This document shows positions 1 through 64,000 of a DNA stretch of 64,000 bases, in pieces. The notes beneath the pieces were generated by a model. The model was not told the origin of the DNA. It did no database searches and worked only from the letters and a program-made list of their open reading frames with translations. Each line of letters starts with the position of its first letter. Position 1 is the stretch's first letter. Origin of the DNA: Oscillatoriales cyanobacterium (GTDB lineage Bacteria > Cyanobacteriota > Cyanobacteriia > Cyanobacteriales > Laspinemataceae). The translations under genes were made by a program, and so were the position numbers. Location: NCBI GenBank assembly GCA_011390955.1, contig JAABRM010000014.1, forward strand, positions 62,001 through 126,000. Direction: 5' to 3'.

Positions 1-127
1 GGATGGTATGTTGTTTAATCTACAAGTTAATCTAAAAGAAAATAAGCCCGATCCCACCGACAACATCCCACCGACAACGTTTTACCTAAAACATCCCACC
101 GATAAAATTCTACCTAAAACATTTTTT

Positions 128-3100
128 ATGTCAGTTTTTCCTAATTCACCGATTCTCGTGTCATTAGAAACAGCCATTGATTACCATCCGGTGACGGTGA
201 CGCCACAAACTCCTCTATTAGAAGCGATCGCCATGATGCAGCAAGAAAGTAATCGCTGCACTTGGCCAGAGTTAGAACCAGAGTTAGAACCAGAGTTAGA
301 ACCAGAGTTAGAACCAGAGTTAGAACCGTTAAAGATGACCGAGGCGATCGAGCAATCCAAGGTCAGTTATCTAGTAGTGGTTGACCAAAAAAAGCCGATC
401 GGATTGTTAACAGAACGAGACTTAGTTCGGTTTGCTGCCCAAGGGATGAATTTAGCGGGTTTGACAGTCACCGAAGTGATGACCCAGGATTTGATTACTG
501 CCAGAAAAACCCAGTTACACGATATTTTTCAAGTGCTGAATCTCTTTCGAGAACATCGCATTCGCCATTTGCCCATTTTGACAGAAACCGATGAATTTTT
601 GGGGGTTTTAAGTTTAGAAGGGATGCGCGAAGCCCTGCAAACTGCCTATTTGTTGAAATTGCGCCGAGTCGCCGAAGTAATGACTGCGGCGGCGATCTCT
701 GCACCACCGACGGCATCGGTCCGAGAAGTGGCGCAACTGATGAACCAACATCAAATCAGTTGTGTTGTCATTGGTCATCGGATGAGTGACTCAGGATTGG
801 CCGAAGATCCGATCGCCCCTGTGGGGATTATTACCGAAAGAGATATTGTCCAATTTCAAACCTTGCAACTGGATTTAGACCAAATCTCCGCCGCAACGGT
901 GATGAGTACCCCCGTCTGGTCTGTGGGGCCGGAAGATTCTTTATGGCTGGTGCATCAAAAAATGCACCAACATCGGGTCAGACATTTGCTGGTTTGTCAA
1001 CAAACAGATACCCCACCGAGTCGATTTTGGGGCGATCGGGAAAAATCCCCAGGGAAATCGACCCTTTCTGCCACAGGGTTGGGGCCACTGCTGGGAATTG
1101 TGACTCAAAGCAGCATTATGCAGGTGCTTGAACCGAAGGAAATGTTTAGCATGATTCACCTGCTGCATCAAGAAGTCTCGGAGATTTCCCAGGAAAAATT
1201 TCAACTGTTAAATAATTGCAAAACTTTTTTAGAACAACAGGTACAAGAACGCACGGCGCAAATTCAAGCACAGGCTGATTGTCAGCGTTTGTTGGCAACG
1301 GTGGCCCAACGGATTCGCCAGTCTTTGAATTTAGAGGAGATTTTGGCGACGACGGTGAAGGAAGTTCGACAATTATTGGCTTGCGATCGCGTGATGATTT
1401 ATCGCTGCGATAGCACCAACAAAGGCGGAATTTCTACACTCTCAGTGGAGAGGGAATCGGAGACGCCATTGCCATTCCGGATTTGTGACGTATTTATGGA
1501 ATTAACCACCGGATCCGGTAATTTCCATCCGGGGATTAGGGCGATCGCCGATACTTATACAGATAGCCTCACACCAGTGGAAATTGGCCTTTGGCAAGAG
1601 TTGGGATTTCGAGCGAGTTTACTGGTGCCAATTATTCAAACCAGTCAGGAAGATAAATCGACTGCTGAATTTTCCGGGACAAATTCCAACTTATCTGAAC
1701 CGCCGAAATATTGGGGATTTCTCATTGCCGGGGAATGCGATCGCCCGCGACAATGGCAAGAGTCACAGATGGAATTATTGGAACAATTGGCCACCCAATT
1801 GGCGATCGCGATTCAACAATCAACCCTGTTACAAAAAGTCCAAGCGGAACTCGAAGAACGACAGCAAGCGGAAAAAGCCCTAGCCCAACAACATAATTTA
1901 GTATCGGCGATCTTAGATGTGATTGGGGCTTTGGTGGTGGTTCTCGACCGAGAAGGCAGAATTCTCAAATTCAATCAAGCCTGCGAACAAACCACTGGCT
2001 ATACTTTTGATGAAGTCGTGGGGAGATGTTTTTGGGATTTCTTATTATTGCCCGAAGAAATGGATGGAGTTAGAGAGATTATCCGTCAGTTAAACGAGGG
2101 TGATTTTCCCAATCAATACCAAAATCATTGGGTGAGTAAGGATCGACGACTCCGCTTGATTTCTTGGTCTAATACTTGCCTGACTAATGCCCAAGGTGAG
2201 GTGGAATATCTCATCGCCACCGGGATTGATATTACCGAAAAATATCAAGCAGAACTGGCGCTCAAGCAATTTAACGAAGAGCTAGAAATTCGGGTAGAAC
2301 AACGCACCGCAGCGTTACAACATTTAAATTATCAATTAAATCAAGAAATCTGCGATCGCCTGCGAGCGGAGAAAAAATTTCAACGCCTCTTAGCCGCCGT
2401 AGAAGCCGCCAGTGACGGCATTGCCATTTTAACCGATAATAAATATCAATACTTGAACCAATCTCACGTGCAAATGTTTGGCTATGAAAATGCGGCAGAC
2501 TTAATGGGTAAACACTGGCTCACTTTTTATTCTGCCGATGAAGGTGAGCGATTAGTCAGAAATATTTTCCCCCAGTTAAAAGAACAAAACTACTGGCGGG
2601 GAGAGGCGATCGCTCAACGGCGAGATGGCAGTACCTTTGTGGAAGAAATATCTTTAACCTTAACCCAAAATGGCGATTTAATTTGTGTTTGCCGGAATAT
2701 TGAAGATCGCAAAAAAATGGAAAAAGCCTTGCGAAGTAGCGAGGCCAGATTTCGCGCCATATTTGAACAAGCAGCGGTCGGCATTACCCTATTTAATTTA
2801 GAGGGTCATTTCTTAAAAAGCAATCAAAAATTTCGGGAAATCTTAGGCTATCGAGAAGATGAAATCGTCCAGAAAACTATTGTTGACTTTACCTATTCAG
2901 AGGATTTACCCAAACTTTATACATCCCTAAAAGCTCTTTCCCAACGCCAAATCGAAACTTTTTCCAGCGAAAAACGTTGCTTAAGAAAAGATCGGAGCAT
3001 TATTTGGGTAAATATCACCGTTTCTCTGGTGAGCGAATCCGCTGAAGATCCAGATTATTTCCTTTGTGTAGTCCAAGATATTAGCGATCGCAAACAAGCC

Positions 3101-4522
3101 GCCGTAAACTTACAAAAAGTGCTCCAAGAATTAGCTTACCACAAACAAGCATTAGATCAATTTGCCGTTGTCACCATCACTGACCCCAAAGGGGTAATCA
3201 CCTATGTGAATGAAAAATTTTGTGAAATTTCTGGATATACCCAAGCAGAAGCGATCGGCAAAACCCATGTCCTCGTCAACTCTGGTTATCATCCAAAAGA
3301 TTTCTTTAAAAACTTATGGTCTACCATTTCTCAAGGGAAAATTTGGCAAAGCGAAGTCAAAAATAAACGCAAAAATGGCCAAGATTACTGGGTAGATACC
3401 ACCATTGTCCCATTTTTAAATGACCAAGGAAAACCCTTCCAATACTTAGCCATTCGGATTGACATCACCGAACGGAAAATCGCCGAACAAAAAATCCAAC
3501 AAAGAGAATCCCAAATGACCGCCCAATATAAAGGGATTCCTGTCCCTACTTATACATGGCAAAAAGTAGGAGACGATTTAATGTTAATTGATTACAATCA
3601 TGCCAGTGAAACCATCACCGCAGGAGAAATCGTTGCTTTACGGGGAATCAAAGTCAGTACCATGTACAAAGACCATCCCCAAATCATCAAAGACTTCTGG
3701 AAATGCTTCCAAAATCAACAGACCCTTCAGCGAGAATACTGGGATCAACTCAGCCCCAGCAGTAAACCGAAGTATTTAATCATTAATTATGTCTTTGTTC
3801 CCCCGGACTTAGTAATGGTTCACACCCAAGATTTAACCGAACGGGAACAAGCCAAAGCTTTAATCCAAGCTTCTTTAAAGGAAAAAGAAGTCTTGCTCAA
3901 AGAAATTCACCATCGAGTCAAAAATAACTTACAAGTTATTTCTAGTCTGCTGGACTTACAGTCTCAATATATCGAAGACCCTGCCCTACTATCCCAGTTT
4001 GAAGATAGTCAAAACCGCATTCAATCAATGGCGCTGATCCATGAAAAACTCTATCAATCTAATGACTTATCTCACATTAACTTTGCGGACTATGTGGAAA
4101 GTTTAGTCGATCATTTGTTTTTATCTTATGGTCGGGGCAAACATAAAATTAAACCAAAGATCAACATTGGTAATCTGTCTTTAAATCTGGACACGGCGAT
4201 TCCCTGTGGCTTAATTATCAATGAATTAGTCTCCAACGCCCTGAAACATGGCTTTCCCCAAAGCGATCCGGGGGATACCCCTGGGGAAATATCTGTAGAA
4301 ATTTACCCAGGCAGTGATTTAGATCACTTTATTCTTGTGATTTCTGATAATGGAATTGGCTTTCCCCCTGCTTTAGACTTTCAGAATATAGAATCTTCAC
4401 TCGGTCTTCAGCTTGTTTGTACCTTAACGCAGCAATTACGGGGTAAAATAGAATTAAACTGCACCCAAGGAACTCGGTTTAAGCTGACTCTTTCCCAGAT
4501 TAAAAAAAATCAACAATCATAA
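128..4522 (+). CDS. Multi-sensor hybrid histidine kinase (4 CBS, GAF, about 5 PAS, HisKA_2, HATPase)
   Basis: Large cytoplasmic sensor kinase of about 1464 residues. Seen in order: two CBS pairs (about residues 10-340, with GLLTERD, GIITERD and GIVTQ strands), a GAF domain near 387-560, PAS domains starting near 587, 749, 867 and 1001, a weaker PAS-like segment near 1124, a HisKA_2 box EIHHRVKNNLQVISSLL near 1252 (phospho-acceptor His) and an HATPase N box INELVSNALKHGFP near 1360. No membrane segment is obvious, so it probably senses soluble ligands: nucleotides at CBS, chromophore or cofactor at GAF/PAS. The frame is open from position 8, but the first 40 codons are repeat-like and poorly protein-like, so the ATG at 128 is preferred. 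It probably signals to the receivers encoded downstream. The ligand is unknown. Confidence 0.9.
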   Translation: MSVFPNSPILVSLETAIDYHPVTVTPQTPLLEAIAMMQQESNRCTWPELEPELEPELEPELEPELEPLKMTEAIEQSKVSYLVVVDQKKPIGLLTERDLVRFAAQGMNLAGLTVTEVMTQDLITARKTQLHDIFQVLNLFREHRIRHLPILTETDEFLGVLSLEGMREALQTAYLLKLRRVAEVMTAAAISAPPTASVREVAQLMNQHQISCVVIGHRMSDSGLAEDPIAPVGIITERDIVQFQTLQLDLDQISAATVMSTPVWSVGPEDSLWLVHQKMHQHRVRHLLVCQQTDTPPSRFWGDREKSPGKSTLSATGLGPLLGIVTQSSIMQVLEPKEMFSMIHLLHQEVSEISQEKFQLLNNCKTFLEQQVQERTAQIQAQADCQRLLATVAQRIRQSLNLEEILATTVKEVRQLLACDRVMIYRCDSTNKGGISTLSVERESETPLPFRICDVFMELTTGSGNFHPGIRAIADTYTDSLTPVEIGLWQELGFRASLLVPIIQTSQEDKSTAEFSGTNSNLSEPPKYWGFLIAGECDRPRQWQESQMELLEQLATQLAIAIQQSTLLQKVQAELEERQQAEKALAQQHNLVSAILDVIGALVVVLDREGRILKFNQACEQTTGYTFDEVVGRCFWDFLLLPEEMDGVREIIRQLNEGDFPNQYQNHWVSKDRRLRLISWSNTCLTNAQGEVEYLIATGIDITEKYQAELALKQFNEELEIRVEQRTAALQHLNYQLNQEICDRLRAEKKFQRLLAAVEAASDGIAILTDNKYQYLNQSHVQMFGYENAADLMGKHWLTFYSADEGERLVRNIFPQLKEQNYWRGEAIAQRRDGSTFVEEISLTLTQNGDLICVCRNIEDRKKMEKALRSSEARFRAIFEQAAVGITLFNLEGHFLKSNQKFREILGYREDEIVQKTIVDFTYSEDLPKLYTSLKALSQRQIETFSSEKRCLRKDRSIIWVNITVSLVSESAEDPDYFLCVVQDISDRKQAAVNLQKVLQELAYHKQALDQFAVVTITDPKGVITYVNEKFCEISGYTQAEAIGKTHVLVNSGYHPKDFFKNLWSTISQGKIWQSEVKNKRKNGQDYWVDTTIVPFLNDQGKPFQYLAIRIDITERKIAEQKIQQRESQMTAQYKGIPVPTYTWQKVGDDLMLIDYNHASETITAGEIVALRGIKVSTMYKDHPQIIKDFWKCFQNQQTLQREYWDQLSPSSKPKYLIINYVFVPPDLVMVHTQDLTEREQAKALIQASLKEKEVLLKEIHHRVKNNLQVISSLLDLQSQYIEDPALLSQFEDSQNRIQSMALIHEKLYQSNDLSHINFADYVESLVDHLFLSYGRGKHKIKPKINIGNLSLNLDTAIPCGLIINELVSNALKHGFPQSDPGDTPGEISVEIYPGSDLDHFILVISDNGIGFPPALDFQNIESSLGLQLVCTLTQQLRGKIELNCTQGTRFKLTLSQIKKNQQS
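266..327 (+). repeat. In-frame 12-bp tandem repeat encoding Pro-Glu-Leu-Glu
   Basis: About five exact copies of a 12-base unit (CCAGAGTTAGAA) lie inside the first CBS domain and encode a PELE run. The unit length keeps the frame, so copy-number change would lengthen a linker without truncating the kinase. Confidence 0.9.
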
Positions 4523-4727
4523 AGATTGCGAAAGATTGCTGCCGAACCGACTGTCACCATGACAGTAACAACCCGTCAGCTTTCAGCTTTTGACTGATTT
4601 CACCCGCAATGACCAACCCCTGACTCCCGATTCCTGACACCTTATAACCTGACAACGGACTTAATATCTCTGGCTACGTCTATATTGCTTATATTAGGTA
4701 AATACTGGCTGCAAAAGCTTTAGAATT

Positions 4728-5840
4728 ATGGAATTCTCTAAAATTTTAATTGTCGAAGATGAATTGATTGTTGCCAAAAGTATTGCCAGAAATTTAGAAA
4801 AATTCAACTACCAAGTAGTTGGCACGGCAATTTCTGGTGAAGAAGCGATTTCTCTGGTGGAGACAAAACATCCAGACTTAATTTTAATGGATATTTTTTT
4901 GCAGGGAGAAATTGATGGCATCCAAGCCGCAAATCTGATTTGGAAATCTTATAAAATTCCGGTAATTTATTTAACAGCTAATGCGGATATTAGCACTGTC
5001 AAACAGGCTAAATCCACTGGTTCTTTTGGGTATATTTTAAAGCCATTTAAGATTCAAGAGCTACAAGCAACCATTGAAATCGCCTTAAGTAAATACCAGG
5101 AACAAACTAAGACGGAAAATGACTTAAGGCAGGCGAATAAGCTGAGGCAAGAAGCGGAAAGATTAAACCAACTGAAATCTGAATATATTGCGATCGCTTC
5201 CCATGAATTCAGAACCCCTTTAACCAGCATTTTAGGCTCAAGCAGCTTGCTGGAAAACTATAGCGAAAACTTATCAGAAACCCAAAAAATTAAACATTTT
5301 CAACGAATTCAAAGAGCCGTCAAGGAGATGAATTACCTGCTGGAAGATATCCTGCTCCTGGAAAATGCTCAATCCCAAAAGATTTCTTGTCATCCTAAAG
5401 AAATTGAATTGGTCAAGTTCTGCACTCAAATCTTAGACGAATTAGACTCGCTGCATCCCGGTAGGAATATTTATTTTAGCCATAACGATCCGGAAATTTA
5501 TGCTAAACTTGATTCGGGAATATTGCGGCATATTCTGGTAAACTTACTCTCGAATGCTTGCAAATATTCCGCCCCAGATAGCCCAGTTTATTTTCAGGTT
5601 ACATTAAACCAAGAATCCGCCATCTTCCAAATCCAAGATGAAGGAATCGGGATTCCTCCCGATGACTTAGAAAATTTGTGTCAAACCTTCCATCGTGGGA
5701 AAAATGTGGGAAAAATTCCGGGAACAGGCTTAGGACTTTCGATTGTCAAAAATTTTATTCAAATGCACCAGGGAAACATTGAATTTCATAGTATTGTCAA
5801 TTCGGGGACTACGGTAATAGTCACTCTACCTTCACAATAG
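4728..5840 (+). CDS. Response regulator-histidine kinase hybrid
   Basis: A 370-residue protein with an N-terminal receiver (acidic pair ED near residue 10, phospho-acceptor Asp55 in LILMD, Lys in ILKPF) followed by a HisKA dimerisation helix (ASHEFRTPLTSIL, His near 159) and an HATPase domain with N box LLSNACKYS and G box GTGLGLSIV. This REC-HK order is common in cyanobacteria and suits a relay intermediate that is phosphorylated by another kinase, then controls its own kinase activity. The next receiver gene begins 13 bases downstream, so the two are probably co-transcribed. The input signal is not evident. Confidence 0.9.
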   Translation: MEFSKILIVEDELIVAKSIARNLEKFNYQVVGTAISGEEAISLVETKHPDLILMDIFLQGEIDGIQAANLIWKSYKIPVIYLTANADISTVKQAKSTGSFGYILKPFKIQELQATIEIALSKYQEQTKTENDLRQANKLRQEAERLNQLKSEYIAIASHEFRTPLTSILGSSSLLENYSENLSETQKIKHFQRIQRAVKEMNYLLEDILLLENAQSQKISCHPKEIELVKFCTQILDELDSLHPGRNIYFSHNDPEIYAKLDSGILRHILVNLLSNACKYSAPDSPVYFQVTLNQESAIFQIQDEGIGIPPDDLENLCQTFHRGKNVGKIPGTGLGLSIVKNFIQMHQGNIEFHSIVNSGTTVIVTLPSQ

Positions 5841-5853
5841 GAGATATTCATCT

Positions 5854-6231
5854 ATGGTAAAAATTTTAACGATTGAAGATGAGGAAAATATCCGGGATAC
5901 AATTATAGAAACTCTGGTAATAGAAGGGTTTGAGGTCATCGCTGCCGAAAATGGTAAAATCGGAGTTAAGTTAGCCCAAGAACTTTCACCGGATTTAATT
6001 CTTTGTGATGTACTCATGCCCGAATTGGATGGCTATGATGTTCTTAGGCAACTGAGTCAGAATCGAGATACTCAAGGAATTCCGTTTATTTTTTTAACGG
6101 CTAAAGATACGATGCAAGATTTTCGCTATGGGATGAATTTGGGGGCGAACGATTATTTGATGAAGCCATTTACCAGCCAAGAATTAGTCATGGCAGTGAA
6201 GAGTCGATTGAAACGATATCGACTGGGGTAA
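5854..6231 (+). CDS. Single-domain response regulator (CheY-like)
   Basis: This 125-residue protein is only a receiver domain: DEE near the N-terminus, phospho-acceptor Asp52 in LILCDV, Thr in FLTAKD and Lys in LMKPF. There is no DNA-binding or enzymatic output, so it presumably acts by phosphotransfer or protein contact. It sits 13 bases after the hybrid kinase gene and is its likely phosphorylation partner. Its sequence closely resembles the receiver of the gene starting at 6626, which suggests an old duplication within this cluster. Confidence 0.9.
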   Translation: MVKILTIEDEENIRDTIIETLVIEGFEVIAAENGKIGVKLAQELSPDLILCDVLMPELDGYDVLRQLSQNRDTQGIPFIFLTAKDTMQDFRYGMNLGANDYLMKPFTSQELVMAVKSRLKRYRLG

Positions 6232-6625
6232 AAATTACTGACGATCTATCCGGTGAATCGAGCAAAAGCGGTTAAATTATCATTACGCGATCGCCCATAA
6301 CCCGGTATCGATCCCACAAGGGTTGCCACCCCTGACTCTGGACTATAGCTAATCAGATATTCCCACAGCCAGATTAATTCAAATCCCTTGTACTGCCAAA
6401 AGATATCCCGCTTAATTGATGACCTAACTAACCCCTGACCGCCGCCAATTAGTCACCATTACCTATATCCCTCTAGATTTCCAGTCGATCCATCTGACTG
6501 GCCTAATTCCCGGATTATTTTAATGCTATCCTCGTTTAACCTATCCCAACTTAACCGTCTAACTGTATGCTATTGATTGCTTGCTAATTTTGCCGTCATC
6601 CTAAATATGCATCAAACCAACAACA
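6232..6625. other. Intergenic stretch without recognisable gene
   Basis: About 390 bases separate the receiver from the next hybrid kinase. I see no convincing reading frame, repeat or hairpin here. It may hold the promoter of the downstream gene. Confidence 0.6.
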
Positions 6626-7768
6626 ATGAATAAAATTTTGATTATAGAAGACGAAGACGACATTCGCGATATTATTATTCAGCTACTAACAGCCCACGAT
6701 TATCAGGTGATTGATACAGACAATGGGGAAACCGGAATCGACTTGGCGATCGCCCACCATCCCGATCTGATCGTTTGTGACATTATGATGCCTGGAATCG
6801 ATGGCTATGAGGTGTTGCGTCAGTTAAACAGCAATCCCTCAACGGATGTGATTCCGTTTATTTTTCTCACCGCTAAAGCCGCCAAAGAAGATATGCGCCA
6901 AGGAATGGAACTGGGGGCGGACGACTATTTAAGCAAACCATTTACGGGATCGGAATTACTCGGTGCCGTGAAAATTCGCTTAGAAAAAAAAGTGCTTTTG
7001 CAGCAACAGTCGGAGAAAAAACTAGATGATTTACGCAAAAATTTAACGCGATCGCTGCCCCACGAACTACTCACCCCGTTAAATGGCATTCTGGGTTTTG
7101 CCAAACTCCTCAGCGATCATGCGGCAGACATCACTGCCGATGAGATCAAAGAAATGTCAGAAATGATCGAAACTTCAGCTTGGCGATTGCATCGCACCAT
7201 TCAAAACTTTTTACTCCATGCACAACTAGAAATTATGCGTCAAGATCCGCAACGACTCCAATCTTTCCTGATGGGAGAAACCGGATCGACTCAGTTTATT
7301 TTGCAAATAATAGCCCAAAAGAAAGCCCAGGAATTTAACCGCACCGAAGATTTACATTTAGATATGGAAGATAGCCCATTGCCCGTTGCCGAAAACTGGT
7401 TGAGCAAAATTGCCAAAGAACTGATTGATAATGCCTTTAAATTTTCCCAACCGGGCAGTACCGTAGCGGTGAAAACTCGCATCAATCCACCAGAATTTAT
7501 CTTGACTGTGTGCGATCGCGGTCGGGGAATGACTGCCCAACAAATTGCTAATGTAGGCGCTTACGTCCAATTTGAACGCAAGCTTTACGAGCAACAAGGC
7601 TCCGGTTTAGGTTTAGTCATTGCCCAAGAGCTAACCGAATTCTATGGGGGTCGTATTTCTATCGAAAGTTCTCCAGAACAAGGCACTACAGTTCGCGCCA
7701 TATTTCCCCTCACTAAAAACCAAGAATTAATCAACAAGTCTAATTACTATGAAAGTTTTTTTACTTGA
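6626..7768 (+). CDS. Response regulator-histidine kinase hybrid
   Basis: A 380-residue protein with a receiver (Asp52 in LIVCDIMMPGIDGYE, Lys in LSKPF) followed by a HisKA-like helix with His in LPHELLTPLNGILGF near residue 146, and an HATPase domain (ELIDNAFKFS, then GSGLGLVIAQEL). The start ATG lies after a long spacer, so this gene probably has its own promoter. With the three upstream genes it forms a phosphorelay-rich cluster. The receiver is a close relative of the one encoded at 5854-6231. No sensor domain is present; its input must come through phosphotransfer. Confidence 0.9.
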   Translation: MNKILIIEDEDDIRDIIIQLLTAHDYQVIDTDNGETGIDLAIAHHPDLIVCDIMMPGIDGYEVLRQLNSNPSTDVIPFIFLTAKAAKEDMRQGMELGADDYLSKPFTGSELLGAVKIRLEKKVLLQQQSEKKLDDLRKNLTRSLPHELLTPLNGILGFAKLLSDHAADITADEIKEMSEMIETSAWRLHRTIQNFLLHAQLEIMRQDPQRLQSFLMGETGSTQFILQIIAQKKAQEFNRTEDLHLDMEDSPLPVAENWLSKIAKELIDNAFKFSQPGSTVAVKTRINPPEFILTVCDRGRGMTAQQIANVGAYVQFERKLYEQQGSGLGLVIAQELTEFYGGRISIESSPEQGTTVRAIFPLTKNQELINKSNYYESFFT

Positions 7769-7961
7769 TGGTTTTCTCTCTAGTTTTTTCTGACCAAATT
7801 ATCGGCATCGATTAACCCATTTCTTATGCGATATTAAAAGTAATCGTCAAATTAATCGTTAAATTAATTATTGCAATTGCTGAAAATACATTTAGATAAA
7901 TTATCAGAGTTATTAAATACCAAAAAACCTGTCATTCCTGCCCCCGTTATAGCAATCCTAT

Positions 7962-8101
7962 TTACAGCCTATTCAGAAATAATCCGCGCTTTGCCCTCAC
8001 CCTAAATCGACGGCAGCCCATCCCCCCTACCCCCCTTTGAAAGGGGGGCTGGGAGAGGGGTACGGGGTGAGGGCAAAGCGCGGATTATGAGCAGGCTGTA
8101 A
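7962..8101. mobile_element. MITE-like nested inverted repeat element (about 140 bp)
   Basis: Outer 9-bp inverted ends (TTACAGCCT at 7962-7970 and its complement at 8093-8101) enclose a perfect 24-bp inverted repeat (7979-8002 against 8065-8088) and a central C6/G6 palindrome near 8031-8048. It encodes nothing. The architecture fits a small non-autonomous transposable element or a large cruciform. A tandem decamer array begins exactly where it ends. Confidence 0.65.
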
Positions 8102-8181
8102 CTTGCTACAATTTGCTATAATTTGCTATAATTTGCTACAATTTGCTATAACTTGCTACAATTTGCTATAACTTGCTATAA
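8101..8181. repeat. Decamer tandem array (TTGCTAYAAY family), about 8 copies
   Basis: Eight consecutive 10-base units alternate ATTTGCTATA-like and ACTTGCTACA-like sequence. The array ends about 25 bases upstream of the HAD gene start, so it lies in that gene's promoter or leader. The period is close to one helical turn. Confidence 0.85.
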
Positions 8182-8204
8182 TAGATTGCTTGAATAGGAT
8201 TAAA

Positions 8205-8840
8205 ATGTCTAAAAAAATTCTCATTTTTGATTTTGATGGGACTTTAGCCAATACTCTAGATGCTATTATCGAAATTACTAATCGATTTTCTAATGAATTT
8301 GGCTATAAAAAAATCACTGATGAAGAAATAACAACCCTGCAAAATTTAACTTCCAGAGACATTATTAAAACTTCAAAAATACCCTTAATAAAAATTCCCA
8401 TCTTAATCCATTTAATCAAAAATGAATTAAATCATAATCTGCCAAAAGTTAAGCCCATAGAAGGAATTGATTCAGTCTTAAAAACTCTTAACTTAATGGG
8501 ATATGACCTGGGAATTGTCAGTTCTAACTCCTCAGAAAATATTCATCAGTTTATTCAGATAAATAATTGGCACCACTTGTTTAAAATCATCTGTTGTGGG
8601 GCGACGATTTTTGGTAAAGCTAAAGTGCTGCATAAACTCCTACACACCCAAAACTTATCCCCGAAACAGATAGTTTATTTTGGCGACGAAACTCGCGATA
8701 TTGATGCAGCTAAAAAGGTAAATATTCCCGTGGTTGGGGTGAGTTGGGGGTTTAATTCTCGTTCAGTTTTAGCCGCACATCATCCAGATTTCTTAATCGA
8801 TCGCCCCGCCGAAATTTTGGATGTCATTTCCCAGTTATAA
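8205..8840 (+). CDS. HAD-superfamily hydrolase, phosphoglycolate phosphatase-like
   Basis: A 211-residue soluble phosphatase of the haloacid dehalogenase family. Motif I is FDFDGTLANT (nucleophile Asp9 and acid Asp11), motif II is the Ser in IVSSNSSE, a Lys follows in FGKAKVL, and motif IV is YFGDETRDIDAAKK. The helical insert after motif I is the C1 cap typical of Gph/PGP-type enzymes. An ATG at 8205 preceded by AGGA is preferred over the in-frame TTG at 8190. The substrate cannot be assigned; HAD motifs do not fix it. Base composition is more AT-rich than in the neighbouring genes. Confidence 0.85.
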   Translation: MSKKILIFDFDGTLANTLDAIIEITNRFSNEFGYKKITDEEITTLQNLTSRDIIKTSKIPLIKIPILIHLIKNELNHNLPKVKPIEGIDSVLKTLNLMGYDLGIVSSNSSENIHQFIQINNWHHLFKIICCGATIFGKAKVLHKLLHTQNLSPKQIVYFGDETRDIDAAKKVNIPVVGVSWGFNSRSVLAAHHPDFLIDRPAEILDVISQL

Positions 8841-8963
8841 AGCCGCAAAATATGATATTAATAATGATAATAATGATAATAGCCTGATGGTTCCGCTTCG
8901 GGGAAAAGGGGGAGATATATCTCCCGACTTTTCTCATTTGATGCTTAAAGTTTGTGCGTGTTT

Positions 8964-9698
8964 TTAACGATGAACCGCCATGCGATCGCCTTGAATTTTT
9001 TTCACTGCTTGAGCCAGAGGTAAGGTGCGAATGCACCTTTGAAAAACATTGACTTGGTAAACTTTTCGTTCAGTAATATCTAGGGCAGTTAACCAACCAC
9101 TCTTAGAATTGTAAACACCCGTATCAATGCCAATCCATCCTTGACCCATCGCGAGTTGACCCGGTTCTATGCCCTTAAAAGTAAAGGTCATTGTATGACC
9201 AACGACAATTAATTTATCGGGGAAATATGGCTTAGGCATTTGATGGAATTGATCCCTAATCCAACAAAAATCTTCCGGCCCTTGGGCTTTAATGGGCAGT
9301 TCCGGGTGAACTCCCGCATGAACTAACCAAATATCCCCTAAATCAATATAGGCTGGCAGAGTTCGCATCCATTCGATATCTTCCAGGATTTGTTGGGGGT
9401 TGCCATAACTCGCTACCGTGGTATGTCCACCACTGTAAAGCCAAGATTGGAATGCGGCTTTATTAATTTTATTTTGACGCAAACCCTCCAGGAGGAGTTG
9501 TTCGTGGTTTCCCAATACGCATTGATAGGAGCTTTCTTTGATAAATTTGACCACTTGGGCGCTCTTCGGTCCGCGATCGATTAAATCGCCGACAAAGTAA
9601 ATTCGATCGCTTCGATCGGGGGCGATCGCCTCTAGTAACTTCATCAAACCGTCATAGTGCCCATGCACGTCACCAATAAAAATACGTCGATGGGTCAT
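8964..9698 (-). CDS. PPP-type metallophosphoesterase (serine/threonine phosphatase family)
   Basis: About 244 residues with the three metal-binding signatures of PPP phosphatases near the N-terminus: GDVHGHYDGL, GDLIDRGP and GNHE, followed later by GHTMT and a His-containing VHAGVHPE segment. This bimetal enzyme is similar to PrpA-like protein phosphatases or Ap4A hydrolases. The open frame extends to 9767, but the ATG at 9698 immediately precedes the first catalytic strand (MTHRRIFIGD) and is chosen. The tail lies beyond the usual core and is unremarkable. The substrate (phosphoprotein or dinucleotide) is undecided. Confidence 0.88.
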   Translation of the reverse strand: MTHRRIFIGDVHGHYDGLMKLLEAIAPDRSDRIYFVGDLIDRGPKSAQVVKFIKESSYQCVLGNHEQLLLEGLRQNKINKAAFQSWLYSGGHTTVASYGNPQQILEDIEWMRTLPAYIDLGDIWLVHAGVHPELPIKAQGPEDFCWIRDQFHQMPKPYFPDKLIVVGHTMTFTFKGIEPGQLAMGQGWIGIDTGVYNSKSGWLTALDITERKVYQVNVFQRCIRTLPLAQAVKKIQGDRMAVHR

Positions 9699-9822
9699 AT
9701 TAATAATTCTGCCTCCTAGATCGCCATCATCGGTAGTTTCACCAACAGTTGCACCACCGCATCCCAACTCATCCGGGAAAAATTTAGCATTTGAGTTGAC
9801 TCATATTTTTATTATGGCGCGA

Positions 9823-10560
9823 TCACTGGCTCAAGGCACGCAAAAACCGCTGAAGATTGGTCAATAAACCGGGTTTTTTCCGTTGGGGTGTAGCTACTGG
9901 GGTCGCTTCTGTTTGATCCACCGATGGGGAAGTGGCTGTTTGCAATATCCCTTCCAACACTTCTCCCACTGGTTTTTGGGTGGTTTCGGAAATCAGTTCA
10001 TAGCCTTCTTCTTTTTCCAGCCAAACTTGCCAGGGGTTCGGATAACACCGAAATAGCGCCGCCCCTTCTAGGGGACGGATATAATAGCAAGATTCAAAAG
10101 TGCTGATGAAGCGCTCCCGCAGTTGTCGGGCTGCGTAGCCAATGCCAATGGTGGTAATACTTTCTAGTTTGGGGATGAATAGCACCACGGGGCGATCGCC
10201 TGCTTCCTCACACATCTTTTCCAAATCATTCACTTCCACCGCCGAAGGTTCAATAAAGAAAAATAGGCGATCGTCTGGTTGAATTTTGCCTTTGGGTTCC
10301 GTCATCCCCCGCACGGTATAAGGGGTTTCACCCCAATCCCGTCGAGCCAAAGCCGCCGCCCCCGGATCGGGAAAATACACTTTCAGGTGCGGGCTGTACT
10401 CTTCAAAGATGGGAATAAATTGGTGAGCCGGATCCTGAACTTTCAACTCTGGAATCAGGATTTCTACTTGCAGACGGTGCAAGCCATCTTTGAGGGCGGC
10501 AGTGGTCGCCGTCTTTGCTTGATCTAATGCCTCTTCAATACTGTTAGGGATTGTCACCAT
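9823..10560 (-). CDS. DUF1995 family protein
   Basis: A 245-residue soluble protein beginning PNSIEEALDQAKTATTAAL, the usual opening of the DUF1995 family found in cyanobacteria and chloroplasts. A conserved block LFFFIEPSAVEVNDLEKMCEEA follows, split here as LFFFIEPSAV and EVNDLEKM. Some plant members act in thylakoid assembly or as low-PSII-accumulation factors, but the biochemical function is not established. The C-terminus (PQRKKPGLLTNLQRFLRAL) is basic and amphipathic and might touch membranes. It is transcribed alone, on the same strand as the upstream restriction-modification pair. Confidence 0.8.
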   Translation of the reverse strand: MVTIPNSIEEALDQAKTATTAALKDGLHRLQVEILIPELKVQDPAHQFIPIFEEYSPHLKVYFPDPGAAALARRDWGETPYTVRGMTEPKGKIQPDDRLFFFIEPSAVEVNDLEKMCEEAGDRPVVLFIPKLESITTIGIGYAARQLRERFISTFESCYYIRPLEGAALFRCYPNPWQVWLEKEEGYELISETTQKPVGEVLEGILQTATSPSVDQTEATPVATPQRKKPGLLTNLQRFLRALSQ

Positions 10561-10624
10561 AATTTTACTTTATTTATTTTTAACTTTTAACTTGGCTTGG
10601 TTGGGTTTTGTGGGTTTTGAGACT

Positions 10625-11182
10625 TCAAGGACTAATTCTATATTGATTTCTTCTCTGCTTCAACCAAGCCTGCAAATCTACCCCAGTAGCTTGTTGAATA
10701 TATTCATAAGTTTTTGCCCCGGTTTTAACCGTCCACCCTCCCTGAGTACAAGCAGCGATCGCGCTCGGTAAATTATCCTCCCGAAGAATCAGCATGATCG
10801 GTTCATATCCTTTCTCTTGCAGCCTTGCGGCATAGTTCTTGAATTTCTTTAACGTACCTGAATCACCAGAACCAATTCTATATTTGGTATCAATGGCATG
10901 ATTGCCAATTACTAAATCACATATCTCATCTTTTCCTTCTCGGATCCCCTCAGCAAAATTCGCACACTTTTGCCTGCACAATTCTTGAACCAAACGTTGC
11001 CAGCACATTCCCAACTCTCTGCCCCAATATTGTTTATTTTCCGCCTTCATCCCTTGAGTCAACCCGAAGACTAGCATCAAATCATCTTCCTCGGCAGATT
11101 CCTCCCCAAAGAGTTTGGCCGAAAATGACTGTTGGTATTCTTGTAAAATCGCCTCTAAAGATTTTGATTTAGGATCATTCAT
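10625..11182 (-). CDS. Probable type II restriction endonuclease
   Basis: A 185-residue protein whose start overlaps the stop of the preceding DNA methyltransferase by 4 bases, the classic layout of a type II restriction-modification pair. A PD-(D/E)XK-like core is visible: DLVIGNHAIDTKYRIGSGDS, where the first Asp, the second Asp and the following Thr-Lys could be catalytic. No other domain is seen. The family and recognition site cannot be assigned from sequence reading; similarity to the ApaLI family is only a suspicion. It would cleave foreign DNA lacking the partner's methyl mark. Confidence 0.7.
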   Translation of the reverse strand: MNDPKSKSLEAILQEYQQSFSAKLFGEESAEEDDLMLVFGLTQGMKAENKQYWGRELGMCWQRLVQELCRQKCANFAEGIREGKDEICDLVIGNHAIDTKYRIGSGDSGTLKKFKNYAARLQEKGYEPIMLILREDNLPSAIAACTQGGWTVKTGAKTYEYIQQATGVDLQAWLKQRRNQYRISP

Positions 11183-12510
11183 CGATTAGGCTTCTCCAAA
11201 ACTACGATAGTGTCATGTTTGATACTCCCAGCCCATTCTAGATTTCTCGGTAAATTTAATTTCCGATTTTTCAAAATTAAATGAAATTTAAATTTTTCCT
11301 TAAATCCTACTTGATTCGCTAGATCGGTTAACAGAGAAGCTACGGGGATTTCTACGCCACAAATTTTACTGACATCTCCCATTGCAAAACAGTAGTAACC
11401 TCCGGGACGTAACCGCAAAAAACTACTTTGAAAATGCTGGATCATATCCATAAAATACTGATAAACAACTCTAGCCCTGAGTTGATTTTGACCTTTACTT
11501 GCTTGGTATTTTTTGCCCGTGTAAATATCCTCGATAAACCGATCTAAATTAGGATGTCCTGTTTCACCCAGTTCTTGACATTGTTTTTTAGGAATTCGTT
11601 CTGTGCCAATTTCTCTAGCATACAAATCTAATCTTTCTGTATTATTTTTCACCAATCCTAGCCAGTGTAATTCAAATTTTGCCGCCCAGACATAATCGAT
11701 CGCATTAATATAAGGAGGAGAAGTCACGATCGCAGACGCACGAAAATCGCCGGTTAAATTTCTAGCATCATGCAAAGGTAATTCTTTGGCGGTTCCTTTT
11801 GATTCTTTGAAAATTGGTTGCCATTCTGCTACCGCATCAATGGCTTTATCTAAGTAAAACTGAAAATATCTAAAAACATCTCCTCGCGATCGCTGGGGAA
11901 TTTCTGCAATGTGAGTCCGACGGGCAGCCAGGAGCATTCCATCATTCATATTGGAAGTTTTTCTCACCGTGGAGGCGAAAGCTAACCAAAATAACGGTTG
12001 ATTTTTTACATTAGATTTTGAAATCAAAGATTTGAGAATTTCTAAACCGGCTTGGACTGACGGTTGAAACCAAAAATCTTTATTGCTAAAATTAACCGTA
12101 TTCGGGGCAAATTTCTCCGCGATCGCTTCTCTCATCATCCTTGCCGCTTCTTCCCGCACTTCTGCCACCGCAAAATCACTTGTTTTAACCTGACAAATTA
12201 GCCGACTTAAAGGTTGATAATCCAACCAATAAACTGAGCAATCGTGTTTCAATGATTCAATAATTGTTGTCCCAGATCCGGCAAATGGATCGAGAATAGT
12301 CATTGAATTTTGAGCATATTTTTGTAAGAACCAACGAGGTATTTCGGGAATCGATTTGGCAGGTTGAAAACCTAAAAAGTAAATTTTTAATGGTTGATTT
12401 CTCGTCAACGAAATAAACGTATCATTTTCTAAGTCTATGGGGATATCCCCTTGAAAATGTTGGTAGGAAATAAACTGTGGTTCTACCTGAGTTACTCTGG
12501 TCTGGATCAT
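11179..12510 (-). CDS. DNA methyltransferase of a type II restriction-modification system
   Basis: A 443-residue SAM-dependent DNA methyltransferase. Motif I is ILDPFAGSGTT near residue 93; motif IV is VTSPPYINAIDY near 264, the SPPY form most often seen in N4-cytosine enzymes, though N6-adenine is possible. The order I then IV differs from the beta-class arrangement common for N4-cytosine enzymes. A long variable region between 120 and 250 could be target recognition. The endonuclease-like gene follows with a 4-base overlap, implying translational coupling so that methylation precedes cleavage. The target sequence is unknown. Confidence 0.88.
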   Translation of the reverse strand: MIQTRVTQVEPQFISYQHFQGDIPIDLENDTFISLTRNQPLKIYFLGFQPAKSIPEIPRWFLQKYAQNSMTILDPFAGSGTTIIESLKHDCSVYWLDYQPLSRLICQVKTSDFAVAEVREEAARMMREAIAEKFAPNTVNFSNKDFWFQPSVQAGLEILKSLISKSNVKNQPLFWLAFASTVRKTSNMNDGMLLAARRTHIAEIPQRSRGDVFRYFQFYLDKAIDAVAEWQPIFKESKGTAKELPLHDARNLTGDFRASAIVTSPPYINAIDYVWAAKFELHWLGLVKNNTERLDLYAREIGTERIPKKQCQELGETGHPNLDRFIEDIYTGKKYQASKGQNQLRARVVYQYFMDMIQHFQSSFLRLRPGGYYCFAMGDVSKICGVEIPVASLLTDLANQVGFKEKFKFHLILKNRKLNLPRNLEWAGSIKHDTIVVLEKPNR

Positions 12511-12604
12511 AAGTTTTAAATAAGTTTAAAATTTAGGCAAAGTAAGTAATTTTATTGGTCAAAAGGTTGTCGTTCAAAAGGTCGTCAGGCCATTTGAATC
12601 ACCA

Positions 12605-12694
12605 ATAATTATAACCATAACCATAACCAACAACAACCAACAACCAACAACCAACAACCAACAACAACCAACAACCAACAACCAACCAACAACC
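12605..12694. repeat. CAACCAACAA short tandem repeat tract
   Basis: A 90-base tract of irregular CAACCAACAACCAACAA repeats lies directly against the stop codon of the cysteine desulfurase gene. Similar tracts on either strand recur at 20638-20713, 21039-21085 and 38645-39097, always between genes. Confidence 0.9.
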
Positions 12695-12695
12695 A

Positions 12696-13910
12696 TTAAC
12701 GAGCGATGCCGTGCAGCGGATCCCTTACGGTAATCGCGCATTCTGGCCTTAACCGTTGTAAAACTTGCTTAAATACCATTGCGGTCCAGTCAATATCCTC
12801 CACGGTGGTATGACGGCCTAAAGTCATGCGAATGGCGGCAGTGGCGGCTTGCGGCGAATATCCCATCGCCAACAAGACGGGACTGGGATTTAGTTGACCG
12901 CTGCTGCAAGCGGATCCCGAACTAATGGCAATGCCCGCTAAATTCATTTGCCGAACTAAGGTTCTACCACTGACTCTACCACTGACCGCACTTGTGTCCG
13001 CTGGATCGATATTTTCTTGGAGGCAAAAGCTGACATGGTGGGGTAAACGGTGCAACCGATCGCCTGTGGGGGTTAAACCGGGAATATCCGCCAATTGGTC
13101 AAACAGGCGATCGCGCAAACTGCGTAACCGGGGGGTTTCCGTAGCCATTTCTGTCCCTGCCAATTCTGCCGCCACCCCAAAACCAGCGATCGCCGCCACT
13201 GCCTGAGTTCCCGATCGCCAGCCTCCTTCCTGACCGCCCCCACAAAGCCAGGGGACTAACTCCACCCCAGGGCGAACATAAAGCGCCCCAGCCCCTTGGG
13301 GACCATAAAATTTATGACTGGACAAAGACAGTAAATCTACGGGCAACTGTTCTAAGTCCAAAGGCAAGCGACCCGCCACTTGTACCGCATCCGTATGAAA
13401 TAAAACCCCGCGCGATCGGGCAATTTCCGCCAAAGCTTGAATCGGTTGTAGGGTTCCTACCTCACTTTGGCCATAAATAATCGACACCAATACCGTATTT
13501 TCTTGGATCGCTGCGGTTAAATCTGCGGGATTAACTCGTCCCTGAGCATTCACCGGCAACCGAGTCACTTGCCAACCGGACTTTTCCAACCATTCCACCG
13601 GCTTACTCACTGCGGAATGTTCCACCTGAGAAATAATTAGATGTTGCGGTTGGGCATAACGTCGGGCCACCCCCATAATCGCCAAATTATCCGACTCCGT
13701 GCCCCCTGAAGTAAACACGATCGCCTCTGGCACCACATTCAACAATGACGCCACCTGCATTCGGGCGACTTCCACCAAAGTGCTGGAACGTCCACCCCAC
13801 TCGTGAATACTGGAGGGATTGCCCCATTGGTCGAGTAACGCAGTTTGCATTGCCGCGATCGCTTCCGCACGGGGGGGAGTTGTGGCACTGTAATCTAAAT
13901 AAATCTGCAT
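12696..13910 (-). CDS. Cysteine desulfurase (NifS/IscS family)
   Basis: A 404-residue PLP-dependent class V aminotransferase that would take sulfur from cysteine for Fe-S clusters or thio-cofactors. Visible motifs: YLDYSATTPP start, FTSGGTESDNLAIMG, HTDAVQ for PLP contact, SSHKFYGPQG with the Schiff-base Lys near residue 200, and SSGSACSSG with the persulfide Cys near 336. The Cys loop is of the group I (NifS/IscS) type, not SufS. No Fe-S scaffold gene adjoins it, so the pathway it serves is unclear. Confidence 0.93.
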   Translation of the reverse strand: MQIYLDYSATTPPRAEAIAAMQTALLDQWGNPSSIHEWGGRSSTLVEVARMQVASLLNVVPEAIVFTSGGTESDNLAIMGVARRYAQPQHLIISQVEHSAVSKPVEWLEKSGWQVTRLPVNAQGRVNPADLTAAIQENTVLVSIIYGQSEVGTLQPIQALAEIARSRGVLFHTDAVQVAGRLPLDLEQLPVDLLSLSSHKFYGPQGAGALYVRPGVELVPWLCGGGQEGGWRSGTQAVAAIAGFGVAAELAGTEMATETPRLRSLRDRLFDQLADIPGLTPTGDRLHRLPHHVSFCLQENIDPADTSAVSGRVSGRTLVRQMNLAGIAISSGSACSSGQLNPSPVLLAMGYSPQAATAAIRMTLGRHTTVEDIDWTAMVFKQVLQRLRPECAITVRDPLHGIAR

Positions 13911-13920
13911 CTTTTTCCTG

Positions 13921-14007
13921 GTTATCCGTTATCGGTTATTCGTTATTCGTTATTTGTTATTTAGCTGCAAATAACAAATAACAAACAACCAATAACAAAC
14001 AACCATT
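13921..14007. repeat. GTTATTCGTTATT / AATAACAAACAA repeat tract
   Basis: An inverted pair of short tandem runs, GTTATT-rich then AACAA-rich, lies between the desulfurase start and the next small gene. The two halves are roughly complementary and could fold into a long imperfect hairpin. Confidence 0.7.
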
Positions 14008-14011
14008 ATGT

Positions 14012-14227
14012 TTAAATCGTCCAGATTGGACCTGGACTAATGAACCTTAAAAGTCTATACAGACTTTCCTGCCTGACTCTATGGAATCTATCGCAATTCC
14101 TATCAATAGAGTTCAAGCGTAAGCTCCTCTCACTAAAAATCTCGACAACTTGAGAGAAAAACCTCTGAGAAATCATCGGGACTGAAAGAGTTTGAGCGAG
14201 ATCGATCATGGTTAATTGCTTGTTCAT
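14012..14227 (-). CDS. Small hypothetical protein
   Basis: A frame of 71 codons from ATG at 14227, 19 bases after the stop of the upstream zinc-motif gene, starting MNKQLTMIDLAQTLSVPMIS. The N-terminal half looks helical and helix-turn-helix-like, and the C-terminal half is basic. It may be the second gene of a two-gene unit with 14247-14648. No family is recognised, and coding status rests only on position and open frame. Confidence 0.4.
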   Translation of the reverse strand: MNKQLTMIDLAQTLSVPMISQRFFSQVVEIFSERSLRLNSIDRNCDRFHRVRQESLYRLLRFISPGPIWTI

Positions 14228-14246
14228 AATTCTGACTAAATTGTTT

Positions 14247-14648
14247 CTATCCACCGGGTTTGCACACATTGTAATCCTCGTGGGATAACACTGCTTGAGG
14301 AATCGCGATCGATCCATTATCGTGGCAAATCATCCGATAGTTGCGGGTCACGGGAATACTAATAATTTGACGATTATGGCGCAAACGCTTACCGCCAAAA
14401 TCTCGATAATTTCGTTGATCGTTAAGACCCGCGATAATATTTCGAGCTTTCAAAACCACGTATTCCGGTAACGCTCTTAAATCAATGGGATCCTCTTCAA
14501 AGCTAGTTTCCCATTCGAGTTTTTGTTGTCTTTTTTCTGCTAGGGATCGAATGGCTTCCTCTTGTGCCGCTTTTAACTGAGCACAACGATGGCATATTTG
14601 ACCATATCCCTTATGACCGCACGTAAATGTTTTTTTTCTTCTCGGCAT
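14247..14648 (-). CDS. Small zinc-binding-motif protein (DUF7682-like)
   Basis: About 133 residues. The N-terminus has CGHKGYGQICHRC, a Cys/His cluster suited to one zinc ion. A coiled helix follows and then a compact domain (LPEYVVLKARNIIAGL, later SIPVTRNYRMIC) that resembles small RelE/ParE-like folds in layout. The start ATG giving MPRRKKTF is preferred to one four codons upstream. The gene resembles a cyanobacterial zinc-ribbon family with unknown role. The RNase-like C-terminus is an inference from pattern only. Confidence 0.65.
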   Translation of the reverse strand: MPRRKKTFTCGHKGYGQICHRCAQLKAAQEEAIRSLAEKRQQKLEWETSFEEDPIDLRALPEYVVLKARNIIAGLNDQRNYRDFGGKRLRHNRQIISIPVTRNYRMICHDNGSIAIPQAVLSHEDYNVCKPGG

Positions 14649-15089
14649 AACTTTCACCAATCAACTCAACAAGTCATTCTGATTGAGAATTAACACTTCT
14701 TAACAGGGAATCAGTCAAGCAGGGTTTTTTGATTAAGTTTGTTGTAGATTCATTGCGTTATGTAAAGTAAGGATTAGGAATCAACCAAAATCCTCAACCG
14801 GACAATATTGCCGCATTGTTGAATCTAGACCGCCCTAAACAGGGCTAAATAACCTAACTTAATTCTCAATAAGATTCCAGAGGTAATGAGTAATTACTCT
14901 TAATCTACCCCTGTATATTTGGCGTAATGCCTAACCCAATCCTGTTTGACGATCGCTACAGCGACACTTTACAGCTTGAAAGAATCAGGACTCTTTCTGC
15001 CGTAGCCGCAAGTCAGCAAGATACAAATATTATCGTACTCTAATTTTTGCACAAAGCAAGATTTTTTCCGTGGTTTTTGTGTTAATCTC

Positions 15090-15290
15090 AGACAGTCCGT
15101 GGTGCTTGATTTTCTCAGGCGGCTTTCTTCCGGCTTTCTTCGTCAGAGGGCAAACCATCCACCAGCCAAGAAAACTTAGCCTACGGTGCCGATCCCGAAA
15201 AAGTGCTGACCTGCCGAGGAGTTTGATTTAAGACCCGTGGCTGTGCCGGTAATTTTGCCCGGGAACCCATGATTCCAATGGTTAACTTTT
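15090..15290 (+). ncRNA. Candidate structured RNA or leader upstream of the PLD gene
   Basis: The 650-base gap before the PLD-like gene has no good frame, but it contains nested complementary segments: 15148-15154 pairs with 15254-15260 (GGGCAAA/TTTGCCC), and 15163-15168 pairs with 15238-15243 (CAGCCA/TGGCTG). G+C is higher than in neighbouring spacers. This could be an independent small RNA or a 5' leader. I cannot match it to a known family. The rest of 14661-15089 shows nothing recognisable. Confidence 0.25.
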
Positions 15291-15311
15291 TACTGAGTTC
15301 TCATCTGTCCC

Positions 15312-16967
15312 TTGTCTGTAATATTACGGATTTATCGACGTATTTTCTGGACTGCCTTTCTGACAGTCACCGTCACAGGTTGTCAACGGTGTCAGGCACC
15401 AATTAGTCAGCCAAAGCTTTTATCCCCACTGCCCCAAGACCCTTTTGTCCAGGTCTATTTTAATCAGCATCAAGGGGCTGAATATCAGGAACCCTTCAGA
15501 CCCCAGCAGCGTTTTGGGGATGATTTGGAACAAGCGATCGTGGAGGCGATCGCCGCTGCCAATTCCACCGTCGAGGTAGCAGTGCAGGAGTTACGCTTGC
15601 CGAAAATTGCTGCTGCTTTGGTGGAACGTCATCAAGCGGGGGTGCAGGTGCGGGTGATTTTGGAAAATAACTATAGTCGCCCTTTTAGTGATTTTACCCC
15701 TGGGGAGGTGCAAGCCCTGGATGAGCGATCGCGCCATCGTTATGAAGAATTTCGCCAGTTAGTAGATCGGAATGGGGACGGAAAACTTAGCCCCGATGAA
15801 ATTGCCCAAGGAGATGCCCTGGTTATTTTGCGGCAAGGAGGAGTTGCGGCGATCGATGATACCGCTGATGGCAGCAAGGGCAGTGGCTTAATGCATCATA
15901 AATTTGTGGTCGTAGATGGATCGACGGTAATTGTCACTTCCGCAAATTTCACCACCAGTGATATTCACGGGGATTTTCGCTCTCCGAATAGTCGCGGTAA
16001 TCCGAATAATTTATTGAAAATCGCTAGTCCTGAATTAGCCGCCAGTTTTCAGGAAGAGTTTAACCTAATGTGGGGGGATGGCCCTGGAGGTAAAACCGAT
16101 AGTCGGTTTGGGGTAAAAAAACCGCCGCGACAGATCGATCCTTTGCCGGTGGGCAATAATCGGATTACGTTGCAATTTTCCCCTACTGGGGCAAAAGTTC
16201 CTTGGGCCGAAAGTACCAATGGTTTGATTGGCCAAACTTTGGTTAGCGCAACCAATTCCGTCGATTTAGCCCTGTTTGTTTTTGCCGAACAAAGGCTGGT
16301 GGATCTGCTGGAAACGCGCTATAGACAAGGGGTGATGGTGCGATCGCTCATCGATGCGAGTTTTGCCTATCGTTACTACAGCGAAGGTCTGGATATGTTA
16401 GGGGTAGCCTTGCCGGATCCACAGTGTCGCTATCCGATCGATAACCAGCCCTGGCAAAATCCCATTACCACTGTAGGCGTTCCCCAACTGCCACCGGGAG
16501 ATTTATTGCATCACAAATTTGCCGTTATCGACGGTGAAACGATTATTACTGGTTCTCATAATTGGTCGGCGAATGCCAACTATAATAATGATGAAACTGT
16601 CTTAGTTATTACTAATCCCACGGTGGCGGCGCATTTTGTCCGAGAATTCGATCGCCTCTACCAAGGGGCAACCCTGGGAATTTCACCGAGTCTTCAGCGC
16701 CGAATTGACCAAGCAGCAAAAGATTGTCCCGCCCCGACTTCACGGAATCAAGCGGAAGATACCGGGTTATCAAGCAGTGCAAAAGTGAATGTAAATACGG
16801 CTACCCAGGAAGAATTAGAGACTTTACCAGGGGTTGGCCCAGTGTTAGCCCAACGAATTATTGCTGCGAGAAATAGTCAACGGTTTAGTTCTTTGGCGGA
16901 TTTGGATCGCGTACCGGGAGTTGGGCCAAAGATGTTGGAAAATTTGCGCGATCGGGTCACATTTTAA
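15312..16967 (+). CDS. Phospholipase D-like lipoprotein with EF-hand and ComEA-type helix-hairpin-helix
   Basis: A 551-residue probable lipoprotein starting at TTG. A hydrophobic N-terminal helix ends in a lipobox-like VTGC. Two PLD catalytic HKD motifs are complete: HHKFVVVDG with downstream SAN near residue 195, and HHKFAVIDG with GSHNWS near 400. An EF-hand loop, DRNGDGKLSPDE, sits near 152 between strands of the first half. The last 60 residues form a double helix-hairpin-helix, VNVNTATQEELETLPGVGP, as in ComEA. PLD enzymes of this type act as nucleases or phosphodiesterases, and the DNA-binding tail favours a DNA substrate outside the cytoplasm. The role is inferred. Confidence 0.88.
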   Translation: MSVILRIYRRIFWTAFLTVTVTGCQRCQAPISQPKLLSPLPQDPFVQVYFNQHQGAEYQEPFRPQQRFGDDLEQAIVEAIAAANSTVEVAVQELRLPKIAAALVERHQAGVQVRVILENNYSRPFSDFTPGEVQALDERSRHRYEEFRQLVDRNGDGKLSPDEIAQGDALVILRQGGVAAIDDTADGSKGSGLMHHKFVVVDGSTVIVTSANFTTSDIHGDFRSPNSRGNPNNLLKIASPELAASFQEEFNLMWGDGPGGKTDSRFGVKKPPRQIDPLPVGNNRITLQFSPTGAKVPWAESTNGLIGQTLVSATNSVDLALFVFAEQRLVDLLETRYRQGVMVRSLIDASFAYRYYSEGLDMLGVALPDPQCRYPIDNQPWQNPITTVGVPQLPPGDLLHHKFAVIDGETIITGSHNWSANANYNNDETVLVITNPTVAAHFVREFDRLYQGATLGISPSLQRRIDQAAKDCPAPTSRNQAEDTGLSSSAKVNVNTATQEELETLPGVGPVLAQRIIAARNSQRFSSLADLDRVPGVGPKMLENLRDRVTF

Positions 16968-17091
16968 AGGTATAATATTAATAATTAACCAATATTTATT
17001 AATCCCAATTTAAACTTTGCTATAATTACAATAGTGATTTTGCTGCAAAAATGCGCTCCTACTGGGAAATCTTTGTCAACAATATTATTTT

Positions 17092-17412
17092 ATGGAAAAA
17101 ATCTGGATTTGGGCTTTAGTATTATGCTGTGGTGGTTTGTTCACCTTTTGCGACTCTTTAAGCGCCAATTGGGGCAAAACCGGAGATTGGAAAAGCATGG
17201 CGGTGGTTTGTCTGCTTTCGCCCACAACTTATTTAATTTTTGGCATATTAAATCAGAAAATCGACCTGGGAATTGCCGGTTCTCTGGTAAATCTTCTGAT
17301 TATGATTGGCACGGTTTTAGTGGGGATATTTTATTTTCACGAAGTTTTGACCTCTACCCAACTATTAGGGCTATTTTTAGCTTGTCTGGCCATTGTTTTA
17401 CTTAACACTTAA
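17092..17412 (+). CDS. Small multidrug/EamA-like membrane protein
   Basis: A 106-residue protein with four predicted membrane helices (residues about 5-20, 34-52, 58-79 and 87-105). The last ends LLGLFLACLAIVLLNT and resembles the C-terminal helix pair of DMT/EamA and small multidrug resistance proteins. A half-size transporter of this kind would act as a dimer. A conserved membrane-embedded Glu of EmrE is not evident near residue 14, so drug export is not claimed. No partner gene adjoins. Confidence 0.7.
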   Translation: MEKIWIWALVLCCGGLFTFCDSLSANWGKTGDWKSMAVVCLLSPTTYLIFGILNQKIDLGIAGSLVNLLIMIGTVLVGIFYFHEVLTSTQLLGLFLACLAIVLLNT

Positions 17413-17587
17413 ACCGGGCTTCGGCGATCGCTTGTAGCCGCCCCCTGTCGAACCCAGCCGCCCCTATTCCGGCAAAACCGGGAGACAGAAAAACTTATAG
17501 AAATATCAAGGATATTATATGGCTTGTATCGAGATCGGTATAAAAGCACTCTTGTCTAATCCCTAGACTAAACTAGAAATAGATTGA

Positions 17588-17858
17588 ATGCCTATTCAAC
17601 AACTCCATCACGCAGAAAGCAATTGAAACCACAGCCACTATTAACGAGAGAGGAGAACTCATCCTCGATCGCACCTTAGATGTCACCAAACCTCAGCGAG
17701 TCCGCGTTGTCGTCTTAATCATGGAAGAAGACGAGGAAGACCCGGATGAGACTCCTACCGAAATCGCCAGAGAAGGCATTCGGCAAGGGTTACAGGAAGC
17801 CTTAACCGGACAGACTATCCCCCTTGCACAAATGTGGGAGGGCATTGATGCAGAGTGA
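17588..17858 (+). pseudogene. Antitoxin gene remnant without usable start (RelE-partner type)
   Basis: A frame open from 17583 reads KAIETTATINERGELILD and later REGIRQGLQEALTG, the pattern of a cyanobacterial AbrB-like antitoxin usually paired with RelE-type toxins. It has no ATG, GTG or TTG before the conserved part: the ATG at 17588 is one base out of frame and stops after 12 codons. A one-base deletion in the first codons would explain this. The frame ends at 17858, overlapping the start of the toxin remnant, as in an intact operon. Confidence 0.7.
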
Positions 17859-18000
17859 ACCCTCACCCATTCAAATCGCCTTAACTCCGCGCTTTAAACG
17901 GGACTTGCGAGACAGCGATGATTCCGAAAATTTTCACCACAGAAACCCGGTTTCTAAGTTATCCGCAAGGACTGAGAAACCGGGTTTCTTATCTGCTTAA
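17848..18000 (+). pseudogene. RelE/ParE-type toxin, truncated by repeat sequence
   Basis: The ATG at 17848 overlaps the antitoxin stop. The first 23 residues (PIQIALTPRFKRDLRD) match the start of cyanobacterial RelE/ParE toxins, but homology ends there. The remaining codons read through AGAAACCCGGTTTCT-type repeats to a stop at 18000. Only 50 residues remain of the roughly 90-130 expected, without the catalytic C-terminal half. The pair is therefore a dead toxin-antitoxin module. Confidence 0.75.
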
Positions 18001-18126
18001 AACCGATAACTGTAATTTCCACCACAGAAACCCGGTTTCTCAGTTATCGGCAAGGACTAAGAAACCGGGTTTCTATAACAATTTTTACTAGAAAAGCGAA
18101 TATTATACTAAGAAACCCGGTTTCTG
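17938..18126. repeat. Cluster of palindromic AGAAACCCGGTTTCT repeats
   Basis: Five copies of a near-palindromic 15-mer (AGAAACCSGGTTTCT) occur here near 17941, 17975, 18020, 18060 and 18110, with short spacers. Single or paired copies recur at 37270-37304, 55681-55714 and 60765-60777. Paired copies can form strong hairpins. This cluster sits exactly at the truncation point of the toxin remnant. The remaining spacer to 18409 shows nothing else. Confidence 0.9.
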
Positions 18127-18409
18127 AACATTTGGGCGATCGCCTTAATTTAAAGATTTGTGCAAAAGATTTTAATGAAGCGATCGCCGATCAATTTATC
18201 CCCAATGCTGAGAATTGACCAATAATGGGCTATGATTAAGCAGCAGTAGTCAAAAAAAACGCTCGATTCGGTATTTTCTATAATACTATGGTAGCATATA
18301 ATTCGTAGCGTCCGGTGATTGGCTTTAAAATCATAAAATATTCCTGCGAAATTGCAGCGAATAGAATTGATGATTTCCTGACTAAACACCAACTAATAGA
18401 GGTAAACCA

Positions 18410-18847
18410 ATGAAATTTTTTACTAAAATCATCGAAATTGAAACCGATGCCGACATTAGCATTTATAATATCACCCCAAAAGTTCAAGCATATCTCACAG
18501 AAACGGGGGTTAAAAATGGTCAAGCCTTAGTCTTTTCCCGACATACGACCACCGCTTTAGCTATTAATGAGGATGAGGTGCGATTATTGGAAGATATTAA
18601 AGTGCATCTGGAAAAACTTGCCCCCAAAAATGCCAAATATCTCCATAACGATTTGCATTTGCGGGATGTGCCTCCGGATGAACCGATTAATGCTCATTCT
18701 CATTTAATGGCTATGATGCTGAATACCAGTGAGGTGATTCCTGTTGTCGAGGGAAAACTCGCACTGGGTACTTGGCAGTCGGTGTTATTTTTGGATTTAG
18801 ATGGGCCGAGAAAACGGACGGTTTTGCTGCAAATTTGCGGCGAGTAA
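18410..18847 (+). CDS. YjbQ / UPF0047 family protein
   Basis: A 145-residue protein matching the whole length of the YjbQ family, a small trimeric beta fold. Signature segments are SRHTTTALAINEDE, LHNDLHLRD, NAHSHLMAMML and GTWQSVLFLDLDGPRKR, with conserved His residues forming a likely active site. Family members have weak secondary thiamine-phosphate synthase activity, but their main role is unknown. A short purine-rich stretch (AGAGGTAAACCA) precedes the ATG. It stands alone. Confidence 0.9.
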   Translation: MKFFTKIIEIETDADISIYNITPKVQAYLTETGVKNGQALVFSRHTTTALAINEDEVRLLEDIKVHLEKLAPKNAKYLHNDLHLRDVPPDEPINAHSHLMAMMLNTSEVIPVVEGKLALGTWQSVLFLDLDGPRKRTVLLQICGE

Positions 18848-19196
18848 TTATGAAGTTTTGTTAAGAAGTATTGATGATTCTTGATTATTGCTAATTTGTG
18901 TAAACCAGGAAACACCAAAAGCTGAGTTTTAGAACGGTTTTTTTGAATGCCGGTGAGGATTTCAGGATTTTTGTCTGACTGTAAAGTTTCTTAATATCTT
19001 GTTTACAAATTGGCAAATTTGCCAACCGTAGGGTAGTCTATTTTTTACTGATAATTCGGTTAAATGGTATAATTACTCACCGTGTTAGATCCAGGACTGT
19101 GCTACTTCGCCATATCGGATCGAGATTGTCCCCAGTAAAGGGAATGAGCGCTGCCCGGATCTGAACTACCCAGGATAAAATAAGGAGAAAAGAATT
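18848..19196. other. Intergenic stretch without recognisable gene
   Basis: About 350 bases. A good ribosome binding site (AAGGAGAAAAG) ends it just before the ATG at 19197. I see no other feature that I can name. Confidence 0.6.
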
Positions 19197-19535
19197 ATGT
19201 CAGATTTTCACGATTTTCTGAAACGTCAATATGCTTATGTCGCGATCGGAGAATTCAAACCGGGTAAGTTTGAAGAAGCCAAAAATTTGTATGAGCAGGC
19301 TGTGGCCACCTATACTAAAGAAGGTTTTGATGGGGCTTATTTGTTACAAGAACCCGGAACCGATAAAGGAATTGCAATTATTTTTTGGGAAAGCGCGGCA
19401 GATATGGAAGCAAATAAAACCGCTGCCCATGAAGCACTTTTGGAAAAGATGGGTCATTTGTTTGTCAAGCCACCTGTCACCAATTTTAGTGAGGTGGTGA
19501 GCGAAATTGAGCCAAAAGCATTGTCAATGGTTTAG
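19197..19535 (+). CDS. Dimeric alpha/beta-barrel (ABM-like) small protein
   Basis: A 112-residue protein with the strand-helix-strand layout of the antibiotic-biosynthesis-monooxygenase-like ferredoxin fold: a first strand VAIGEFKPGKFEEA, a helix with VATYTKE, strands GAYLLQEPG and GIAIIFWES, and a final helix and strand. Such small dimers degrade or detoxify compounds in some families, but no catalytic residue can be pointed to here. A strong ribosome binding site precedes the ATG and a strong terminator follows, so it is a single-gene unit. Confidence 0.7.
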   Translation: MSDFHDFLKRQYAYVAIGEFKPGKFEEAKNLYEQAVATYTKEGFDGAYLLQEPGTDKGIAIIFWESAADMEANKTAAHEALLEKMGHLFVKPPVTNFSEVVSEIEPKALSMV

Positions 19536-19611
19536 GCGGGTTGATTTTAATTTCGTGAGTTGGGATGCCGAATTCTTTCTAATATGAATATTGTCGGTTT
19601 AACTCAACGTA

Positions 19612-19653
19612 AGAACGAGGAGAAAATTGTTTTCTGCCTCGTTCTATTTTTTT
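19612..19653 (+). terminator. Rho-independent terminator after the ABM-like gene
   Basis: A 15-bp nearly perfect stem (AGAACGAGG then AGAAAA, loop TTG, complement ending CCTCGTTCT at 19645) is followed by ATTTTTTT. It lies 77 bases after the stop at 19535. Confidence 0.88.
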
Positions 19654-19798
19654 GTCCCAAATAGGAATTAAGGCTGAATTACAGAGGCGCGATCGCTTTT
19701 CAGGTTGTTTCTGGAAAAAATCTATGATGATGTCAGATCAGCAAATATCCGCTAATAAAACAAGATTATATGTAATATACGCCTGCTGATTTCCCTGA

Positions 19799-20635
19799 TT
19801 AAAGGCTAACATCTGCGGATTTTGATTTCTGGTTTTTCCAGAGCCATTTGCTACTTAAAGTCAGTAAATATGCTACTCCAGAGACTAGAATAATGGTAGC
19901 CCCAGAGGTGAGATTTAAAAAGTAGGATAACCCTAGTCCTGTGGTAGTAAATACTATGCCTAAAAAACTGGCCATTGCCATCATTTTTTTCAGGTCTTTG
20001 ACGAATTCTCCACTGATGGCAGCGGGCATGGTTAATAAGGCAATCACCATGATTAATCCCACCACTCGCATCATCATTACTACGGTGAGCGCGATCGCAC
20101 ACATTAACAGCAGATAAATCGCATCTACGGGCACATTCCGCACCGTGGCAAAGGTTTCATCAAAGGAAATCGCCAGTAATTCTTTATAAAATAAAAATAC
20201 CAGCAAACCAATGATTAAGTCAATGGCCAACATAATGATTAAATCACTGCGAGGCACTGTGAGAATACTGCCAAATAAGTAACTCATTAAATCCGCTTTA
20301 TAGCCTTCAGTGAGATCGACTAAAATAATCCCTAAAGCCATGCCTAATGACCACATTACCCCGATAATTGTATCGGATCTTTGGGTGGTTTTTCGCTGCA
20401 CCGTGCCCATACCCAAAGCAGCAATCAGACTAAAAGCGATCGCGCCGATAACTGGATTAAATTTAAAAAAATAACCTAAGCCAATTCCTCCATAGGCAGC
20501 ATGGGCAATTCCTCCACTAATAAATACAATGCGATTTACTACTACAAAGGTGCCAATAATCCCACAGGCAATGCTAACTAAAATACCGGCAGCGATCGCA
20601 TTTCGCATAAACTCAAACTGTAAGGCTGAAATCAT
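19799..20635 (-). CDS. Metal ABC transporter permease (ZnuB/MntB type)
   Basis: A 278-residue integral membrane protein of the ABC-3 permease family, with about eight hydrophobic segments and the family signature region FVVNRIVFISGGIAHAAYGG near residues 30-50. It would form the channel for zinc or manganese import. The usual operon also has an ATPase (ZnuC/MntA) and a binding protein, but neither lies beside it: upstream is a repeat tract and a DNA methylase. The metal cannot be told from the permease. Confidence 0.88.
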   Translation of the reverse strand: MISALQFEFMRNAIAAGILVSIACGIIGTFVVVNRIVFISGGIAHAAYGGIGLGYFFKFNPVIGAIAFSLIAALGMGTVQRKTTQRSDTIIGVMWSLGMALGIILVDLTEGYKADLMSYLFGSILTVPRSDLIIMLAIDLIIGLLVFLFYKELLAISFDETFATVRNVPVDAIYLLLMCAIALTVVMMMRVVGLIMVIALLTMPAAISGEFVKDLKKMMAMASFLGIVFTTTGLGLSYFLNLTSGATIILVSGVAYLLTLSSKWLWKNQKSKSADVSL

Positions 20636-20637
20636 AA

Positions 20638-20793
20638 TTGTTGGTTGTTGGTTGTTGTTTGTTGTTGGTTGTTTGTTGTTGGTTGTTTGTTGTTGGTTGT
20701 TTGTTGTTGGTTGGGGTGTAATTGATAATTGATAATTGATAATTGATAATTGATAATTGATAATTGATAATTGATAATTGATAATTGATAATT
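20638..20793. repeat. TTGTTGGT tract followed by AATTGAT heptamer array
   Basis: From 20638 to 20713 runs of TTGTTGGTTGTTTG follow one another. From about 20720 to 20793 the heptamer AATTGAT repeats some ten times almost perfectly. The same heptamer, inverted, forms an array at 57255-57317. The block lies immediately upstream of the metal permease start. Confidence 0.92.
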
Positions 20794-20814
20794 AACAATT
20801 GATAATTTTATTTA

Positions 20815-21085
20815 ATCATCAATTGTTAATTTGATTTAATTGTCAATTATCAATTGTTAATTTGATTTAATTGTCAATTGTCAATTATCAATTGTTAATT
20901 TGATTTAATTGTCAATTGTCAATTATCAATTGTCAATTGTTTTCCTCTGCTCCCCTGCCGATGGTGGGCAGATGGTGTGTTTCCTGTTTGTTGGTTATTG
21001 TTTGTTGGTTATTCGTTATTTGTTCTTCGTTTTCAGCCAAACAACCACCAACAACCAACCAACAATCAACAACCAACAACAAATA
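20815..21085. repeat. Imperfect TCAATTGTTAATTTGATTTAA repeats and CAACCAACAA tract
   Basis: A unit of about 31-38 bases built from TTGTCAATTATCAATTG and TTAATTTGATTTAA recurs three to four times up to 20940. A second TTGGTTATT/AACAACCAAC block follows from 20990 to the stop of the methylase gene. These fill the 450-base spacer; no gene is seen. Confidence 0.85.
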
Positions 21086-21919
21086 TTAATATGAAGTAAT
21101 CAAAACTTCTGAGATTTTACCGCGTTTTTTCCCATGAGAATTAATCGCCCTAGATGCGGATATTTTATGAATATTGAATTCAGCATAAATTTCTCTAATA
21201 AACTCACAGTCAGAATTTGATAGCATTACTTTTACCCCGGTTTCTGCTAACTGTTTAAAAGTATCTCGCAGTTGAATTTGTTCTGGTTCATTGAAGGCAT
21301 AACGACTATAAGCGGTGAAATTGCTGGTGGTGCTGATGGGATGATAAGGTGGGTCAAAATAAACAAAATCATCGGCGATCGCTCTTTCCATAACCGCCGT
21401 AAATGGGGCAACTTCCAGGGTAGTATTCTGCAATAGTTCCGATACGGCTATTAATCCTTCGCGATCGCAGATTTTCGGATTTTTATAGCGACCCATTGGC
21501 ACATTAAACTTTCCGTGAGAATTCACCCGATATAACCCATTAAAGCAAGTTTTATTCAGATAAATAAATCGAGCAGCGCGTTTCAAATTATCCCTCGGCT
21601 GAGATTCGCGGATTTTATAATAATAATCATGGGAGCATTTTTCATGCTTTTCCTGATGGTTTGACAACAGAGAAATTAACTCCTCTACATTATCCCGGAC
21701 ACAACAATAAGTATTAATCAATTCTTCATTAATATCCGTTAAAACCGCTGAATTCGGTAATAAATGAAAAAACATCGCTCCTCCACCCAAAAAAGGCTCA
21801 TAATAGGTGCCAAAAGTTTGGGGGATGTAGCGCTCATATTGGGGAATCAACTGTCTTTTACCCCCAGCCCATTTGAGAAAAGGACGGGCAGAAATGCGAT
21901 CGGACGTGCGAGTAACCAT
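21086..21919 (-). CDS. D12-class N6-adenine DNA methyltransferase (Dam-like)
   Basis: A 277-residue methyltransferase with all Dam-family motifs: FLKWAGGKRQLI (motif X), EPFLGGGAMFF (motif I, SAM) near residue 42, and FVYFDPPYHPIS (motif IV DPPY) near 185. Enzymes of this class usually methylate adenine in GATC. GATC lies in the core of the HIP1 octamer that fills this genome, so the enzyme may mark HIP1 sites. No restriction partner adjoins, which fits a solitary methylase. Confidence 0.92.
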   Translation of the reverse strand: MVTRTSDRISARPFLKWAGGKRQLIPQYERYIPQTFGTYYEPFLGGGAMFFHLLPNSAVLTDINEELINTYCCVRDNVEELISLLSNHQEKHEKCSHDYYYKIRESQPRDNLKRAARFIYLNKTCFNGLYRVNSHGKFNVPMGRYKNPKICDREGLIAVSELLQNTTLEVAPFTAVMERAIADDFVYFDPPYHPISTTSNFTAYSRYAFNEPEQIQLRDTFKQLAETGVKVMLSNSDCEFIREIYAEFNIHKISASRAINSHGKKRGKISEVLITSY

Positions 21920-22013
21920 GTATCCTAAGAAAAAGTAATTCAGGCATTGTGAATCATCAGAATAGCACGATCGCTTCCTTATGGTGAAAAAAACAAATCA
22001 AACTCTCAAAACA

Positions 22014-22589
22014 TTACTCGGTTTCCCAAACAATCCCCTCATATAAAAGCTCAATGGGCAAGTCTAATTCCCAACAGGAGAAAGTCATCACATCTCCAGG
22101 GAGATAATGATAATAAAGCCACATTCTCCCTTCCCCGCGAGAGTACCGCTCAACGGAGACTTTTTCCGAATCAATTAAAAGATAATCTTGTAAACTGGGA
22201 ATTGTCAAGTAATTGGTGAATTTTTCTCCCCGATCTCTGCCGCTGGTACTTTCAGAAAGCACCTCCGCAATCAGTTTAGGGTATTGAATAAATTTACGGG
22301 CACTTTGGTCTTGGGGCGCACAAATAACCACCACATCAGGATAATAATAACGGCCTTGAGTATCGACTTGTACTTTCACGTCGGACACATTTGCCCGACA
22401 ACCCCGCGATCGCATATGAGGGCGCAACGCACTATATAAATTTAAGGCAATATCATTATGAGGAATTGTCCCTCCAGTCATCGCCAAGACTTCGCCATTA
22501 ACATATTCATAGCGCTGGTCTTGTTGGGTTTCCCACTGGAAATATTCCTCGACGGTCATTTTTGCCGGTTGTTGGGAAATGGCGATCAT
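22014..22589 (-). CDS. Uma2 family putative endonuclease (DUF820)
   Basis: A 191-residue protein of the Uma2/DUF820 family, very abundant in cyanobacteria, with a PD-(D/E)XK-like core: MTVEEYFQWE start, YPDVVVIC, KLIAEVLSEST, GEKFTNYLTIPSLQDYLLID. The fold is that of a restriction-endonuclease-like nuclease, but the biological role is unknown and many are thought to be linked to mobile DNA. Its first codons and promoter are copied as an 87-bp fragment at 25816-25902. It is a single gene. Confidence 0.85.
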   Translation of the reverse strand: MIAISQQPAKMTVEEYFQWETQQDQRYEYVNGEVLAMTGGTIPHNDIALNLYSALRPHMRSRGCRANVSDVKVQVDTQGRYYYPDVVVICAPQDQSARKFIQYPKLIAEVLSESTSGRDRGEKFTNYLTIPSLQDYLLIDSEKVSVERYSRGEGRMWLYYHYLPGDVMTFSCWELDLPIELLYEGIVWETE

Positions 22590-22650
22590 AATTCACTTAT
22601 TTCTCATCGTAAGTTCACTTTAATTATAGCTTTTCTCTGCTGTATTCTAT

Positions 22651-22814
22651 GTCATTCCCGCGAATGCGGGAATCCAAAATTCTATGTCATTCCCGCGAAT
22701 GCGGGAATCCAAAATTATTCGGGTGGGCAAAAAAATTTACCTACCCTACCATATATGATGCTAGACTTTTGCCCACCCTGCAATACTATGTCATTCCCGC
22801 GAAGGCGGGAATCC
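22651..22814. repeat. REP-like hairpins (GTCATTCCCGCGAATGCGGG family)
   Basis: Three 25-bp copies at 22651-22675, 22686-22710 and 22790-22814, each with the inverted core ATTCCCGC / GCGGGAAT. A fourth copy is at 35567-35591. They resemble the REP sequences mobilised by REP-associated tyrosine transposases, though no such transposase is in the window. Confidence 0.9.
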
Positions 22815-22981
22815 AAAATTATTCGGGTGGGCAAAAAAAATTACCTACCCTAACATATATGATGCTAGACTTTTGCCCACCCTACAATACAAATAATTAG
22901 AATCTAAAATTATTCGGGTGGGCAAAAAAATTTACCTACCCTACCATATATGATGCTAGACTTTTGCCCACCCTACAATAC
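22714..22981. repeat. Three direct copies of a 73-bp repeat
   Basis: A unit starting ATTATTCGGGTGGGCAAAA and ending CCCACCCTACAATAC occurs at 22714-22786, 22818-22890 and 22909-22981. GGGTGGGCAAAA near its start and TTTTGCCCACCC near its end are inverted, so each unit is a hairpin element. The remaining spacer up to 23396 contains no feature I can support. Confidence 0.88.
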
Positions 22982-23396
22982 TACAATACTTGTCGGGGCG
23001 CCATCGGTGTGAGGGCGCCATGCTTGCGCTCCTACAACCACGATTTGTCCTTATAGAATTTATCCATAGAATTTGCTAACTTAATAGATTAATAGCATTT
23101 ATGTCACTTTTTATGAGAACATAGCTATGGATGGGTTTAGTCATTTGGATCCGGGAACTAACTGAAAAATCGAGTAAATCAACGCAAAATATAGGCTTTC
23201 ATCCAGTCAGACTTGCTAAAAGCCCGGTTTCTATGGTCTGTTTGCCAGTCAGCGGTAAGAATAGCCTCGATCCAATCGTTGAAATCTAGCTAAAAAATTT
23301 AGATTTGATTCCTGCTTGGTCAGGGTTCAGGGAAACAATGTTATACATCCAGATGCTTAACTAGAATTAACCGTCATACTTCTTCAGATATTAGTT

Positions 23397-25697
23397 ATGC
23401 TGAAACAAAATAGTTCTCCTCTAATGAGTGCTAAAGGCGATAGCGAAAGATTAGGCAACAGCAACACTTTATTAGAAACTTATCATATGTTTATTCCTTA
23501 TCAAACTGCTCGGTATGGGGGAAAGCAGATCGTTACTCTGCGATCGGGAGATGACTTATCGGTGAACATTCCCGCCAAAATCAAAGATGGCCAAGCGATG
23601 ACTATCAAGGGGCGTGGTTTAGAGGGTAAAGATATTACGCTTGTGTTGCATACCTTGTATGACAAAAGCATTGGAATCAAAGAAAAAATCTATCAAGAAA
23701 TTGAGAAAAATACCAAATTTATTCGCCCAGAATCAAGCCAAGAAAAATGTAAATTAGTCTATGAGCAAATTGAGGATGGTGAGTATGTTAGCGATCTGAG
23801 CGCTTTATATTTGTTGGATTATGCGATCGCTTCTTCTAAGCTGGACAGCAAGATTCAAGAACGCTATCAACTTGCTAGTACCAATTCGCGTTTAGTGGGG
23901 ATTCAGAAAACCATTGACTCTACCTTAGAAAACTTTACACTGAGTCCAGAAGAGAAGAAACTAATTCGAGCAACTTTTGCTTATGTGCGTGCGGATGAAC
24001 CTGTTCCTGACTTTAACGCTCTCACGGTTTTAGATGCAATTGTTGCTGGTTCAAACTTGCCATCAGAAATTAAGGGAACTTATCAGTTAGCCAGTGCTAC
24101 ATCAAGGGCTTTAACCGTCGATCTTATTTTAGTCAACGAGATTTCGCAAAGTCCAAAACTAACCGAAGAACAAAAAGCCAATTACCTGTCAATTTATCAG
24201 CAGGTACGCGACGGCAAGACGGTAGAAGATACAGAAACCTTAAAAGCCTTAAACTCATTGATCGCTCAAGCGGATATTCCAGATAATGCTAAAGCGGTTT
24301 ATGCGATCGCCAAGCAGAGTTTAGATAATCAAGAAGACTTCAAGCAAACAGTTCAGGTGCTTGTCCAGGAAGGTGAAAAGGTCAAAAACCAAGTGCAAAA
24401 CGCTGGAAAGATCGGAGGAGCGATCGTCCCGGTATCGGCAAATTTACTCAGTGCAGGTGGAGCGTCAGCAGGTACGGGTACTCTAATTAGCACATTATCT
24501 GGAGGGGCGGCGACCAATGCCACGTTAGCTGTTTTGGGTGGTGGTTCTGTGGCTGCCGGGGGTTTGGGAATGCTCGGTGGGTTAGCTGTAGCTACCGGAG
24601 GATCCGCCCTGATCGGAGCCGCCGGAATGCTGTCGATCGCATTAGTCTCAAAAATGGATGGTGAAGACCAAAAAAACCTGGGAATTGCGATCGGAACAGG
24701 AACAATTACTGGCGCTACAAGTGTTTTGGCCGCTTGGACTGCGGCGAGTGCTTTGGGAGTAGCCGGAACTTTATCCGGTGCTGCGGCAACTACTGCGACG
24801 ATCGCGGCTCTTGGTGGAATTACTGTTATTACTGGCGGTGCGGCAGCGGTGGCATCCGGTACAGCATTTTTAGTTTGGTCATTCCTCAAAAATGCCAAGA
24901 AACGGGATCAATCAGTGCTTTCCGAGGTAGAAACTCGAACCTACACCTATACGGAAGAAGAAATACCCGGTGATATCAAACAATTTCTGCAAAATCAGGT
25001 ACAGGGAAAATACAGCTTTACCAATGCTTTCTCTGCTCCTAATATTCCCTTGGATAAGCTCTCAAAGGCTTTAGAAAAATGGCTATCTATCAACAACGAT
25101 AAAGAAAAAGTTATTGCTTTGATAGATACCAGTGCTGGGTTTTATCAAGGAGGAATTGCGTTTGCTGATGACAGAATTATCTGGAACAATAACTCTATTA
25201 ATTACCAGGATTTAGCCACATTTGTCAAGACAGAAAAACAATTAGGTGTGCTGTTTGCTGACAAACAACAACAAGAAGAATTGTCTCAGTTGAGCCAGGT
25301 AATTGAGATTTTATCTGACGATAATTACAAAAGTAATTTACGCCAGATCCAAAAATTAGTCAAGATTACCGATGCTCAACCGAAGTTAGGCGATCTGGTT
25401 TCCGACCGAATCAACAAAGGTCAATTGTCTAAGCTAAAAGATGCTCTAGTTGTTTTAACTAACAATCAGTCAATTCAGAAATTCCCCCAATTAAAGAATG
25501 TCGTGGAACTATGGTCTAATAATCCTGATTTAGTCCGTTTTTTCCCGGAAAAATTAGTGTCACAGCTATCTGATGAGCAATTTAAGCAGGACTTATTCAA
25601 GATGGCAGATTTAGTCAAAATGTTAACCAATGAATCAGAGCAGGATAGTTTGACTAAATTACTCCGAGAACTGGGTCAACAATATTCCCCAGATTAA
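23397..25697 (+). CDS. DnaJ-C-like / helical repeat / glycine-zipper membrane protein, unknown function
   Basis: A 766-residue protein of unusual architecture. Residues about 25-90 resemble a DnaJ C-terminal beta domain (MFIPYQTARYGGKQIVTLRSG then VNIPAKIKDGQAMTIKGRG). Three helical repeats of about 65 residues follow near 100, 185 and 258, each with a central ...LDxAIAxSxLxSxIxxxYQLAS-like line. Residues about 345-500 are very rich in Gly, Ala and hydrophobics, like glycine-zipper membrane hairpins. Near 565 a segment KVIALIDTSAGFYQGGIAF recalls bacterial PH-like domains. The tail is helical. There is no signal peptide. Function is unknown; membrane insertion or pore formation is an inference. 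Confidence 0.8.
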   Translation: MLKQNSSPLMSAKGDSERLGNSNTLLETYHMFIPYQTARYGGKQIVTLRSGDDLSVNIPAKIKDGQAMTIKGRGLEGKDITLVLHTLYDKSIGIKEKIYQEIEKNTKFIRPESSQEKCKLVYEQIEDGEYVSDLSALYLLDYAIASSKLDSKIQERYQLASTNSRLVGIQKTIDSTLENFTLSPEEKKLIRATFAYVRADEPVPDFNALTVLDAIVAGSNLPSEIKGTYQLASATSRALTVDLILVNEISQSPKLTEEQKANYLSIYQQVRDGKTVEDTETLKALNSLIAQADIPDNAKAVYAIAKQSLDNQEDFKQTVQVLVQEGEKVKNQVQNAGKIGGAIVPVSANLLSAGGASAGTGTLISTLSGGAATNATLAVLGGGSVAAGGLGMLGGLAVATGGSALIGAAGMLSIALVSKMDGEDQKNLGIAIGTGTITGATSVLAAWTAASALGVAGTLSGAAATTATIAALGGITVITGGAAAVASGTAFLVWSFLKNAKKRDQSVLSEVETRTYTYTEEEIPGDIKQFLQNQVQGKYSFTNAFSAPNIPLDKLSKALEKWLSINNDKEKVIALIDTSAGFYQGGIAFADDRIIWNNNSINYQDLATFVKTEKQLGVLFADKQQQEELSQLSQVIEILSDDNYKSNLRQIQKLVKITDAQPKLGDLVSDRINKGQLSKLKDALVVLTNNQSIQKFPQLKNVVELWSNNPDLVRFFPEKLVSQLSDEQFKQDLFKMADLVKMLTNESEQDSLTKLLRELGQQYSPD

Positions 25698-25815
25698 GCA
25701 TCCATTAATTTCCATATTTAACAACAGAGGACACACAGGGAAATCTCTCTTTGTGTCCGGCAGAGTTCTGTGGTAAATTTTCTCGGTGACATTTCTCATC
25801 GTTTCCCGGTTCATC

Positions 25816-25902
25816 ATTCCTCGACGGTCATTTTTGCCGGTTGTGGGGAAATGGCGATCATAATTCACTTATTTCTCATAATAACTTCACTTTAATTATA
25901 GC
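25816..25902 (-). pseudogene. Copied 5' fragment of the Uma2 gene
   Basis: These 87 bases match 22544-22630 almost exactly and cover the first codons, start and upstream region of the Uma2 gene, with a one-base deletion (GTTGTTGGG to GTTGTGGGG). Beside it, 25776-25815 carries a copy of another dispersed repeat (TAAATTTTCTCGGTGACATT). The rest of 25698-26056 is AT-rich without a gene. Confidence 0.85.
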
Positions 25903-26056
25903 AATATACTGATTCACGGTCATATCATATAAAAATAGTTGATTTTTTCTACTCAAAAATCACAGATTAATGGTCAAATATATAGTAAATTTAAATCTCA
26001 AAAATATCGCATCTGGGCAGTTTATTATCAGCCAGAATAAGCCACAATATTTAGTT

Positions 26057-26833
26057 TTATTCTCCTCGCAAAAACCCTAAAAAATCGGCTACCACTGTTT
26101 CCGGTTGTTCATTACATAAACGGGCTGGGTAATGTCTCACTTTCTCAAACCCTTGACATTGAATCAAATTGACGATTTCCGCTTCATCCAGAGGATTGGG
26201 AATTTCCGGATCGTCAATTAAAAGAATGCCAGACTTACCTAGATCAAATATCAAAAAATCAAAAATGATGGTTTTTCTCCCTGCTGATGTGGTCAAGCGT
26301 AGGGGATAATTCGGGGAAAAGACAATTTTCTCCTTTTCCAGAGTTTCGGCGATTTTGACGGCGGCTTTTGACCCCATATGCAGCCCATTCCATTCATGGA
26401 TATTAGAAGAAATTTCGCGATTATTCGCTTTGTCGTTTATCTGTAAATCTGTTTGACATAAGTTAGAATTATGCAAATTTCCCACAACTGCATTACTTAC
26501 CTTAGATCCACTCAAATTAACTTCACTTACTTGAGGGCGATGTAAAATTACATGATGGTGCTTTAAATATCGTTTAATCACTGCCTGAAGATTCTCTTTT
26601 TTTACCTTTTCCCCAAATTTTTTAGAAAGCTTTTTCCACAGTTTAAACCCCACCGCTTTTAGGTAAGCTTCATCATAGTCGGTGACTTTTGCCATTTCCT
26701 GATAAGACTTGCCTTCCCAAGATTGACGAAACACGATTTCTTGCACTTCATTGAAGCGATCGTAGTCCATGACAAATTCAGCGATCGCCAATGCATCATC
26801 AGCGGTTAATGGTGACAGTCCTTCAAAAGTCAT
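26057..26833 (-). CDS. vWA-MoxR-associated-type HTH protein with uncharacterised C-terminal domain
   Basis: A 258-residue protein. The first 90 residues (LTADDALAIAEFVMD, QSWEGKSYQEMAKVTDYDEAYLKAVG, LWKKLSKKFGEKV) match the N-terminal HTH domain found in VMAP and NACHT/WD40 proteins of cyanobacterial conflict systems. The C-terminal 110 residues (SPNYPLRLTT, TIIFDFLIFDLGKSGILLIDD, VRHYPARLC) form an alpha/beta domain that is reminiscent of a PD-(D/E)XK-type nuclease but has no certain active site. A low-complexity linker joins them. It probably senses something and acts as an effector; that is inference. Confidence 0.7.
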   Translation of the reverse strand: MTFEGLSPLTADDALAIAEFVMDYDRFNEVQEIVFRQSWEGKSYQEMAKVTDYDEAYLKAVGFKLWKKLSKKFGEKVKKENLQAVIKRYLKHHHVILHRPQVSEVNLSGSKVSNAVVGNLHNSNLCQTDLQINDKANNREISSNIHEWNGLHMGSKAAVKIAETLEKEKIVFSPNYPLRLTTSAGRKTIIFDFLIFDLGKSGILLIDDPEIPNPLDEAEIVNLIQCQGFEKVRHYPARLCNEQPETVVADFLGFLRGE

Positions 26834-26880
26834 TTACATTCTGCGGGGAATTTCTCAAAGTTTTTACGGATAGGGGCAAC

Positions 26881-26940
26881 CGGGGCAACCACAAATAATC
26901 GGGGCAACCACAAATAATCGGGGCAACCACGGGGGGATTG
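26881..26940. repeat. Three 19-bp CGGGGCAACCACAAATAAT units
   Basis: Exact tandem copies at 26881-26899 and 26900-26918, and a third partial one, lie just upstream of the HTH gene's start. Confidence 0.9.
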
Positions 26941-26971
26941 CCCCTACAAAAATCGTACATTATAACGATGT

Positions 26972-27007
26972 TTATGTAGGGGTGATTCGCGAATCACCCC
27001 TACATAA
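26972..27007. repeat. Perfect 36-bp palindrome
   Basis: The sequence around the centre TTCGCGAA (between 26989 and 26990) is self-complementary over 36 bases, with GTAGGGG / CCCCTAC arms. A related perfect 30-bp palindrome is at 45112-45141, differing at one position per arm. There is no loop at all, which is unusual for a terminator. Confidence 0.95.
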
Positions 27008-27042
27008 TTCAAGGTTGGATACAAGAATTTGGATCGGTCTGA

Positions 27043-27122
27043 TTCTAAGCCCCCCTTTTTAAAGGCGGTTTGGGGGATCCACTTCTAAGCCCCATTTTTT
27101 AAGGGCGGTTTGGGGGATCCAC
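27043..27122. repeat. Two 40-bp direct repeats
   Basis: Adjacent copies of a unit beginning TTCTAAGCCCC and ending GGTTTGGGGGATCCAC. The unit contains a C-run / G-run inverted pair related to the palindromes at 34732 and 40511. The rest of 27123-27546 is AT-rich, with a TCACTTTTAT-rich run near 27165-27240, and no gene is supported. Confidence 0.85.
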
Positions 27123-27546
27123 CCTGGGCTAAGAAACGGGCGATCGGGCAAATCTATCTTAGTAGGTCACTTTTATATAACTTTTATATCACTTTTATGT
27201 CACTTATTGGTCATTTTTGTACTACTTTTTTGTCACTTTTTTTTTGAATTTTTATTAGATAATAAAAAAATGAATTTAAATTATTAGCTCCGGTTAACTA
27301 ACTCAGAGAAACCGGGTTTGTCCGGTCTTGCTGCATTTTTGATAACGTAGCAATGCTGTCTTTCTCCTGGTGGATTTTTATCGAGAAACGATCGCATTTT
27401 TTGTGACGCCAATATATTGCGAATAGGGACACTTATTGCCGTGTCCTCATATGTTGGCTTTTTCAATATTGTTCACCGCTTCAAAATCAGAGTCATCTCG
27501 AAATCATTAAGAGTATCAATTTTTTTGAAATATTGCGAGATATATT

Positions 27547-29022
27547 ATGCTAGAACTCTCACAAGTATTTGATGCTGGCTACTACTCTGCTAACAATCCC
27601 GACTTAGCCGCAGCGGGTTTACTCAATCCTGACCAACTATTTAACCACTTTACTCAGTTTGGGATTAATGAAGGTCGAGGATTTTCTCCTTATGTTGACT
27701 TAGATTTTTATCAGGCGGTTAATCCAGACTTAGGGGCAGCGGGCTTAACCGACAAAAGACAGTTACTCGACCATTTAATTAATGCTGGTATCAATGAAAA
27801 GCGTAGATTCTCTACTAATGTTAGTTTAAGCTTTTATGAAGCGGCAAATCCCGACTTACCTGCTGCTGGGTTAGATACGGGAGAGGAATTATTTGACCAT
27901 ATCATTAATTTTGGAGCCAAAGAAGGACGGCTGTTGGTTGAACCTTTAGTCCCACAACCATTACAACCCGGACCGTCTGACTTACCAGACTTACCAGACT
28001 TTCCAGAATTGCCCGACAACCCCACTCCACAGTCTATGAATATTGGTGGAGGCAATCTTTTATTAGGAGGTCAATCAAATAGCGGTCAAAGTATGCCGGA
28101 TCTGAATGTGGTTTTGGCTACTGGTTTACAAAGTGCCGTAAACCAACTGCAAGATTTTTTAACCGATGCTGATTTTGCCAATAAAATTACCACTGCCTTT
28201 GGGGAAGCAGCTAATCTCGATGCCGCCAAATCTTTAATTCAAGAATTGGCTAATGCCCAATCTCTGCCAACTATCAAAATGGCAAATCTTGACGAATTAG
28301 CCGGAAATCAGGGTGCCTTTGATGCGCTAACCAACACTGCTTATATTTCTCAAGAATTTCTCCTACAACACGCCAGTAATCCCGAAAATATTGCCAGTGT
28401 TCTGCTGGAAGAAATCGGCCATTCTATAGATTCTCGGATTAACGCCGTAGATGCTCCTGGGGATGAAGGAGCAATTTTCTCTCAACTGGTGCGCGGCAAC
28501 AATTTGAGTGCTGAAGACTTGTCAAAGTGGAAAACTGAAGATGATATGACTACTTTGACACTTGGCAATTCTAACATTTCCGTAGAATTAAGTAAGCAAT
28601 GGGGCTTATGGATTTACGACTTGAATAATTTCCAAGGATGGGGTAGTCCGATCGGATCAACCGTAGTCAATGGTGACGAAAATGGGATTAATCTTAATTG
28701 GGGATTGGGAGCCGCTGCCGGAGATTTGAGCGATAACTTTGTAGCTGTGGCAGGCGCATACGCTTATTTTGAAGCGGGAAGAATTTATGCATTTCGTGCC
28801 AACGCAGATGATGAGCTTTTTCTGACGGCTGAGTCTTACTATAACCCCAGTAATTATACCTGGATTACTCCTCAATGGGATGTTTTCGATCATCGCCGAG
28901 GACGATCTGCCGATCATTTTTATATTTTCACCCCACAAGAAACTGGTTGGCATACAGTTTATTCATATTTAACTGAGCGGTACGGCAATGCTTATATGGA
29001 TGTGAGTTGGTTTGTCCTTTAG
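27547..29022 (+). CDS. Repeat-containing probable surface protein with EExGHxID metalloprotease-like motif
   Basis: A 491-residue protein. Three N-terminal repeats of about 45 residues (YYSANNPDLAAAGL, then HFTQFGINEGRGFSP) are of a type seen in large cyanobacterial secreted proteins. A Pro-rich hinge near 135-170 (DLPDLPDFPELPDNPT) follows. Residues about 275-300 contain ASVLLEEIGHSID, a motif also found in giant cyanobacterial adhesins, where the EEIGH part resembles a zinc-protease HExxH in reverse. The C-terminal 140 residues form a beta-rich domain with aromatic ends. There is no classical signal peptide; type I-like export is possible. Function unknown. Confidence 0.72.
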   Translation: MLELSQVFDAGYYSANNPDLAAAGLLNPDQLFNHFTQFGINEGRGFSPYVDLDFYQAVNPDLGAAGLTDKRQLLDHLINAGINEKRRFSTNVSLSFYEAANPDLPAAGLDTGEELFDHIINFGAKEGRLLVEPLVPQPLQPGPSDLPDLPDFPELPDNPTPQSMNIGGGNLLLGGQSNSGQSMPDLNVVLATGLQSAVNQLQDFLTDADFANKITTAFGEAANLDAAKSLIQELANAQSLPTIKMANLDELAGNQGAFDALTNTAYISQEFLLQHASNPENIASVLLEEIGHSIDSRINAVDAPGDEGAIFSQLVRGNNLSAEDLSKWKTEDDMTTLTLGNSNISVELSKQWGLWIYDLNNFQGWGSPIGSTVVNGDENGINLNWGLGAAAGDLSDNFVAVAGAYAYFEAGRIYAFRANADDELFLTAESYYNPSNYTWITPQWDVFDHRRGRSADHFYIFTPQETGWHTVYSYLTERYGNAYMDVSWFVL

Positions 29023-29139
29023 GATACAATTACTGAATCAAATAACACTACCGCCGTGTTTCTAAGGTTGGAGGGTTTGAAAAGCGGCCAAAGAAAAGTT
29101 ACCACAAAGACTAATTTTACTCGTGCCTCTGTGTCTCTG

Positions 29140-29325
29140 TGGTAAATTTTCTCGGTGACATTTCTCATAGTTTCCCGGTTCATCCCTACCAGAAAAATAA
29201 AGCGCGATCGCACATTTCATAATCCCCCAGAACTGTTTTAGTGGTAAAAAACCAAAACCCGGTTTATTTTATTGATAATATTCGTAGGTTGGATCCACCG
29301 TCCATGAAACCCAACCTACAGGCTG
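29140..29325. repeat. Composite dispersed repeat, copies also near 30440 and 30578
   Basis: Bases 29140-29241 are nearly identical to 30578-30680, and 29241-29325 to 30440-30524, but the two blocks stand in the opposite order. The first block contains the last codons of the candidate immunity gene. Other parts of the spacer 29023-29649 repeat ACCAAAACCC and CCAACCTACGGACT motifs. No gene is seen. Confidence 0.85.
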
Positions 29326-29649
29326 TTCTACTAGAAAAACAAAGTTGTTGGGTTTCGTTCCCAGGGTCTAACCTACGGACTAGAAAAAACATGAAGTTGG
29401 GTTTCGTCGATGGCGGACCCAACCTACGGACTTTGTGGTAAATTTTACCACGGGCTGATAGCGGTTTTCATTTTAATAGAATACGGTAAGGGCGAAGCAT
29501 GGTGTTTCTCGTTCTCTGGGTTCTCTGTGTCTCTGTGGTACAAAACCAAAACCCAACCTACGGACTGTTATACTAGAAAAAACATCATTAAATCGGCAAA
29601 TCGGCACGATCGCCCTAACCATCAAAATTAACTCCAAGAAATAAACCTT

Positions 29650-29889
29650 ATGAATTCTTTAACTTTACAACTGCCAAATCACCTGTATGAAAGTCTAAAA
29701 AAAGCAGCCAATCAAGCGGGAACTTCTCCAGAAGCGATCGCTACTCAATGGTTGGAAAACACGATTAATAACCTTGATGACGATCCGATTGAAGAATTTA
29801 TTGGATTTATTCATAGTGATATCCCAGACTGGGGAGAAAATCACGATCGCTATTTAGGTAAGCAATTTTTAAACCAAACCGATGAATAA
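29650..29889 (+). CDS. VapB-like antitoxin (ribbon-helix-helix type)
   Basis: A 79-residue protein starting MNSLTLQLPNHLYESLKKAA, the strand-helix pattern of ribbon-helix-helix antitoxins, followed by an acidic tail (NNLDDDPIEEFIGF) that could wrap the toxin. It overlaps the following PIN-domain gene by 8 bases, the usual antitoxin-first order. It probably represses its own operon and neutralises the PIN nuclease. Confidence 0.8.
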   Translation: MNSLTLQLPNHLYESLKKAANQAGTSPEAIATQWLENTINNLDDDPIEEFIGFIHSDIPDWGENHDRYLGKQFLNQTDE

Positions 29890-30298
29890 AATATTTGTAG
29901 ATACATCAGGATGGGCAAACTTAATTGACGCCAATCAGCCTTTTCATCAAAAAACCGCACAAATTTATCTAAATTGTCGGAGCCAGAAACGGCATATGAT
30001 GACAACTAATTATATTGTCACCGAGTTAGTTGCTCTTCTCGATAGCCCTCTTCGTATTCCCAGAAAAAGTATTATTGCCTTTGTGAATAGCTTAAAAAAA
30101 TCTCCCTACCTTGAAATTATTCATATTGATTTTAACACCGATGGAGAAGCCTGGGAACTTTTAAGCAAACGAGAAGACAAACACTGGAGTCTAGTAGATT
30201 GTTCGAGTTTTATTATTATGCAAAAATATGGGATGACTGAAGCCTTAACAAGCGATCGTCATTTTGAACAAGCAGGGTTTACTAAATTATTGTATTGA
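29882..30298 (+). CDS. PIN-domain toxin (VapC-like)
   Basis: A 138-residue PIN-domain ribonuclease. The N-terminal strand IFVDTSGWANLID holds the first catalytic Asp, ELVALL the Glu, SLVDCSSFIIM the next Asp, and ALTSDRHFEQAGF the last Asp. All expected acidic positions are present, so the gene looks intact. It probably cleaves RNA, as VapC proteins do. It is cotranscribed with the antitoxin. Confidence 0.88.
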   Translation: MNKIFVDTSGWANLIDANQPFHQKTAQIYLNCRSQKRHMMTTNYIVTELVALLDSPLRIPRKSIIAFVNSLKKSPYLEIIHIDFNTDGEAWELLSKREDKHWSLVDCSSFIIMQKYGMTEALTSDRHFEQAGFTKLLY

Positions 30299-30439
30299 CA
30301 AAAAATATATTGTCATTGGTTTTCAGTCTCTATATATTTGCCAATATTCCAGGCCGATCGCCTAAATCTAAAAGCTGTATAAGAAATAAAGGAGCGATCG
30401 CTGCCGTTTAAAATCTCTCCTCTGGGTTCTCTGTGTCTC

Positions 30440-30680
30440 TGTGGTAAAAAACCAAAACCCGGTTTATTTTATTGATAATATTCGTAGGTTGGGTCCACCG
30501 TCCACGAAACCCAACCTACGGACTAAAAACACAAAAAACACTTCTGGAAATCTCCCTTTGTGTCCGGCAGAGTTCTGTGGTAAATTTTCTCGGTGACATT
30601 TCTCATCGTTTCCCGGTTCATCCCTACCAGAAAAATAAGGCGCGATCGCACATTTCATAATCCCCCAGAACTGTTTTAGG
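30440..30680. repeat. Second copy of the composite dispersed repeat
   Basis: Two segments (30440-30524 and 30578-30680) match 29241-29325 and 29140-29241. The latter covers the end of the coding region 30624-31064. A CTCTGTGTCTCTGTGGT motif is included; this short motif also recurs near 29123, 29525, 41860, 42060 and 42460. Confidence 0.85.
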
Positions 30681-31064
30681 CAATAAATCACCAGTCCCTA
30701 AAACATCAATTGAATAGCCATCACGAATCAAAATTTTAAACAATTCTTGCTGACTCGCAACTAAAGTCGCTTCTAACTCTATCACTTGCCCATCTTCTCG
30801 TAAAAGCGCCAAGAGTTCTGAAACAGTAAGTTGTAAATTGCCCAGATTATTTCCCTGCTGAGTCAGGCGATCGCCCAACTCCCCGGTCGCGTCAATATCA
30901 GAAATCATCCAAGCATGAGGTGATTCTAACTTATGGGCTAAATATCTAACAATTGCGATCGCTCTTGACTCGATTGTTTCTAGAGAATCACAAAACAGTG
31001 TAACTGCCCATTTATGAGCAGTTTCCGGGGATAAACTTTGAATAAATTTATTTTCAACTTTCAT
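30624..31064 (-). CDS. Candidate immunity protein for the adjacent polymorphic-toxin-like domain
   Basis: A 146-residue acidic, mostly helical soluble protein (SLSPETAHKWAVTLFCDSLETIE, LTVSELLALLRED). Its start overlaps the stop of the toxin-like gene by 4 bases (ATGA), as expected for translational coupling of toxin and immunity genes. I recognise no family. The last residues, after LLPKTVLG, are encoded inside a dispersed repeat also found at 29190-29241, so the native C-terminus may have been replaced. The immunity role is inferred from position. Confidence 0.6.
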   Translation of the reverse strand: MKVENKFIQSLSPETAHKWAVTLFCDSLETIESRAIAIVRYLAHKLESPHAWMISDIDATGELGDRLTQQGNNLGNLQLTVSELLALLREDGQVIELEATLVASQQELFKILIRDGYSIDVLGTGDLLPKTVLGDYEMCDRALFFW

Positions 31065-31381
31065 AAATATTCTGGGTTTTTACTTCTAATAAGAGTGCCA
31101 CCAGTGGCATTTACAATCCACCGATGTTGATGCGGAGGTGGTATATGGTCGGGACGTAAATTGCCATTGGGATAAGTCGGACTGGTCAGATCGATATCTC
31201 TAACGGGTTGTCCAAACTCATCGAATTCTCGGAGTTGGTAAATTCGTTGATTTGTAGTATCCCATCTGATCTGAGAATGGGAACCGATAGCATTGGGATC
31301 GGGTTTAGGTTCTCCAAGTCTTAGGGGTCTTTGACTTTTTAGAACAACTGTACCATCGGCATATTTAGAATGGACTGACAA
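31061..31381 (-). CDS. Freestanding polymorphic toxin type 24-like domain
   Basis: A 106-residue protein that looks like the C-terminal toxic tip of a polymorphic toxin without its carrier: GSHSQIRWDT, REFDEFGQPVRDIDLT (residues 51-66) and HQHRWIVNATGGT (84-96). This pattern fits the polymorphic toxin type 24 domain as I remember it; the His-x-His-Arg-Trp and Asp-Ile-Asp residues are candidates for an active site. There is no signal, no pre-toxin region and no delivery gene nearby. It may be an orphan tip acquired by recombination or a solo intracellular toxin. Confidence 0.65.
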   Translation of the reverse strand: MSVHSKYADGTVVLKSQRPLRLGEPKPDPNAIGSHSQIRWDTTNQRIYQLREFDEFGQPVRDIDLTSPTYPNGNLRPDHIPPPHQHRWIVNATGGTLIRSKNPEYL

Positions 31382-31542
31382 TCTGATTTAAAATTTAATC
31401 GATTATTTTCTGAATTATTTTATCATACTTATTGATTGATGAGCATTACAGCGCTTTTTTGTTGAGTAAACCAGAACTTAGAGGCAAAGTAGAGGCGATT
31501 CGCTTCTACATACGTTTTCCGGTTCATACCTACCAGAAAAAT

Positions 31543-31739
31543 AGGACTTACGCAGCGAATCTATATCTGGGGTCTTGGTGCGTTACGCTTTGCGCTTTCA
31601 CACCCTACCAATAGCTCATCGTTGTCCGGTTCATACCTACCAGAAAAATAGGACTTACGCAGCGAATCTATATCTGGGGTCTTGGTGCGTTACGCTTTGC
31701 GCTTTCACACCCTACCAATAGCGTTTATGCGTAAGTCCT
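31543..31739. mobile_element. MITE-like element with AGGACTTACGCA inverted ends, one full and one partial copy
   Basis: The full copy spans 31650-31739 (90 bp) with perfect 12-bp inverted ends (AGGACTTACGCA and its complement). A second copy starts at 31543, is identical for about 70 bases and lacks its right end. The two form a 107-bp direct duplication. A related 85-bp element lies inverted at 37150-37234. None encodes a protein. Confidence 0.85.
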
Positions 31740-31761
31740 GAAAAATAAGGCGCGATCGCCC

Positions 31762-31790
31762 AAAAAAACCGCCACTCCTAAAAGTGGCGG
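31762..31790 (-). terminator. Rho-independent terminator after glnA
   Basis: Perfect 8-bp stem CCGCCACT (31769-31776) / AGTGGCGG (31783-31790) with a 6-base loop. On the minus strand it is followed by seven T. It lies 45 bases past the glnA stop. An AATC tetranucleotide repeat occupies 31798-31825 between the stop and the stem. Confidence 0.92.
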
Positions 31791-31834
31791 TGACATGAAT
31801 CAATCAATCAATCAATCAATCATTCTCACTCTAA

Positions 31835-33256
31835 TTAGACATCGTAATAGAGCGCATACTCGTAGGGGTGTGGACGCAGACGCATGGGGTTAACTTCATT
31901 ATCCAACTTGTACTCAATCCAAGTGGTAATCATATCTTCCGTAAATACCCCAGTGCGGGTCAAGAACTCGTGATCTTCTTCCAGGGCTTTCAGGGCATCA
32001 AGCAGAGAACCTGGAGTAGAGGGGATTTTCGCCAATTCTTCGGGGCTGAGGTCATAGATATCCACATCTAAAGGATCCCCTGGATCGATCTCATTTTGAA
32101 TCCCATCAATCCCAGCACAGAGCATCGCGGCAAAAGCCAGATAAGGATTAGAAGTAGCATCCGGGCAACGGAACTCAAACCGTTTCGCCTTGGGATTGCT
32201 GCCGGACAGAGGAATCCGCACCGCTGCCGAACGGTTGCCTTTAGAATAAGCCAAGTTCACCGGAGCTTCAAAACCAGGCACCAAGCGCTTGTAAGAGTTA
32301 GTGGTCGGGTTGGTAATGGCCAACAATGCCGGAGCGTGCTTGAGGATACCACCGATATAGTGCAGAGCAGTTTTGCTCAAGTTGGCGTAGCCGTCGCCCC
32401 AGAACAAAGGTGTACCAGCTTTCCAAATCGACTGGTGAGTGTGCATCCCCGAACCATTATCGTTAAACAACGGCTTGGGCATAAAGGTGACAGTCTTGCC
32501 ATACTTCTTCGCCACGTTCTTAATGACATATTTATAAGTCATTAAATAGTCAGCGGATTGGACTAATGGCGCAAACTTAATCCCCAATTCGTTTTGGCCG
32601 CCAGTAGCCACTTCGTGGTGATGCTTCTCAATGGGAACGCCGCATTCGGCCATCGTCAGCAGCATTTCCGTCCGGATATCTTGCTGAGTATCGGTCGGTG
32701 CCACTGGGAAATAACCTTCTTTGTAGCGAGGCTTGTAGCCCAGGTTGCCACCTTCTTCTTCTTTCCCAGAGTTCCAGCGCCCTTCTACGCTATCAACGTA
32801 GTAAAAAGCTTTGTTCTCGGTTTGGTCAAAGCGAACACTGTCAAAGAGGAAAAACTCCGCTTCTGGGCCAAAGAAAGCAGTATCACCAATCCCCGTAGAA
32901 AGCAGATAATCATAAGCTTTCTGAGCAATGGTGCGGGGGCATCGACTGTACCATTCGCCAGTCCGAGGCTCCTTAATGCTGCAAATCATGCTCAGAGTTG
33001 GTTCGGCATAGAACGGGTCGATCCAAGCAGTTTTTGGATCGGGAACCATTGACATATCGGACTCGTTGATCGCTTTCCAACCCCGAATACTCGATCCATC
33101 AAAGGCCACGCCTTCGGTGAAAGCATCTTCGTCGATCAAATCCTTATAAAACGAGCAATGTTGCCAGATTCCTGGCATATCGATAAACTTAAGATCGATA
33201 ATTTTAATGTCTTGTTCGCGAATTAGGTTTAAGACTTCTTGAGGCGTCTCAGGCAT
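31835..33256 (-). CDS. glnA: Glutamine synthetase type I
   Basis: A 473-residue enzyme, full length for GSI, that makes glutamine from glutamate, ammonia and ATP as the entry of nitrogen into metabolism. Motifs: the beta-grasp start [20 protein letters not shown], the ammonium/ATP region [12 protein letters not shown], the glutamate loop [17 protein letters not shown] and NRSAAVRIP. The C-terminus has the dodecamer-type tail. In cyanobacteria this enzyme is controlled by NtcA and by small inactivating factors; no inactivating-factor gene is beside it. A strong terminator follows. Confidence 0.97.
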
Positions 33257-33997
33257 AGCTAAATCCCTGTATCTTCAGTGAGGTTTGACTCCCTATTCAG
33301 GAGTAAGTGAGCAAAGGCGGCCATTTATACCATTAGATCTGTAGTGTGTCAAGCTAGATTTCGATTATTCTATCTAGCTGCTGTTGTACTGAGTATTTAC
33401 ACGGAATGTTTATGAGTCATTTTTGTGGTTACATACTTAGCAACTTGGCTGTGTATCATTCCCAGATCCTAAAGTTTGTCTTTTCGGAGATCATCCGTCT
33501 AGGGTAACTGCCGCCTTTGAGTTCCGGATTGATTTTGGATGATCCCTGAATCAGATTAGAATAAGATTTGAGAATTTTTGTATCCATTGTTACCAAGTTG
33601 TTCCCCGATTCGTACAACAGCGTCACAACGTCGATCGGATTTAATCACAGATTTCTTTAAGGGTATATAGAGAAAACCTTAAGAAATTCCGTGAAGGCTC
33701 CGCAGAGCGATCGCTAATCCGATCTGGAGTTCGCGAAAACCAACTAATTAACGCCACTGAACTTAGGCATTTTTCCGGGAATCGATTTGTAGTAGACTAT
33801 TTTCTACTGTAAGTCTGATGACCCAACCATGAGGACGGGATTCTCTCGAATCCTTGACTTTGCTAAGTTTTATTACCTATTTTTTGGGTAAATAACTCTG
33901 GGTGGTCGCGTTTGGCGCTGACAGCGGGTAATCATAAGGTATGGATTGAGTTACAAATTGTAACTCTTTTGTTGATAATTTTTGGGAGAACAATTTA
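33257..33997. other. Regulatory spacer between glnA and apcF
   Basis: 740 bases shared by two divergent, usually highly expressed genes (glnA leftward, apcF rightward). It must contain both promoters. I find no gene and no convincing repeat. GGGAGAA is the ribosome binding site of apcF. An NtcA-like sequence near 33386-33400 has the wrong spacing. Confidence 0.6.
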
Positions 33998-34507
33998 ATG
34001 CGGGACGCAGTAACAAGCCTAATTAAAAATTATGATGTGACAGGTCGTTACCTGGATCGGAATGCGATCGATCGACTGAAATCTTATTTTGAAACCGGCA
34101 GTACCAGAGTCCAAGCAGCAACGGTGATTAACGCCAATGCTGCGGCTTTGGTCAAACAAGCCGGTTCTCAATTATTTTCCGATCTACCGGAGTTAATTCG
34201 TCCGGGGGGCAATGCTTACACGACTCGTCGCTATGCTGCGTGCTTGCGGGATATGGACTATTACCTGCGCTATGCCACTTATGCTTTGGTGGCTGGCAGC
34301 ACCGATGTGCTGGATGAGCGCGTGCTGCAAGGCTTACGGGAAACCTACAATTCTTTGAGCGTGCCCATTGGCCCGACGGTGGTGGGGATTGGGATTCTCA
34401 AGGATATGGTCAAAGCGACGGTGGAAGCAGCGGGAATTCAGCCCGGTGATTGGTTGGATCAGCCCTTTGACCACATGATTCGGGAATTGGGTGAGACGGA
34501 TGTTTAA
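33998..34507 (+). CDS. apcF: Allophycocyanin beta-18 subunit
   Basis: A 169-residue phycobiliprotein of the phycobilisome core. The start MRDAVTSLIKNYDVTGRYLDRNAIDRLKSYF (here quoted in parts: MRDAVTSLIKNYDV, DRNAIDRLKSYF) is diagnostic for ApcF rather than ApcB. The bilin-binding Cys is in RRYAACLRDMDYYLRY near residue 81, and the preceding Asn in PGGNAYTTRR is the site methylated in beta subunits. ApcF pairs with the linker-core protein ApcE and helps to pass energy to photosystem II. It is not with other apc genes, as is usual. Confidence 0.95.
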   Translation: MRDAVTSLIKNYDVTGRYLDRNAIDRLKSYFETGSTRVQAATVINANAAALVKQAGSQLFSDLPELIRPGGNAYTTRRYAACLRDMDYYLRYATYALVAGSTDVLDERVLQGLRETYNSLSVPIGPTVVGIGILKDMVKATVEAAGIQPGDWLDQPFDHMIRELGETDV

Positions 34508-34731
34508 TGGTTAGAACTGGCGCCGGGTTAAGGCAAATCGTCAGGATGGGAAAAGTTTCGCGTTGTTGAGCGCTTCGCTTTCGATCTTTTAATGATTGCT
34601 GGTGCGACGTCAGGAAATAACCATCGGTGTGGCTGGTGCTGTGGCGATCGGACTCAACGGTGAGTTGGTGGTCACAGTACCAGTTACACCATTAGACAAT
34701 TCTGGCTTTCATACGGGATCGATCCCCCCAA

Positions 34732-34750
34732 CCCCCCTTTTTAAGGGGGG
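34732..34750. repeat. C6-TTTTTAA-G6 palindrome, dispersed
   Basis: A 19-base hairpin (CCCCCCTTTTTAAGGGGGG). Identical at 40511-40529; related at 8031-8048 and 27054-27066. The flank AATTTTGCACTCTTGTCT resembles the end of the MITE-like element at 40486-40565. The rest of 34508-34979 shows no supported gene. Confidence 0.85.
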
Positions 34751-34979
34751 CTTTTTAGAATTTTGCACTCTTGTCTACTATTTTTGATGCCGATTTGATG
34801 CCGGTATTTTTTAATTTTTCCCTTATATCAAATTGCTTATATGTTATTCATCGGCGATCGCCAGAAAAAGTAACGATATTTAGGCAATAAGTATGAAAAT
34901 TTAATTGATTATGATTGATTTTGGATGAGGATGGGAGTGAGATTTCCCAGGGGAAATTTTGAGACTGGCTGAGGTTGAG

Positions 34980-35180
34980 TTAGAAGGTAGCCAGATCGCC
35001 CCAGAAATCGCAATTGGCTAGGAGTTGCCTGATTTTTAGAGAATCGGTGAGAGTTTTTTTAATGGCTGAAACTGTGCCGGTGGAATAGACGATGTAGATG
35101 TTTTCTCCACTAACGATCGCCATAGGAGGGTGGTCATCGGATGAAGTTTTTGGATTAGATTGGTATGTGACGGTAGACAT
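34980..35180 (-). CDS. Small hypothetical protein
   Basis: A frame of 66 codons from ATG at 35180: MSTVTYQSNPKTSSDD, then a compact part MAIVSGENIYIVYSTGTV with two likely strands and a helix (KTLTDSLKIRQLLANC). An in-frame start eight codons upstream is less likely. No family is recognised and there is no operon partner. The alternating strand pattern suggests real coding. Confidence 0.5.
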   Translation of the reverse strand: MSTVTYQSNPKTSSDDHPPMAIVSGENIYIVYSTGTVSAIKKTLTDSLKIRQLLANCDFWGDLATF

Positions 35181-35566
35181 AGCGCATTCCCTGGTATAAG
35201 TCAACAGTAATTTTACGGATATTTTCCCTTGGTTTCTTTATTTTATGTTAATTTTTATGAAAACAAGGCGATCGCGATCGCTATTTTTAGTGATTTTTGA
35301 CAAGGTTTTTTGTGATCTAAATCACTGCTAATTTTTACTCGTTAGTATAAAAAAGACAAGTCACCCTGGGGGCGGACTTTTGCGGGATTTGGCCGGGAAT
35401 TTGGCCGGGAATTTGGCGGCGAACATTACGGACAAAAAAACCACTTACGTGGGTTCTGGTTTTTGTTGAGGAGTGGTTTGACTAGGGCTTTGGTGCATCG
35501 GTGATTTTTTCTCCTAAGTAGGTGGGCAGAAATAAATGCACTACAGACCCCACGAGAAGAAAGGCT

Positions 35567-35591
35567 GTCATTCCCGCGAAGGCGGGAATCC
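35567..35591. repeat. REP-like hairpin copy
   Basis: Single copy of the GTCATTCCCGCGAAGGCGGG family of 22651-22814. The spacer 35181-35787 also has the imperfect inverted repeat AAACCACT...GAGTGGTTT near 35439-35479. No gene is supported. Confidence 0.85.
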
Positions 35592-35787
35592 AAAGCCTAT
35601 TGGCGGAAAACGAAAAGTGCAATTAATTATGTTCACCTACTTAAAACTGACAGGATTTAAGCAAATTGCTACAAAATTTACAGTATTGTGCAGAGTTCTA
35701 CGGGGTTGGTAAGATTTCAGGGGCGATCGCCTTTCGGGATCGCTGCGCGAATCGCGGTAAGATGAAGCAGGGTAGGTGATTTTCAGC

Positions 35788-36612
35788 ATGGCTAATAAAC
35801 AACGACTCGACACATTATTAGTAGAACGAAATCTTTGTTCTTCGCGGCAGCAGGCACAACGGCTGATCCGCGCTGGGGAGGTGATGGTCGATCGCCAGGT
35901 AATTGATAAACCAGGCACCGAGGTGAAAATTGAGGCGGAAATTCAGGTTAAGGAGCGATCGCCCTACGTTTCCAGGGGGGGCGAAAAACTAGCCAAAGCT
36001 TTGGCGGTTTATCCCATAACTGTAGCAAATCGGATTTGTTTAGATGGCGGCATTTCTACGGGCGGTTTTACTGACTGTTTGCTGCAAGGGGGTGCCCGGT
36101 TAGTCTATGGCATTGATGTGGGTTATGGTCAGGTGGATTGGGGTTTGCGGAACGATCCGCGAGTGGTGTTGCGAGAACGCACGAATATCCGCCACTTGAC
36201 CAAAGAGGAGTTATATGGCGATCGCCCAGAATTGCCAGATTTGGGCGTGGTGGATGTGTCGTTTATTTCTTTAACCAAAGTCATGCCAGCCCTTTGGGAA
36301 TTGTTGCAACCACCGCGAGAAGTAGTCTGGTTAGTAAAGCCACAATTTGAGGTGGGGCGATCGCGGGTGGGGAAAAATGGGGTAGTCAGAGATCCCGAAG
36401 ATCAAGCGGATGCGATTTTTCAAGTATTACAAGCTGCCCAAGAATTTGGCTGGCAATATCGGGGCTTAATTTGGTCGCCGATCGCCGGACCTGCGGGTAA
36501 CATTGAATATTTACTCTGGTTGGCAATGGAGAGTGAAACCCTGGCGCCGGATTTAGGGGCGATTAAAGCAGTTACGAAAGCCGCCCAACAGGATGTGAAG
36601 AAATCCAGTTAA
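35788..36612 (+). CDS. TlyA family rRNA 2'-O-methyltransferase
   Basis: A 274-residue protein: S4 RNA-binding domain at about 5-65 (RLDTLLVERNLCSSRQQAQRLIRAGEV, quoted in part), then an FtsJ/RrmJ-type Rossmann methyltransferase with SAM motif DGGISTGGFTDCLLQGGA, VDVSFISL and KPQFEVGR. TlyA enzymes methylate cytidines of 16S and 23S rRNA at the 2'-hydroxyl; some are known as haemolysins by older naming. The ATG at 35788 is preferred to GTG at 35776. In most members the motif reads D-(I/V)-G-A-S; here G-G-I-S replaces it, a mild variation. Confidence 0.88.
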   Translation: MANKQRLDTLLVERNLCSSRQQAQRLIRAGEVMVDRQVIDKPGTEVKIEAEIQVKERSPYVSRGGEKLAKALAVYPITVANRICLDGGISTGGFTDCLLQGGARLVYGIDVGYGQVDWGLRNDPRVVLRERTNIRHLTKEELYGDRPELPDLGVVDVSFISLTKVMPALWELLQPPREVVWLVKPQFEVGRSRVGKNGVVRDPEDQADAIFQVLQAAQEFGWQYRGLIWSPIAGPAGNIEYLLWLAMESETLAPDLGAIKAVTKAAQQDVKKSS

Positions 36613-36704
36613 TTGTCTTTAGGAAAATAGCATTGTGTTGTCCGATTGCTTTCTGTTAAAAGCAATATAAAATCGAGATCATCGCCTCCTTTATTCCAAC
36701 CACC

Positions 36705-36965
36705 ATGAGCAAATTTACTTTAGAGATTTCCAGCGACTTGGCTGAAGCCCTCCGAATTCCCCCAGATGAACGGCGATCGCGAATCCAGAGAGAACTGGCC
36801 ATTCGTCTATACCAAAAAGGAATACTTTCCTTTGGTAAAGCTCGTGAACTAGCCGGTATGAGCAAATGGGACTTTCATATCCTTCTGGGGCAAGAAGGGA
36901 TTTCGCGAAGCTATGACGAAGAAGAACTCAATGCTGATTTAGAAACTCTGGAGGTGCTTGGTTGA
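36705..36965 (+). CDS. UPF0175 family antitoxin-like protein
   Basis: An 86-residue protein matching UPF0175: ISSDLAEALRIPPDE, ELAIRLYQKGILSFGKARELAGMSKWDFHILLGQEG (quoted in part: GILSFGKARELAGMSKWDF). It is a small HTH protein usually encoded just before a DUF3368 PIN-like toxin. Here the toxin has been lost except for its first codons, so this antitoxin appears orphaned. Confidence 0.85.
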   Translation: MSKFTLEISSDLAEALRIPPDERRSRIQRELAIRLYQKGILSFGKARELAGMSKWDFHILLGQEGISRSYDEEELNADLETLEVLG

Positions 36966-36997
36966 AGGCTGTTTCTAATTCCTCAGTTTTCTATTGA
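36962..36997 (+). pseudogene. DUF3368 toxin, first codons only
   Basis: A TTG overlapping the UPF0175 stop by 4 bases starts KAVSNSS, the usual opening of DUF3368 toxins, then hits a stop after 11 codons. Nothing resembling the rest of the roughly 150-residue toxin follows. Downstream spacer is made of repeat sequence. Confidence 0.6.
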
Positions 36998-37149
36998 ATC
37001 AACCACACATTTTTGTAGGGGCGAAGAAGCATGACCGCAGACAAATTATTGCTGAAAATATTAATCTGAATCCGGTCAATATCGTGCCCGATCGTGGTTT
37101 AGTAATCTGAAAACTGCTGCGATCTAAAAACCGCTGTAAATTAGTCATA

Positions 37150-37234
37150 ACTTACGCATAAATGCTATTTGTAGGGTGTGTTAGCGAAGCGTAACGCACC
37201 AATACCCCATATATAGAGTCATTGCGTAAGTCCT
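37150..37234. mobile_element. Inverted copy of the AGGACTTACGCA MITE-like element
   Basis: About 85 bases with inverted ends ACTTACGCA at 37150 and TGCGTAAGTCCT ending at 37234. The interior (GGGTGTG, AACGCACCAA, CCCCATATATAG) matches the reverse complement of the copy at 31650-31739 with some divergence. Confidence 0.75.
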
Positions 37235-37269
37235 ATTAGTATGAAAAAATGACAATTTATGGGAGGAAT

Positions 37270-37304
37270 AAGAAACCGGGTTGCTTCAAGAAACCCGGTT
37301 TCTT
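37270..37304. repeat. Hairpin of paired AGAAACCCGGTTTCT repeats
   Basis: A 13-bp perfect stem (AAGAAACCGGGTT against AACCCGGTTTCTT) lies 5 bases beyond the stop of the dihydroorotase-like gene. It could act as a 3' stabiliser or terminator, although no T-run follows on the minus strand. Confidence 0.75.
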
Positions 37305-37309
37305 GATTT

Positions 37310-38635
37310 TTAAGCCAAAGTTTTCACGACTTTCCCGGCGATCGCTTGTCCCAACCACGGGGTATTGTGCGATCGCGAAGCTAAATAATTAATCTCTACA
37401 TCCCAGGTAATCTGTGGATCGAATAATATCAATTCTGCGGCACTTCCTGCGGTGACAGTTGCGGGTTTTTGTTGGAAACATTGGGCGGGGTTGGTACTTA
37501 AAACTCGCCAAAGTTGTAGGGCGGTTAATTTGCCAGTTTCTACCAAATTTTGCCACAACAAAGGCAAGGCTAATTCTAACCCGATCGCCCCTGGGGGAGA
37601 CTCAGCAAAAGCCACATGAGTTTCCTCATAAGAATAGGGAGTATGGTCGATCGCCACTGCATCGATCGCCCCATCTTGAACGGCGGAAATCAAAGCTAAT
37701 TGGTCTTCCACATTTCCTAATGGTGGATCGAGATGCAAACTAGGATCGTAAGGTATAGCCGGGGCCGGACGACATGAGACGGGATGACGGTTAAGATGAC
37801 CGCGAATATTTTCCACATTTAATAATAAATGCATCCAAGTGGTACTAGCGGTAATCGGTAATCCTTTGGCTTTGGCAGCGCGAATTAATTCCACACTGCG
37901 GGCGGTGGAAATTCGCATCAAATGCACGGGAGTCCCTGTAGCGGCGACTACTTCCAAAATTGCGGCTAGGGCAGAAGTTTCCGCGATCGCTGGTGAACCG
38001 ACTAACCCTAAACGAATGGAAGTGCTGCCTTCCCGGACCGAACCATTGCCCCCTAAATCGCGATCGCAGGGCCAAAGGGCGATCGGTAATCCCAACGGCT
38101 GCAAATATTCCAAAGTACGACGCAACAAACCCAGCTTTTTCACCGGCTGACCGTCAGCAAATCCCACCACCCCAGCATTAGCTAACTCTGCCAACTCAGT
38201 CATCTGTTCCCCTTTTACCCCCATTGTCAGCGCCCCCCAAATGTACAATTCTGGGGAATTTTGGGGCAGATTTTGCATCAATTGTTTCAGACTCCCTTGC
38301 AACCCCGACACCGCAGTGGCATTATCAATCTCTGGGTGAGTATCTGGCAAAATCCCTAACCGGGTAAAACCGCCAGCGGCTGCCCCTTGCATCAAAGATC
38401 CTAAAGTTTCCCGTTCCTCAAATCCGGGTTCTGAGCTATGACTATATAAATCGACTAAACCCGGCCCCAAGATTAATCCCCGACCATCGATGATTTCCGT
38501 ATCAGCGCTGATATTTTCGGATAGGTGGGGGGCGATCGCCTGAATAGTGCGATCGCTAATCAGCACATCAGCGATTTGGTCTGTATCGGCAACTGGGTCT
38601 AATACGCGGACTTGTTGGATTAATTGGCTGTTCAC
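37310..38635 (-). CDS. Dihydroorotase-like amidohydrolase with altered metal motif
   Basis: A 441-residue protein of the class I dihydroorotase family (third step of pyrimidine synthesis). Family features are present: GLILGPGLVDLYSHSSEPG, LPDTHPEIDN, and the late AIDHTPYSYEE with its Asp. However, the metal-binding H-x-H after VD is Y-S-H, so the first His is replaced by Tyr, and the Arg of the usual REPG is Ser. That could lower or abolish catalysis, or mark a known cyanobacterial paralogue with another role, such as partnering aspartate carbamoyltransferase. Annotation as plain pyrC would overstate the evidence. Confidence 0.8.
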   Translation of the reverse strand: MNSQLIQQVRVLDPVADTDQIADVLISDRTIQAIAPHLSENISADTEIIDGRGLILGPGLVDLYSHSSEPGFEERETLGSLMQGAAAGGFTRLGILPDTHPEIDNATAVSGLQGSLKQLMQNLPQNSPELYIWGALTMGVKGEQMTELAELANAGVVGFADGQPVKKLGLLRRTLEYLQPLGLPIALWPCDRDLGGNGSVREGSTSIRLGLVGSPAIAETSALAAILEVVAATGTPVHLMRISTARSVELIRAAKAKGLPITASTTWMHLLLNVENIRGHLNRHPVSCRPAPAIPYDPSLHLDPPLGNVEDQLALISAVQDGAIDAVAIDHTPYSYEETHVAFAESPPGAIGLELALPLLWQNLVETGKLTALQLWRVLSTNPAQCFQQKPATVTAGSAAELILFDPQITWDVEINYLASRSHNTPWLGQAIAGKVVKTLA

Positions 38636-38644
38636 AGATTTTTA

Positions 38645-39097
38645 TTAGTTATTGGTTGTTTGTTGTTGGTTGTTTGTTGTTTGTTGTTTGTTGATTGTTG
38701 ATGGTTGATGGTTGTTAGTTGATGGTTGATGGTTGATTGTTGTTGGTTGATGGTTGTTAATTGTTGTTGGTTGTTGGTTGTTGGTTGTTCGTTGTTGTTA
38801 GTTGATGTTTAGGTATTCTATGGTTAATTATTGTTAGTTGATGGTTGATTATTTATGTTTAATTGTTTATGGTTAATTGTTGATGGTTAATTGTTGATAA
38901 GTATTAATATTTAATGGTTAATTTTTGATGGTTAATTGTTGATTTTTGATAGTTACAACTAACAACCAAAAACCAACAATCAACAACCAACTAACAACAA
39001 ACAACAAACAACCAACAACCAACAACAATCAACTAACAACAAACAACAAACAACCAACAACCATCAGCAAACAACCAACAACCAACAACCAACCAAT
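38645..39097. repeat. Long TTGTTGGTTG / CAACAACCAA repeat tract with inverted halves
   Basis: About 450 bases of degenerate 7-10-base repeats. The left part reads TTGTTGGTTGATGG, the right part from about 38955 reads AACAACCAACAA, so the whole can fold into a giant imperfect hairpin. It fills the spacer between two genes on the minus strand. Confidence 0.92.
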
Positions 39098-39098
39098 G

Positions 39099-40463
39099 TT
39101 ATAATGCCCCGGCTGCGGTTCGATCCAAAATCCCGCCGAGGTGAATGGTAATATTGGCAGCTTCCACCACCGGCAGACCATCAGGTCCATCAGGATAGTC
39201 AATCACCGTCACACTGCCGTTACCTTGCTTAAAATTCCAGAAATGTTCTGGACCGACGCCAAACAGATAACACATCACCGCTTTATTAATCGCATCATGT
39301 CCGACGACCAAACAAGTCGTATTCGGTGGAGTTGATTTCACGATCGCATTCCAAGCGGGGATACTGCGATTCCAGACATCCTGTAAATTTTCACCCTCTG
39401 GCATTTGCACCGTTTCCGGGGCAGATTTCCACTGCTGCAACATCCCTGGAAAAGCTGCCTCAATTTCCGACTCAAACTTACCTTCCCATAGCCCGTGGGA
39501 AATTTCTTGTAACTGAGCATCCAGTTGCAGCGTCACCTCTGGATGTGCTTGCAAAATAATTTCCGCAGTTTCTTTAGGGCGCAACAACGGACTGCTGACC
39601 GCTGAATCGATCTGCACATCTTCGAGAAAATCTCTCGCTTGTTCGGCTTGTTTTCTGCCGTTATCATTCAGGGGGATATCAATTTGGCCCTGAAACTGCT
39701 GCTGACGGTTCCATTCCGTCTCCCCGTGGCGCACCAACAACAAACGCGGGCCATGATGACCGGGGCGGGGTTTGGGGAGTTTATGTCCCACATGGGCGGT
39801 CAAATTCATCGACTCTAACTGCACTGGGTCCGCTAAAGTCCCCGCAAAATTGAGCACGCTAATGCCGCAGTTAGATTGCTGGATACAATGATAGCGGTCT
39901 GGGCCAATGCCCAAAGCGGTACTCAGCAAGCAACGATTAATCCCATTATGGGCTACTACTAAAATCGTTTGATTGGGGTGCTGAGTCAGGATTTCCTGCC
40001 AGAATAGCTTGGCTTGCTGATGCAATGCCAACACCGGGAAATGTTCTCCCTCGGCGGTCATCATGCATAACTGATGGGGGCGTTCTTTCCAGCGTCGATA
40101 GTCTTCAGGATATTTCTCTTGGACTTCCGTGCGCTGTAAACCTTCCCACAAAGGCAAGTCAATTTCTCTCAATAGGTCAATCGGCTGAGACGCGGGGGCA
40201 GGGTGGTCAGTGTTGGCTAACTCAGAAACGATAATTTCGGCAGTTTCTTTCGCCCGTTGCAGGGGACTGCTGTAAACCGCATCAAAAGCAATCCCTTGTA
40301 AGGCTACAGCCACTTGACGGGCAGTGCTGCGACCGGCTTCGGTTAAAACGGATTTATCTAGACGGCCTTGGATGCGCTGTTCTACATTATAAGTGCTCTG
40401 GCCATGACGAACTAAAATAACGCGAGTGGTCAGGGTTCTATCCTCCAGATTGATATAAGACAA
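39099..40463 (-). CDS. Double-domain histidine phosphatase (PGAM family)
   Basis: A 454-residue protein with two complete histidine-phosphatase domains: VRHGQSTYN near residue 19 and VRHGETEWN near 245, each with a later His in a VVAHNGINR or VVGHDAIN context. The catalytic His, two Arg and the second His appear intact in both. Cyanobacterial two-domain members of this type have been annotated as 2-carboxy-D-arabinitol-1-phosphatase, and a Synechocystis relative has been reported as phosphoserine phosphatase. Which substrate applies here is not visible from sequence. Confidence 0.88.
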   Translation of the reverse strand: MSYINLEDRTLTTRVILVRHGQSTYNVEQRIQGRLDKSVLTEAGRSTARQVAVALQGIAFDAVYSSPLQRAKETAEIIVSELANTDHPAPASQPIDLLREIDLPLWEGLQRTEVQEKYPEDYRRWKERPHQLCMMTAEGEHFPVLALHQQAKLFWQEILTQHPNQTILVVAHNGINRCLLSTALGIGPDRYHCIQQSNCGISVLNFAGTLADPVQLESMNLTAHVGHKLPKPRPGHHGPRLLLVRHGETEWNRQQQFQGQIDIPLNDNGRKQAEQARDFLEDVQIDSAVSSPLLRPKETAEIILQAHPEVTLQLDAQLQEISHGLWEGKFESEIEAAFPGMLQQWKSAPETVQMPEGENLQDVWNRSIPAWNAIVKSTPPNTTCLVVGHDAINKAVMCYLFGVGPEHFWNFKQGNGSVTVIDYPDGPDGLPVVEAANITIHLGGILDRTAAGAL

Positions 40464-40485
40464 ACCTCGATCGGCGGTGTTAATC

Positions 40486-40565
40486 AGACCTCTTGCAAAA
40501 TTCCAAAAAGCCCCCCTTTTTAAGGGGGGTTGGGGGGATCAAAACCTTGATTTTGCAAGAGGTCT
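40486..40565. mobile_element. 80-bp MITE-like element with 15-bp inverted ends
   Basis: Perfect inverted ends AGACCTCTTGCAAAA (40486-40500) and complement (40551-40565), with the C6/G6 palindrome at 40511-40529 inside. It is non-coding. Related partial sequence lies at 34732-34775. Confidence 0.85.
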
Positions 40566-40705
40566 ATCAAATAATCAGTGAGAATCGTTATGGCTAAAAA
40601 TATAAATAACGATAATGTTGCAGACCCCAAAGGGGTAGCTCAGAAGCATTTTACCCTTTCTGGTGCCTGTTGATGAATCAACGTGGTGAATTAGTCATAA
40701 GTTTG

Positions 40706-40875
40706 GCAGCGGATGGGCAGCGGATGGGATGACGGATGGGATAGCGGATGGGCAGCGGATGGGATGACGGATGGGCAGCGGATGGGATGACGGATGGGAT
40801 AGCGGATGGGCAGCGGATGGGATGACGGATGGGATGACGGATGGGCAGCGGATGGGATGACGGATGGGCAAGGGA
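40706..40875. repeat. GGATGGG decamer array
   Basis: About 17 units of period 10 built from GCAGCGGATG and GATGACGGATG variants. A second array of the same type is at 41879-42029. The remainder of 40566-41042 has no supported gene. Confidence 0.92.
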
Positions 40876-41042
40876 TAGTAGGGGCAATCCCCCCGTGGTT
40901 GCCCCGATCGCGGGTGATGGGCGATCGCTCATGCCTATTTACAGCGCTTTCCATTCAAGTGAACCACAATATGTAGGGTTGATTCGCTTTCTCAAACCTA
41001 CATATTGTGTCTGTGGTTTATTAATCTGAAAAACGCTGTAAG

Positions 41043-41378
41043 TTAAGCCACAGAAAAATCCGTTAAATGGCGACGCTTTGGCCGAATAAATCCTAGAACA
41101 ATATCTTCTTTAGGAATTCCTAAATCTAAGAGTTCTAAAGCAATTCCTCTTTCGGTTCCATCGGACTCAATGTAAATTTTTTCTTCAACAATTCGCAAAT
41201 GCAATACAACAGAATGAACTCTTCCTGTTCGATCCCATCCTATATCTAGTAACAAGTAATTATCGGCGATGCGATCGCAAATTAGTAAGGGTTCAATTTC
41301 TCCATGACTGGGTTTATGGTCAGCGTGCTTTTGGAGAAGCTGAATAATGAGATTACGATAATGTTCTAGTTTAGCCAT
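41043..41378 (-). CDS. xisI: XisI-like fdxN element excision controlling protein
   Basis: A 111-residue protein matching XisI from start (MAKLEHYRNLIIQLLQKHA) to end (LGFIRPKRRHLTDFSVA, a conserved finish). In Anabaena, XisH and XisI control excision of the fdxN element by the recombinase XisF. No recombinase gene or element boundary is seen here; such pairs occur widely in cyanobacteria as stand-alone modules. It follows xisH with a 13-base overlap. Confidence 0.92.
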   Translation of the reverse strand: MAKLEHYRNLIIQLLQKHADHKPSHGEIEPLLICDRIADNYLLLDIGWDRTGRVHSVVLHLRIVEEKIYIESDGTERGIALELLDLGIPKEDIVLGFIRPKRRHLTDFSVA

Positions 41379-41782
41379 TGAATAATCACCTCCCGCTCTG
41401 GATCAAAAATAATTAGGTAGATTGTTTGATCGCTGACAATATCTTGAATGGCCGGTTTTTGAAAAAAATCTTGATAAACCTCTTCAGAAATTGCTAAATA
41501 TAATTTTCGGTCTGGGCTAATTCGACGCAATATGCTTCGATACATATTATACTGCCCAATTGCTTTTTGTAGTTCAGTTATTTGTGAAACACTGTTGAAA
41601 ACCTTAATTTCTACGGCTATTTTTTGTTCTGATTTTTGTGCGCCTAATAGTTTTTCGGCTCCCAAGTCTGCATATAAACGCAGCCCTTTATATTCTAAGG
41701 TATAAGGATCGTCAGTAATCGTCCAGCCATCTTTGCTCAAAGCATTTTTCACTTCGTCGTGATACAGGTCGTATTGCGGCAT
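41366..41782 (-). CDS. xisH: XisH-like fdxN element excision controlling protein
   Basis: A 138-residue protein with the XisH pattern: YHDEVKNALSKDGWTITDDPY, quoted in part (HDEVKNALSKDGWTITDD), LYADLGAEKL and KIAVEIKVF. The last two supply a PD-(D/E)XK-like acidic-Lys core (D...E-x-K), so a nuclease fold is likely. It overlaps xisI by 13 bases, so both are translated from one message. Function beyond element excision control is unknown. Confidence 0.92.
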   Translation of the reverse strand: MPQYDLYHDEVKNALSKDGWTITDDPYTLEYKGLRLYADLGAEKLLGAQKSEQKIAVEIKVFNSVSQITELQKAIGQYNMYRSILRRISPDRKLYLAISEEVYQDFFQKPAIQDIVSDQTIYLIIFDPEREVIIQWLN

Positions 41783-41878
41783 TTTTCGATGGGGAATTTT
41801 GATTTTTTGTTTTTTAGGATATCATTGCAGGGCGATCGCAAAAAACAACTCCCTCTGTGTCCTCCGTGTCTCTGTGGT

Positions 41879-42029
41879 GGCAGCGGATGGGCAGCGGATG
41901 GGATGGTTCCGGTAGTTCCGGTAGGGTGCGAAGCGTGGAACAGAGTGGAACGTAACGCACCACCAGATATTGGCAGCGGATATTGGCAGCGGATGGGATA
42001 ATGGATTGGCAGCGGATGGGCAGCGGATG
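41879..42029. repeat. Second GGATGGG array, interrupted
   Basis: Copies of GGCAGCGGATGGG and GGCAGCGGATATT surround an insert of about 60 bases (41910-41965) that contains GGGTGCGAAGCG and AACGTAACGCACC. CTCTGTGTCTCTGTGGT motifs flank it at 41862 and 42062. No gene is supported in 41783-42122. Confidence 0.85.
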
Positions 42030-42122
42030 AAAAAGCGATCGCAAAAAACAATTCTCCTTTGTGTTCTCTGTGTCTCTGTGGTGAAATTAGCCTTACGGCT
42101 GTATCGACAAATATTTTTTTCA

Positions 42123-42374
42123 TTATGGGTATGCTTCTCGCTTGGGTGTTCCGTGAATATAATGGTCATGCTGGTGGGCTAAATCTTCAATGCCCGTATC
42201 TACTTGGCAATCTGCTAATATTTGATTGAGTTCTTCCCAATCAGAACCCTCCAAATCTTCTGAGGGATTCTCTTGTTCCACCAATGTAATGATGACTTGC
42301 TGCCCTTCTCTGGCTGCGATCGCCTCTAATGGATGAACTACCCCGTTATTAAATGTGCCTTTAATTGAAACCAT
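42123..42374 (-). CDS. AF2212/DUF104-like antitoxin, first copy
   Basis: An 83-residue protein from ATG at 42374: MVSIKGTFNNGVVHPLEAIAAREGQQVIITLVE (quoted here as VSIKGTFNNGVV and EGQQVIITLVE), the beta-hairpin DNA-binding pattern of small cyanobacterial antitoxins, then SDWEELNQILADCQVDTGI and IEDLAHQHDHYIHGTPKR, the usual link to a PIN toxin. No PIN toxin follows; the spacer after the stop is repeat sequence. The copy at 43228-43500 differs little but has a replaced tail. Confidence 0.8.
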   Translation of the reverse strand: MVSIKGTFNNGVVHPLEAIAAREGQQVIITLVEQENPSEDLEGSDWEELNQILADCQVDTGIEDLAHQHDHYIHGTPKREAYP

Positions 42375-42394
42375 AAATAACTCCATTTTTGACT

Positions 42395-42480
42395 ATTATA
42401 TAACATTATAAACCACAGAGACACAGAGGAGCACAGCGGATATTTCTTTGTGTTCTTTGTGTCTCTGTGGTGAGATTTTT
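42395..42480. repeat. CACAGAGACACAGAGG / TTTGTGTCTCTGTGGT dispersed repeat
   Basis: A block with ATATAACATTATAAACCAC, CACAGAG and the near-complement TCTCTGTGGT occurs upstream of this antitoxin, again at 43525-43607, and at 43970-44055. Each copy can form a hairpin. These copies lie at the borders of the duplicated antitoxin segments. Confidence 0.85.
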
Positions 42481-42510
42481 GGCAACGGATGGGCAGCGTT
42501 TGCTGGTAAA

Positions 42511-42530
42511 ATATATCAAATATGATATAT
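42511..42530. promoter_or_regulatory. Candidate operator of the higBA-like operon
   Basis: Inverted repeat ATATATC (42511-42517) and GATATAT (42524-42530) with a 6-base spacer ends 7 bases before the toxin start. Position and symmetry fit autorepression by the XRE antitoxin. Confidence 0.55.
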
Positions 42531-42537
42531 ATCCAGG

Positions 42538-42879
42538 ATGGAAAATCAGGACAAACCACTGGTGTGGCTGGATGGGGAAGTAAAAACCCCACCCTTCACT
42601 CAAACAGCGAGAATAGAAACGGGTGTATTACTCAGGCAGTTGCAGCAGGGTGAAACCTTGAGTATGCCTCACTCAAGACCGATGCCCAGTATTGGGGTAC
42701 ATTGTCACGAATTGCGGATTAGGGATGAGGATCAAAACTGGAGAATTATCTACCGAATCGATCGCGATGCAATTGTTATTGTTGACGTATTCAGCAAAAA
42801 GACTCAGGAAACACCGCAAAATGCGATCGATCGCTGCAAAAAACGATTAAGCAAATATGACAAAGATCGACAGGAGTAA
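42538..42879 (+). CDS. HigB-like RelE/ParE superfamily toxin
   Basis: A 113-residue protein with the RelE/HigB pattern: VWLDGEVKTPPF start, ARIETGVLLRQLQQGE, LRIRDEDQNWRIIYRI and VIVDVFSKKTQETP, the typical C-terminal strand with FxKKT. This fold cleaves mRNA at the ribosome. It precedes its antitoxin gene, the usual HigBA order, and overlaps with it or abuts it (antitoxin ATG 42884). Looks intact. Confidence 0.85.
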   Translation: MENQDKPLVWLDGEVKTPPFTQTARIETGVLLRQLQQGETLSMPHSRPMPSIGVHCHELRIRDEDQNWRIIYRIDRDAIVIVDVFSKKTQETPQNAIDRCKKRLSKYDKDRQE

Positions 42880-42883
42880 TGCA

Positions 42884-43198
42884 ATGGATTCAGCCAAAAA
42901 AGAAAAATTAGAATCTCAAGGATGGAAAGTGGGCAGTGTTGCGGATTTCTTAGAGTTAACTCCAGAAGAAGCGATTTTAATCGAAATTAAATTAGCGTTA
43001 AGTCAAAACTTAAAAGAACGTAGGCAAAAGTTAATGACTCAAGCGAAACTAGCGGAAAAAATTCATTCAAGTCAGCCGCGTATTGCCACCGCTGAAAATG
43101 GCGATGCTTCTGTTTCAATTGATTTGTTGATTCGGGCAATTTTGGCAACTGGGGCAACTCCTCAAGATATTGGTCAAGTCATTGCTAAGATTAAATAG
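42884..43198 (+). CDS. HigA-like XRE-family antitoxin
   Basis: A 104-residue helix-turn-helix protein. The N-terminal part (GWKVGSVADFLELTPEEAILIEIKLAL, quoted in part) and the HTH (LMTQAKLAEKIHSSQPRIATAE) match the HigA-type antitoxins of cyanobacteria. The ATG at 42884, with CAGGAG upstream, is preferred to the one at 42857 that lies inside the toxin gene. It would neutralise the toxin and repress the operon at the inverted repeat near 42520. Confidence 0.85.
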   Translation: MDSAKKEKLESQGWKVGSVADFLELTPEEAILIEIKLALSQNLKERRQKLMTQAKLAEKIHSSQPRIATAENGDASVSIDLLIRAILATGATPQDIGQVIAKIK

Positions 43199-43227
43199 TT
43201 TTGCTGATAAATTCAGAACCCCGACTT

Positions 43228-43500
43228 TTACAAAAAGCCGGTGTTATAGTCATTCACACAGGAAATTTCTTTGTGTCCTTTGTGTCTTTGTGGTGAGATT
43301 AACCTTACGGCTGTAATGCCCGTATCTACTTGGCAATCTGCTAATATTTGATTGAGTTCTTCCCAATCAGAACCCTCTAAATCTTCTGAGGGATTCTCTT
43401 GTTCCACGAACGTAATGATGACTTGCTGCCCTTCTTTGGCCGCGATCGCCTCTAATGGATGAACTACCCCGTTATTAAATGTGCCTTTAATTGAAACCAT
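43228..43500 (-). CDS. AF2212/DUF104-like antitoxin, second copy with replaced tail
   Basis: Ninety codons from ATG at 43500. The first 61 residues are nearly identical to the copy at 42123-42374, including upstream DNA. After QVDTGI the native end is replaced by residues translated from the dispersed repeat (TAVRLISPQRHKGHKE). The DNA-binding half is intact, the toxin-binding half is lost. It may be a non-functional relic or a repressor that no longer binds toxin. Confidence 0.65.
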   Translation of the reverse strand: MVSIKGTFNNGVVHPLEAIAAKEGQQVIITFVEQENPSEDLEGSDWEELNQILADCQVDTGITAVRLISPQRHKGHKEISCVNDYNTGFL

Positions 43501-43659
43501 AAATAACTCCATTTTTGATGATTATATAACAGTATAAACCACAGAAACACAGAGAAAACAGAGGAGATTTCTTTGTGTTCTTTGTGTCTTTGTGGTGAGA
43601 TTAATTATCTGGGTCAATGCCATGCGCTCGCCTCCTTATTCGTTCTTCAACACGATAAA

Positions 43660-43905
43660 TTACTTCAATACCTCCCAGTCTTCAGGAGATACAGCCGGTG
43701 CAAACGGATCTTCGTAATGATAGGGTTGCTTATTTTGGAGTGGATAAAGATTTTCCGCTTTTTGAGTTAGATTCGATGCACTTTCTGTTGTATCTGAGGA
43801 TTCTAAAATAATCACCTCAACTGTAGATCCTGCATGAAAAGGTAAACCTGTCAACAAAAGTTTGCCATCTTCGGTAAATGTGGCGGCAATTTTGTGAGCA
43901 TTCAT
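43660..43905 (-). CDS. Small antitoxin-like protein
   Basis: An 81-residue protein: ATFTEDGKLLLTGLPFHAGSTVEVIIL forms two beta strands (quoted in part: DGKLLLTGLPFHAG), followed by an acidic, Pro-rich tail ending PAVSPEDWEVLK. This is the pattern of another group of cyanobacterial antitoxins, usually followed by a PIN toxin. None follows here, where repeats begin at once. Probably another orphan. Confidence 0.65.
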   Translation of the reverse strand: MNAHKIAATFTEDGKLLLTGLPFHAGSTVEVIILESSDTTESASNLTQKAENLYPLQNKQPYHYEDPFAPAVSPEDWEVLK

Positions 43906-44057
43906 CGGTTAACTCCTTTAGGATTAGCAAATAGAATAGGCAAAAAATTTTCCCTATTTTTTTTATTTATATAACATTATAAACCACCACAGAGACACAG
44001 AGGAACACAGCGGATATTTCTTTGTGTTCTTTGTGCCTTTGTGGTGAGATTAATTAA

Positions 44058-44963
44058 CTAGCCGTTTAAACTATTTGGGTCAATGCCATGCGATCGCAGC
44101 AATTCTTCTAAACGCTGGGATTTTTGCCGTTCTGCTTCAGCCAGTTGTCGTTCAGTTTCCGCCCGTTGCCGTTCCGCTTCAGCCCGTTGGCGTTCAGTTT
44201 CCGCCCGTTGGCGTTCCGCTTCAGCCCGTTGGCGTTCAGTTTCCGCCCGTTGCCGTTCCGCTTCAAAATTTGCTTGGGCTTGTTCCGTTGGTGTTAAAAT
44301 CCAATTACCTTCGGCATCATACCAACGCAGCCAAACCCGATTAAGTCCTTCATATTCTCCCGACCACAAACCCAAGCCTAATTCTAATTGAGGCATCCAA
44401 ATTCTGGGTTCTTTTAACTCGATTTCTTGATAAAACCCAGCCCGGATTTCAAAGGCTTTTAATGTATCCGTATAGCGATCGAATACGATATAATAAGGAA
44501 CCTTCAAAATTTGCTCGTAAACTTCCCATTTTGTCGGGGGTTGATTGCTTAATCTCGTACTTCTGCCTAAGTCTTCTTTTTCCGTTCCTGGTGATAGTAA
44601 TTCTACCACCACCGTCGGGGCAACCACTTCTTGCCAAATCACATAACTTAACCGTAAATCTTTTTCGTCATAAAGCCGTGACACCCCGACCACTCCAAAC
44701 CAGTCTGGTCGTTTATACCAAGAATGGTGCCGCCCATCATAATAAAGGTTCATATCCCCAGCACTAAATATTTCCTCTGATGGATAATTTGGGGGGCAAA
44801 AGGTCAGACTGAGTAAAGGGGGTTGGCGATAATGGAATTCGTCAGGCAAACCAGGTTCCTCCGGGTTTTCACTAGGTAAGTCATACATGGTGGGCAGGGT
44901 TTCTCTCGGAGAAACAGGAGTTTCTCTTTGTTCTATCGGGTATTTAAATTGTTTAAGTTGCAT
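44058..44963 (-). CDS. Uma2 family protein with C-terminal coiled-coil repeat
   Basis: A 301-residue Uma2/DUF820 protein. The nuclease-like core spans about residues 50-215 (FGVVGVSRLYDEKDLRLSYVIWQE in part; VVELLSPGTEKEDLG is the conserved ELLSPGT segment). After PTEQAQANFEAERQRAE come four to five repeats of AETERQR/AEAERQR, encoded by 21-42-base tandem units at about 44133-44265, forming a long helix. The C-terminus LEELLRSHGIDPNSL is common in these proteins. Substrate and role unknown. Confidence 0.85.
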   Translation of the reverse strand: MQLKQFKYPIEQRETPVSPRETLPTMYDLPSENPEEPGLPDEFHYRQPPLLSLTFCPPNYPSEEIFSAGDMNLYYDGRHHSWYKRPDWFGVVGVSRLYDEKDLRLSYVIWQEVVAPTVVVELLSPGTEKEDLGRSTRLSNQPPTKWEVYEQILKVPYYIVFDRYTDTLKAFEIRAGFYQEIELKEPRIWMPQLELGLGLWSGEYEGLNRVWLRWYDAEGNWILTPTEQAQANFEAERQRAETERQRAEAERQRAETERQRAEAERQRAETERQLAEAERQKSQRLEELLRSHGIDPNSLNG

Positions 44964-45111
44964 TTTGCTTCGACAACCGTTTATTATTTATAATAATTCA
45001 ATTATAACGCAAAACCAAAAATTTGCTCTGATTTTAACCAAGAAAATTTCCCTGGATTACTATCCTTTTATTGCGCTAATTTTATAGTTATTTCAATTGT
45101 GTTTAATACGC

Positions 45112-45141
45112 TGTAGGGGCGATTCGCGAATCGCCCCTACA
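45112..45141. repeat. Perfect 30-bp palindrome, second family member
   Basis: Self-complementary around TTCGCGAA, with TGTAGGGG / CCCCTACA arms. It matches 26975-27004 except for a C/G pair in place of T/A in each arm, a compensated change that keeps the symmetry. Confidence 0.95.
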
Positions 45142-45223
45142 AAATGAAACCACTATTTGGCTAGATCCAAACCCCTAGAGGATTCGCTGAAAAAGGGGGA
45201 TTTTTATAATGAAAGTAAGAAGT

Positions 45224-46084
45224 CTATTCTAATTTCATTTGGCTAAATAAATCGATCGCCGATCGCCAAACTAAATATCCTTGACGGCTTAAATGTAAAC
45301 CATCGGTGGTTAACTCCAACCGCAGATTTCCCTTAGCATCCGTAAATAAAGGATGTAAATCTAAGAAATAAACATTTTCTTCTTCAGCGATCGCTTTTAG
45401 TTGACTGTTCATCTCGCGAATAGTCTCATTGGGAATTGCTAAGAGGCGATCGCGTCTTTCCCAAGTCGCATCTTCTGAACTGTGGGGTAAAATTGACTGC
45501 ACCACCACTTGAGCATTAGGATGAGCCCAAAGAATATCGCGGATAATTAAACGGGAATTTTCCAGCACTGTTTCCGGTGACTCCCCGCGAATCAAATCAT
45601 TAATTCCAATCAAAACAAACACCGTTTCGGGATTAGTTTCATCCAGGAGTTTTAATCGCTTCAATAAACCCTGAGAAGTTTCTCCCGAAATCCCTTGATT
45701 CAGCCAAGTTTTACCCGGTGGCAATAACTCAGGGGGAAACCAAAGAGTAATCGAATCCCCTGCTAAAATAAACAACCGTTCGGGGGGATTTTTCGCCACC
45801 GCTTTGGCTTCCCGGCCCAATTGGGCAACCCATTGGTCATAATTCCAGCGATGTTTTGGCCCCAACTGGAGTTGACTGGGGGATACCTTGATGCTTTCTA
45901 GGGTTTGTTCATTATTCAATTTGGCCGATTTTGACCAGTCAGCCGAGGAGTCTGAACTTTTTGCCAGCAGCAAACCGACCGTCAAAAGCAGCAACCCATT
46001 CGTTGCCAAGGATAATAAAGCCCAAGACGGAATTTTATTCAAGGACGTGAATATGCTAATTGTTTGGAGTTTGCCTGGTTCCAC
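45224..46084 (-). CDS. SGNH/GDSL hydrolase, membrane anchored
   Basis: A 286-residue protein with a hydrophobic N-terminal helix (ALLSLATNGLLLLTVGLLLA) and an SGNH esterase domain: block I ILAGDSITLWF with the catalytic Ser, block II NQGISGETS with Gly, block III GINDLIRGE with Asn, block V DGLHLSRQGY with Asp and His. All four blocks are intact. It would act outside the membrane on acyl esters or cell-wall modifications. The substrate is unknown. Confidence 0.88.
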   Translation of the reverse strand: MEPGKLQTISIFTSLNKIPSWALLSLATNGLLLLTVGLLLAKSSDSSADWSKSAKLNNEQTLESIKVSPSQLQLGPKHRWNYDQWVAQLGREAKAVAKNPPERLFILAGDSITLWFPPELLPPGKTWLNQGISGETSQGLLKRLKLLDETNPETVFVLIGINDLIRGESPETVLENSRLIIRDILWAHPNAQVVVQSILPHSSEDATWERRDRLLAIPNETIREMNSQLKAIAEEENVYFLDLHPLFTDAKGNLRLELTTDGLHLSRQGYLVWRSAIDLFSQMKLE

Positions 46085-46320
46085 CGTTTAATTTATCTGC
46101 TTATGGGGTGAAGACTTTGCCCACAGGTTATCACATCTGATGGCTAATTGGCTTGGTGGTGTTCCTATGCTTTTTATCAGTCTTACAGGGCACATTCACA
46201 GGGACATTCACAGAGTCATTGGCAAAATCATTGGCAAAATCAAGGCAACCAGGGGATCCCCTCTAAGTTTATTCGATATCCTGGGTCAGTCTTATCTTAG
46301 GGAAAAATCGAGAAAATGAT

Positions 46321-46343
46321 GTCTGGGTGGTTTTTGCCCAGAC
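46321..46343. terminator. Hairpin downstream of the cas operon
   Basis: Perfect 7-bp stem GTCTGGG / CCCAGAC with a 9-base loop, about 75 bases after the cas6 stop. The T-run is short on both strands, so it is a possible, not a certain, terminator. Confidence 0.4.
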
Positions 46344-46415
46344 CATCTATTTTTGAAATCCGGCTATTCTGGGTTATTTCTAGGGAGCATTTCACATAGA
46401 TGCCTATTTTTACGG

Positions 46416-47258
46416 TCAATTAACCAGAGGAAAATTAACTCGCCGCACCATTCCCATACCCATCGTAGTTTTGCGTCCCAAACCAGCATATAAAGCAAAA
46501 TCCGCCAAGGCATTTAGTTGTTTAATTGCAGTGGGTTCAACCTCTCCCAAAATTCGGAAACTAATCTCCCCAATACAGCCAATAAAAGTGCTCCGAGAAT
46601 CCCCCACTACTTCGGTACGAATATTAAAAAAACTGGGAAAAATCATCCCTAGCAAATCAGGGGAAAACTCTATGCCACTGTATTTATTCCAGCGGTGCAA
46701 CAAACTATTAAAGACACAATCCCTGGTTGGCAAAGAAGCATCGTACTGTCCCTGACGAAAAGAGGTCGGTGTGGCAATGGTAAAAGCCAGTTGGCGATCG
46801 CGATCGGCAGCCTTTTCATATAAAGTAGAATAAGAGCTAAAATTTGCCCAAGGTTGCTGAGGTTGCGCCGTGCCTAAAATACTGGTAATGTGTAAATCTG
46901 CTGGTCCTAAATGCCAAGAATGCTCTGGGTTTAAATTCAACCAAAGCTTAGTCAAGCGAGAAAACAATGTATCATCTAATAAAGAAATCCGCCACCAGCA
47001 ACGAGTCCCCCCACTAATGCCTTGATCGTACTCCCATTCTAACGAATCAATGCCGAATGCACTCCGCATTTTTCCGCTAATTTGTAAAGGACTGAGGGTG
47101 AAAGCTTTATCATTTTTTTGCTCATGGAGATAGTCACCTAATTCTCGATCTCCCGCGCTGACCAAGGTGAGAAATAGGGCGTGTAAATGTCTGCCGGTGA
47201 GGTATTGGGGAGGAATCCAAGATTTAGGTTGGATGTTGAGGACAAGACTGTGAGGCAT
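46416..47258 (-). CDS. cas6: CRISPR-associated endoribonuclease Cas6
   Basis: About 280 residues from the ATG giving MPHSLVLNIQPKSWIPPQY; an in-frame TTG adds 27 codons but is unlike Cas6. It cuts pre-crRNA in the repeats. Seen are the first ferredoxin-fold segment with GRHLHALFLTLVS (a candidate catalytic His) and the C-terminal glycine-rich loop YAGLGRKTTMGMGMVRR typical of Cas6. It is the last gene of the type I-D operon, 93 bases after cas3'. Confidence 0.9.
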   Translation of the reverse strand: MPHSLVLNIQPKSWIPPQYLTGRHLHALFLTLVSAGDRELGDYLHEQKNDKAFTLSPLQISGKMRSAFGIDSLEWEYDQGISGGTRCWWRISLLDDTLFSRLTKLWLNLNPEHSWHLGPADLHITSILGTAQPQQPWANFSSYSTLYEKAADRDRQLAFTIATPTSFRQGQYDASLPTRDCVFNSLLHRWNKYSGIEFSPDLLGMIFPSFFNIRTEVVGDSRSTFIGCIGEISFRILGEVEPTAIKQLNALADFALYAGLGRKTTMGMGMVRRVNFPLVN

Positions 47259-47351
47259 TGGCTTATTTTGGGTTGAATATTTAGGGTTATTTTGGGTTAT
47301 AAAAGGTAATTTTAGGGCGGCAATGGTGCGATCGCTCAATTTTAATTATTG

Positions 47352-49631
47352 TTAAACAATCAAAAGCTCGTCATCAGGAAGACGTACCTGCTTACTTTTC
47401 ATAGCCATTGCTAAAATGCCATAAATCCCAGGTAAAAATCTGTATTCTTTTTCCTTATCATTGCAAGACACTACAATGGGATAAGATACGATTCCTTCTC
47501 GTCGCAGTTGATAAAAAGCAGCAGCATTTGAAATAGGGCAAATAATGACTCCTAATAGCAATATTTTTTCAAGTTTTTTAACTAAAGGAGTTGGTGCGAT
47601 CGCACCTTCTAAGGTGCGACTAATTCGGCAATCTCGAAAAGCCGTTAATTTATTGAGTTCTTTACTCACAAATTCTGATTGATTTCCATAGTAGCGCAAA
47701 CGAAAACTTAATTGATAAATTTTTTGAGTGCGATTAGTTATTTCAATGTAATCACCGTTTTGCACAAATTCATAATATCGTAACAGATGAATTGGATCTA
47801 AAACAGTCTCTTCTGATTCATCAAGTAAAAAACCATGAGGATCGCGGATAGGCAGACTTTCAAACAAACTTGAGCGGAATTGAAACAGCGGTGCATAACT
47901 TGCTGCCCATATTTCCGCAAATTCTTTTAACTCTTTAGCCGCATCTGGGTCTTTTTGAAACACCTCCTCATACTTTTCTATGGGAGCAATTCCTGTTTCA
48001 ATTTCTTCATATTCATGCGCGTAATGAAGCTGGATAAACTTTTTTACAAAAGCTTGTCCGACTTTAATATATTTCCACTCTTCTTGTAGAGGTTTATCTC
48101 CTATTTTAACAATCTGCTCGGCGGCTCGCAAAATTTGCATCCGGTAACGATATTCTTTCCAACTACGTCCCCTTCCTAATGTTTCTTGCAAAGTTTCAAA
48201 AAGTTGAAGAATGACATCTTTGCCTGGTAGGTTTATAAGCATTTCTTCCATTTCTAATAAAGGGCGGGCAATTTCTAAAAATGATTCCGAACGCCAGTAA
48301 ACATCAAGAAAAGGTTTATCAAGACAGGATAAATTATTCAGAGTTTCTGTCAGTGCAGCACGTCCTTTAGAGCAATCAATATCGGTTAACCCTTCTTCCC
48401 AAGCAATTGCCGGTAAATAAGCGATCGCCTCTGAAGGAATATCGGTTTCAGACTTGCCCAAAACACGACCAACTCTTCCTATCCTTTGCCAAAAAGCGGC
48501 GCGATCGCGGGCTGAAAAAATTAACCAGTCTAAATTTTGTCTTGTCGGTGCAGGGTTGCGTTCAAAGTTAAATCCTACATCGACGGTACTGGTTGCTAAA
48601 ATAATTTGACACTGCATTGCTCGCTGTCTATCTGCTTTTGGTGCAGGGCCTGTGATTCTTCCGGTCACATTGCCACAACCTTTTGTTTGTAGTAATTTAG
48701 ACAGCAAATTGATATTATCCAAAGAGTCAAGAATAACAGCGCCATTTTGGTTCGGTTGCTCTTTTAAGCGTTTAATGACCTCATTGGCTAATTCATTAAT
48801 CCACTGATTTTTATCATCTGGTTGTGGGCGCAATTCTAAATTAACTGCTGTTTGGGAGGGTAATAAATTTTCCTGGCCGGTTTCCCCATCAATGCGAGCA
48901 ATTCTTAACCCCTTTTTTTGTAAACTTTGCAGCGCTGCTTCACAGGCTTTTTCTGGGGTTGCGGTCAATAAAACAATTTTGCGTCCGTTTTGGAAAAAGC
49001 CAAAAATTAGCGAATATGCCAGATAAAACAATAATCCGACTAACTGCTTGGCATCATAAAGATGAAATTCATCAACAATCACAGTGCCAAAAGAAGTAAA
49101 AAAAGTTGATGCCAAGTTTACTTTATCTAGTCGGTTGTAACCAAAAAAAGTAGCGTAATAAAAAATATCCGGGTTGATGACTAACAAAACCGGCTGGTTA
49201 GGCTCAACATCATCAAAAACTGTTGCAGGATTTCGCAGCACATTATACAGCTTTTCCCCCGAACGTTTACCTACTCTGTCATCAGGCCATGATTTAATTT
49301 CTCTGGCAGTCACGTCTTTTACAAGATGAGGCAAACCAGCATCTTGCACAAATTTCTCGGCAGCTTCTTTTTGCTGTTCAACTAAGGCATTTGTCGGAGC
49401 AATATAGATAGCATTTTGAGAAGGATTATGCAGCATCACTGTTAAACCGGCCTTTGTTTTTCCCGTGCCAGTTGGCGCTAAATCAAGGATAATATCTGCA
49501 TCCCGCGCTTGTTCAAATACATCGACTTGATGTTGAAGTGCGTTTCCCATAAATGCCAGTTCATCGGGGAGTGAAAGGCAGTTTGGAATGCTGCGGGGTT
49601 CAAGTTGAATAGCTAAATTTTTAGCGGTCAT
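47352..49631 (-). CDS. cas3: Type I-D helicase Cas3'
   Basis: A 759-residue superfamily-2 helicase. Walker A is PTGTGKT at 53-59, motif II is VDEFH (187-190 region) instead of the usual DExH with V, motif III is LLTATPEK, and motif VI is near QRIGRVGR. There is no N-terminal HD nuclease domain, as expected in type I-D, where HD is in Cas10d. It unwinds target DNA for Cas10d cleavage. It overlaps the csc1 stop by 4 bases. Confidence 0.93.
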   Translation of the reverse strand: MTAKNLAIQLEPRSIPNCLSLPDELAFMGNALQHQVDVFEQARDADIILDLAPTGTGKTKAGLTVMLHNPSQNAIYIAPTNALVEQQKEAAEKFVQDAGLPHLVKDVTAREIKSWPDDRVGKRSGEKLYNVLRNPATVFDDVEPNQPVLLVINPDIFYYATFFGYNRLDKVNLASTFFTSFGTVIVDEFHLYDAKQLVGLLFYLAYSLIFGFFQNGRKIVLLTATPEKACEAALQSLQKKGLRIARIDGETGQENLLPSQTAVNLELRPQPDDKNQWINELANEVIKRLKEQPNQNGAVILDSLDNINLLSKLLQTKGCGNVTGRITGPAPKADRQRAMQCQIILATSTVDVGFNFERNPAPTRQNLDWLIFSARDRAAFWQRIGRVGRVLGKSETDIPSEAIAYLPAIAWEEGLTDIDCSKGRAALTETLNNLSCLDKPFLDVYWRSESFLEIARPLLEMEEMLINLPGKDVILQLFETLQETLGRGRSWKEYRYRMQILRAAEQIVKIGDKPLQEEWKYIKVGQAFVKKFIQLHYAHEYEEIETGIAPIEKYEEVFQKDPDAAKELKEFAEIWAASYAPLFQFRSSLFESLPIRDPHGFLLDESEETVLDPIHLLRYYEFVQNGDYIEITNRTQKIYQLSFRLRYYGNQSEFVSKELNKLTAFRDCRISRTLEGAIAPTPLVKKLEKILLLGVIICPISNAAAFYQLRREGIVSYPIVVSCNDKEKEYRFLPGIYGILAMAMKSKQVRLPDDELLIV

Positions 49632-50395
49632 TTGTTAGTTTCTCCACCACAAAAGTATAAATTTGCCGGTACTGTCATGTCACCAATACGCCAAGCTTCC
49701 CCGCGAAAATGCAAGTTTTTTAGCAAGGGTGCTGGTGGCATAGAGATTAAATCAAAAGACAAGATTTCTAAGCTAGGAGGTAAGTCAGCAACGCTAAGAT
49801 AAAAATCACTTTTATACTCACCCACCGGCAATAAACTAACCGGCAGTTCTTCCAAGACATTCACTTTGACTTTACTGGCAAATTTTCCTAAGCGAATATA
49901 ATCCGGTAATTCGCAATCTCCTAACACCAAAGTTTGAAATTTATTTTGGCGTTCAATCATGCGAATTCGTCCCGTTTGTGGAAAATTGCTCGCTCGAAAT
50001 GAATTGAGTTTTTTACCTTTAGGAAGTAGGCGTTGCAAAGCCCAATCTTCCCGTGATGTGGCAACTCGGTTATTAGTCATCGAATACCAATAGCTATCAG
50101 AAAGAGCGTTAAATGTTTCAAACCGAAATTTTACTTTCCCGTTGCTTGGAGATGCCGGTAACACATAACAAGTTTGACTTAAGGGTTGCAAATCTTCCCT
50201 ATAAGTTGGTCTTCCTGTCGCTTTACCTTGGAGGCGATAGGGAGAATGTACCCAACCCATTGCATAGGCTAAAGCATAATTCCCGATCGCCCCTTCAGTG
50301 TAATAGGTATCTGACAACTCCCTAGAGGCAAAAAACACCGGTTCTGCACACCATAATTCAATAAGTTTTGCCTGCCCAAAAGGAAGTGTAGACAT
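49628..50395 (-). CDS. csc1: Type I-D Cascade subunit Csc1 (Cas5-type)
   Basis: A 255-residue protein that caps the crRNA 5' handle in the type I-D complex. It starts MSTLPFGQAKLIELWCAEPVFFASRELSD and includes GAIGNYALAYAMGWVHSPYRL, quoted in part (IGNYALAYAMGWVHSPYR), a Csc1 hallmark. Located between csc2 (3 bases upstream) and cas3' (4-base overlap), so tightly coupled. Confidence 0.92.
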   Translation of the reverse strand: MSTLPFGQAKLIELWCAEPVFFASRELSDTYYTEGAIGNYALAYAMGWVHSPYRLQGKATGRPTYREDLQPLSQTCYVLPASPSNGKVKFRFETFNALSDSYWYSMTNNRVATSREDWALQRLLPKGKKLNSFRASNFPQTGRIRMIERQNKFQTLVLGDCELPDYIRLGKFASKVKVNVLEELPVSLLPVGEYKSDFYLSVADLPPSLEILSFDLISMPPAPLLKNLHFRGEAWRIGDMTVPANLYFCGGETNK

Positions 50396-50398
50396 AAA

Positions 50399-51424
50399 TT
50401 AACTCTCTGTTTCTACCGTGTTTTTCTTGTTTTTACCTTTGCTGCCTTTGGTGGTTTTTTTCGCTTCCGGGGCAACTCGGAACGATTCATAAGAAGCACT
50501 TAAACCCTTAAGAAAATCATCCCGCTGAGTTTCTGACCAATGATAATCCACATCCGCAATTAAAGCGGTTAATTCATCCTCAGATAATTGCATAGCAACT
50601 CCGCGCCGATTTTTCCAATGTGAAATAACTTCTTTAGTAGCAGAAATAAGAGTATCCGTATTGAAGGGATGCTCTAAAGGCTTCGGCAACGTATCATAAA
50701 GTGCTTGGACTAATTCTAAAGAACTTGGCAATTCTACTCGACCGGCAAACACTCCTAATATCTGATTTTCCATCCGTCCAACTCGACTGGAAACAGCGCC
50801 ATAACGAGTGGTTGATAAAATGTTGCCAATCACATAACGCAACTCATCTGCGGTAATATCTTTTAGCGTCACCACATCGAGAAAATGAACGCCTGGTTTA
50901 ATGTATTCGCTGGTGTTTAAAGCCGTTGAAGCGTTCCCTTGTTCATCCCGCATTGTGCCGGTTTCAAAAATAGCATTGATCGTGCGATCGCCCAGCACAT
51001 CGGTTGCCGGTAGCACACTGAAAGCATCCTCTGTCCAAATGCGGCTTTTTTGAGCACCCCCACCACCGGCAGCAAAACCGTAAAGGAAACAATCAACACA
51101 CATTTCACAGGGAGAATTCGTGTTTAAAGAACACACCGACCCATCTTTACTGGTGTATAAAAGTTGGTGTGAGCGTAAAAATTCGCGTCCATACCGACGT
51201 TCTGGTGCAACTTGCTTGCGTTTTGTCATTACCAAGCGTTGAATCGAACTTTGATCCTGCACACCGGCTTGCACAAATTCGCTACACATTGGCTCGCCAG
51301 AACCTTCTGTGCGAAAGATTGTTTCAGATTTTGTCGTCCTCAAAACCACCAAACCAATAAACCGGCCTTTGGGGAAATTTTCGTAACATTGAGCGAGAAA
51401 AGCATTGAGTTTTTCAACATACAT
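50399..51424 (-). CDS. csc2: Type I-D Cascade backbone Csc2 (Cas7-type)
   Basis: A 341-residue RNA-binding backbone subunit. Four Cys (98, 106, 109 and 112, in VCSLNTNSPCEMCVDC) form a zinc-binding cluster followed by a Gly-rich GFAAGGGG stretch, both typical of Csc2. The C-terminal tail (KKTTKGSKGKNKKNTVETES) is basic. It follows cas10d after 15 bases and precedes csc1 by 3. Confidence 0.93.
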   Translation of the reverse strand: MYVEKLNAFLAQCYENFPKGRFIGLVVLRTTKSETIFRTEGSGEPMCSEFVQAGVQDQSSIQRLVMTKRKQVAPERRYGREFLRSHQLLYTSKDGSVCSLNTNSPCEMCVDCFLYGFAAGGGGAQKSRIWTEDAFSVLPATDVLGDRTINAIFETGTMRDEQGNASTALNTSEYIKPGVHFLDVVTLKDITADELRYVIGNILSTTRYGAVSSRVGRMENQILGVFAGRVELPSSLELVQALYDTLPKPLEHPFNTDTLISATKEVISHWKNRRGVAMQLSEDELTALIADVDYHWSETQRDDFLKGLSASYESFRVAPEAKKTTKGSKGKNKKNTVETES

Positions 51425-51439
51425 GGGGCAATCTCCTAA

Positions 51440-54133
51440 TTAAATAGACGCAGTATTTTCGGTAGATTTTTCATCTTTTTTTGGCTTGGGTAGCTGTTGA
51501 TAAGCTTCTTGCCAGAAAAATAAATAAGCGGCTTCCAAGTTGTTTTGATCCGCAAGAAGTTTTTCAGGCCGGCCTTGATAAACTTCCTCATAGAGCTTAC
51601 GCAAAACTGCGTAATATTGCTTGATTTGCTCATACTTAGTTTCCCCCACTTGATAATCACGGATACGGTCTAAACGAGTGTGATACTTTTGTGCTAAAGC
51701 CCCAAACATAAAATCTAAATCCATGTAAGATTTATGAGAACGAACCGCCGTCGTAAAAGCTGTAAATGGCTCTGCTAAAGAGGTACGTTTGAAAGAATTT
51801 CCCTTGAGATTTGCTTCAGCCGCAATTTTTGCCGCCTCTTTGAGATATTGCGTTAAAAGCGTATTTTCATTTGGCATAAGGCTCTCCAGTAAAGTGTTTA
51901 AGGGTTCTTTAATCTGCTTCCAGTTGTACTCCAAATTTGGCTCATCTTGTTCGCGCAAAATCCAGCGCAACAACACATAGTAAAGTCGGAAAGGTTGTGT
52001 GGTTGCCCGTGCTAAATCGTACAAACAATCATCAGCTTTTTGGATAGTAGAAACAGCCGTTCCAAGTTTTCCTATGCACCGAAGTCGCTTAAGAATGTCC
52101 TCAGCATCACTGCGATTATATTGTCCTGTTCCGAGTAAAAATTGAAGGGAGGCCGGTATTCCTTCTACTCGTCCGAAACTCTCCTCAGATAATTCTACCT
52201 CCAAATTACCACTAAGTGTAAAAGGAAATCCCAAATCTAAAGATAAGGAAAGTTCTAAAGCTAATCGCAAGGACTTAAGTAAAGCCATAGACGAATTAGC
52301 ATCACCCCACAGTAAAGGAATAACAACTGTTGTGTAAATAAAATTAGGCCGTTTTGGAAAGGCAAAACCCACAACTTTGTTAGCCGTAAATTCCATCTCA
52401 TTATCTTTATAAAGCTTGAGTTGATTAACCGTAACAACACCTCCATCTGCATTTGTTGCAGCAAGTTCTCGCAAAAATTCTCGCCAAATTCGCAACAATT
52501 CAGGAGAAGAGTTTTTTGGTAAAGCCAAGTGCAAATAAAGCGGATTTTCTTTAACTTTACCCGGAAAATTTGCACCTACAGCCAGAAGCTGATACGATAA
52601 AGCAGCCAAAGAATCTGCTTGTCGTGTTGGGTCTGCACTGATTCCCCCAGGCAAACGATTAGAAAAAACTTGCACCTTTGTACCCGGTGGCATACTGTTA
52701 GAAATTAGAGCATCAGTTTCGCCAAAAGTCGAGCCAAGAGAACAACGTTTGCGGGGGTTTGCTTCAATATATGCAATCAAATCTTCAATGCCATTTAAAG
52801 CACCGCTATTCGGTAAACTCAAAAGTCTAGCAACAGCCGCCACCATTTCTTCTGAAGCTTCAGAGGTCTCAGATTTTTGCGAATTTTCTTTTCTCAATTC
52901 AAAAGATTCTCGCAAAGCTAACTCAATTCCCTCCAGTCCTCTCAGCGCAGCTTTAGCCGCAAATAAAGGCCGGCCATATTGAGCGTTAAAGCTTTCCAGC
53001 ACGTTTTTTTGCTGTTCCGAAATGCCCACTTTTTCAGCAACTTTTTCCCAGCGATGATTTGTCTTTAAACCGGCTTCTCCGTAGCTCAAATAAGCAGCTT
53101 TTAGCCCTTCGGCAATACCAAATTCTTCAGCATTGCTCACCGGCAATAACCCAACCTCCACAGCTTTTTGTAATGCGTCTGTGCCGGCTTCTTCTCCCCA
53201 TTTTTCCACATCTTTGTTAATTTTGTCAAGTTTAAAATTGGCTTTTTTCTTTTCCAAAAGCGCCAAAATATTGCTTACTACCTCATCAACATTTTGCTGG
53301 ATAGCTTGCTGAGAAACTTTAATTCCATCTTTTGTTGCACGCACCAACTGTTCAATATTATTCCCAAAAACTTCATCAATTTTTGCTTGCCAGCGAGAAG
53401 CAATTTTTAAGGTCAAATCTTCCGAAGGCCAAGCCGAACCCTCAAAAATTACCCCATCAGGAAAAAGTGCCAAAGGAGTTAATTCATAATCCGCCAAAAT
53501 TTCCTCGCAGGCACCCAGCAATAAAGCCGTGATATAACCCCGATCCTCCGAGAGTCGAATTCGGAAAAGATTACTACGCCGCCCAAAAGCAACTGTTAAC
53601 TCATTTTGAACTTTCCGCAACCTTTCACTTTCTGGAATTCCTAAGTCAAATAAATCCGCCGCCGTCACCATTGCAGCCCAACGTTTAATGTTTGGATCTT
53701 CAGGAAAAAGTATTGCCCCATCGCTAACATTATGACCTGAATGGCGCTCAATTAGCCGCCTAACTAATTCTAAATCATCGTCATTTTTAACCAAATCTAA
53801 AACACAAGCTTCTTCTAATTGCTCACGCAAAAATTGCCCGTTTCTCGCTAAAACTTTAACTTTCCGTTCTTGCTTGTCTAATTTATTCAAGTCGTGAACA
53901 GCGGTTGCAGCTAAAATTAAACCGCGTTTATCTTCGGGGACTTTTGCGATTTTTGTAACCGTGAGAATAAATTGACAAGCCGAGTCTAAATGTTCAGCCA
54001 GAGGTGTTCCTATTCTGCTTCCATACTGATGATGGTGAGCATGGCGCAGATAAAGCTGAGGGCGAATTTTACTGAAATAATTATCCTCTAAACTTTGGGG
54101 TGGCCGGTTTAAAAGCCGAAGTTGTTTTTGCAT
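51440..54133 (-). CDS. cas10d: Type I-D signature protein Cas10d (Csc3)
   Basis: An 897-residue large subunit of the type I-D effector. The N-terminal HD nuclease is visible: AEHLDSAC near residue 47 and ATAVHDLNKLD with His80-Asp81, then ERHSGHNVSDG near 150. The middle and C-terminal parts correspond to Cas10-like Palm and helical regions; no GGDD cyclase motif is seen, as expected for Cas10d. It defines the system as subtype I-D. It would cut target DNA after Cas3' unwinds it. Confidence 0.93.
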   Translation of the reverse strand: MQKQLRLLNRPPQSLEDNYFSKIRPQLYLRHAHHHQYGSRIGTPLAEHLDSACQFILTVTKIAKVPEDKRGLILAATAVHDLNKLDKQERKVKVLARNGQFLREQLEEACVLDLVKNDDDLELVRRLIERHSGHNVSDGAILFPEDPNIKRWAAMVTAADLFDLGIPESERLRKVQNELTVAFGRRSNLFRIRLSEDRGYITALLLGACEEILADYELTPLALFPDGVIFEGSAWPSEDLTLKIASRWQAKIDEVFGNNIEQLVRATKDGIKVSQQAIQQNVDEVVSNILALLEKKKANFKLDKINKDVEKWGEEAGTDALQKAVEVGLLPVSNAEEFGIAEGLKAAYLSYGEAGLKTNHRWEKVAEKVGISEQQKNVLESFNAQYGRPLFAAKAALRGLEGIELALRESFELRKENSQKSETSEASEEMVAAVARLLSLPNSGALNGIEDLIAYIEANPRKRCSLGSTFGETDALISNSMPPGTKVQVFSNRLPGGISADPTRQADSLAALSYQLLAVGANFPGKVKENPLYLHLALPKNSSPELLRIWREFLRELAATNADGGVVTVNQLKLYKDNEMEFTANKVVGFAFPKRPNFIYTTVVIPLLWGDANSSMALLKSLRLALELSLSLDLGFPFTLSGNLEVELSEESFGRVEGIPASLQFLLGTGQYNRSDAEDILKRLRCIGKLGTAVSTIQKADDCLYDLARATTQPFRLYYVLLRWILREQDEPNLEYNWKQIKEPLNTLLESLMPNENTLLTQYLKEAAKIAAEANLKGNSFKRTSLAEPFTAFTTAVRSHKSYMDLDFMFGALAQKYHTRLDRIRDYQVGETKYEQIKQYYAVLRKLYEEVYQGRPEKLLADQNNLEAAYLFFWQEAYQQLPKPKKDEKSTENTASI

Positions 54134-54209
54134 ATATTAACTCTTTTTTTAAGAATGCGCTGAATCAGATAATTTTTTTCTAGGTTGACATTTAAACGGT
54201 AATTTTGCT

Positions 54210-54428
54210 TTAATAATCTCTGGTTATTTCCTTCCCATAAGCGATACAAGCTAAAATATCCTCACGTTCCAAACCTGGATATTCCTGAAGTAATTCTTCA
54301 ATGGTTGCACCCCCAGCTAACAGGTCAAGAATCAACGCCACCCCAATGCGATGTCCGCGAATACAAGGTTTGCCGAAACAGATATTGGGATTAATTGAAA
54401 TTCGGGATAGCAAATTATCTCTAAGCAT
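54210..54428 (-). CDS. DUF433 small HTH protein
   Basis: A 72-residue DUF433 protein: RISINPNICFGKPCIRGHRIGVALILDLLAGGATIEELLQEYPGLE (quoted as FGKPCIRGHRIGV and ELLQEYPGLEREDI). Such proteins are usually antitoxins for DUF5615 PIN-like nucleases. No DUF5615 gene is present. It lies on the same strand as cas10d, 76 bases ahead of it, and could be transcribed with the cas operon. Confidence 0.85.
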   Translation of the reverse strand: MLRDNLLSRISINPNICFGKPCIRGHRIGVALILDLLAGGATIEELLQEYPGLEREDILACIAYGKEITRDY

Positions 54429-54491
54429 TGGTTTTCCTCCAATTTTTTCTTACTTCTGAGGATGGAAGCAGGAGATACTACTCCCATCTTT

Positions 54492-54692
54492 CTATTCTTC
54501 TGAGCGATCGCTTAATCGGTACTCGTATCGCTGTCCTTCGATTCGACGCTTTTCAAAGTTGTAGCCTTGTTTTTTCAAAACATGGATGGTTGCAGAAAAG
54601 CGATGGCTGATTTTTTCCACCAATTCGTCATAGGAGTGCCACTCTCGATCGGACATCAGGACTAGGAGACGATGTGGAAGGCTTTCTTTCAT
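54492..54692 (-). CDS. Small winged-helix-like protein heading the cas operon
   Basis: A 66-residue basic protein: LPHRLLVLMSDREWHSYDELVEKISHRF then IHVLKKQGYNFEKRRIEGQRYEYRL (quoted in parts: DREWHSYDELVEKI, KRRIEGQRYEYRL). The helix-turn-helix and final beta wing match small winged-helix DNA-binding domains. It is the first gene after a good promoter and lies 63 bases ahead of the DUF433 gene. A regulatory role for the cas genes is an inference. Confidence 0.7.
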   Translation of the reverse strand: MKESLPHRLLVLMSDREWHSYDELVEKISHRFSATIHVLKKQGYNFEKRRIEGQRYEYRLSDRSEE

Positions 54693-54725
54693 GGCAAATC
54701 ACGGCTGATTGACCGCTAGGCACTA

Positions 54726-54744
54726 TTTATATTTACAATATAAA
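54726..54744. promoter_or_regulatory. Operator-like inverted repeat at the cas/WYL divergent promoter
   Basis: Perfect 8-bp inverted repeat TTTATATT-TAC-AATATAAA lying over the -10 box of the leftward promoter. It would be well placed for a repressor such as the WYL protein, the winged-helix protein or the DUF433 protein. Confidence 0.65.
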
Positions 54745-54765
54745 CAAGTGAGCCAATTATGTCAA
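54737..54765 (-). promoter_or_regulatory. Sigma-70-type promoter reading toward the cas operon
   Basis: On the minus strand a perfect -35 (TTGACA at 54760-54765, with the first base at 54765) and -10 TATATT (54737-54742) are 17 bases apart. The start of the winged-helix gene lies about 45 bases further on. No equally good promoter was seen between there and cas10d. Confidence 0.7.
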
Positions 54766-54791
54766 TAGTGAAAGTATAAAAATTTTTAGCC

Positions 54792-55661
54792 ATGCCCAGA
54801 AAAAAAGAAGCCCTAACCCTGTCGGTTCCCCCTGGAACCAAAGAAAAACTAGAGTCGATCGCCTCTAAACTCAAGATATTGTGGGGAAAAAAGCCCAGTG
54901 CCTCTGGGCTAATCGTCGCGATCGCCGAGCAAACCGTGCAAGTAGGACAACCTTTTGCCCTCAGTTCAGTGCAAGTACAATCTTTGAATCAAGCCATCAA
55001 AGCCCTAATCGATGCGGGTCACTTGGGAGACGCCCAAATCCTGACGACCCTGGCGATCGAACAGGGAAACCTCAGCCCCCAAGAACGTCAAACCCTGATG
55101 CAGCAAGTCAGCCAGCCTAATCAAGCTTGGCGTGTCACCGTCGATGAGTATTGCCAAAATCAACAACCCTTTCATCTTCTTTATCGCAATGCCCAAGACC
55201 AAGACCTCGCTTATACCGTGCGTTACGCCGAAATCAACTTTTATGAGAAGCGGTTTTACTTGCAAATTTGGTGTGATGAAACCGAAGACATCAAAGACAG
55301 CAAAAACATCTCCTATGCCGAACTCAGACATAATCGCTGTCTGCGGTTCGATCGCATTCAAAGCATCCTACCCGCCACCGGCCATTGGCGCAGCGAAGGC
55401 TTAGATCACCTAAAAGTGTATTTACACTTTTATGGGGGTATGGTCAAAGCTTATGAACCCAGAGTGGGGCAAGACATCAGCGACGAAACCACCGGCAACG
55501 TTCGCCAAGTGGTTCGCCGAGTCAATAACCCCTTCTGGCTAGTGCGAGAAGTCCTGCGTTATGGCCAAGATTGCATAGTCATATCTCCCGATAACGTCCG
55601 TGAAGCGGTCAAACGAGAGATTCTGGCCACTTGCCACAAATACGATATTAAGCTCATGTAG
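54792..55661 (+). CDS. WYL-domain transcriptional regulator divergent from the I-D cas operon
   Basis: A 289-residue protein. Its N-terminus (TLSVPPGTKEKLESIA) looks like a ribbon-helix-helix DNA-binding part. The centre (VTVDEYCQNQQPFHLLYRN, AYTVRYAEINFYEKRFYLQIW) is a WYL-like sensor domain, followed by the C-terminal extension with VRQVVRRVNNPFWLVREVLRYG. Proteins of this type are encoded beside type I-D loci in cyanobacteria; Synechocystis Sll7009 is reported as a negative regulator of its I-D system. By analogy it probably binds the shared promoter region. Confidence 0.82.
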   Translation: MPRKKEALTLSVPPGTKEKLESIASKLKILWGKKPSASGLIVAIAEQTVQVGQPFALSSVQVQSLNQAIKALIDAGHLGDAQILTTLAIEQGNLSPQERQTLMQQVSQPNQAWRVTVDEYCQNQQPFHLLYRNAQDQDLAYTVRYAEINFYEKRFYLQIWCDETEDIKDSKNISYAELRHNRCLRFDRIQSILPATGHWRSEGLDHLKVYLHFYGGMVKAYEPRVGQDISDETTGNVRQVVRRVNNPFWLVREVLRYGQDCIVISPDNVREAVKREILATCHKYDIKLM

Positions 55662-55680
55662 GGGCAAAGCATGGGGACTG

Positions 55681-55714
55681 AAAAACCGGGTTTCTTCGGC
55701 GAAACCCGGTTTTT
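55681..55714. terminator. Bidirectional terminator between WYL gene and convergent gene
   Basis: A perfect 14-bp stem (AAAAACCGGGTTTC against GAAACCCGGTTTTT) with a 6-base TTCGGC loop is followed by further T on the plus strand; A-run on the left gives T on the other strand. It is built from two copies of the dispersed AGAAACCCGGTTTCT-type repeat. Confidence 0.88.
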
Positions 55715-55717
55715 TGG

Positions 55718-56812
55718 TTAAGAATGATTTCGTTTATATTCAAACACCGCCAAAAATACCAAAATCAAAACATGATGAAATTGGATATTAAATGCCATTT
55801 GAACCGATTTTAAAAATACGAGTACGGACTGATTATTACTCTCACGGATGGATTGAATATTCTGGGTTGATAAACTTCCCTCAGTTCTTGACACCGCTTG
55901 CCCGTTGTTGTTGGTGTTATTGTTGAAGTTTTGACTATGATTGGTGCTTGGGGTGGTACTGCTGGGGCTGGTGGTGGCAGGATTTCCGGTATTTATCCCC
56001 CCGGCTGAGTTAAAGTTTATCGAATTACTACCTAATGACGTATTTTGACTTGAGTTGTTGGTCAAATTTTGTTGCGTATTACGGGTTAATCCTGTGCTGG
56101 TTTGCGTGGTTCCAGTGATATTCCCCCTCGCAATTATAGGCTGTGTCTGGAAAGGCGATCGAGAAACTATCGTATTAACTTGATTCCCCAAACCTTCAAA
56201 TGATAGAGGAGTTGTCACCATAGAATTTGCCGCATTGCCATTTCCAGGTAATTCTCTCATAAAAACAGGATAAATTAGCGGGTTTGAATTGATGGCACTT
56301 AGTCGATCTACTTCATTTCGATCGGAATTTTTGTCGCCAGATAAAGTCCGATCTAATGTCTGAGATAAAGTCTGGTTAAATTTCGGATAATCCGGCTCAT
56401 TTTCGGCTGATTTAAAAGTAAAATTTTCTTCTAATTCCTCTAAATATGATACATATTCTATGACTTGAAATACGGATTTGAGGATAAAACCATCGGCTGG
56501 TTCTCTATTTGAAGTTTCACCTGTATATCCTTTGATATTTCTGATATCGCCGCTAAAATTTTGCGGATTTTCATTGTTAATATGTTGCTGATGATTGTTT
56601 TTCTGGTCTGCTTCCTCTGGAACATTTTCTGGTAAATTTAACAAATCAGCATCAAGCTGGCCTATATTATCAGAATTGGTTAAATATAACCTAGCAGCTA
56701 TGGCCGGGTTATTTTCACTAAAAACAAACCCGCTAATACCGCTAACGGTGACAACTAAAAAAAGCGATCGCTGAAATAAGTTGTTAATTAAATGCTGCTG
56801 ATTAATATTCAT
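55718..56812 (-). CDS. Asn/Ser-rich exported protein of unknown function
   Basis: A 364-residue protein. The N-terminus has a hydrophobic signal-like segment (SLFLVVTVSGISGFVFS) with an ALA-like cleavage region near PAIAARLYL. The middle is acidic then low complexity, rich in Asn, Ser and Thr (NNTNNNGQAVS). Near the C-terminus is a membrane helix, HHVLILVFLAVFEYKRN, ending with a basic tail, so the protein may be anchored at its end. No family is recognised and no operon partner adjoins. Confidence 0.6.
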   Translation of the reverse strand: MNINQQHLINNLFQRSLFLVVTVSGISGFVFSENNPAIAARLYLTNSDNIGQLDADLLNLPENVPEEADQKNNHQQHINNENPQNFSGDIRNIKGYTGETSNREPADGFILKSVFQVIEYVSYLEELEENFTFKSAENEPDYPKFNQTLSQTLDRTLSGDKNSDRNEVDRLSAINSNPLIYPVFMRELPGNGNAANSMVTTPLSFEGLGNQVNTIVSRSPFQTQPIIARGNITGTTQTSTGLTRNTQQNLTNNSSQNTSLGSNSINFNSAGGINTGNPATTSPSSTTPSTNHSQNFNNNTNNNGQAVSRTEGSLSTQNIQSIRESNNQSVLVFLKSVQMAFNIQFHHVLILVFLAVFEYKRNHS

Positions 56813-57040
56813 ATTTCATTAATGAGATGGTATTGGTGCTTGATTTACTCAACTCACTTAGTATTATGGACAGTTGGCGAATGAGAAACCCCGTACCACT
56901 GACATCTTTACCAAAACTTTATATTTAATTCATATTTAATATGATTAGCAAAACTAATCATATATGCCGATAAATTGGCAGCATTTGCCAGTTAAAGGCG
57001 TAACAATTAATATTTCTGAAGATAAGCATCAAATAAATCA

Positions 57041-57421
57041 ATGAATTCGGCGATATTTTTAAGTATAATTACCCAATTATCCTCGATTTATTTAATCTAC
57101 TTAATAGCGATCGCCATAAGTTCATGGCAAATCATCGGTAAACATAAGCAAAACTTATATAAAGTTCAACAGGTCAGCCGGGAGAAACTTTACAGAAACT
57201 TTAAATATCACCTAGAGAGCTTAAGTAGATTTACGGAAGAGAAGGCGTGGGGAATAATTATCAATTATCAATTATCAATTATCAATTATCAATTATCAAT
57301 TATCAATTATCAATTATTCCCTACACCCAGGGACAACTCAGTCAGTTTTCGGGTAAGTCTGATACAATTTACCTTATCTAAAGCGGGAAAGATGAAACCA
57401 CTAAATGAAAGCTTATTCTAG
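57041..57421 (+). CDS. Doubtful small membrane protein reading through a heptamer array
   Basis: A frame of 126 codons. The first 70 (FLSIITQLSSIYLIYLIAIAIS membrane helix in part, then a basic helical part) could be a real small protein. The next 25 codons are the AATTATC heptamer array read as INYQLSIINYQLS, followed by nothing recognisable; the stop overlaps the next gene. Either a short membrane protein whose end was replaced by the array, or a chance frame. Confidence 0.3.
   Translation: MNSAIFLSIITQLSSIYLIYLIAIAISSWQIIGKHKQNLYKVQQVSREKLYRNFKYHLESLSRFTEEKAWGIIINYQLSIINYQLSIINYQLFPTPRDNSVSFRVSLIQFTLSKAGKMKPLNESLF
57255..57317. repeat. ATCAATT heptamer tandem array, about 9 copies
   Basis: Exact heptamers (TATCAAT in phase) run through 63 bases. 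This is the reverse complement of the array at 20720-20793. Confidence 0.95.
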
Positions 57422-57761
57422 TGACTTGCGCCAAAAAATTATTCAGGCTTACGAAAATAAAGAAGGCTCTTATCGTCAATTAGCCAAGCGTTTTAGTGTC
57501 AGTCTTGGCTTTGTGCAAAATTTGCTCAAACGATATCGGGAAAGCGGACAGGTTGACCCACTACCCCACGGTGGAGGTTCTGCCCCGAAGTTAACCGCAG
57601 AGCAAATGGAAACTGCGGCTGAATTGCTGAGAGAATATCAGGATGCTACTTTGCTGGAATTGTGCGATCGCCTCGATGAAATGACCCAAGTTCGCCTCAG
57701 TCAAGCCACCATGAGCCGAATTCGCAATCGATTCAAGCTAGATAAAACAAGAAATAATTAA
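57405..57761 (+). pseudogene. IS630-family transposase, N-terminal HTH fragment
   Basis: A 118-residue protein: MKAYSSDLRQKIIQAYENKE, AKRFSVSLGFVQNLLKRYRE, PHGGGSAPKLTAEQ and ATLLELCDRLDEM match the first third of IS630 transposases (double helix-turn-helix). The DDE catalytic domain is missing: the frame stops after KLDKTRNN, and the following 330 bases do not encode it in any frame I can read. It could still bind DNA. No terminal repeats are seen. Confidence 0.75.
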
Positions 57762-58161
57762 GGCTGATTGATTAGCTATTTATATGTTTAATAATATTAA
57801 TTCTGCTAATTTGTAGCGAATATTAATTTAGTAAATTTTTATAAAAATTAGCTAAAAAATACTTGAATTAAAGTGATGATTGTGCTATATTATATTTGCT
57901 GAAATATGGGCATTAATGATAATTTCAAAAATAAAAAAAATCCAAAGCATATTTAACCATGACAAATGCGATTAAAGCGGTTTTCACCTTGGTCAATCAC
58001 AAATATCCGTAAGGGCGAAGCATTCCGGGACAAAATTGTTTATTTGGTTCCAGAGATTGTATGCGGTCATGCTTCGCCCCTAGTCAGCATATGTGATATA
58101 TTCAGCAGAAAAACGCTGTAAATTAATAAAATATATGCAATATAAGGAAGACAATAAATAT
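57762..58161. other. Spacer, AT-rich, no gene seen
   Basis: About 400 bases. From 58009 to 58085, GTAAGGGCGAAGCATTCCGG and GTCATGCTTCGCCCC carry the inverted motif GGGCGAAGCAT / ATGCTTCGCCC, a possible large hairpin. The last 30 bases hold the AAGGAAG ribosome binding site of the next gene. Confidence 0.6.
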
Positions 58162-59949
58162 ATGCAACTCTTGAGTAATTATTGGCGACGGGGTTTTACC
58201 ATCCTCCTAACTTTTGTATGTGCGATTTTATGCGCGATCGCGCTTTCTGGGTGTAATCCCGCTCAGTTCAAAAGTCAAGCCGCAACTGAGAATCAATTAG
58301 TCTTGAGCGTACTCAGCGATCCGAAAACTTTTAACCCAGTTCTCAGTACAGAATCTCCCAATATTTTTGGGCTAACTTTTGAGGGCTTAACCACGCAAAA
58401 TGGGATCACCGCGATGGTAGAACCAGCCCTAGCAGAATCTTGGAAAATTTCTGACGACAAACTACGGTTTATATTTACATTGCGCCCGGATTTAAAGTGG
58501 TCTGATGGGCAACCTTTGACCGCTGATGATGTTGTATTTAGTTACAATGAATTGTACTATAACGAGAAAATTCCTACCAGTGCTAGAGATACTTTACGCA
58601 TTGGCAAAAGTGGCGCTTTAGCCCAAGTGAGAAAACTAGACGATCGCCGAGTAGAATTTACGCTGCCAGAACCATTTGCGCCTTTTTTACGCACCACTAG
58701 CCAGGAAATTTTACCCGCCCATATTCTGCGTCCTACCCTCAAGGAAGAATCTGATGGAAATCTGCGGTTTCTCTCCACTTGGAATACCAATACACCCCCG
58801 GAAAAAATTATCGGCAATGGCCCATACCAATTAGTTAGTTATACCACCAGCGAGCGCTTAGTTTTTCAAAAAAATCCCTACTACTGGCGCAAAGATGCTC
58901 AAGGAAATTCTCAGCCTTACATTGACAAAGTAATTTGGGAAATCGTCGAATCTCAAGATACCTCATTGCTGAGATTTCGCTCTGGTAATTTAGATTCTAT
59001 TTCGGTTTCTCCAGACAATTTTGAGTTACTCAAACAAGAAGAAAAACGGAGTAATTTTACCATTTATAATGGTGGTCAAGCACCGGGAACCACCTTTATG
59101 GCTTTTAATCTGAATCAAGGTCGGAATGCGGATACTCAAAAACCTGTAGTAGATCCGATTAAGTTGCGGTGGTTTAGTAATGTGGCTTTTCGACAAGCCG
59201 TTGCCTATAGTCTAGACCGGCAGCGAATGATTAATAATACTTTTCGCGGGCTAGGAGCACCTCAAAATTCTCATCTTTCCATCCAAAGCCCTTATTATCT
59301 TTCCCCAGAAAAAGGCTTACCCGTCTATGATTACAACCCCGAAAAAGCTAAAGAGTTATTATTAAGTGCGGGGTTTAAATATAACCAGAGAAATGAACTC
59401 CTAGACCAGGACGGCAACCGAGTTCGCTTTACTTTGATTACCAACGCGGGGAATAAAATTAGAGAGGCAATGGGCGCACAAATTAAACAAGATTTGAGTG
59501 AAATCGGCATTACCGTTGATTTTCAACCCATTTCTTTTAATGCTATGGTTGCCAAACTGACGGATTCTTTGGATTGGGAATGTCATTTGATTGGATTTAC
59601 CGGCGGAGTCGAACCCAATAATGGGGCAAATCTTTGGACTCCCGATGGTCGATTGCACGTTTTTAATCAATCGCGCCAACCGGGGCAAACTCCTTTGGTG
59701 GGCAGAAAAATCGCTGATTGGGAGCAAAGACTCGGCGATTTGTATGTCCAAGGAGCCCAAGAATTAGATGAGGAAAAGCGCAAAGCTATCTATGGTTCAG
59801 CCCAGAAATTAGTGCAAGAATATTTGCCGGTGATTCATTTGGTGAATCCTTTGAGTCTGTCGGCAGTGCGCGATCGCATTCAAGAAGTGCAATATTCGGC
59901 CCTCGGTGGTGCATTCTGGAATATCTATGAACTAAAAATTAGCGAATAA
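58162..59949 (+). CDS. ABC transporter substrate-binding lipoprotein, family 5 (oligopeptide type)
   Basis: About 595 residues. The chosen ATG at 58162 follows GGAAG and gives a signal peptide RRGFTILLTFVCAILCAIALSGC, quoted in part (LCAIALSGC), with a lipobox Cys. Family-5 features: VLSVLSDPKTFNPVLS, FTLRPDLKWSDGQPLTADDV, quoted in part (LKWSDGQPLTADDVVFSY), GNGPYQLVSY and KNPYYW. It would bind peptides or nickel-like ligands in the periplasm for an ABC importer. No permease or ATPase genes adjoin, as is common in cyanobacteria. LarB follows 29 bases on. Confidence 0.9.
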   Translation: MQLLSNYWRRGFTILLTFVCAILCAIALSGCNPAQFKSQAATENQLVLSVLSDPKTFNPVLSTESPNIFGLTFEGLTTQNGITAMVEPALAESWKISDDKLRFIFTLRPDLKWSDGQPLTADDVVFSYNELYYNEKIPTSARDTLRIGKSGALAQVRKLDDRRVEFTLPEPFAPFLRTTSQEILPAHILRPTLKEESDGNLRFLSTWNTNTPPEKIIGNGPYQLVSYTTSERLVFQKNPYYWRKDAQGNSQPYIDKVIWEIVESQDTSLLRFRSGNLDSISVSPDNFELLKQEEKRSNFTIYNGGQAPGTTFMAFNLNQGRNADTQKPVVDPIKLRWFSNVAFRQAVAYSLDRQRMINNTFRGLGAPQNSHLSIQSPYYLSPEKGLPVYDYNPEKAKELLLSAGFKYNQRNELLDQDGNRVRFTLITNAGNKIREAMGAQIKQDLSEIGITVDFQPISFNAMVAKLTDSLDWECHLIGFTGGVEPNNGANLWTPDGRLHVFNQSRQPGQTPLVGRKIADWEQRLGDLYVQGAQELDEEKRKAIYGSAQKLVQEYLPVIHLVNPLSLSAVRDRIQEVQYSALGGAFWNIYELKISE

Positions 59950-59978
59950 TTTCCACAAATTTCAACAAACATCTAGCC

Positions 59979-60761
59979 GTGAACTCACAAGCCTTACAAA
60001 CCTTACTCGAAGCCGTCGCCGACGGCACCCTCAAGCCCGATGCCGCCTTGGAAACTCTCAAAAATTTGGCCTTTGAACCTGTCACCAACGACGGAGAAAC
60101 GGAATTTGCTCGCATCGATCATCACCGCAGCCTCCGCACGGGATTTCCCGAAGTTATCTGGGGGCCGGGGAAAACTCCAGAGCAAATTGGGCAAATTATG
60201 CAGGTGATGCGCGATCGCGAACGGGTGGTCATGGCAACTCGCATCGACCCAGAGGTTTATTTGCAGTTAGATGAACTATTGCCCGGTTTGGTCTATTACC
60301 GCAGTGCGCGGATTTGTGCCACCGCTATTCCCCCCATAGAACCGGAATATCCGGGCACCATTGGGGTAGTTTGTGCCGGAACTGCCGACTTGCCCGTAGC
60401 GGAAGAAGCGGCAGTCACCGCCGAACTTTGCGGCTTTCGCGTCCAGCGTCTTTGGGATGTGGGAGTGGCGGGAATTCACCGTTTATTGGCTAACCGGCAT
60501 ATCCTGGTGGAGTCCGATGTGTTGATTGTGGTCGCGGGGATGGAAGGGGCTTTACCCAGTGTGGTCGCGGGTTTGGTGGAAGCCCCCGCGATCGCTGTTC
60601 CCACCAGTATCGGTTATGGGGCTAGTTTTCATGGGTTGGCCGCTTTGTTGGGGATGCTTAACTCTTGTGCTGCGGGTCTGGGGGTGGTGAATATTGACAA
60701 TGGCTTTGGGGCGGCGATGTTAGCGGCCAAGATTCTGCGTACCAGAAACTCGGTTGCTTGA
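59979..60761 (+). CDS. larB: LarB, nickel-pincer cofactor biosynthesis (pyridinium carboxylase)
   Basis: A 260-residue protein starting at GTG. The PurE-like C-terminal domain is clear: GVVCAGTADLPVAEEAAVTAE, quoted in part (VVCAGTADLPVAEEAA), VLIVVAGMEGALPSVVAGLV in part (VAGMEGALPSVVAGLV), and VPTSIGYGASFHGLAALLGMLN in part (SIGYGASFHGLAALLG). The N-terminal FARIDHHRSLRTGFPEVIWG region is also conserved. LarB carboxylates and hydrolyses nicotinic-acid adenine dinucleotide in the first step of nickel-pincer cofactor synthesis. larC and larE are not in the window. It may be cotranscribed with the solute-binding gene. Confidence 0.93.
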   Translation: MNSQALQTLLEAVADGTLKPDAALETLKNLAFEPVTNDGETEFARIDHHRSLRTGFPEVIWGPGKTPEQIGQIMQVMRDRERVVMATRIDPEVYLQLDELLPGLVYYRSARICATAIPPIEPEYPGTIGVVCAGTADLPVAEEAAVTAELCGFRVQRLWDVGVAGIHRLLANRHILVESDVLIVVAGMEGALPSVVAGLVEAPAIAVPTSIGYGASFHGLAALLGMLNSCAAGLGVVNIDNGFGAAMLAAKILRTRNSVA

Positions 60762-60883
60762 GTGGGGAAACCCGGTTTCTGGCGTCAACCCTTGCCGAAG
60801 ACTTAAACTAAAATAGAAACCTGGTTTCTGGGTTAAAACTTGATTTAATCCCTATATGGTGGATATATGGTGGGCTTCGGCCC

Positions 60884-60930
60884 ACCCTAAACCCTAAACC
60901 CTAAACCCTACACCCCACACCCTAAACCCC
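60884..60930. repeat. CCCTAAA heptamer tandem repeat
   Basis: Four clean CCCTAAA units and decayed ones (CCCTACACCCCACACCCTAAACCCC). The sequence resembles plant telomere DNA but is certainly a local bacterial tract. It runs into the coding end of the cyclase gene and provides its stop codon. Confidence 0.85.
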
Positions 60931-63900
60931 AAGACAGCGATCGCGATAACAGAGGGCGGCCCGATCGCCGGGATGATAGTTGACGCACTCTTGAAATAAA
61001 CGGGCAGCTTCGGGAATATTGCCCATGTAATATAACATAATCGCCTTTTCAAACTGCTCTTTCGTCGCGTTTTTTGCTTCGCGCAAATCTGGGGGGTCGG
61101 CAGAAAAAACTTCAAATAAACCAACCGCTTCCGTTTTTCCTTTTGCTTTTACTTTGTCAACAAATCTTAAATCATATTCCAGGGGATTCTTTAAACCTTG
61201 CCAAGTTTGAGCGGTGATTAAAAGGGAAGCCCCATAGCTTTTGGTTAACCCTTCTACCCGCGATCCCAGATTCACAGCATCGCCGATCGCCGTCCCGTCC
61301 ATGCGACCCATTCCCCCGACAATACCTAACATTAACATTCCCGTATGCAAACCGATGCCAATCCGCACAGGTGGGAGATTTCTTTCTTGTCGAGATAAAT
61401 TGTATTTTTTCAACTGTTCTAGCATAGCCAAAGAACCTTGCACTGCATCATCGGCAGAATTAGGAAATAAGGCCATAATCGCATCCCCGATATATTTATC
61501 AATAAAGCCGCCATGTTTTTGAATTTCCGGTTCCATGAAACCGAGATATTCATTAATAAAGGCAAAGTTTTCTGCCGGGGTCATCTGTTCGGAGATGGTG
61601 GTAAAATCGCGAATATCGGAGAATAAAATAGTCATTTCCCGTTCCACTTGATCGCCGAGTTGAACATCCACCAGGCTTTTTTTCTCTAAAAAACTGAGAA
61701 ACTGGTCGGGAACAAAACGCTTGCAAGCGTCATACAGTCGGGCATTTTCTAAAGAGATTGCCGCTTGACCGGCAAGAGTTCGCAACAAGGCTAAACGTTC
61801 TTCCGTAAACGCTGCGGTGGTGAGGTTATTTTCCAAATAGATAATCCCTTGAAGTACACCTCGATTAATTAACGGCGTACAGGCGATCGATTGACATTGA
61901 TATTGTTGAATATAGGGATCGTCGGTAAAGTTGCCTTCAGCGGTGGCATTGTTCAACACCAAGGTTTCGCGAGTGCGGGCAACATAATTAACAATTTTGG
62001 CGGACAGTCTGGTAAACTGATTCAGAGCAAGAGACTGCAAGACCGAAACGTTATCCGATTCCGGTTCCTTGGTGGCTTCGACCCATAAATCTTGGCCACG
62101 AGGTAAAATCAAAATTCCTCGCTCTGCTCCGGCATTTTCCACAATAATATGCATTAAAGTTGCCAGCAATTTCTCTAACACAATCTCGCTGGAAATGGCA
62201 TTAGTAGATTTAATCGTGGTGGCCAAATCTAACATTGTAGTATTAGTCGAGTTGCTGGTCATCCGTGTATTCAGCGTTCTTGAATTCGCTGTTTTAGCCG
62301 TTGAGGCTGAACACAATTGAGGATAGTTTTCTTCTAGTTGCTTAACTTTTGCTGTGGCCCCCCACCGACCATAGCAGTAGTGGGCATCCATCATATAGAC
62401 GCGGGCAATTTTATCTTTCCCCCAAGCTAAGTAAAATTTGGCCGCGAGTTCATTAGCCAAGGCTTCTTCCTGGATATATTCATTGGCTTTGGCTCCCGCG
62501 ATCGCGCGATCGTATAATTCCATTGCTTCGACTTTTTCGCCTAAAACTCGACATTTTTCTGCGGCCACCAAATCCACTTTATGCTGGTGATTCATGGGCG
62601 CATAATCAGCCCAATCTTGTTGCAATTGACTTTGATTTTCCTCCACCCGTTGCAGCACTTCCGATAGTTCTTCTGATGCGGAACTGACTGCCGCCAAAGC
62701 GGTCAAAGAATCATATAAATATAACGCCGGGATGCCAACAGTGCTCACCACCGCATTTAAATATTTTTTTATTTCAAAAATATAGCTTTGCGCGGATGAA
62801 ATTTCTTCAAATAGATAGCAAAGCATCAGCTTTTGTAAGCAGAAAAAATATAAACCAAAAAAGTCATTTGCTTCCCGAAGATGAGACAGTAATTCGGTTT
62901 CCTGTAAAGCCGATCCAGATAAAATATACGGATATTCTGCTTGCCCCAGCAAATTTAACATCGACTGCCAATGGATGCGGCACCAATTAGCGGCGATCGC
63001 TTGATTTAATTGGGCCAAGGCGTTGCAGTAAGCCCGCACTTGTGGCTCCAAACTTGTCAGAGTTTGACCAGACCAAAAAGAATTCAGACAAAAATTGTGA
63101 GCGCTATATCCCGCAGCTTCTAACTGACCGACTTCCAGGGATCTCACATAGCTTTCTTGAAGAATTGGCAGGGTTTCTTTAGTGTGGAATTTGCGGTGTA
63201 CGGTGAATACACCGGCAATGTTTAATACCTCTGGTTTGGTGGACTTGGCATCTAGTTTATCCACGAGTTTAAGTGCCAAATGAGCAAATTTTACGCCAGT
63301 ATCTACCTGTTTCCAGAAATTATGAACAATTATACTATAGCAGACATAACCAAAAGCTGATTCGGGAATATTGCCATATTGAATCGAAAGCTTAACCGAT
63401 AAAGAAGTTAGTAAGGGATACAAGAGAAAATTAGAAAAATAAGCCGCCGGAATCACGCTATTGGCAATTTGGAGCGTCGCAATTTTTTCCCGATCGGTCA
63501 TTATGGGTAAGTTAAGCAAATCTTCAATATCCCGATCGCCAATTAATTTAGTAATTTCTGCGGTGACAACTTCCGTGTCTTTTAGGGTCAGCGGTTCGGG
63601 AAAATTAACTCCTAATTTTCTTAATAACTCTTGGGCAATGTCCGTCGCTTCTTTCAGTTTAGTTTGGGCAATCTTGGCTTTAATTTGAATTTTGTAAACA
63701 TGAACTTGGTCTAGCAGTGATTGACTGTGGTGAATTACTAGATCGATGAATTTTTCCATAGCATCCAAGTCACCACAGAGCCAAGATATGTCTGTCAAAT
63801 TATTATGAAAACCCAGAGTCATGTCATAGTGTCTTTGCCAAGCATTTTCCCCTAGCAAAGATAACCCAATTTCGGCATATTCACGCGCCGATTGATAAGC

Positions 63901-64000
63901 GTTTGCATCCCGGGCTTTTCCGCAAGCAATCAAATTCAGTTGGGCTAATTCATCTCGTTCTGATTGGTCGGCGATTAAGGTAATTCCATAGTTTAATTGA
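60922..64000 (-). CDS. Large ATPase-type sensor with GAF and adenylate/guanylate cyclase domains, 5' end outside window
   Basis: The frame is open to the right edge, so at least 1026 residues are present. The first part (LNLIACGKARDANAYQSAREYAEIGLSLL in part; helical TPR-like repeats up to about 550) matches the helical module that follows the AAA ATPase in cyanobacterial serine/threonine kinase-ATPase fusions. A GAF domain follows (near 600-760, EIVLEKLLATLMHIIVENAGAERG in part), then a class III cyclase: TILFSDIRDFTTIS and YIGDAIMALF carry the two metal Asp, and KVKAKGKTEAVGL is typical. It probably makes cAMP or cGMP. The stop lies in a heptamer repeat. Confidence 0.9.
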   Translation of the reverse strand, partial: QLNYGITLIADQSERDELAQLNLIACGKARDANAYQSAREYAEIGLSLLGENAWQRHYDMTLGFHNNLTDISWLCGDLDAMEKFIDLVIHHSQSLLDQVHVYKIQIKAKIAQTKLKEATDIAQELLRKLGVNFPEPLTLKDTEVVTAEITKLIGDRDIEDLLNLPIMTDREKIATLQIANSVIPAAYFSNFLLYPLLTSLSVKLSIQYGNIPESAFGYVCYSIIVHNFWKQVDTGVKFAHLALKLVDKLDAKSTKPEVLNIAGVFTVHRKFHTKETLPILQESYVRSLEVGQLEAAGYSAHNFCLNSFWSGQTLTSLEPQVRAYCNALAQLNQAIAANWCRIHWQSMLNLLGQAEYPYILSGSALQETELLSHLREANDFFGLYFFCLQKLMLCYLFEEISSAQSYIFEIKKYLNAVVSTVGIPALYLYDSLTALAAVSSASEELSEVLQRVEENQSQLQQDWADYAPMNHQHKVDLVAAEKCRVLGEKVEAMELYDRAIAGAKANEYIQEEALANELAAKFYLAWGKDKIARVYMMDAHYCYGRWGATAKVKQLEENYPQLCSASTAKTANSRTLNTRMTSNSTNTTMLDLATTIKSTNAISSEIVLEKLLATLMHIIVENAGAERGILILPRGQDLWVEATKEPESDNVSVLQSLALNQFTRLSAKIVNYVARTRETLVLNNATAEGNFTDDPYIQQYQCQSIACTPLINRGVLQGIIYLENNLTTAAFTEERLALLRTLAGQAAISLENARLYDACKRFVPDQFLSFLEKKSLVDVQLGDQVEREMTILFSDIRDFTTISEQMTPAENFAFINEYLGFMEPEIQKHGGFIDKYIGDAIMALFPNSADDAVQGSLAMLEQLKKYNLSRQERNLPPVRIGIGLHTGMLMLGIVGGMGRMDGTAIGDAVNLGSRVEGLTKSYGASLLITAQTWQGLKNPLEYDLRFVDKVKAKGKTEAVGLFEVFSADPPDLREAKNATKEQFEKAIMLYYMGNIPEAARLFQECVNYHPGDRAALCYRDRCLGV

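Follow-up and report, generated by a model that had tools for sequence, protein, structure and literature searches.

The gene described here, within a window of 64,000 nucleotides of cyanobacterial DNA (the whole stretch that was analysed), encodes a protein of an undescribed cyanobacterial family. The protein consists of a head of the Hsp40/DnaJ C-terminal domain (CTD) type, three helical repeats, a Gly/Ala-rich block, a conserved segment at residues 508-612 and a helical tail, in that order, and both the helical repeat and the whole protein fall outside the existing family models. The open reading frame at 23397-25697 is intact, has 766 residues and agrees in its coordinates with the earlier, sequence-only reading of this DNA (Table 1). 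That reading had known of no described protein with this order of parts, and the searches concur with it, as no full-length match was found in Pfam, NCBIfam or PDB, and no PDB chain spans the protein.

We put the probability at roughly 0.45 that the family consists of Tat-exported, membrane-tethered, chaperone-like envelope proteins which lack a J domain and which work by the following mechanism. The folded precursor would probably be sent via Tat to the periplasm (or the thylakoid lumen) and cut at an AxA site. The head and the three repeats would serve as a scaffold that binds proteins or oligomerises, and the Gly/Ala block, acting from the trans side, would insert into the membrane or oligomerise in it. 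In the window strain a deletion of 72 bp would have removed the signal and left the product in the cytoplasm, the copy being either relocated or in decay. Established directly were the repeats, the conservation of the Gly block, the fold of the head, and both the presence of a twin-arginine signal in the relatives and its absence from the window lineage; Tat use, membrane insertion, client binding and the envelope role are what we infer. More tentatively, the proteins could represent a new class, Tat-exported and J-less descendants of Hsp40 that enter the membrane from its trans side by means of a glycine zipper; at least one switch of location would then have come about by a clean deletion of the signal, which left a cytoplasmic twin. 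If this is right, the cyanobacterial envelope has taken over a substrate domain of Hsp40 without Hsp70, and this domain has been joined to a Gly module that recurs among candidate defence proteins. What location does can be tested directly on a natural pair, L007 with the signal and the copies of the window and of the congeneric genome SR001 without it.

Table 1. Features of the gene and its surroundings, with positions in the window.
Feature	Residues	Position	Strand	Basis
Unit 97% identical to the SR001 copy L003, which lies at a different genomic site		23051..25795	+	homology ends on both sides
Whole gene, start ATG, 766 aa		23397..25697	+	93-96% identity to congeners L003 and L007
Scar of the lost Tat-type signal		23421..23441	+	DNA alignment with L003 and L007, protein alignment
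DnaJ/Hsp40 C-terminal beta subdomain, without J domain	27-87	23475..23657	+	profile and fold searches
Helical repeat 1	111-183	23727..23945	+	repeat score, AlphaFold2
Helical repeat 2	184-253	23946..24155	+	repeat score, AlphaFold2
Helical repeat 3	254-315	24156..24341	+	repeat score, AlphaFold2
Gly/Ala-rich block, two related halves	334-500	24396..24896	+	composition, relatedness of the halves (z 5.4), conservation
Conserved segment earlier called PH-like, candidate fold only	508-612	24918..25232	+	ortholog alignment
C-terminal helical tail		25233..25694	+	AlphaFold2 model and ortholog comparison

Hsp40-type head, helical repeats and C-terminal part

The first domain had been read as DnaJ-C-like, and profile and structure searches alike recovered it as such. 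The NCBIfam DnaJ model matches residues 34-90 at 7.6e-5, the Pfam DnaJ_C match (0.0072, residues 26-76) lies below the cut-off, and a head profile made from 16 orthologs found the second CTD subdomain of DnaJ chains in PDB (4.8e-5). In some 20 cyanobacterial genomes the same profile also picks out ORFs of DnaJ size (3e-8 to 1e-6); of these stretches the one tested, L072, gives a Pfam DnaJ_C match of 1.9e-24. In the AlphaFold2 model, which was built on three sequences (the window and related loci) and is poor for the Gly block and the C-terminal part, the head is composed of E27-32, H35-40, E42-47, E53-58, E66-70 and E80-85 with pLDDT of about 78 over most of its length, and this predicted E-H-E-E-E-E order is that of the Hsp40 CTD. 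The best 15 Foldseek matches in PDB (E 0.007-0.09) are Hsp40 CTDs except for an entry of the radial-spoke complex at rank 9. The head matches the second CTD of DnaJ best, which is not clearly the main client site. No J domain (HPD, Hsp70 activation) was matched in Pfam or NCBIfam, and only 26 residues lie upstream of the head. The likeness to DnaJ/Hsp40 (PF01556; Ydj1 1XAO, DnaJ2 6PSI), by sequence and fold, is that of one beta subdomain with the same strand order, whereas the window protein has the substrate-domain fold as a single CTD subdomain without a J domain, is fused to repeats and Gly block, and has relatives that bear an export signal. Our literature search on DnaJ combined with a glycine zipper found nothing relevant.

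Residues 111-315 form three homologous units (z = 15.2, 9.0 and 7.1) with a score reached by none of 500 shuffles, and all three are modelled as helices, so the three helical repeats proposed earlier hold. No match for the repeat was found in Pfam or PDB, and judged by its sequence it is a new kind that is like nothing known. The repeat profile was detected in 13 of 386 sampled cyanobacterial genomes (3.4%), and as it was found exclusively in ORFs of the window protein's family, the repeat and the DnaJ-C head travel together in these predicted proteins.

The conserved segment was not confirmed as PH-like, with bPH_3 matching weakly in one of 16 orthologs (E 0.18) and the model of the segment having pLDDT 47. 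A stretch of about 100 residues in the C-terminal tail is missing from shorter orthologs (e.g., L004 and L013). Weak matches to Pfam Med15_M, Pfam DUF5693 and PDB laminin were treated as chance. The sequence-only reading could have failed on the lack of both a DnaJ-C fold and membrane segments, or on a family already assigned to another function; what we found is a real DnaJ-C fold, a real and conserved block of the glycine-zipper type and an architecture without a family model.

The Gly/Ala-rich block as a shared module

Residues 334-505 contain 42% Gly and Ala and 6% charged residues. No other part of the family is as conserved as the block, which has a mean column identity of 78% in the ortholog alignment, compared to 62% in the head, 57% in the repeats and 50% in the C-terminal segment. 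The composition and the two related halves uphold the glycine-zipper region of the sequence-only reading, while its membrane nature is likely, the hydropathy being modest (best 19-residue mean 1.74); pLDDT in the block is near 20.

The block is a shared module that recurs in other proteins. PADLOC PDC-M09A matches its first half at 7.8e-10, the matching part being residues 301-398 only. The module is found in the PDC-M09A proteins L097, L102 and L107 (1e-105 to 1e-108), the first two of which are adjoined by PDC-M09B, and in other cyanobacteria it also occurs in L103 and L105. In L103 (2716-3651) it is fused to an LRAT-like domain, and in L105 (1988-3343) to an unannotated N-terminal part. What the window protein has in common with PDC-M09A (PDLC04407) is the module LSGAAATNATLAxLGGGSxAAGGxGM; in PDC-M09A, which has about 280 aa and PDC-M09B as its partner, helix-like segments flank the module, whereas the window protein matches in the module only and has no such partner. 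We take PDC-M09A itself to be a predicted candidate defence system. No PDC-M09A was found in the window's genome at E 1e-12 and no PDC-M09B among the scanned neighbours, and a literature search on PDC-M09 and on the Gly motif returned nothing relevant.

Two other origins were considered and rejected. A likeness to Ifi-6-16/ISG12 was not borne out, as PF06140 gave no match in the window's genome at E <= 1. The bacterial dynamins LeoA and LeoBC resemble the window protein in a Gly-rich stretch, which in them is a membrane-contact paddle between helices (PMC4159319). However, no dynamin GTPase domain was matched in the window protein (Pfam, NCBIfam, PADLOC), and the Gly motif is absent from the inspected cyanobacterial LeoBC-type proteins.

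Export signal of the relatives and its loss

We found 25 cyanobacterial proteins with head, repeats and Gly block, and 21 of them, from two orders, have a twin-arginine (Tat-type) signal, assigned on the basis of motif, position and conservation. In 19 relatives of the same order RR-x-[FLA]-L stands at one aligned position, with a hydrophobic stretch and, in most cases, AxA after it, and two further orthologs, one of them from another order, share the same RR-type N-terminus. The N-terminal elements of a Tat substrate (RR, h-region, AxA) are thus present in 21 relatives, with AxA in most, and are absent from the window copy. In a quick tree the RR clade has 99% SH-aLRT support, and the window and SR001 copies are nested within it (the long branches of L024 and L026 were flagged). 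L024 and L026 do not have the signal, so signal-less forms occur elsewhere in the family as well.

Compared to L007, 72 bp (NRRDFLSYIALGTLGLLTKDLINP) are missing at about 23424/23425 in the window, and SR001 has the identical gap. The gap is exact and in frame and takes away both RR and h-region; in place of the cleavage motif SAQAD that follows, the window has SAKGD, i.e., the AxA site has decayed. The earlier statement that there is no signal peptide is consequently right for the window copy but not for the family. Because the signal is so widespread among the relatives, the window and SR001 copies are nested among its bearers and the gap is exact and in frame, the family is probably exported, and it appears to work outside the cytoplasm and not as a cytoplasmic phage sensor. 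In cyanobacteria, Tat-signal baits have been used to send a reporter to the periplasm (PMC12341915).

The window and SR001 copies agree against L007 at 36 sites, 31 of which fall in residues 10-100, and in its first 100 codons L007 is much more divergent from them than elsewhere in the gene. As the differences pile up there, the 5' end of L007 may have been exchanged with another copy. The genus has either lost the signal once or L007 has regained it, and in either case the family state is signal-bearing.

Gene copies, neighbours and alternative explanations

The family is patchily distributed (the 3.4% of sampled genomes given above) and polymorphic in its site within the genus, and decayed copies are present. 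There are three sites in the genus. At site A (methylase-Uma2) the window has a full copy and the congeners G001 and G002 a stop-containing remnant. These two have full copies at site B; there the window genome has a left flank (contig C9) from which the gene is not reached, and a right flank placed at a contig end laden with repeats. At site C they have a signal-bearing copy, and the window genome has none there. One paralog was found in the window's genome (L002, 570 aa, 36% identity over residues 19-314). In L002 and four similar proteins an amphipathic-looking N-terminal repeat replaces the signal and the Gly block is absent, as if these proteins contacted the membrane in another way. In L002 (1204-2913) a weak Apolipoprotein match falls in the N-terminal repeats, ahead of the shared head and repeats.

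The main rival of the envelope-protein reading is an exported, bacteriocin-like membrane effector, in which the head and the repeats would hold the Gly block in solution up to its insertion into a target membrane. Patchy presence, decayed copies, site polymorphism between congeners and the strong conservation of the Gly block would all suit such a protein, and for the Cdz proteins of Caulobacter it has been proposed that their Gly-zipper stretches enter target membranes (PMC5380434). The likeness to these, by description, is a hydrophobic Gly-rich stretch in an exported protein, but the Cdz proteins differ from the window protein in being 84-86 aa long, type I secreted and accompanied by an immunity gene of their own (PMC5380434). 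No immunity gene recurs beside the gene studied here, and the Gly block, the would-be toxic part, is what varies least. In polymorphic effectors the toxic part is usually the most variable. We regard an effector as unlikely. It is likewise doubtful that the window copy is only a mislocalised, decaying duplicate without a function of its own. Omega for the window/SR001 pair is 0.48 at dS 0.04 compared to 0.06-0.36 in other ortholog pairs, hinting at relaxed constraint in a rough, low-dS estimate; the remnant at the same site in two congeners and the loss of both signal and cleavage site point the same way. However, all 766 codons are open and omega is below 1; estimates at low dS are noisy, and similar values (0.44-0.49) come from pairs with the signal-bearing L004.

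The sequence-only reading had favoured a stress or defence protein that detects unfolded or phage protein and then enters the membrane; we considered it as a cytoplasmic stress or anti-phage protein acting on the inner membrane. In keeping with this, the copies in the window, SR001, L024 and L026 have no signal, and the Gly block is the module of the PADLOC candidate PDC-M09A, the only link to defence, but PDC-M09A is itself predicted. Cytoplasmic sensing is weakened because 21 relatives in two orders bear the signal and the window lineage, which sits within their clade, lacks it through the 72-bp deletion. The gene has no conserved defence neighbours either: no defence system recurs among the neighbours compared across lineages, and none of the conserved neighbours speaks for a defence island. 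We consider such a sensor quite improbable.

A conserved operon partner was also rejected, as Uma2 genes, kinases and ABC ATPases are all that recurs across lineages, and the other neighbours recur only among close relatives. The lack of such a partner, the modest hydropathy and low pLDDT of the Gly block, the signal-less L024 and L026 and the match of the head to the second CTD count against the envelope-protein reading. A non-exhaustive search beyond the cyanobacteria gave no viral and no plasmid relatives. Near the gene, a 258-aa ORF (26057-26833, minus strand) without Pfam or PADLOC match has a relative with 79% DNA identity that adjoins the signal-bearing copy of SR001 (L036), but there its arrangement with respect to the gene is reversed. 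Two overlapping ORFs of 146 and 106 aa (30624-31381, minus strand), also without Pfam or PADLOC match, resemble by eye an orphan toxin-tail and immunity pair. A 491-aa ORF without Pfam match (27547-29022, plus strand) begins with three FDAGYYSANNPDLAAAGL-like repeats. At 22649-22991 there are short repeated sequences with a translation like FPRMRESKI/CHSRECGNP, and their copies in related genomes are 81-84% identical.
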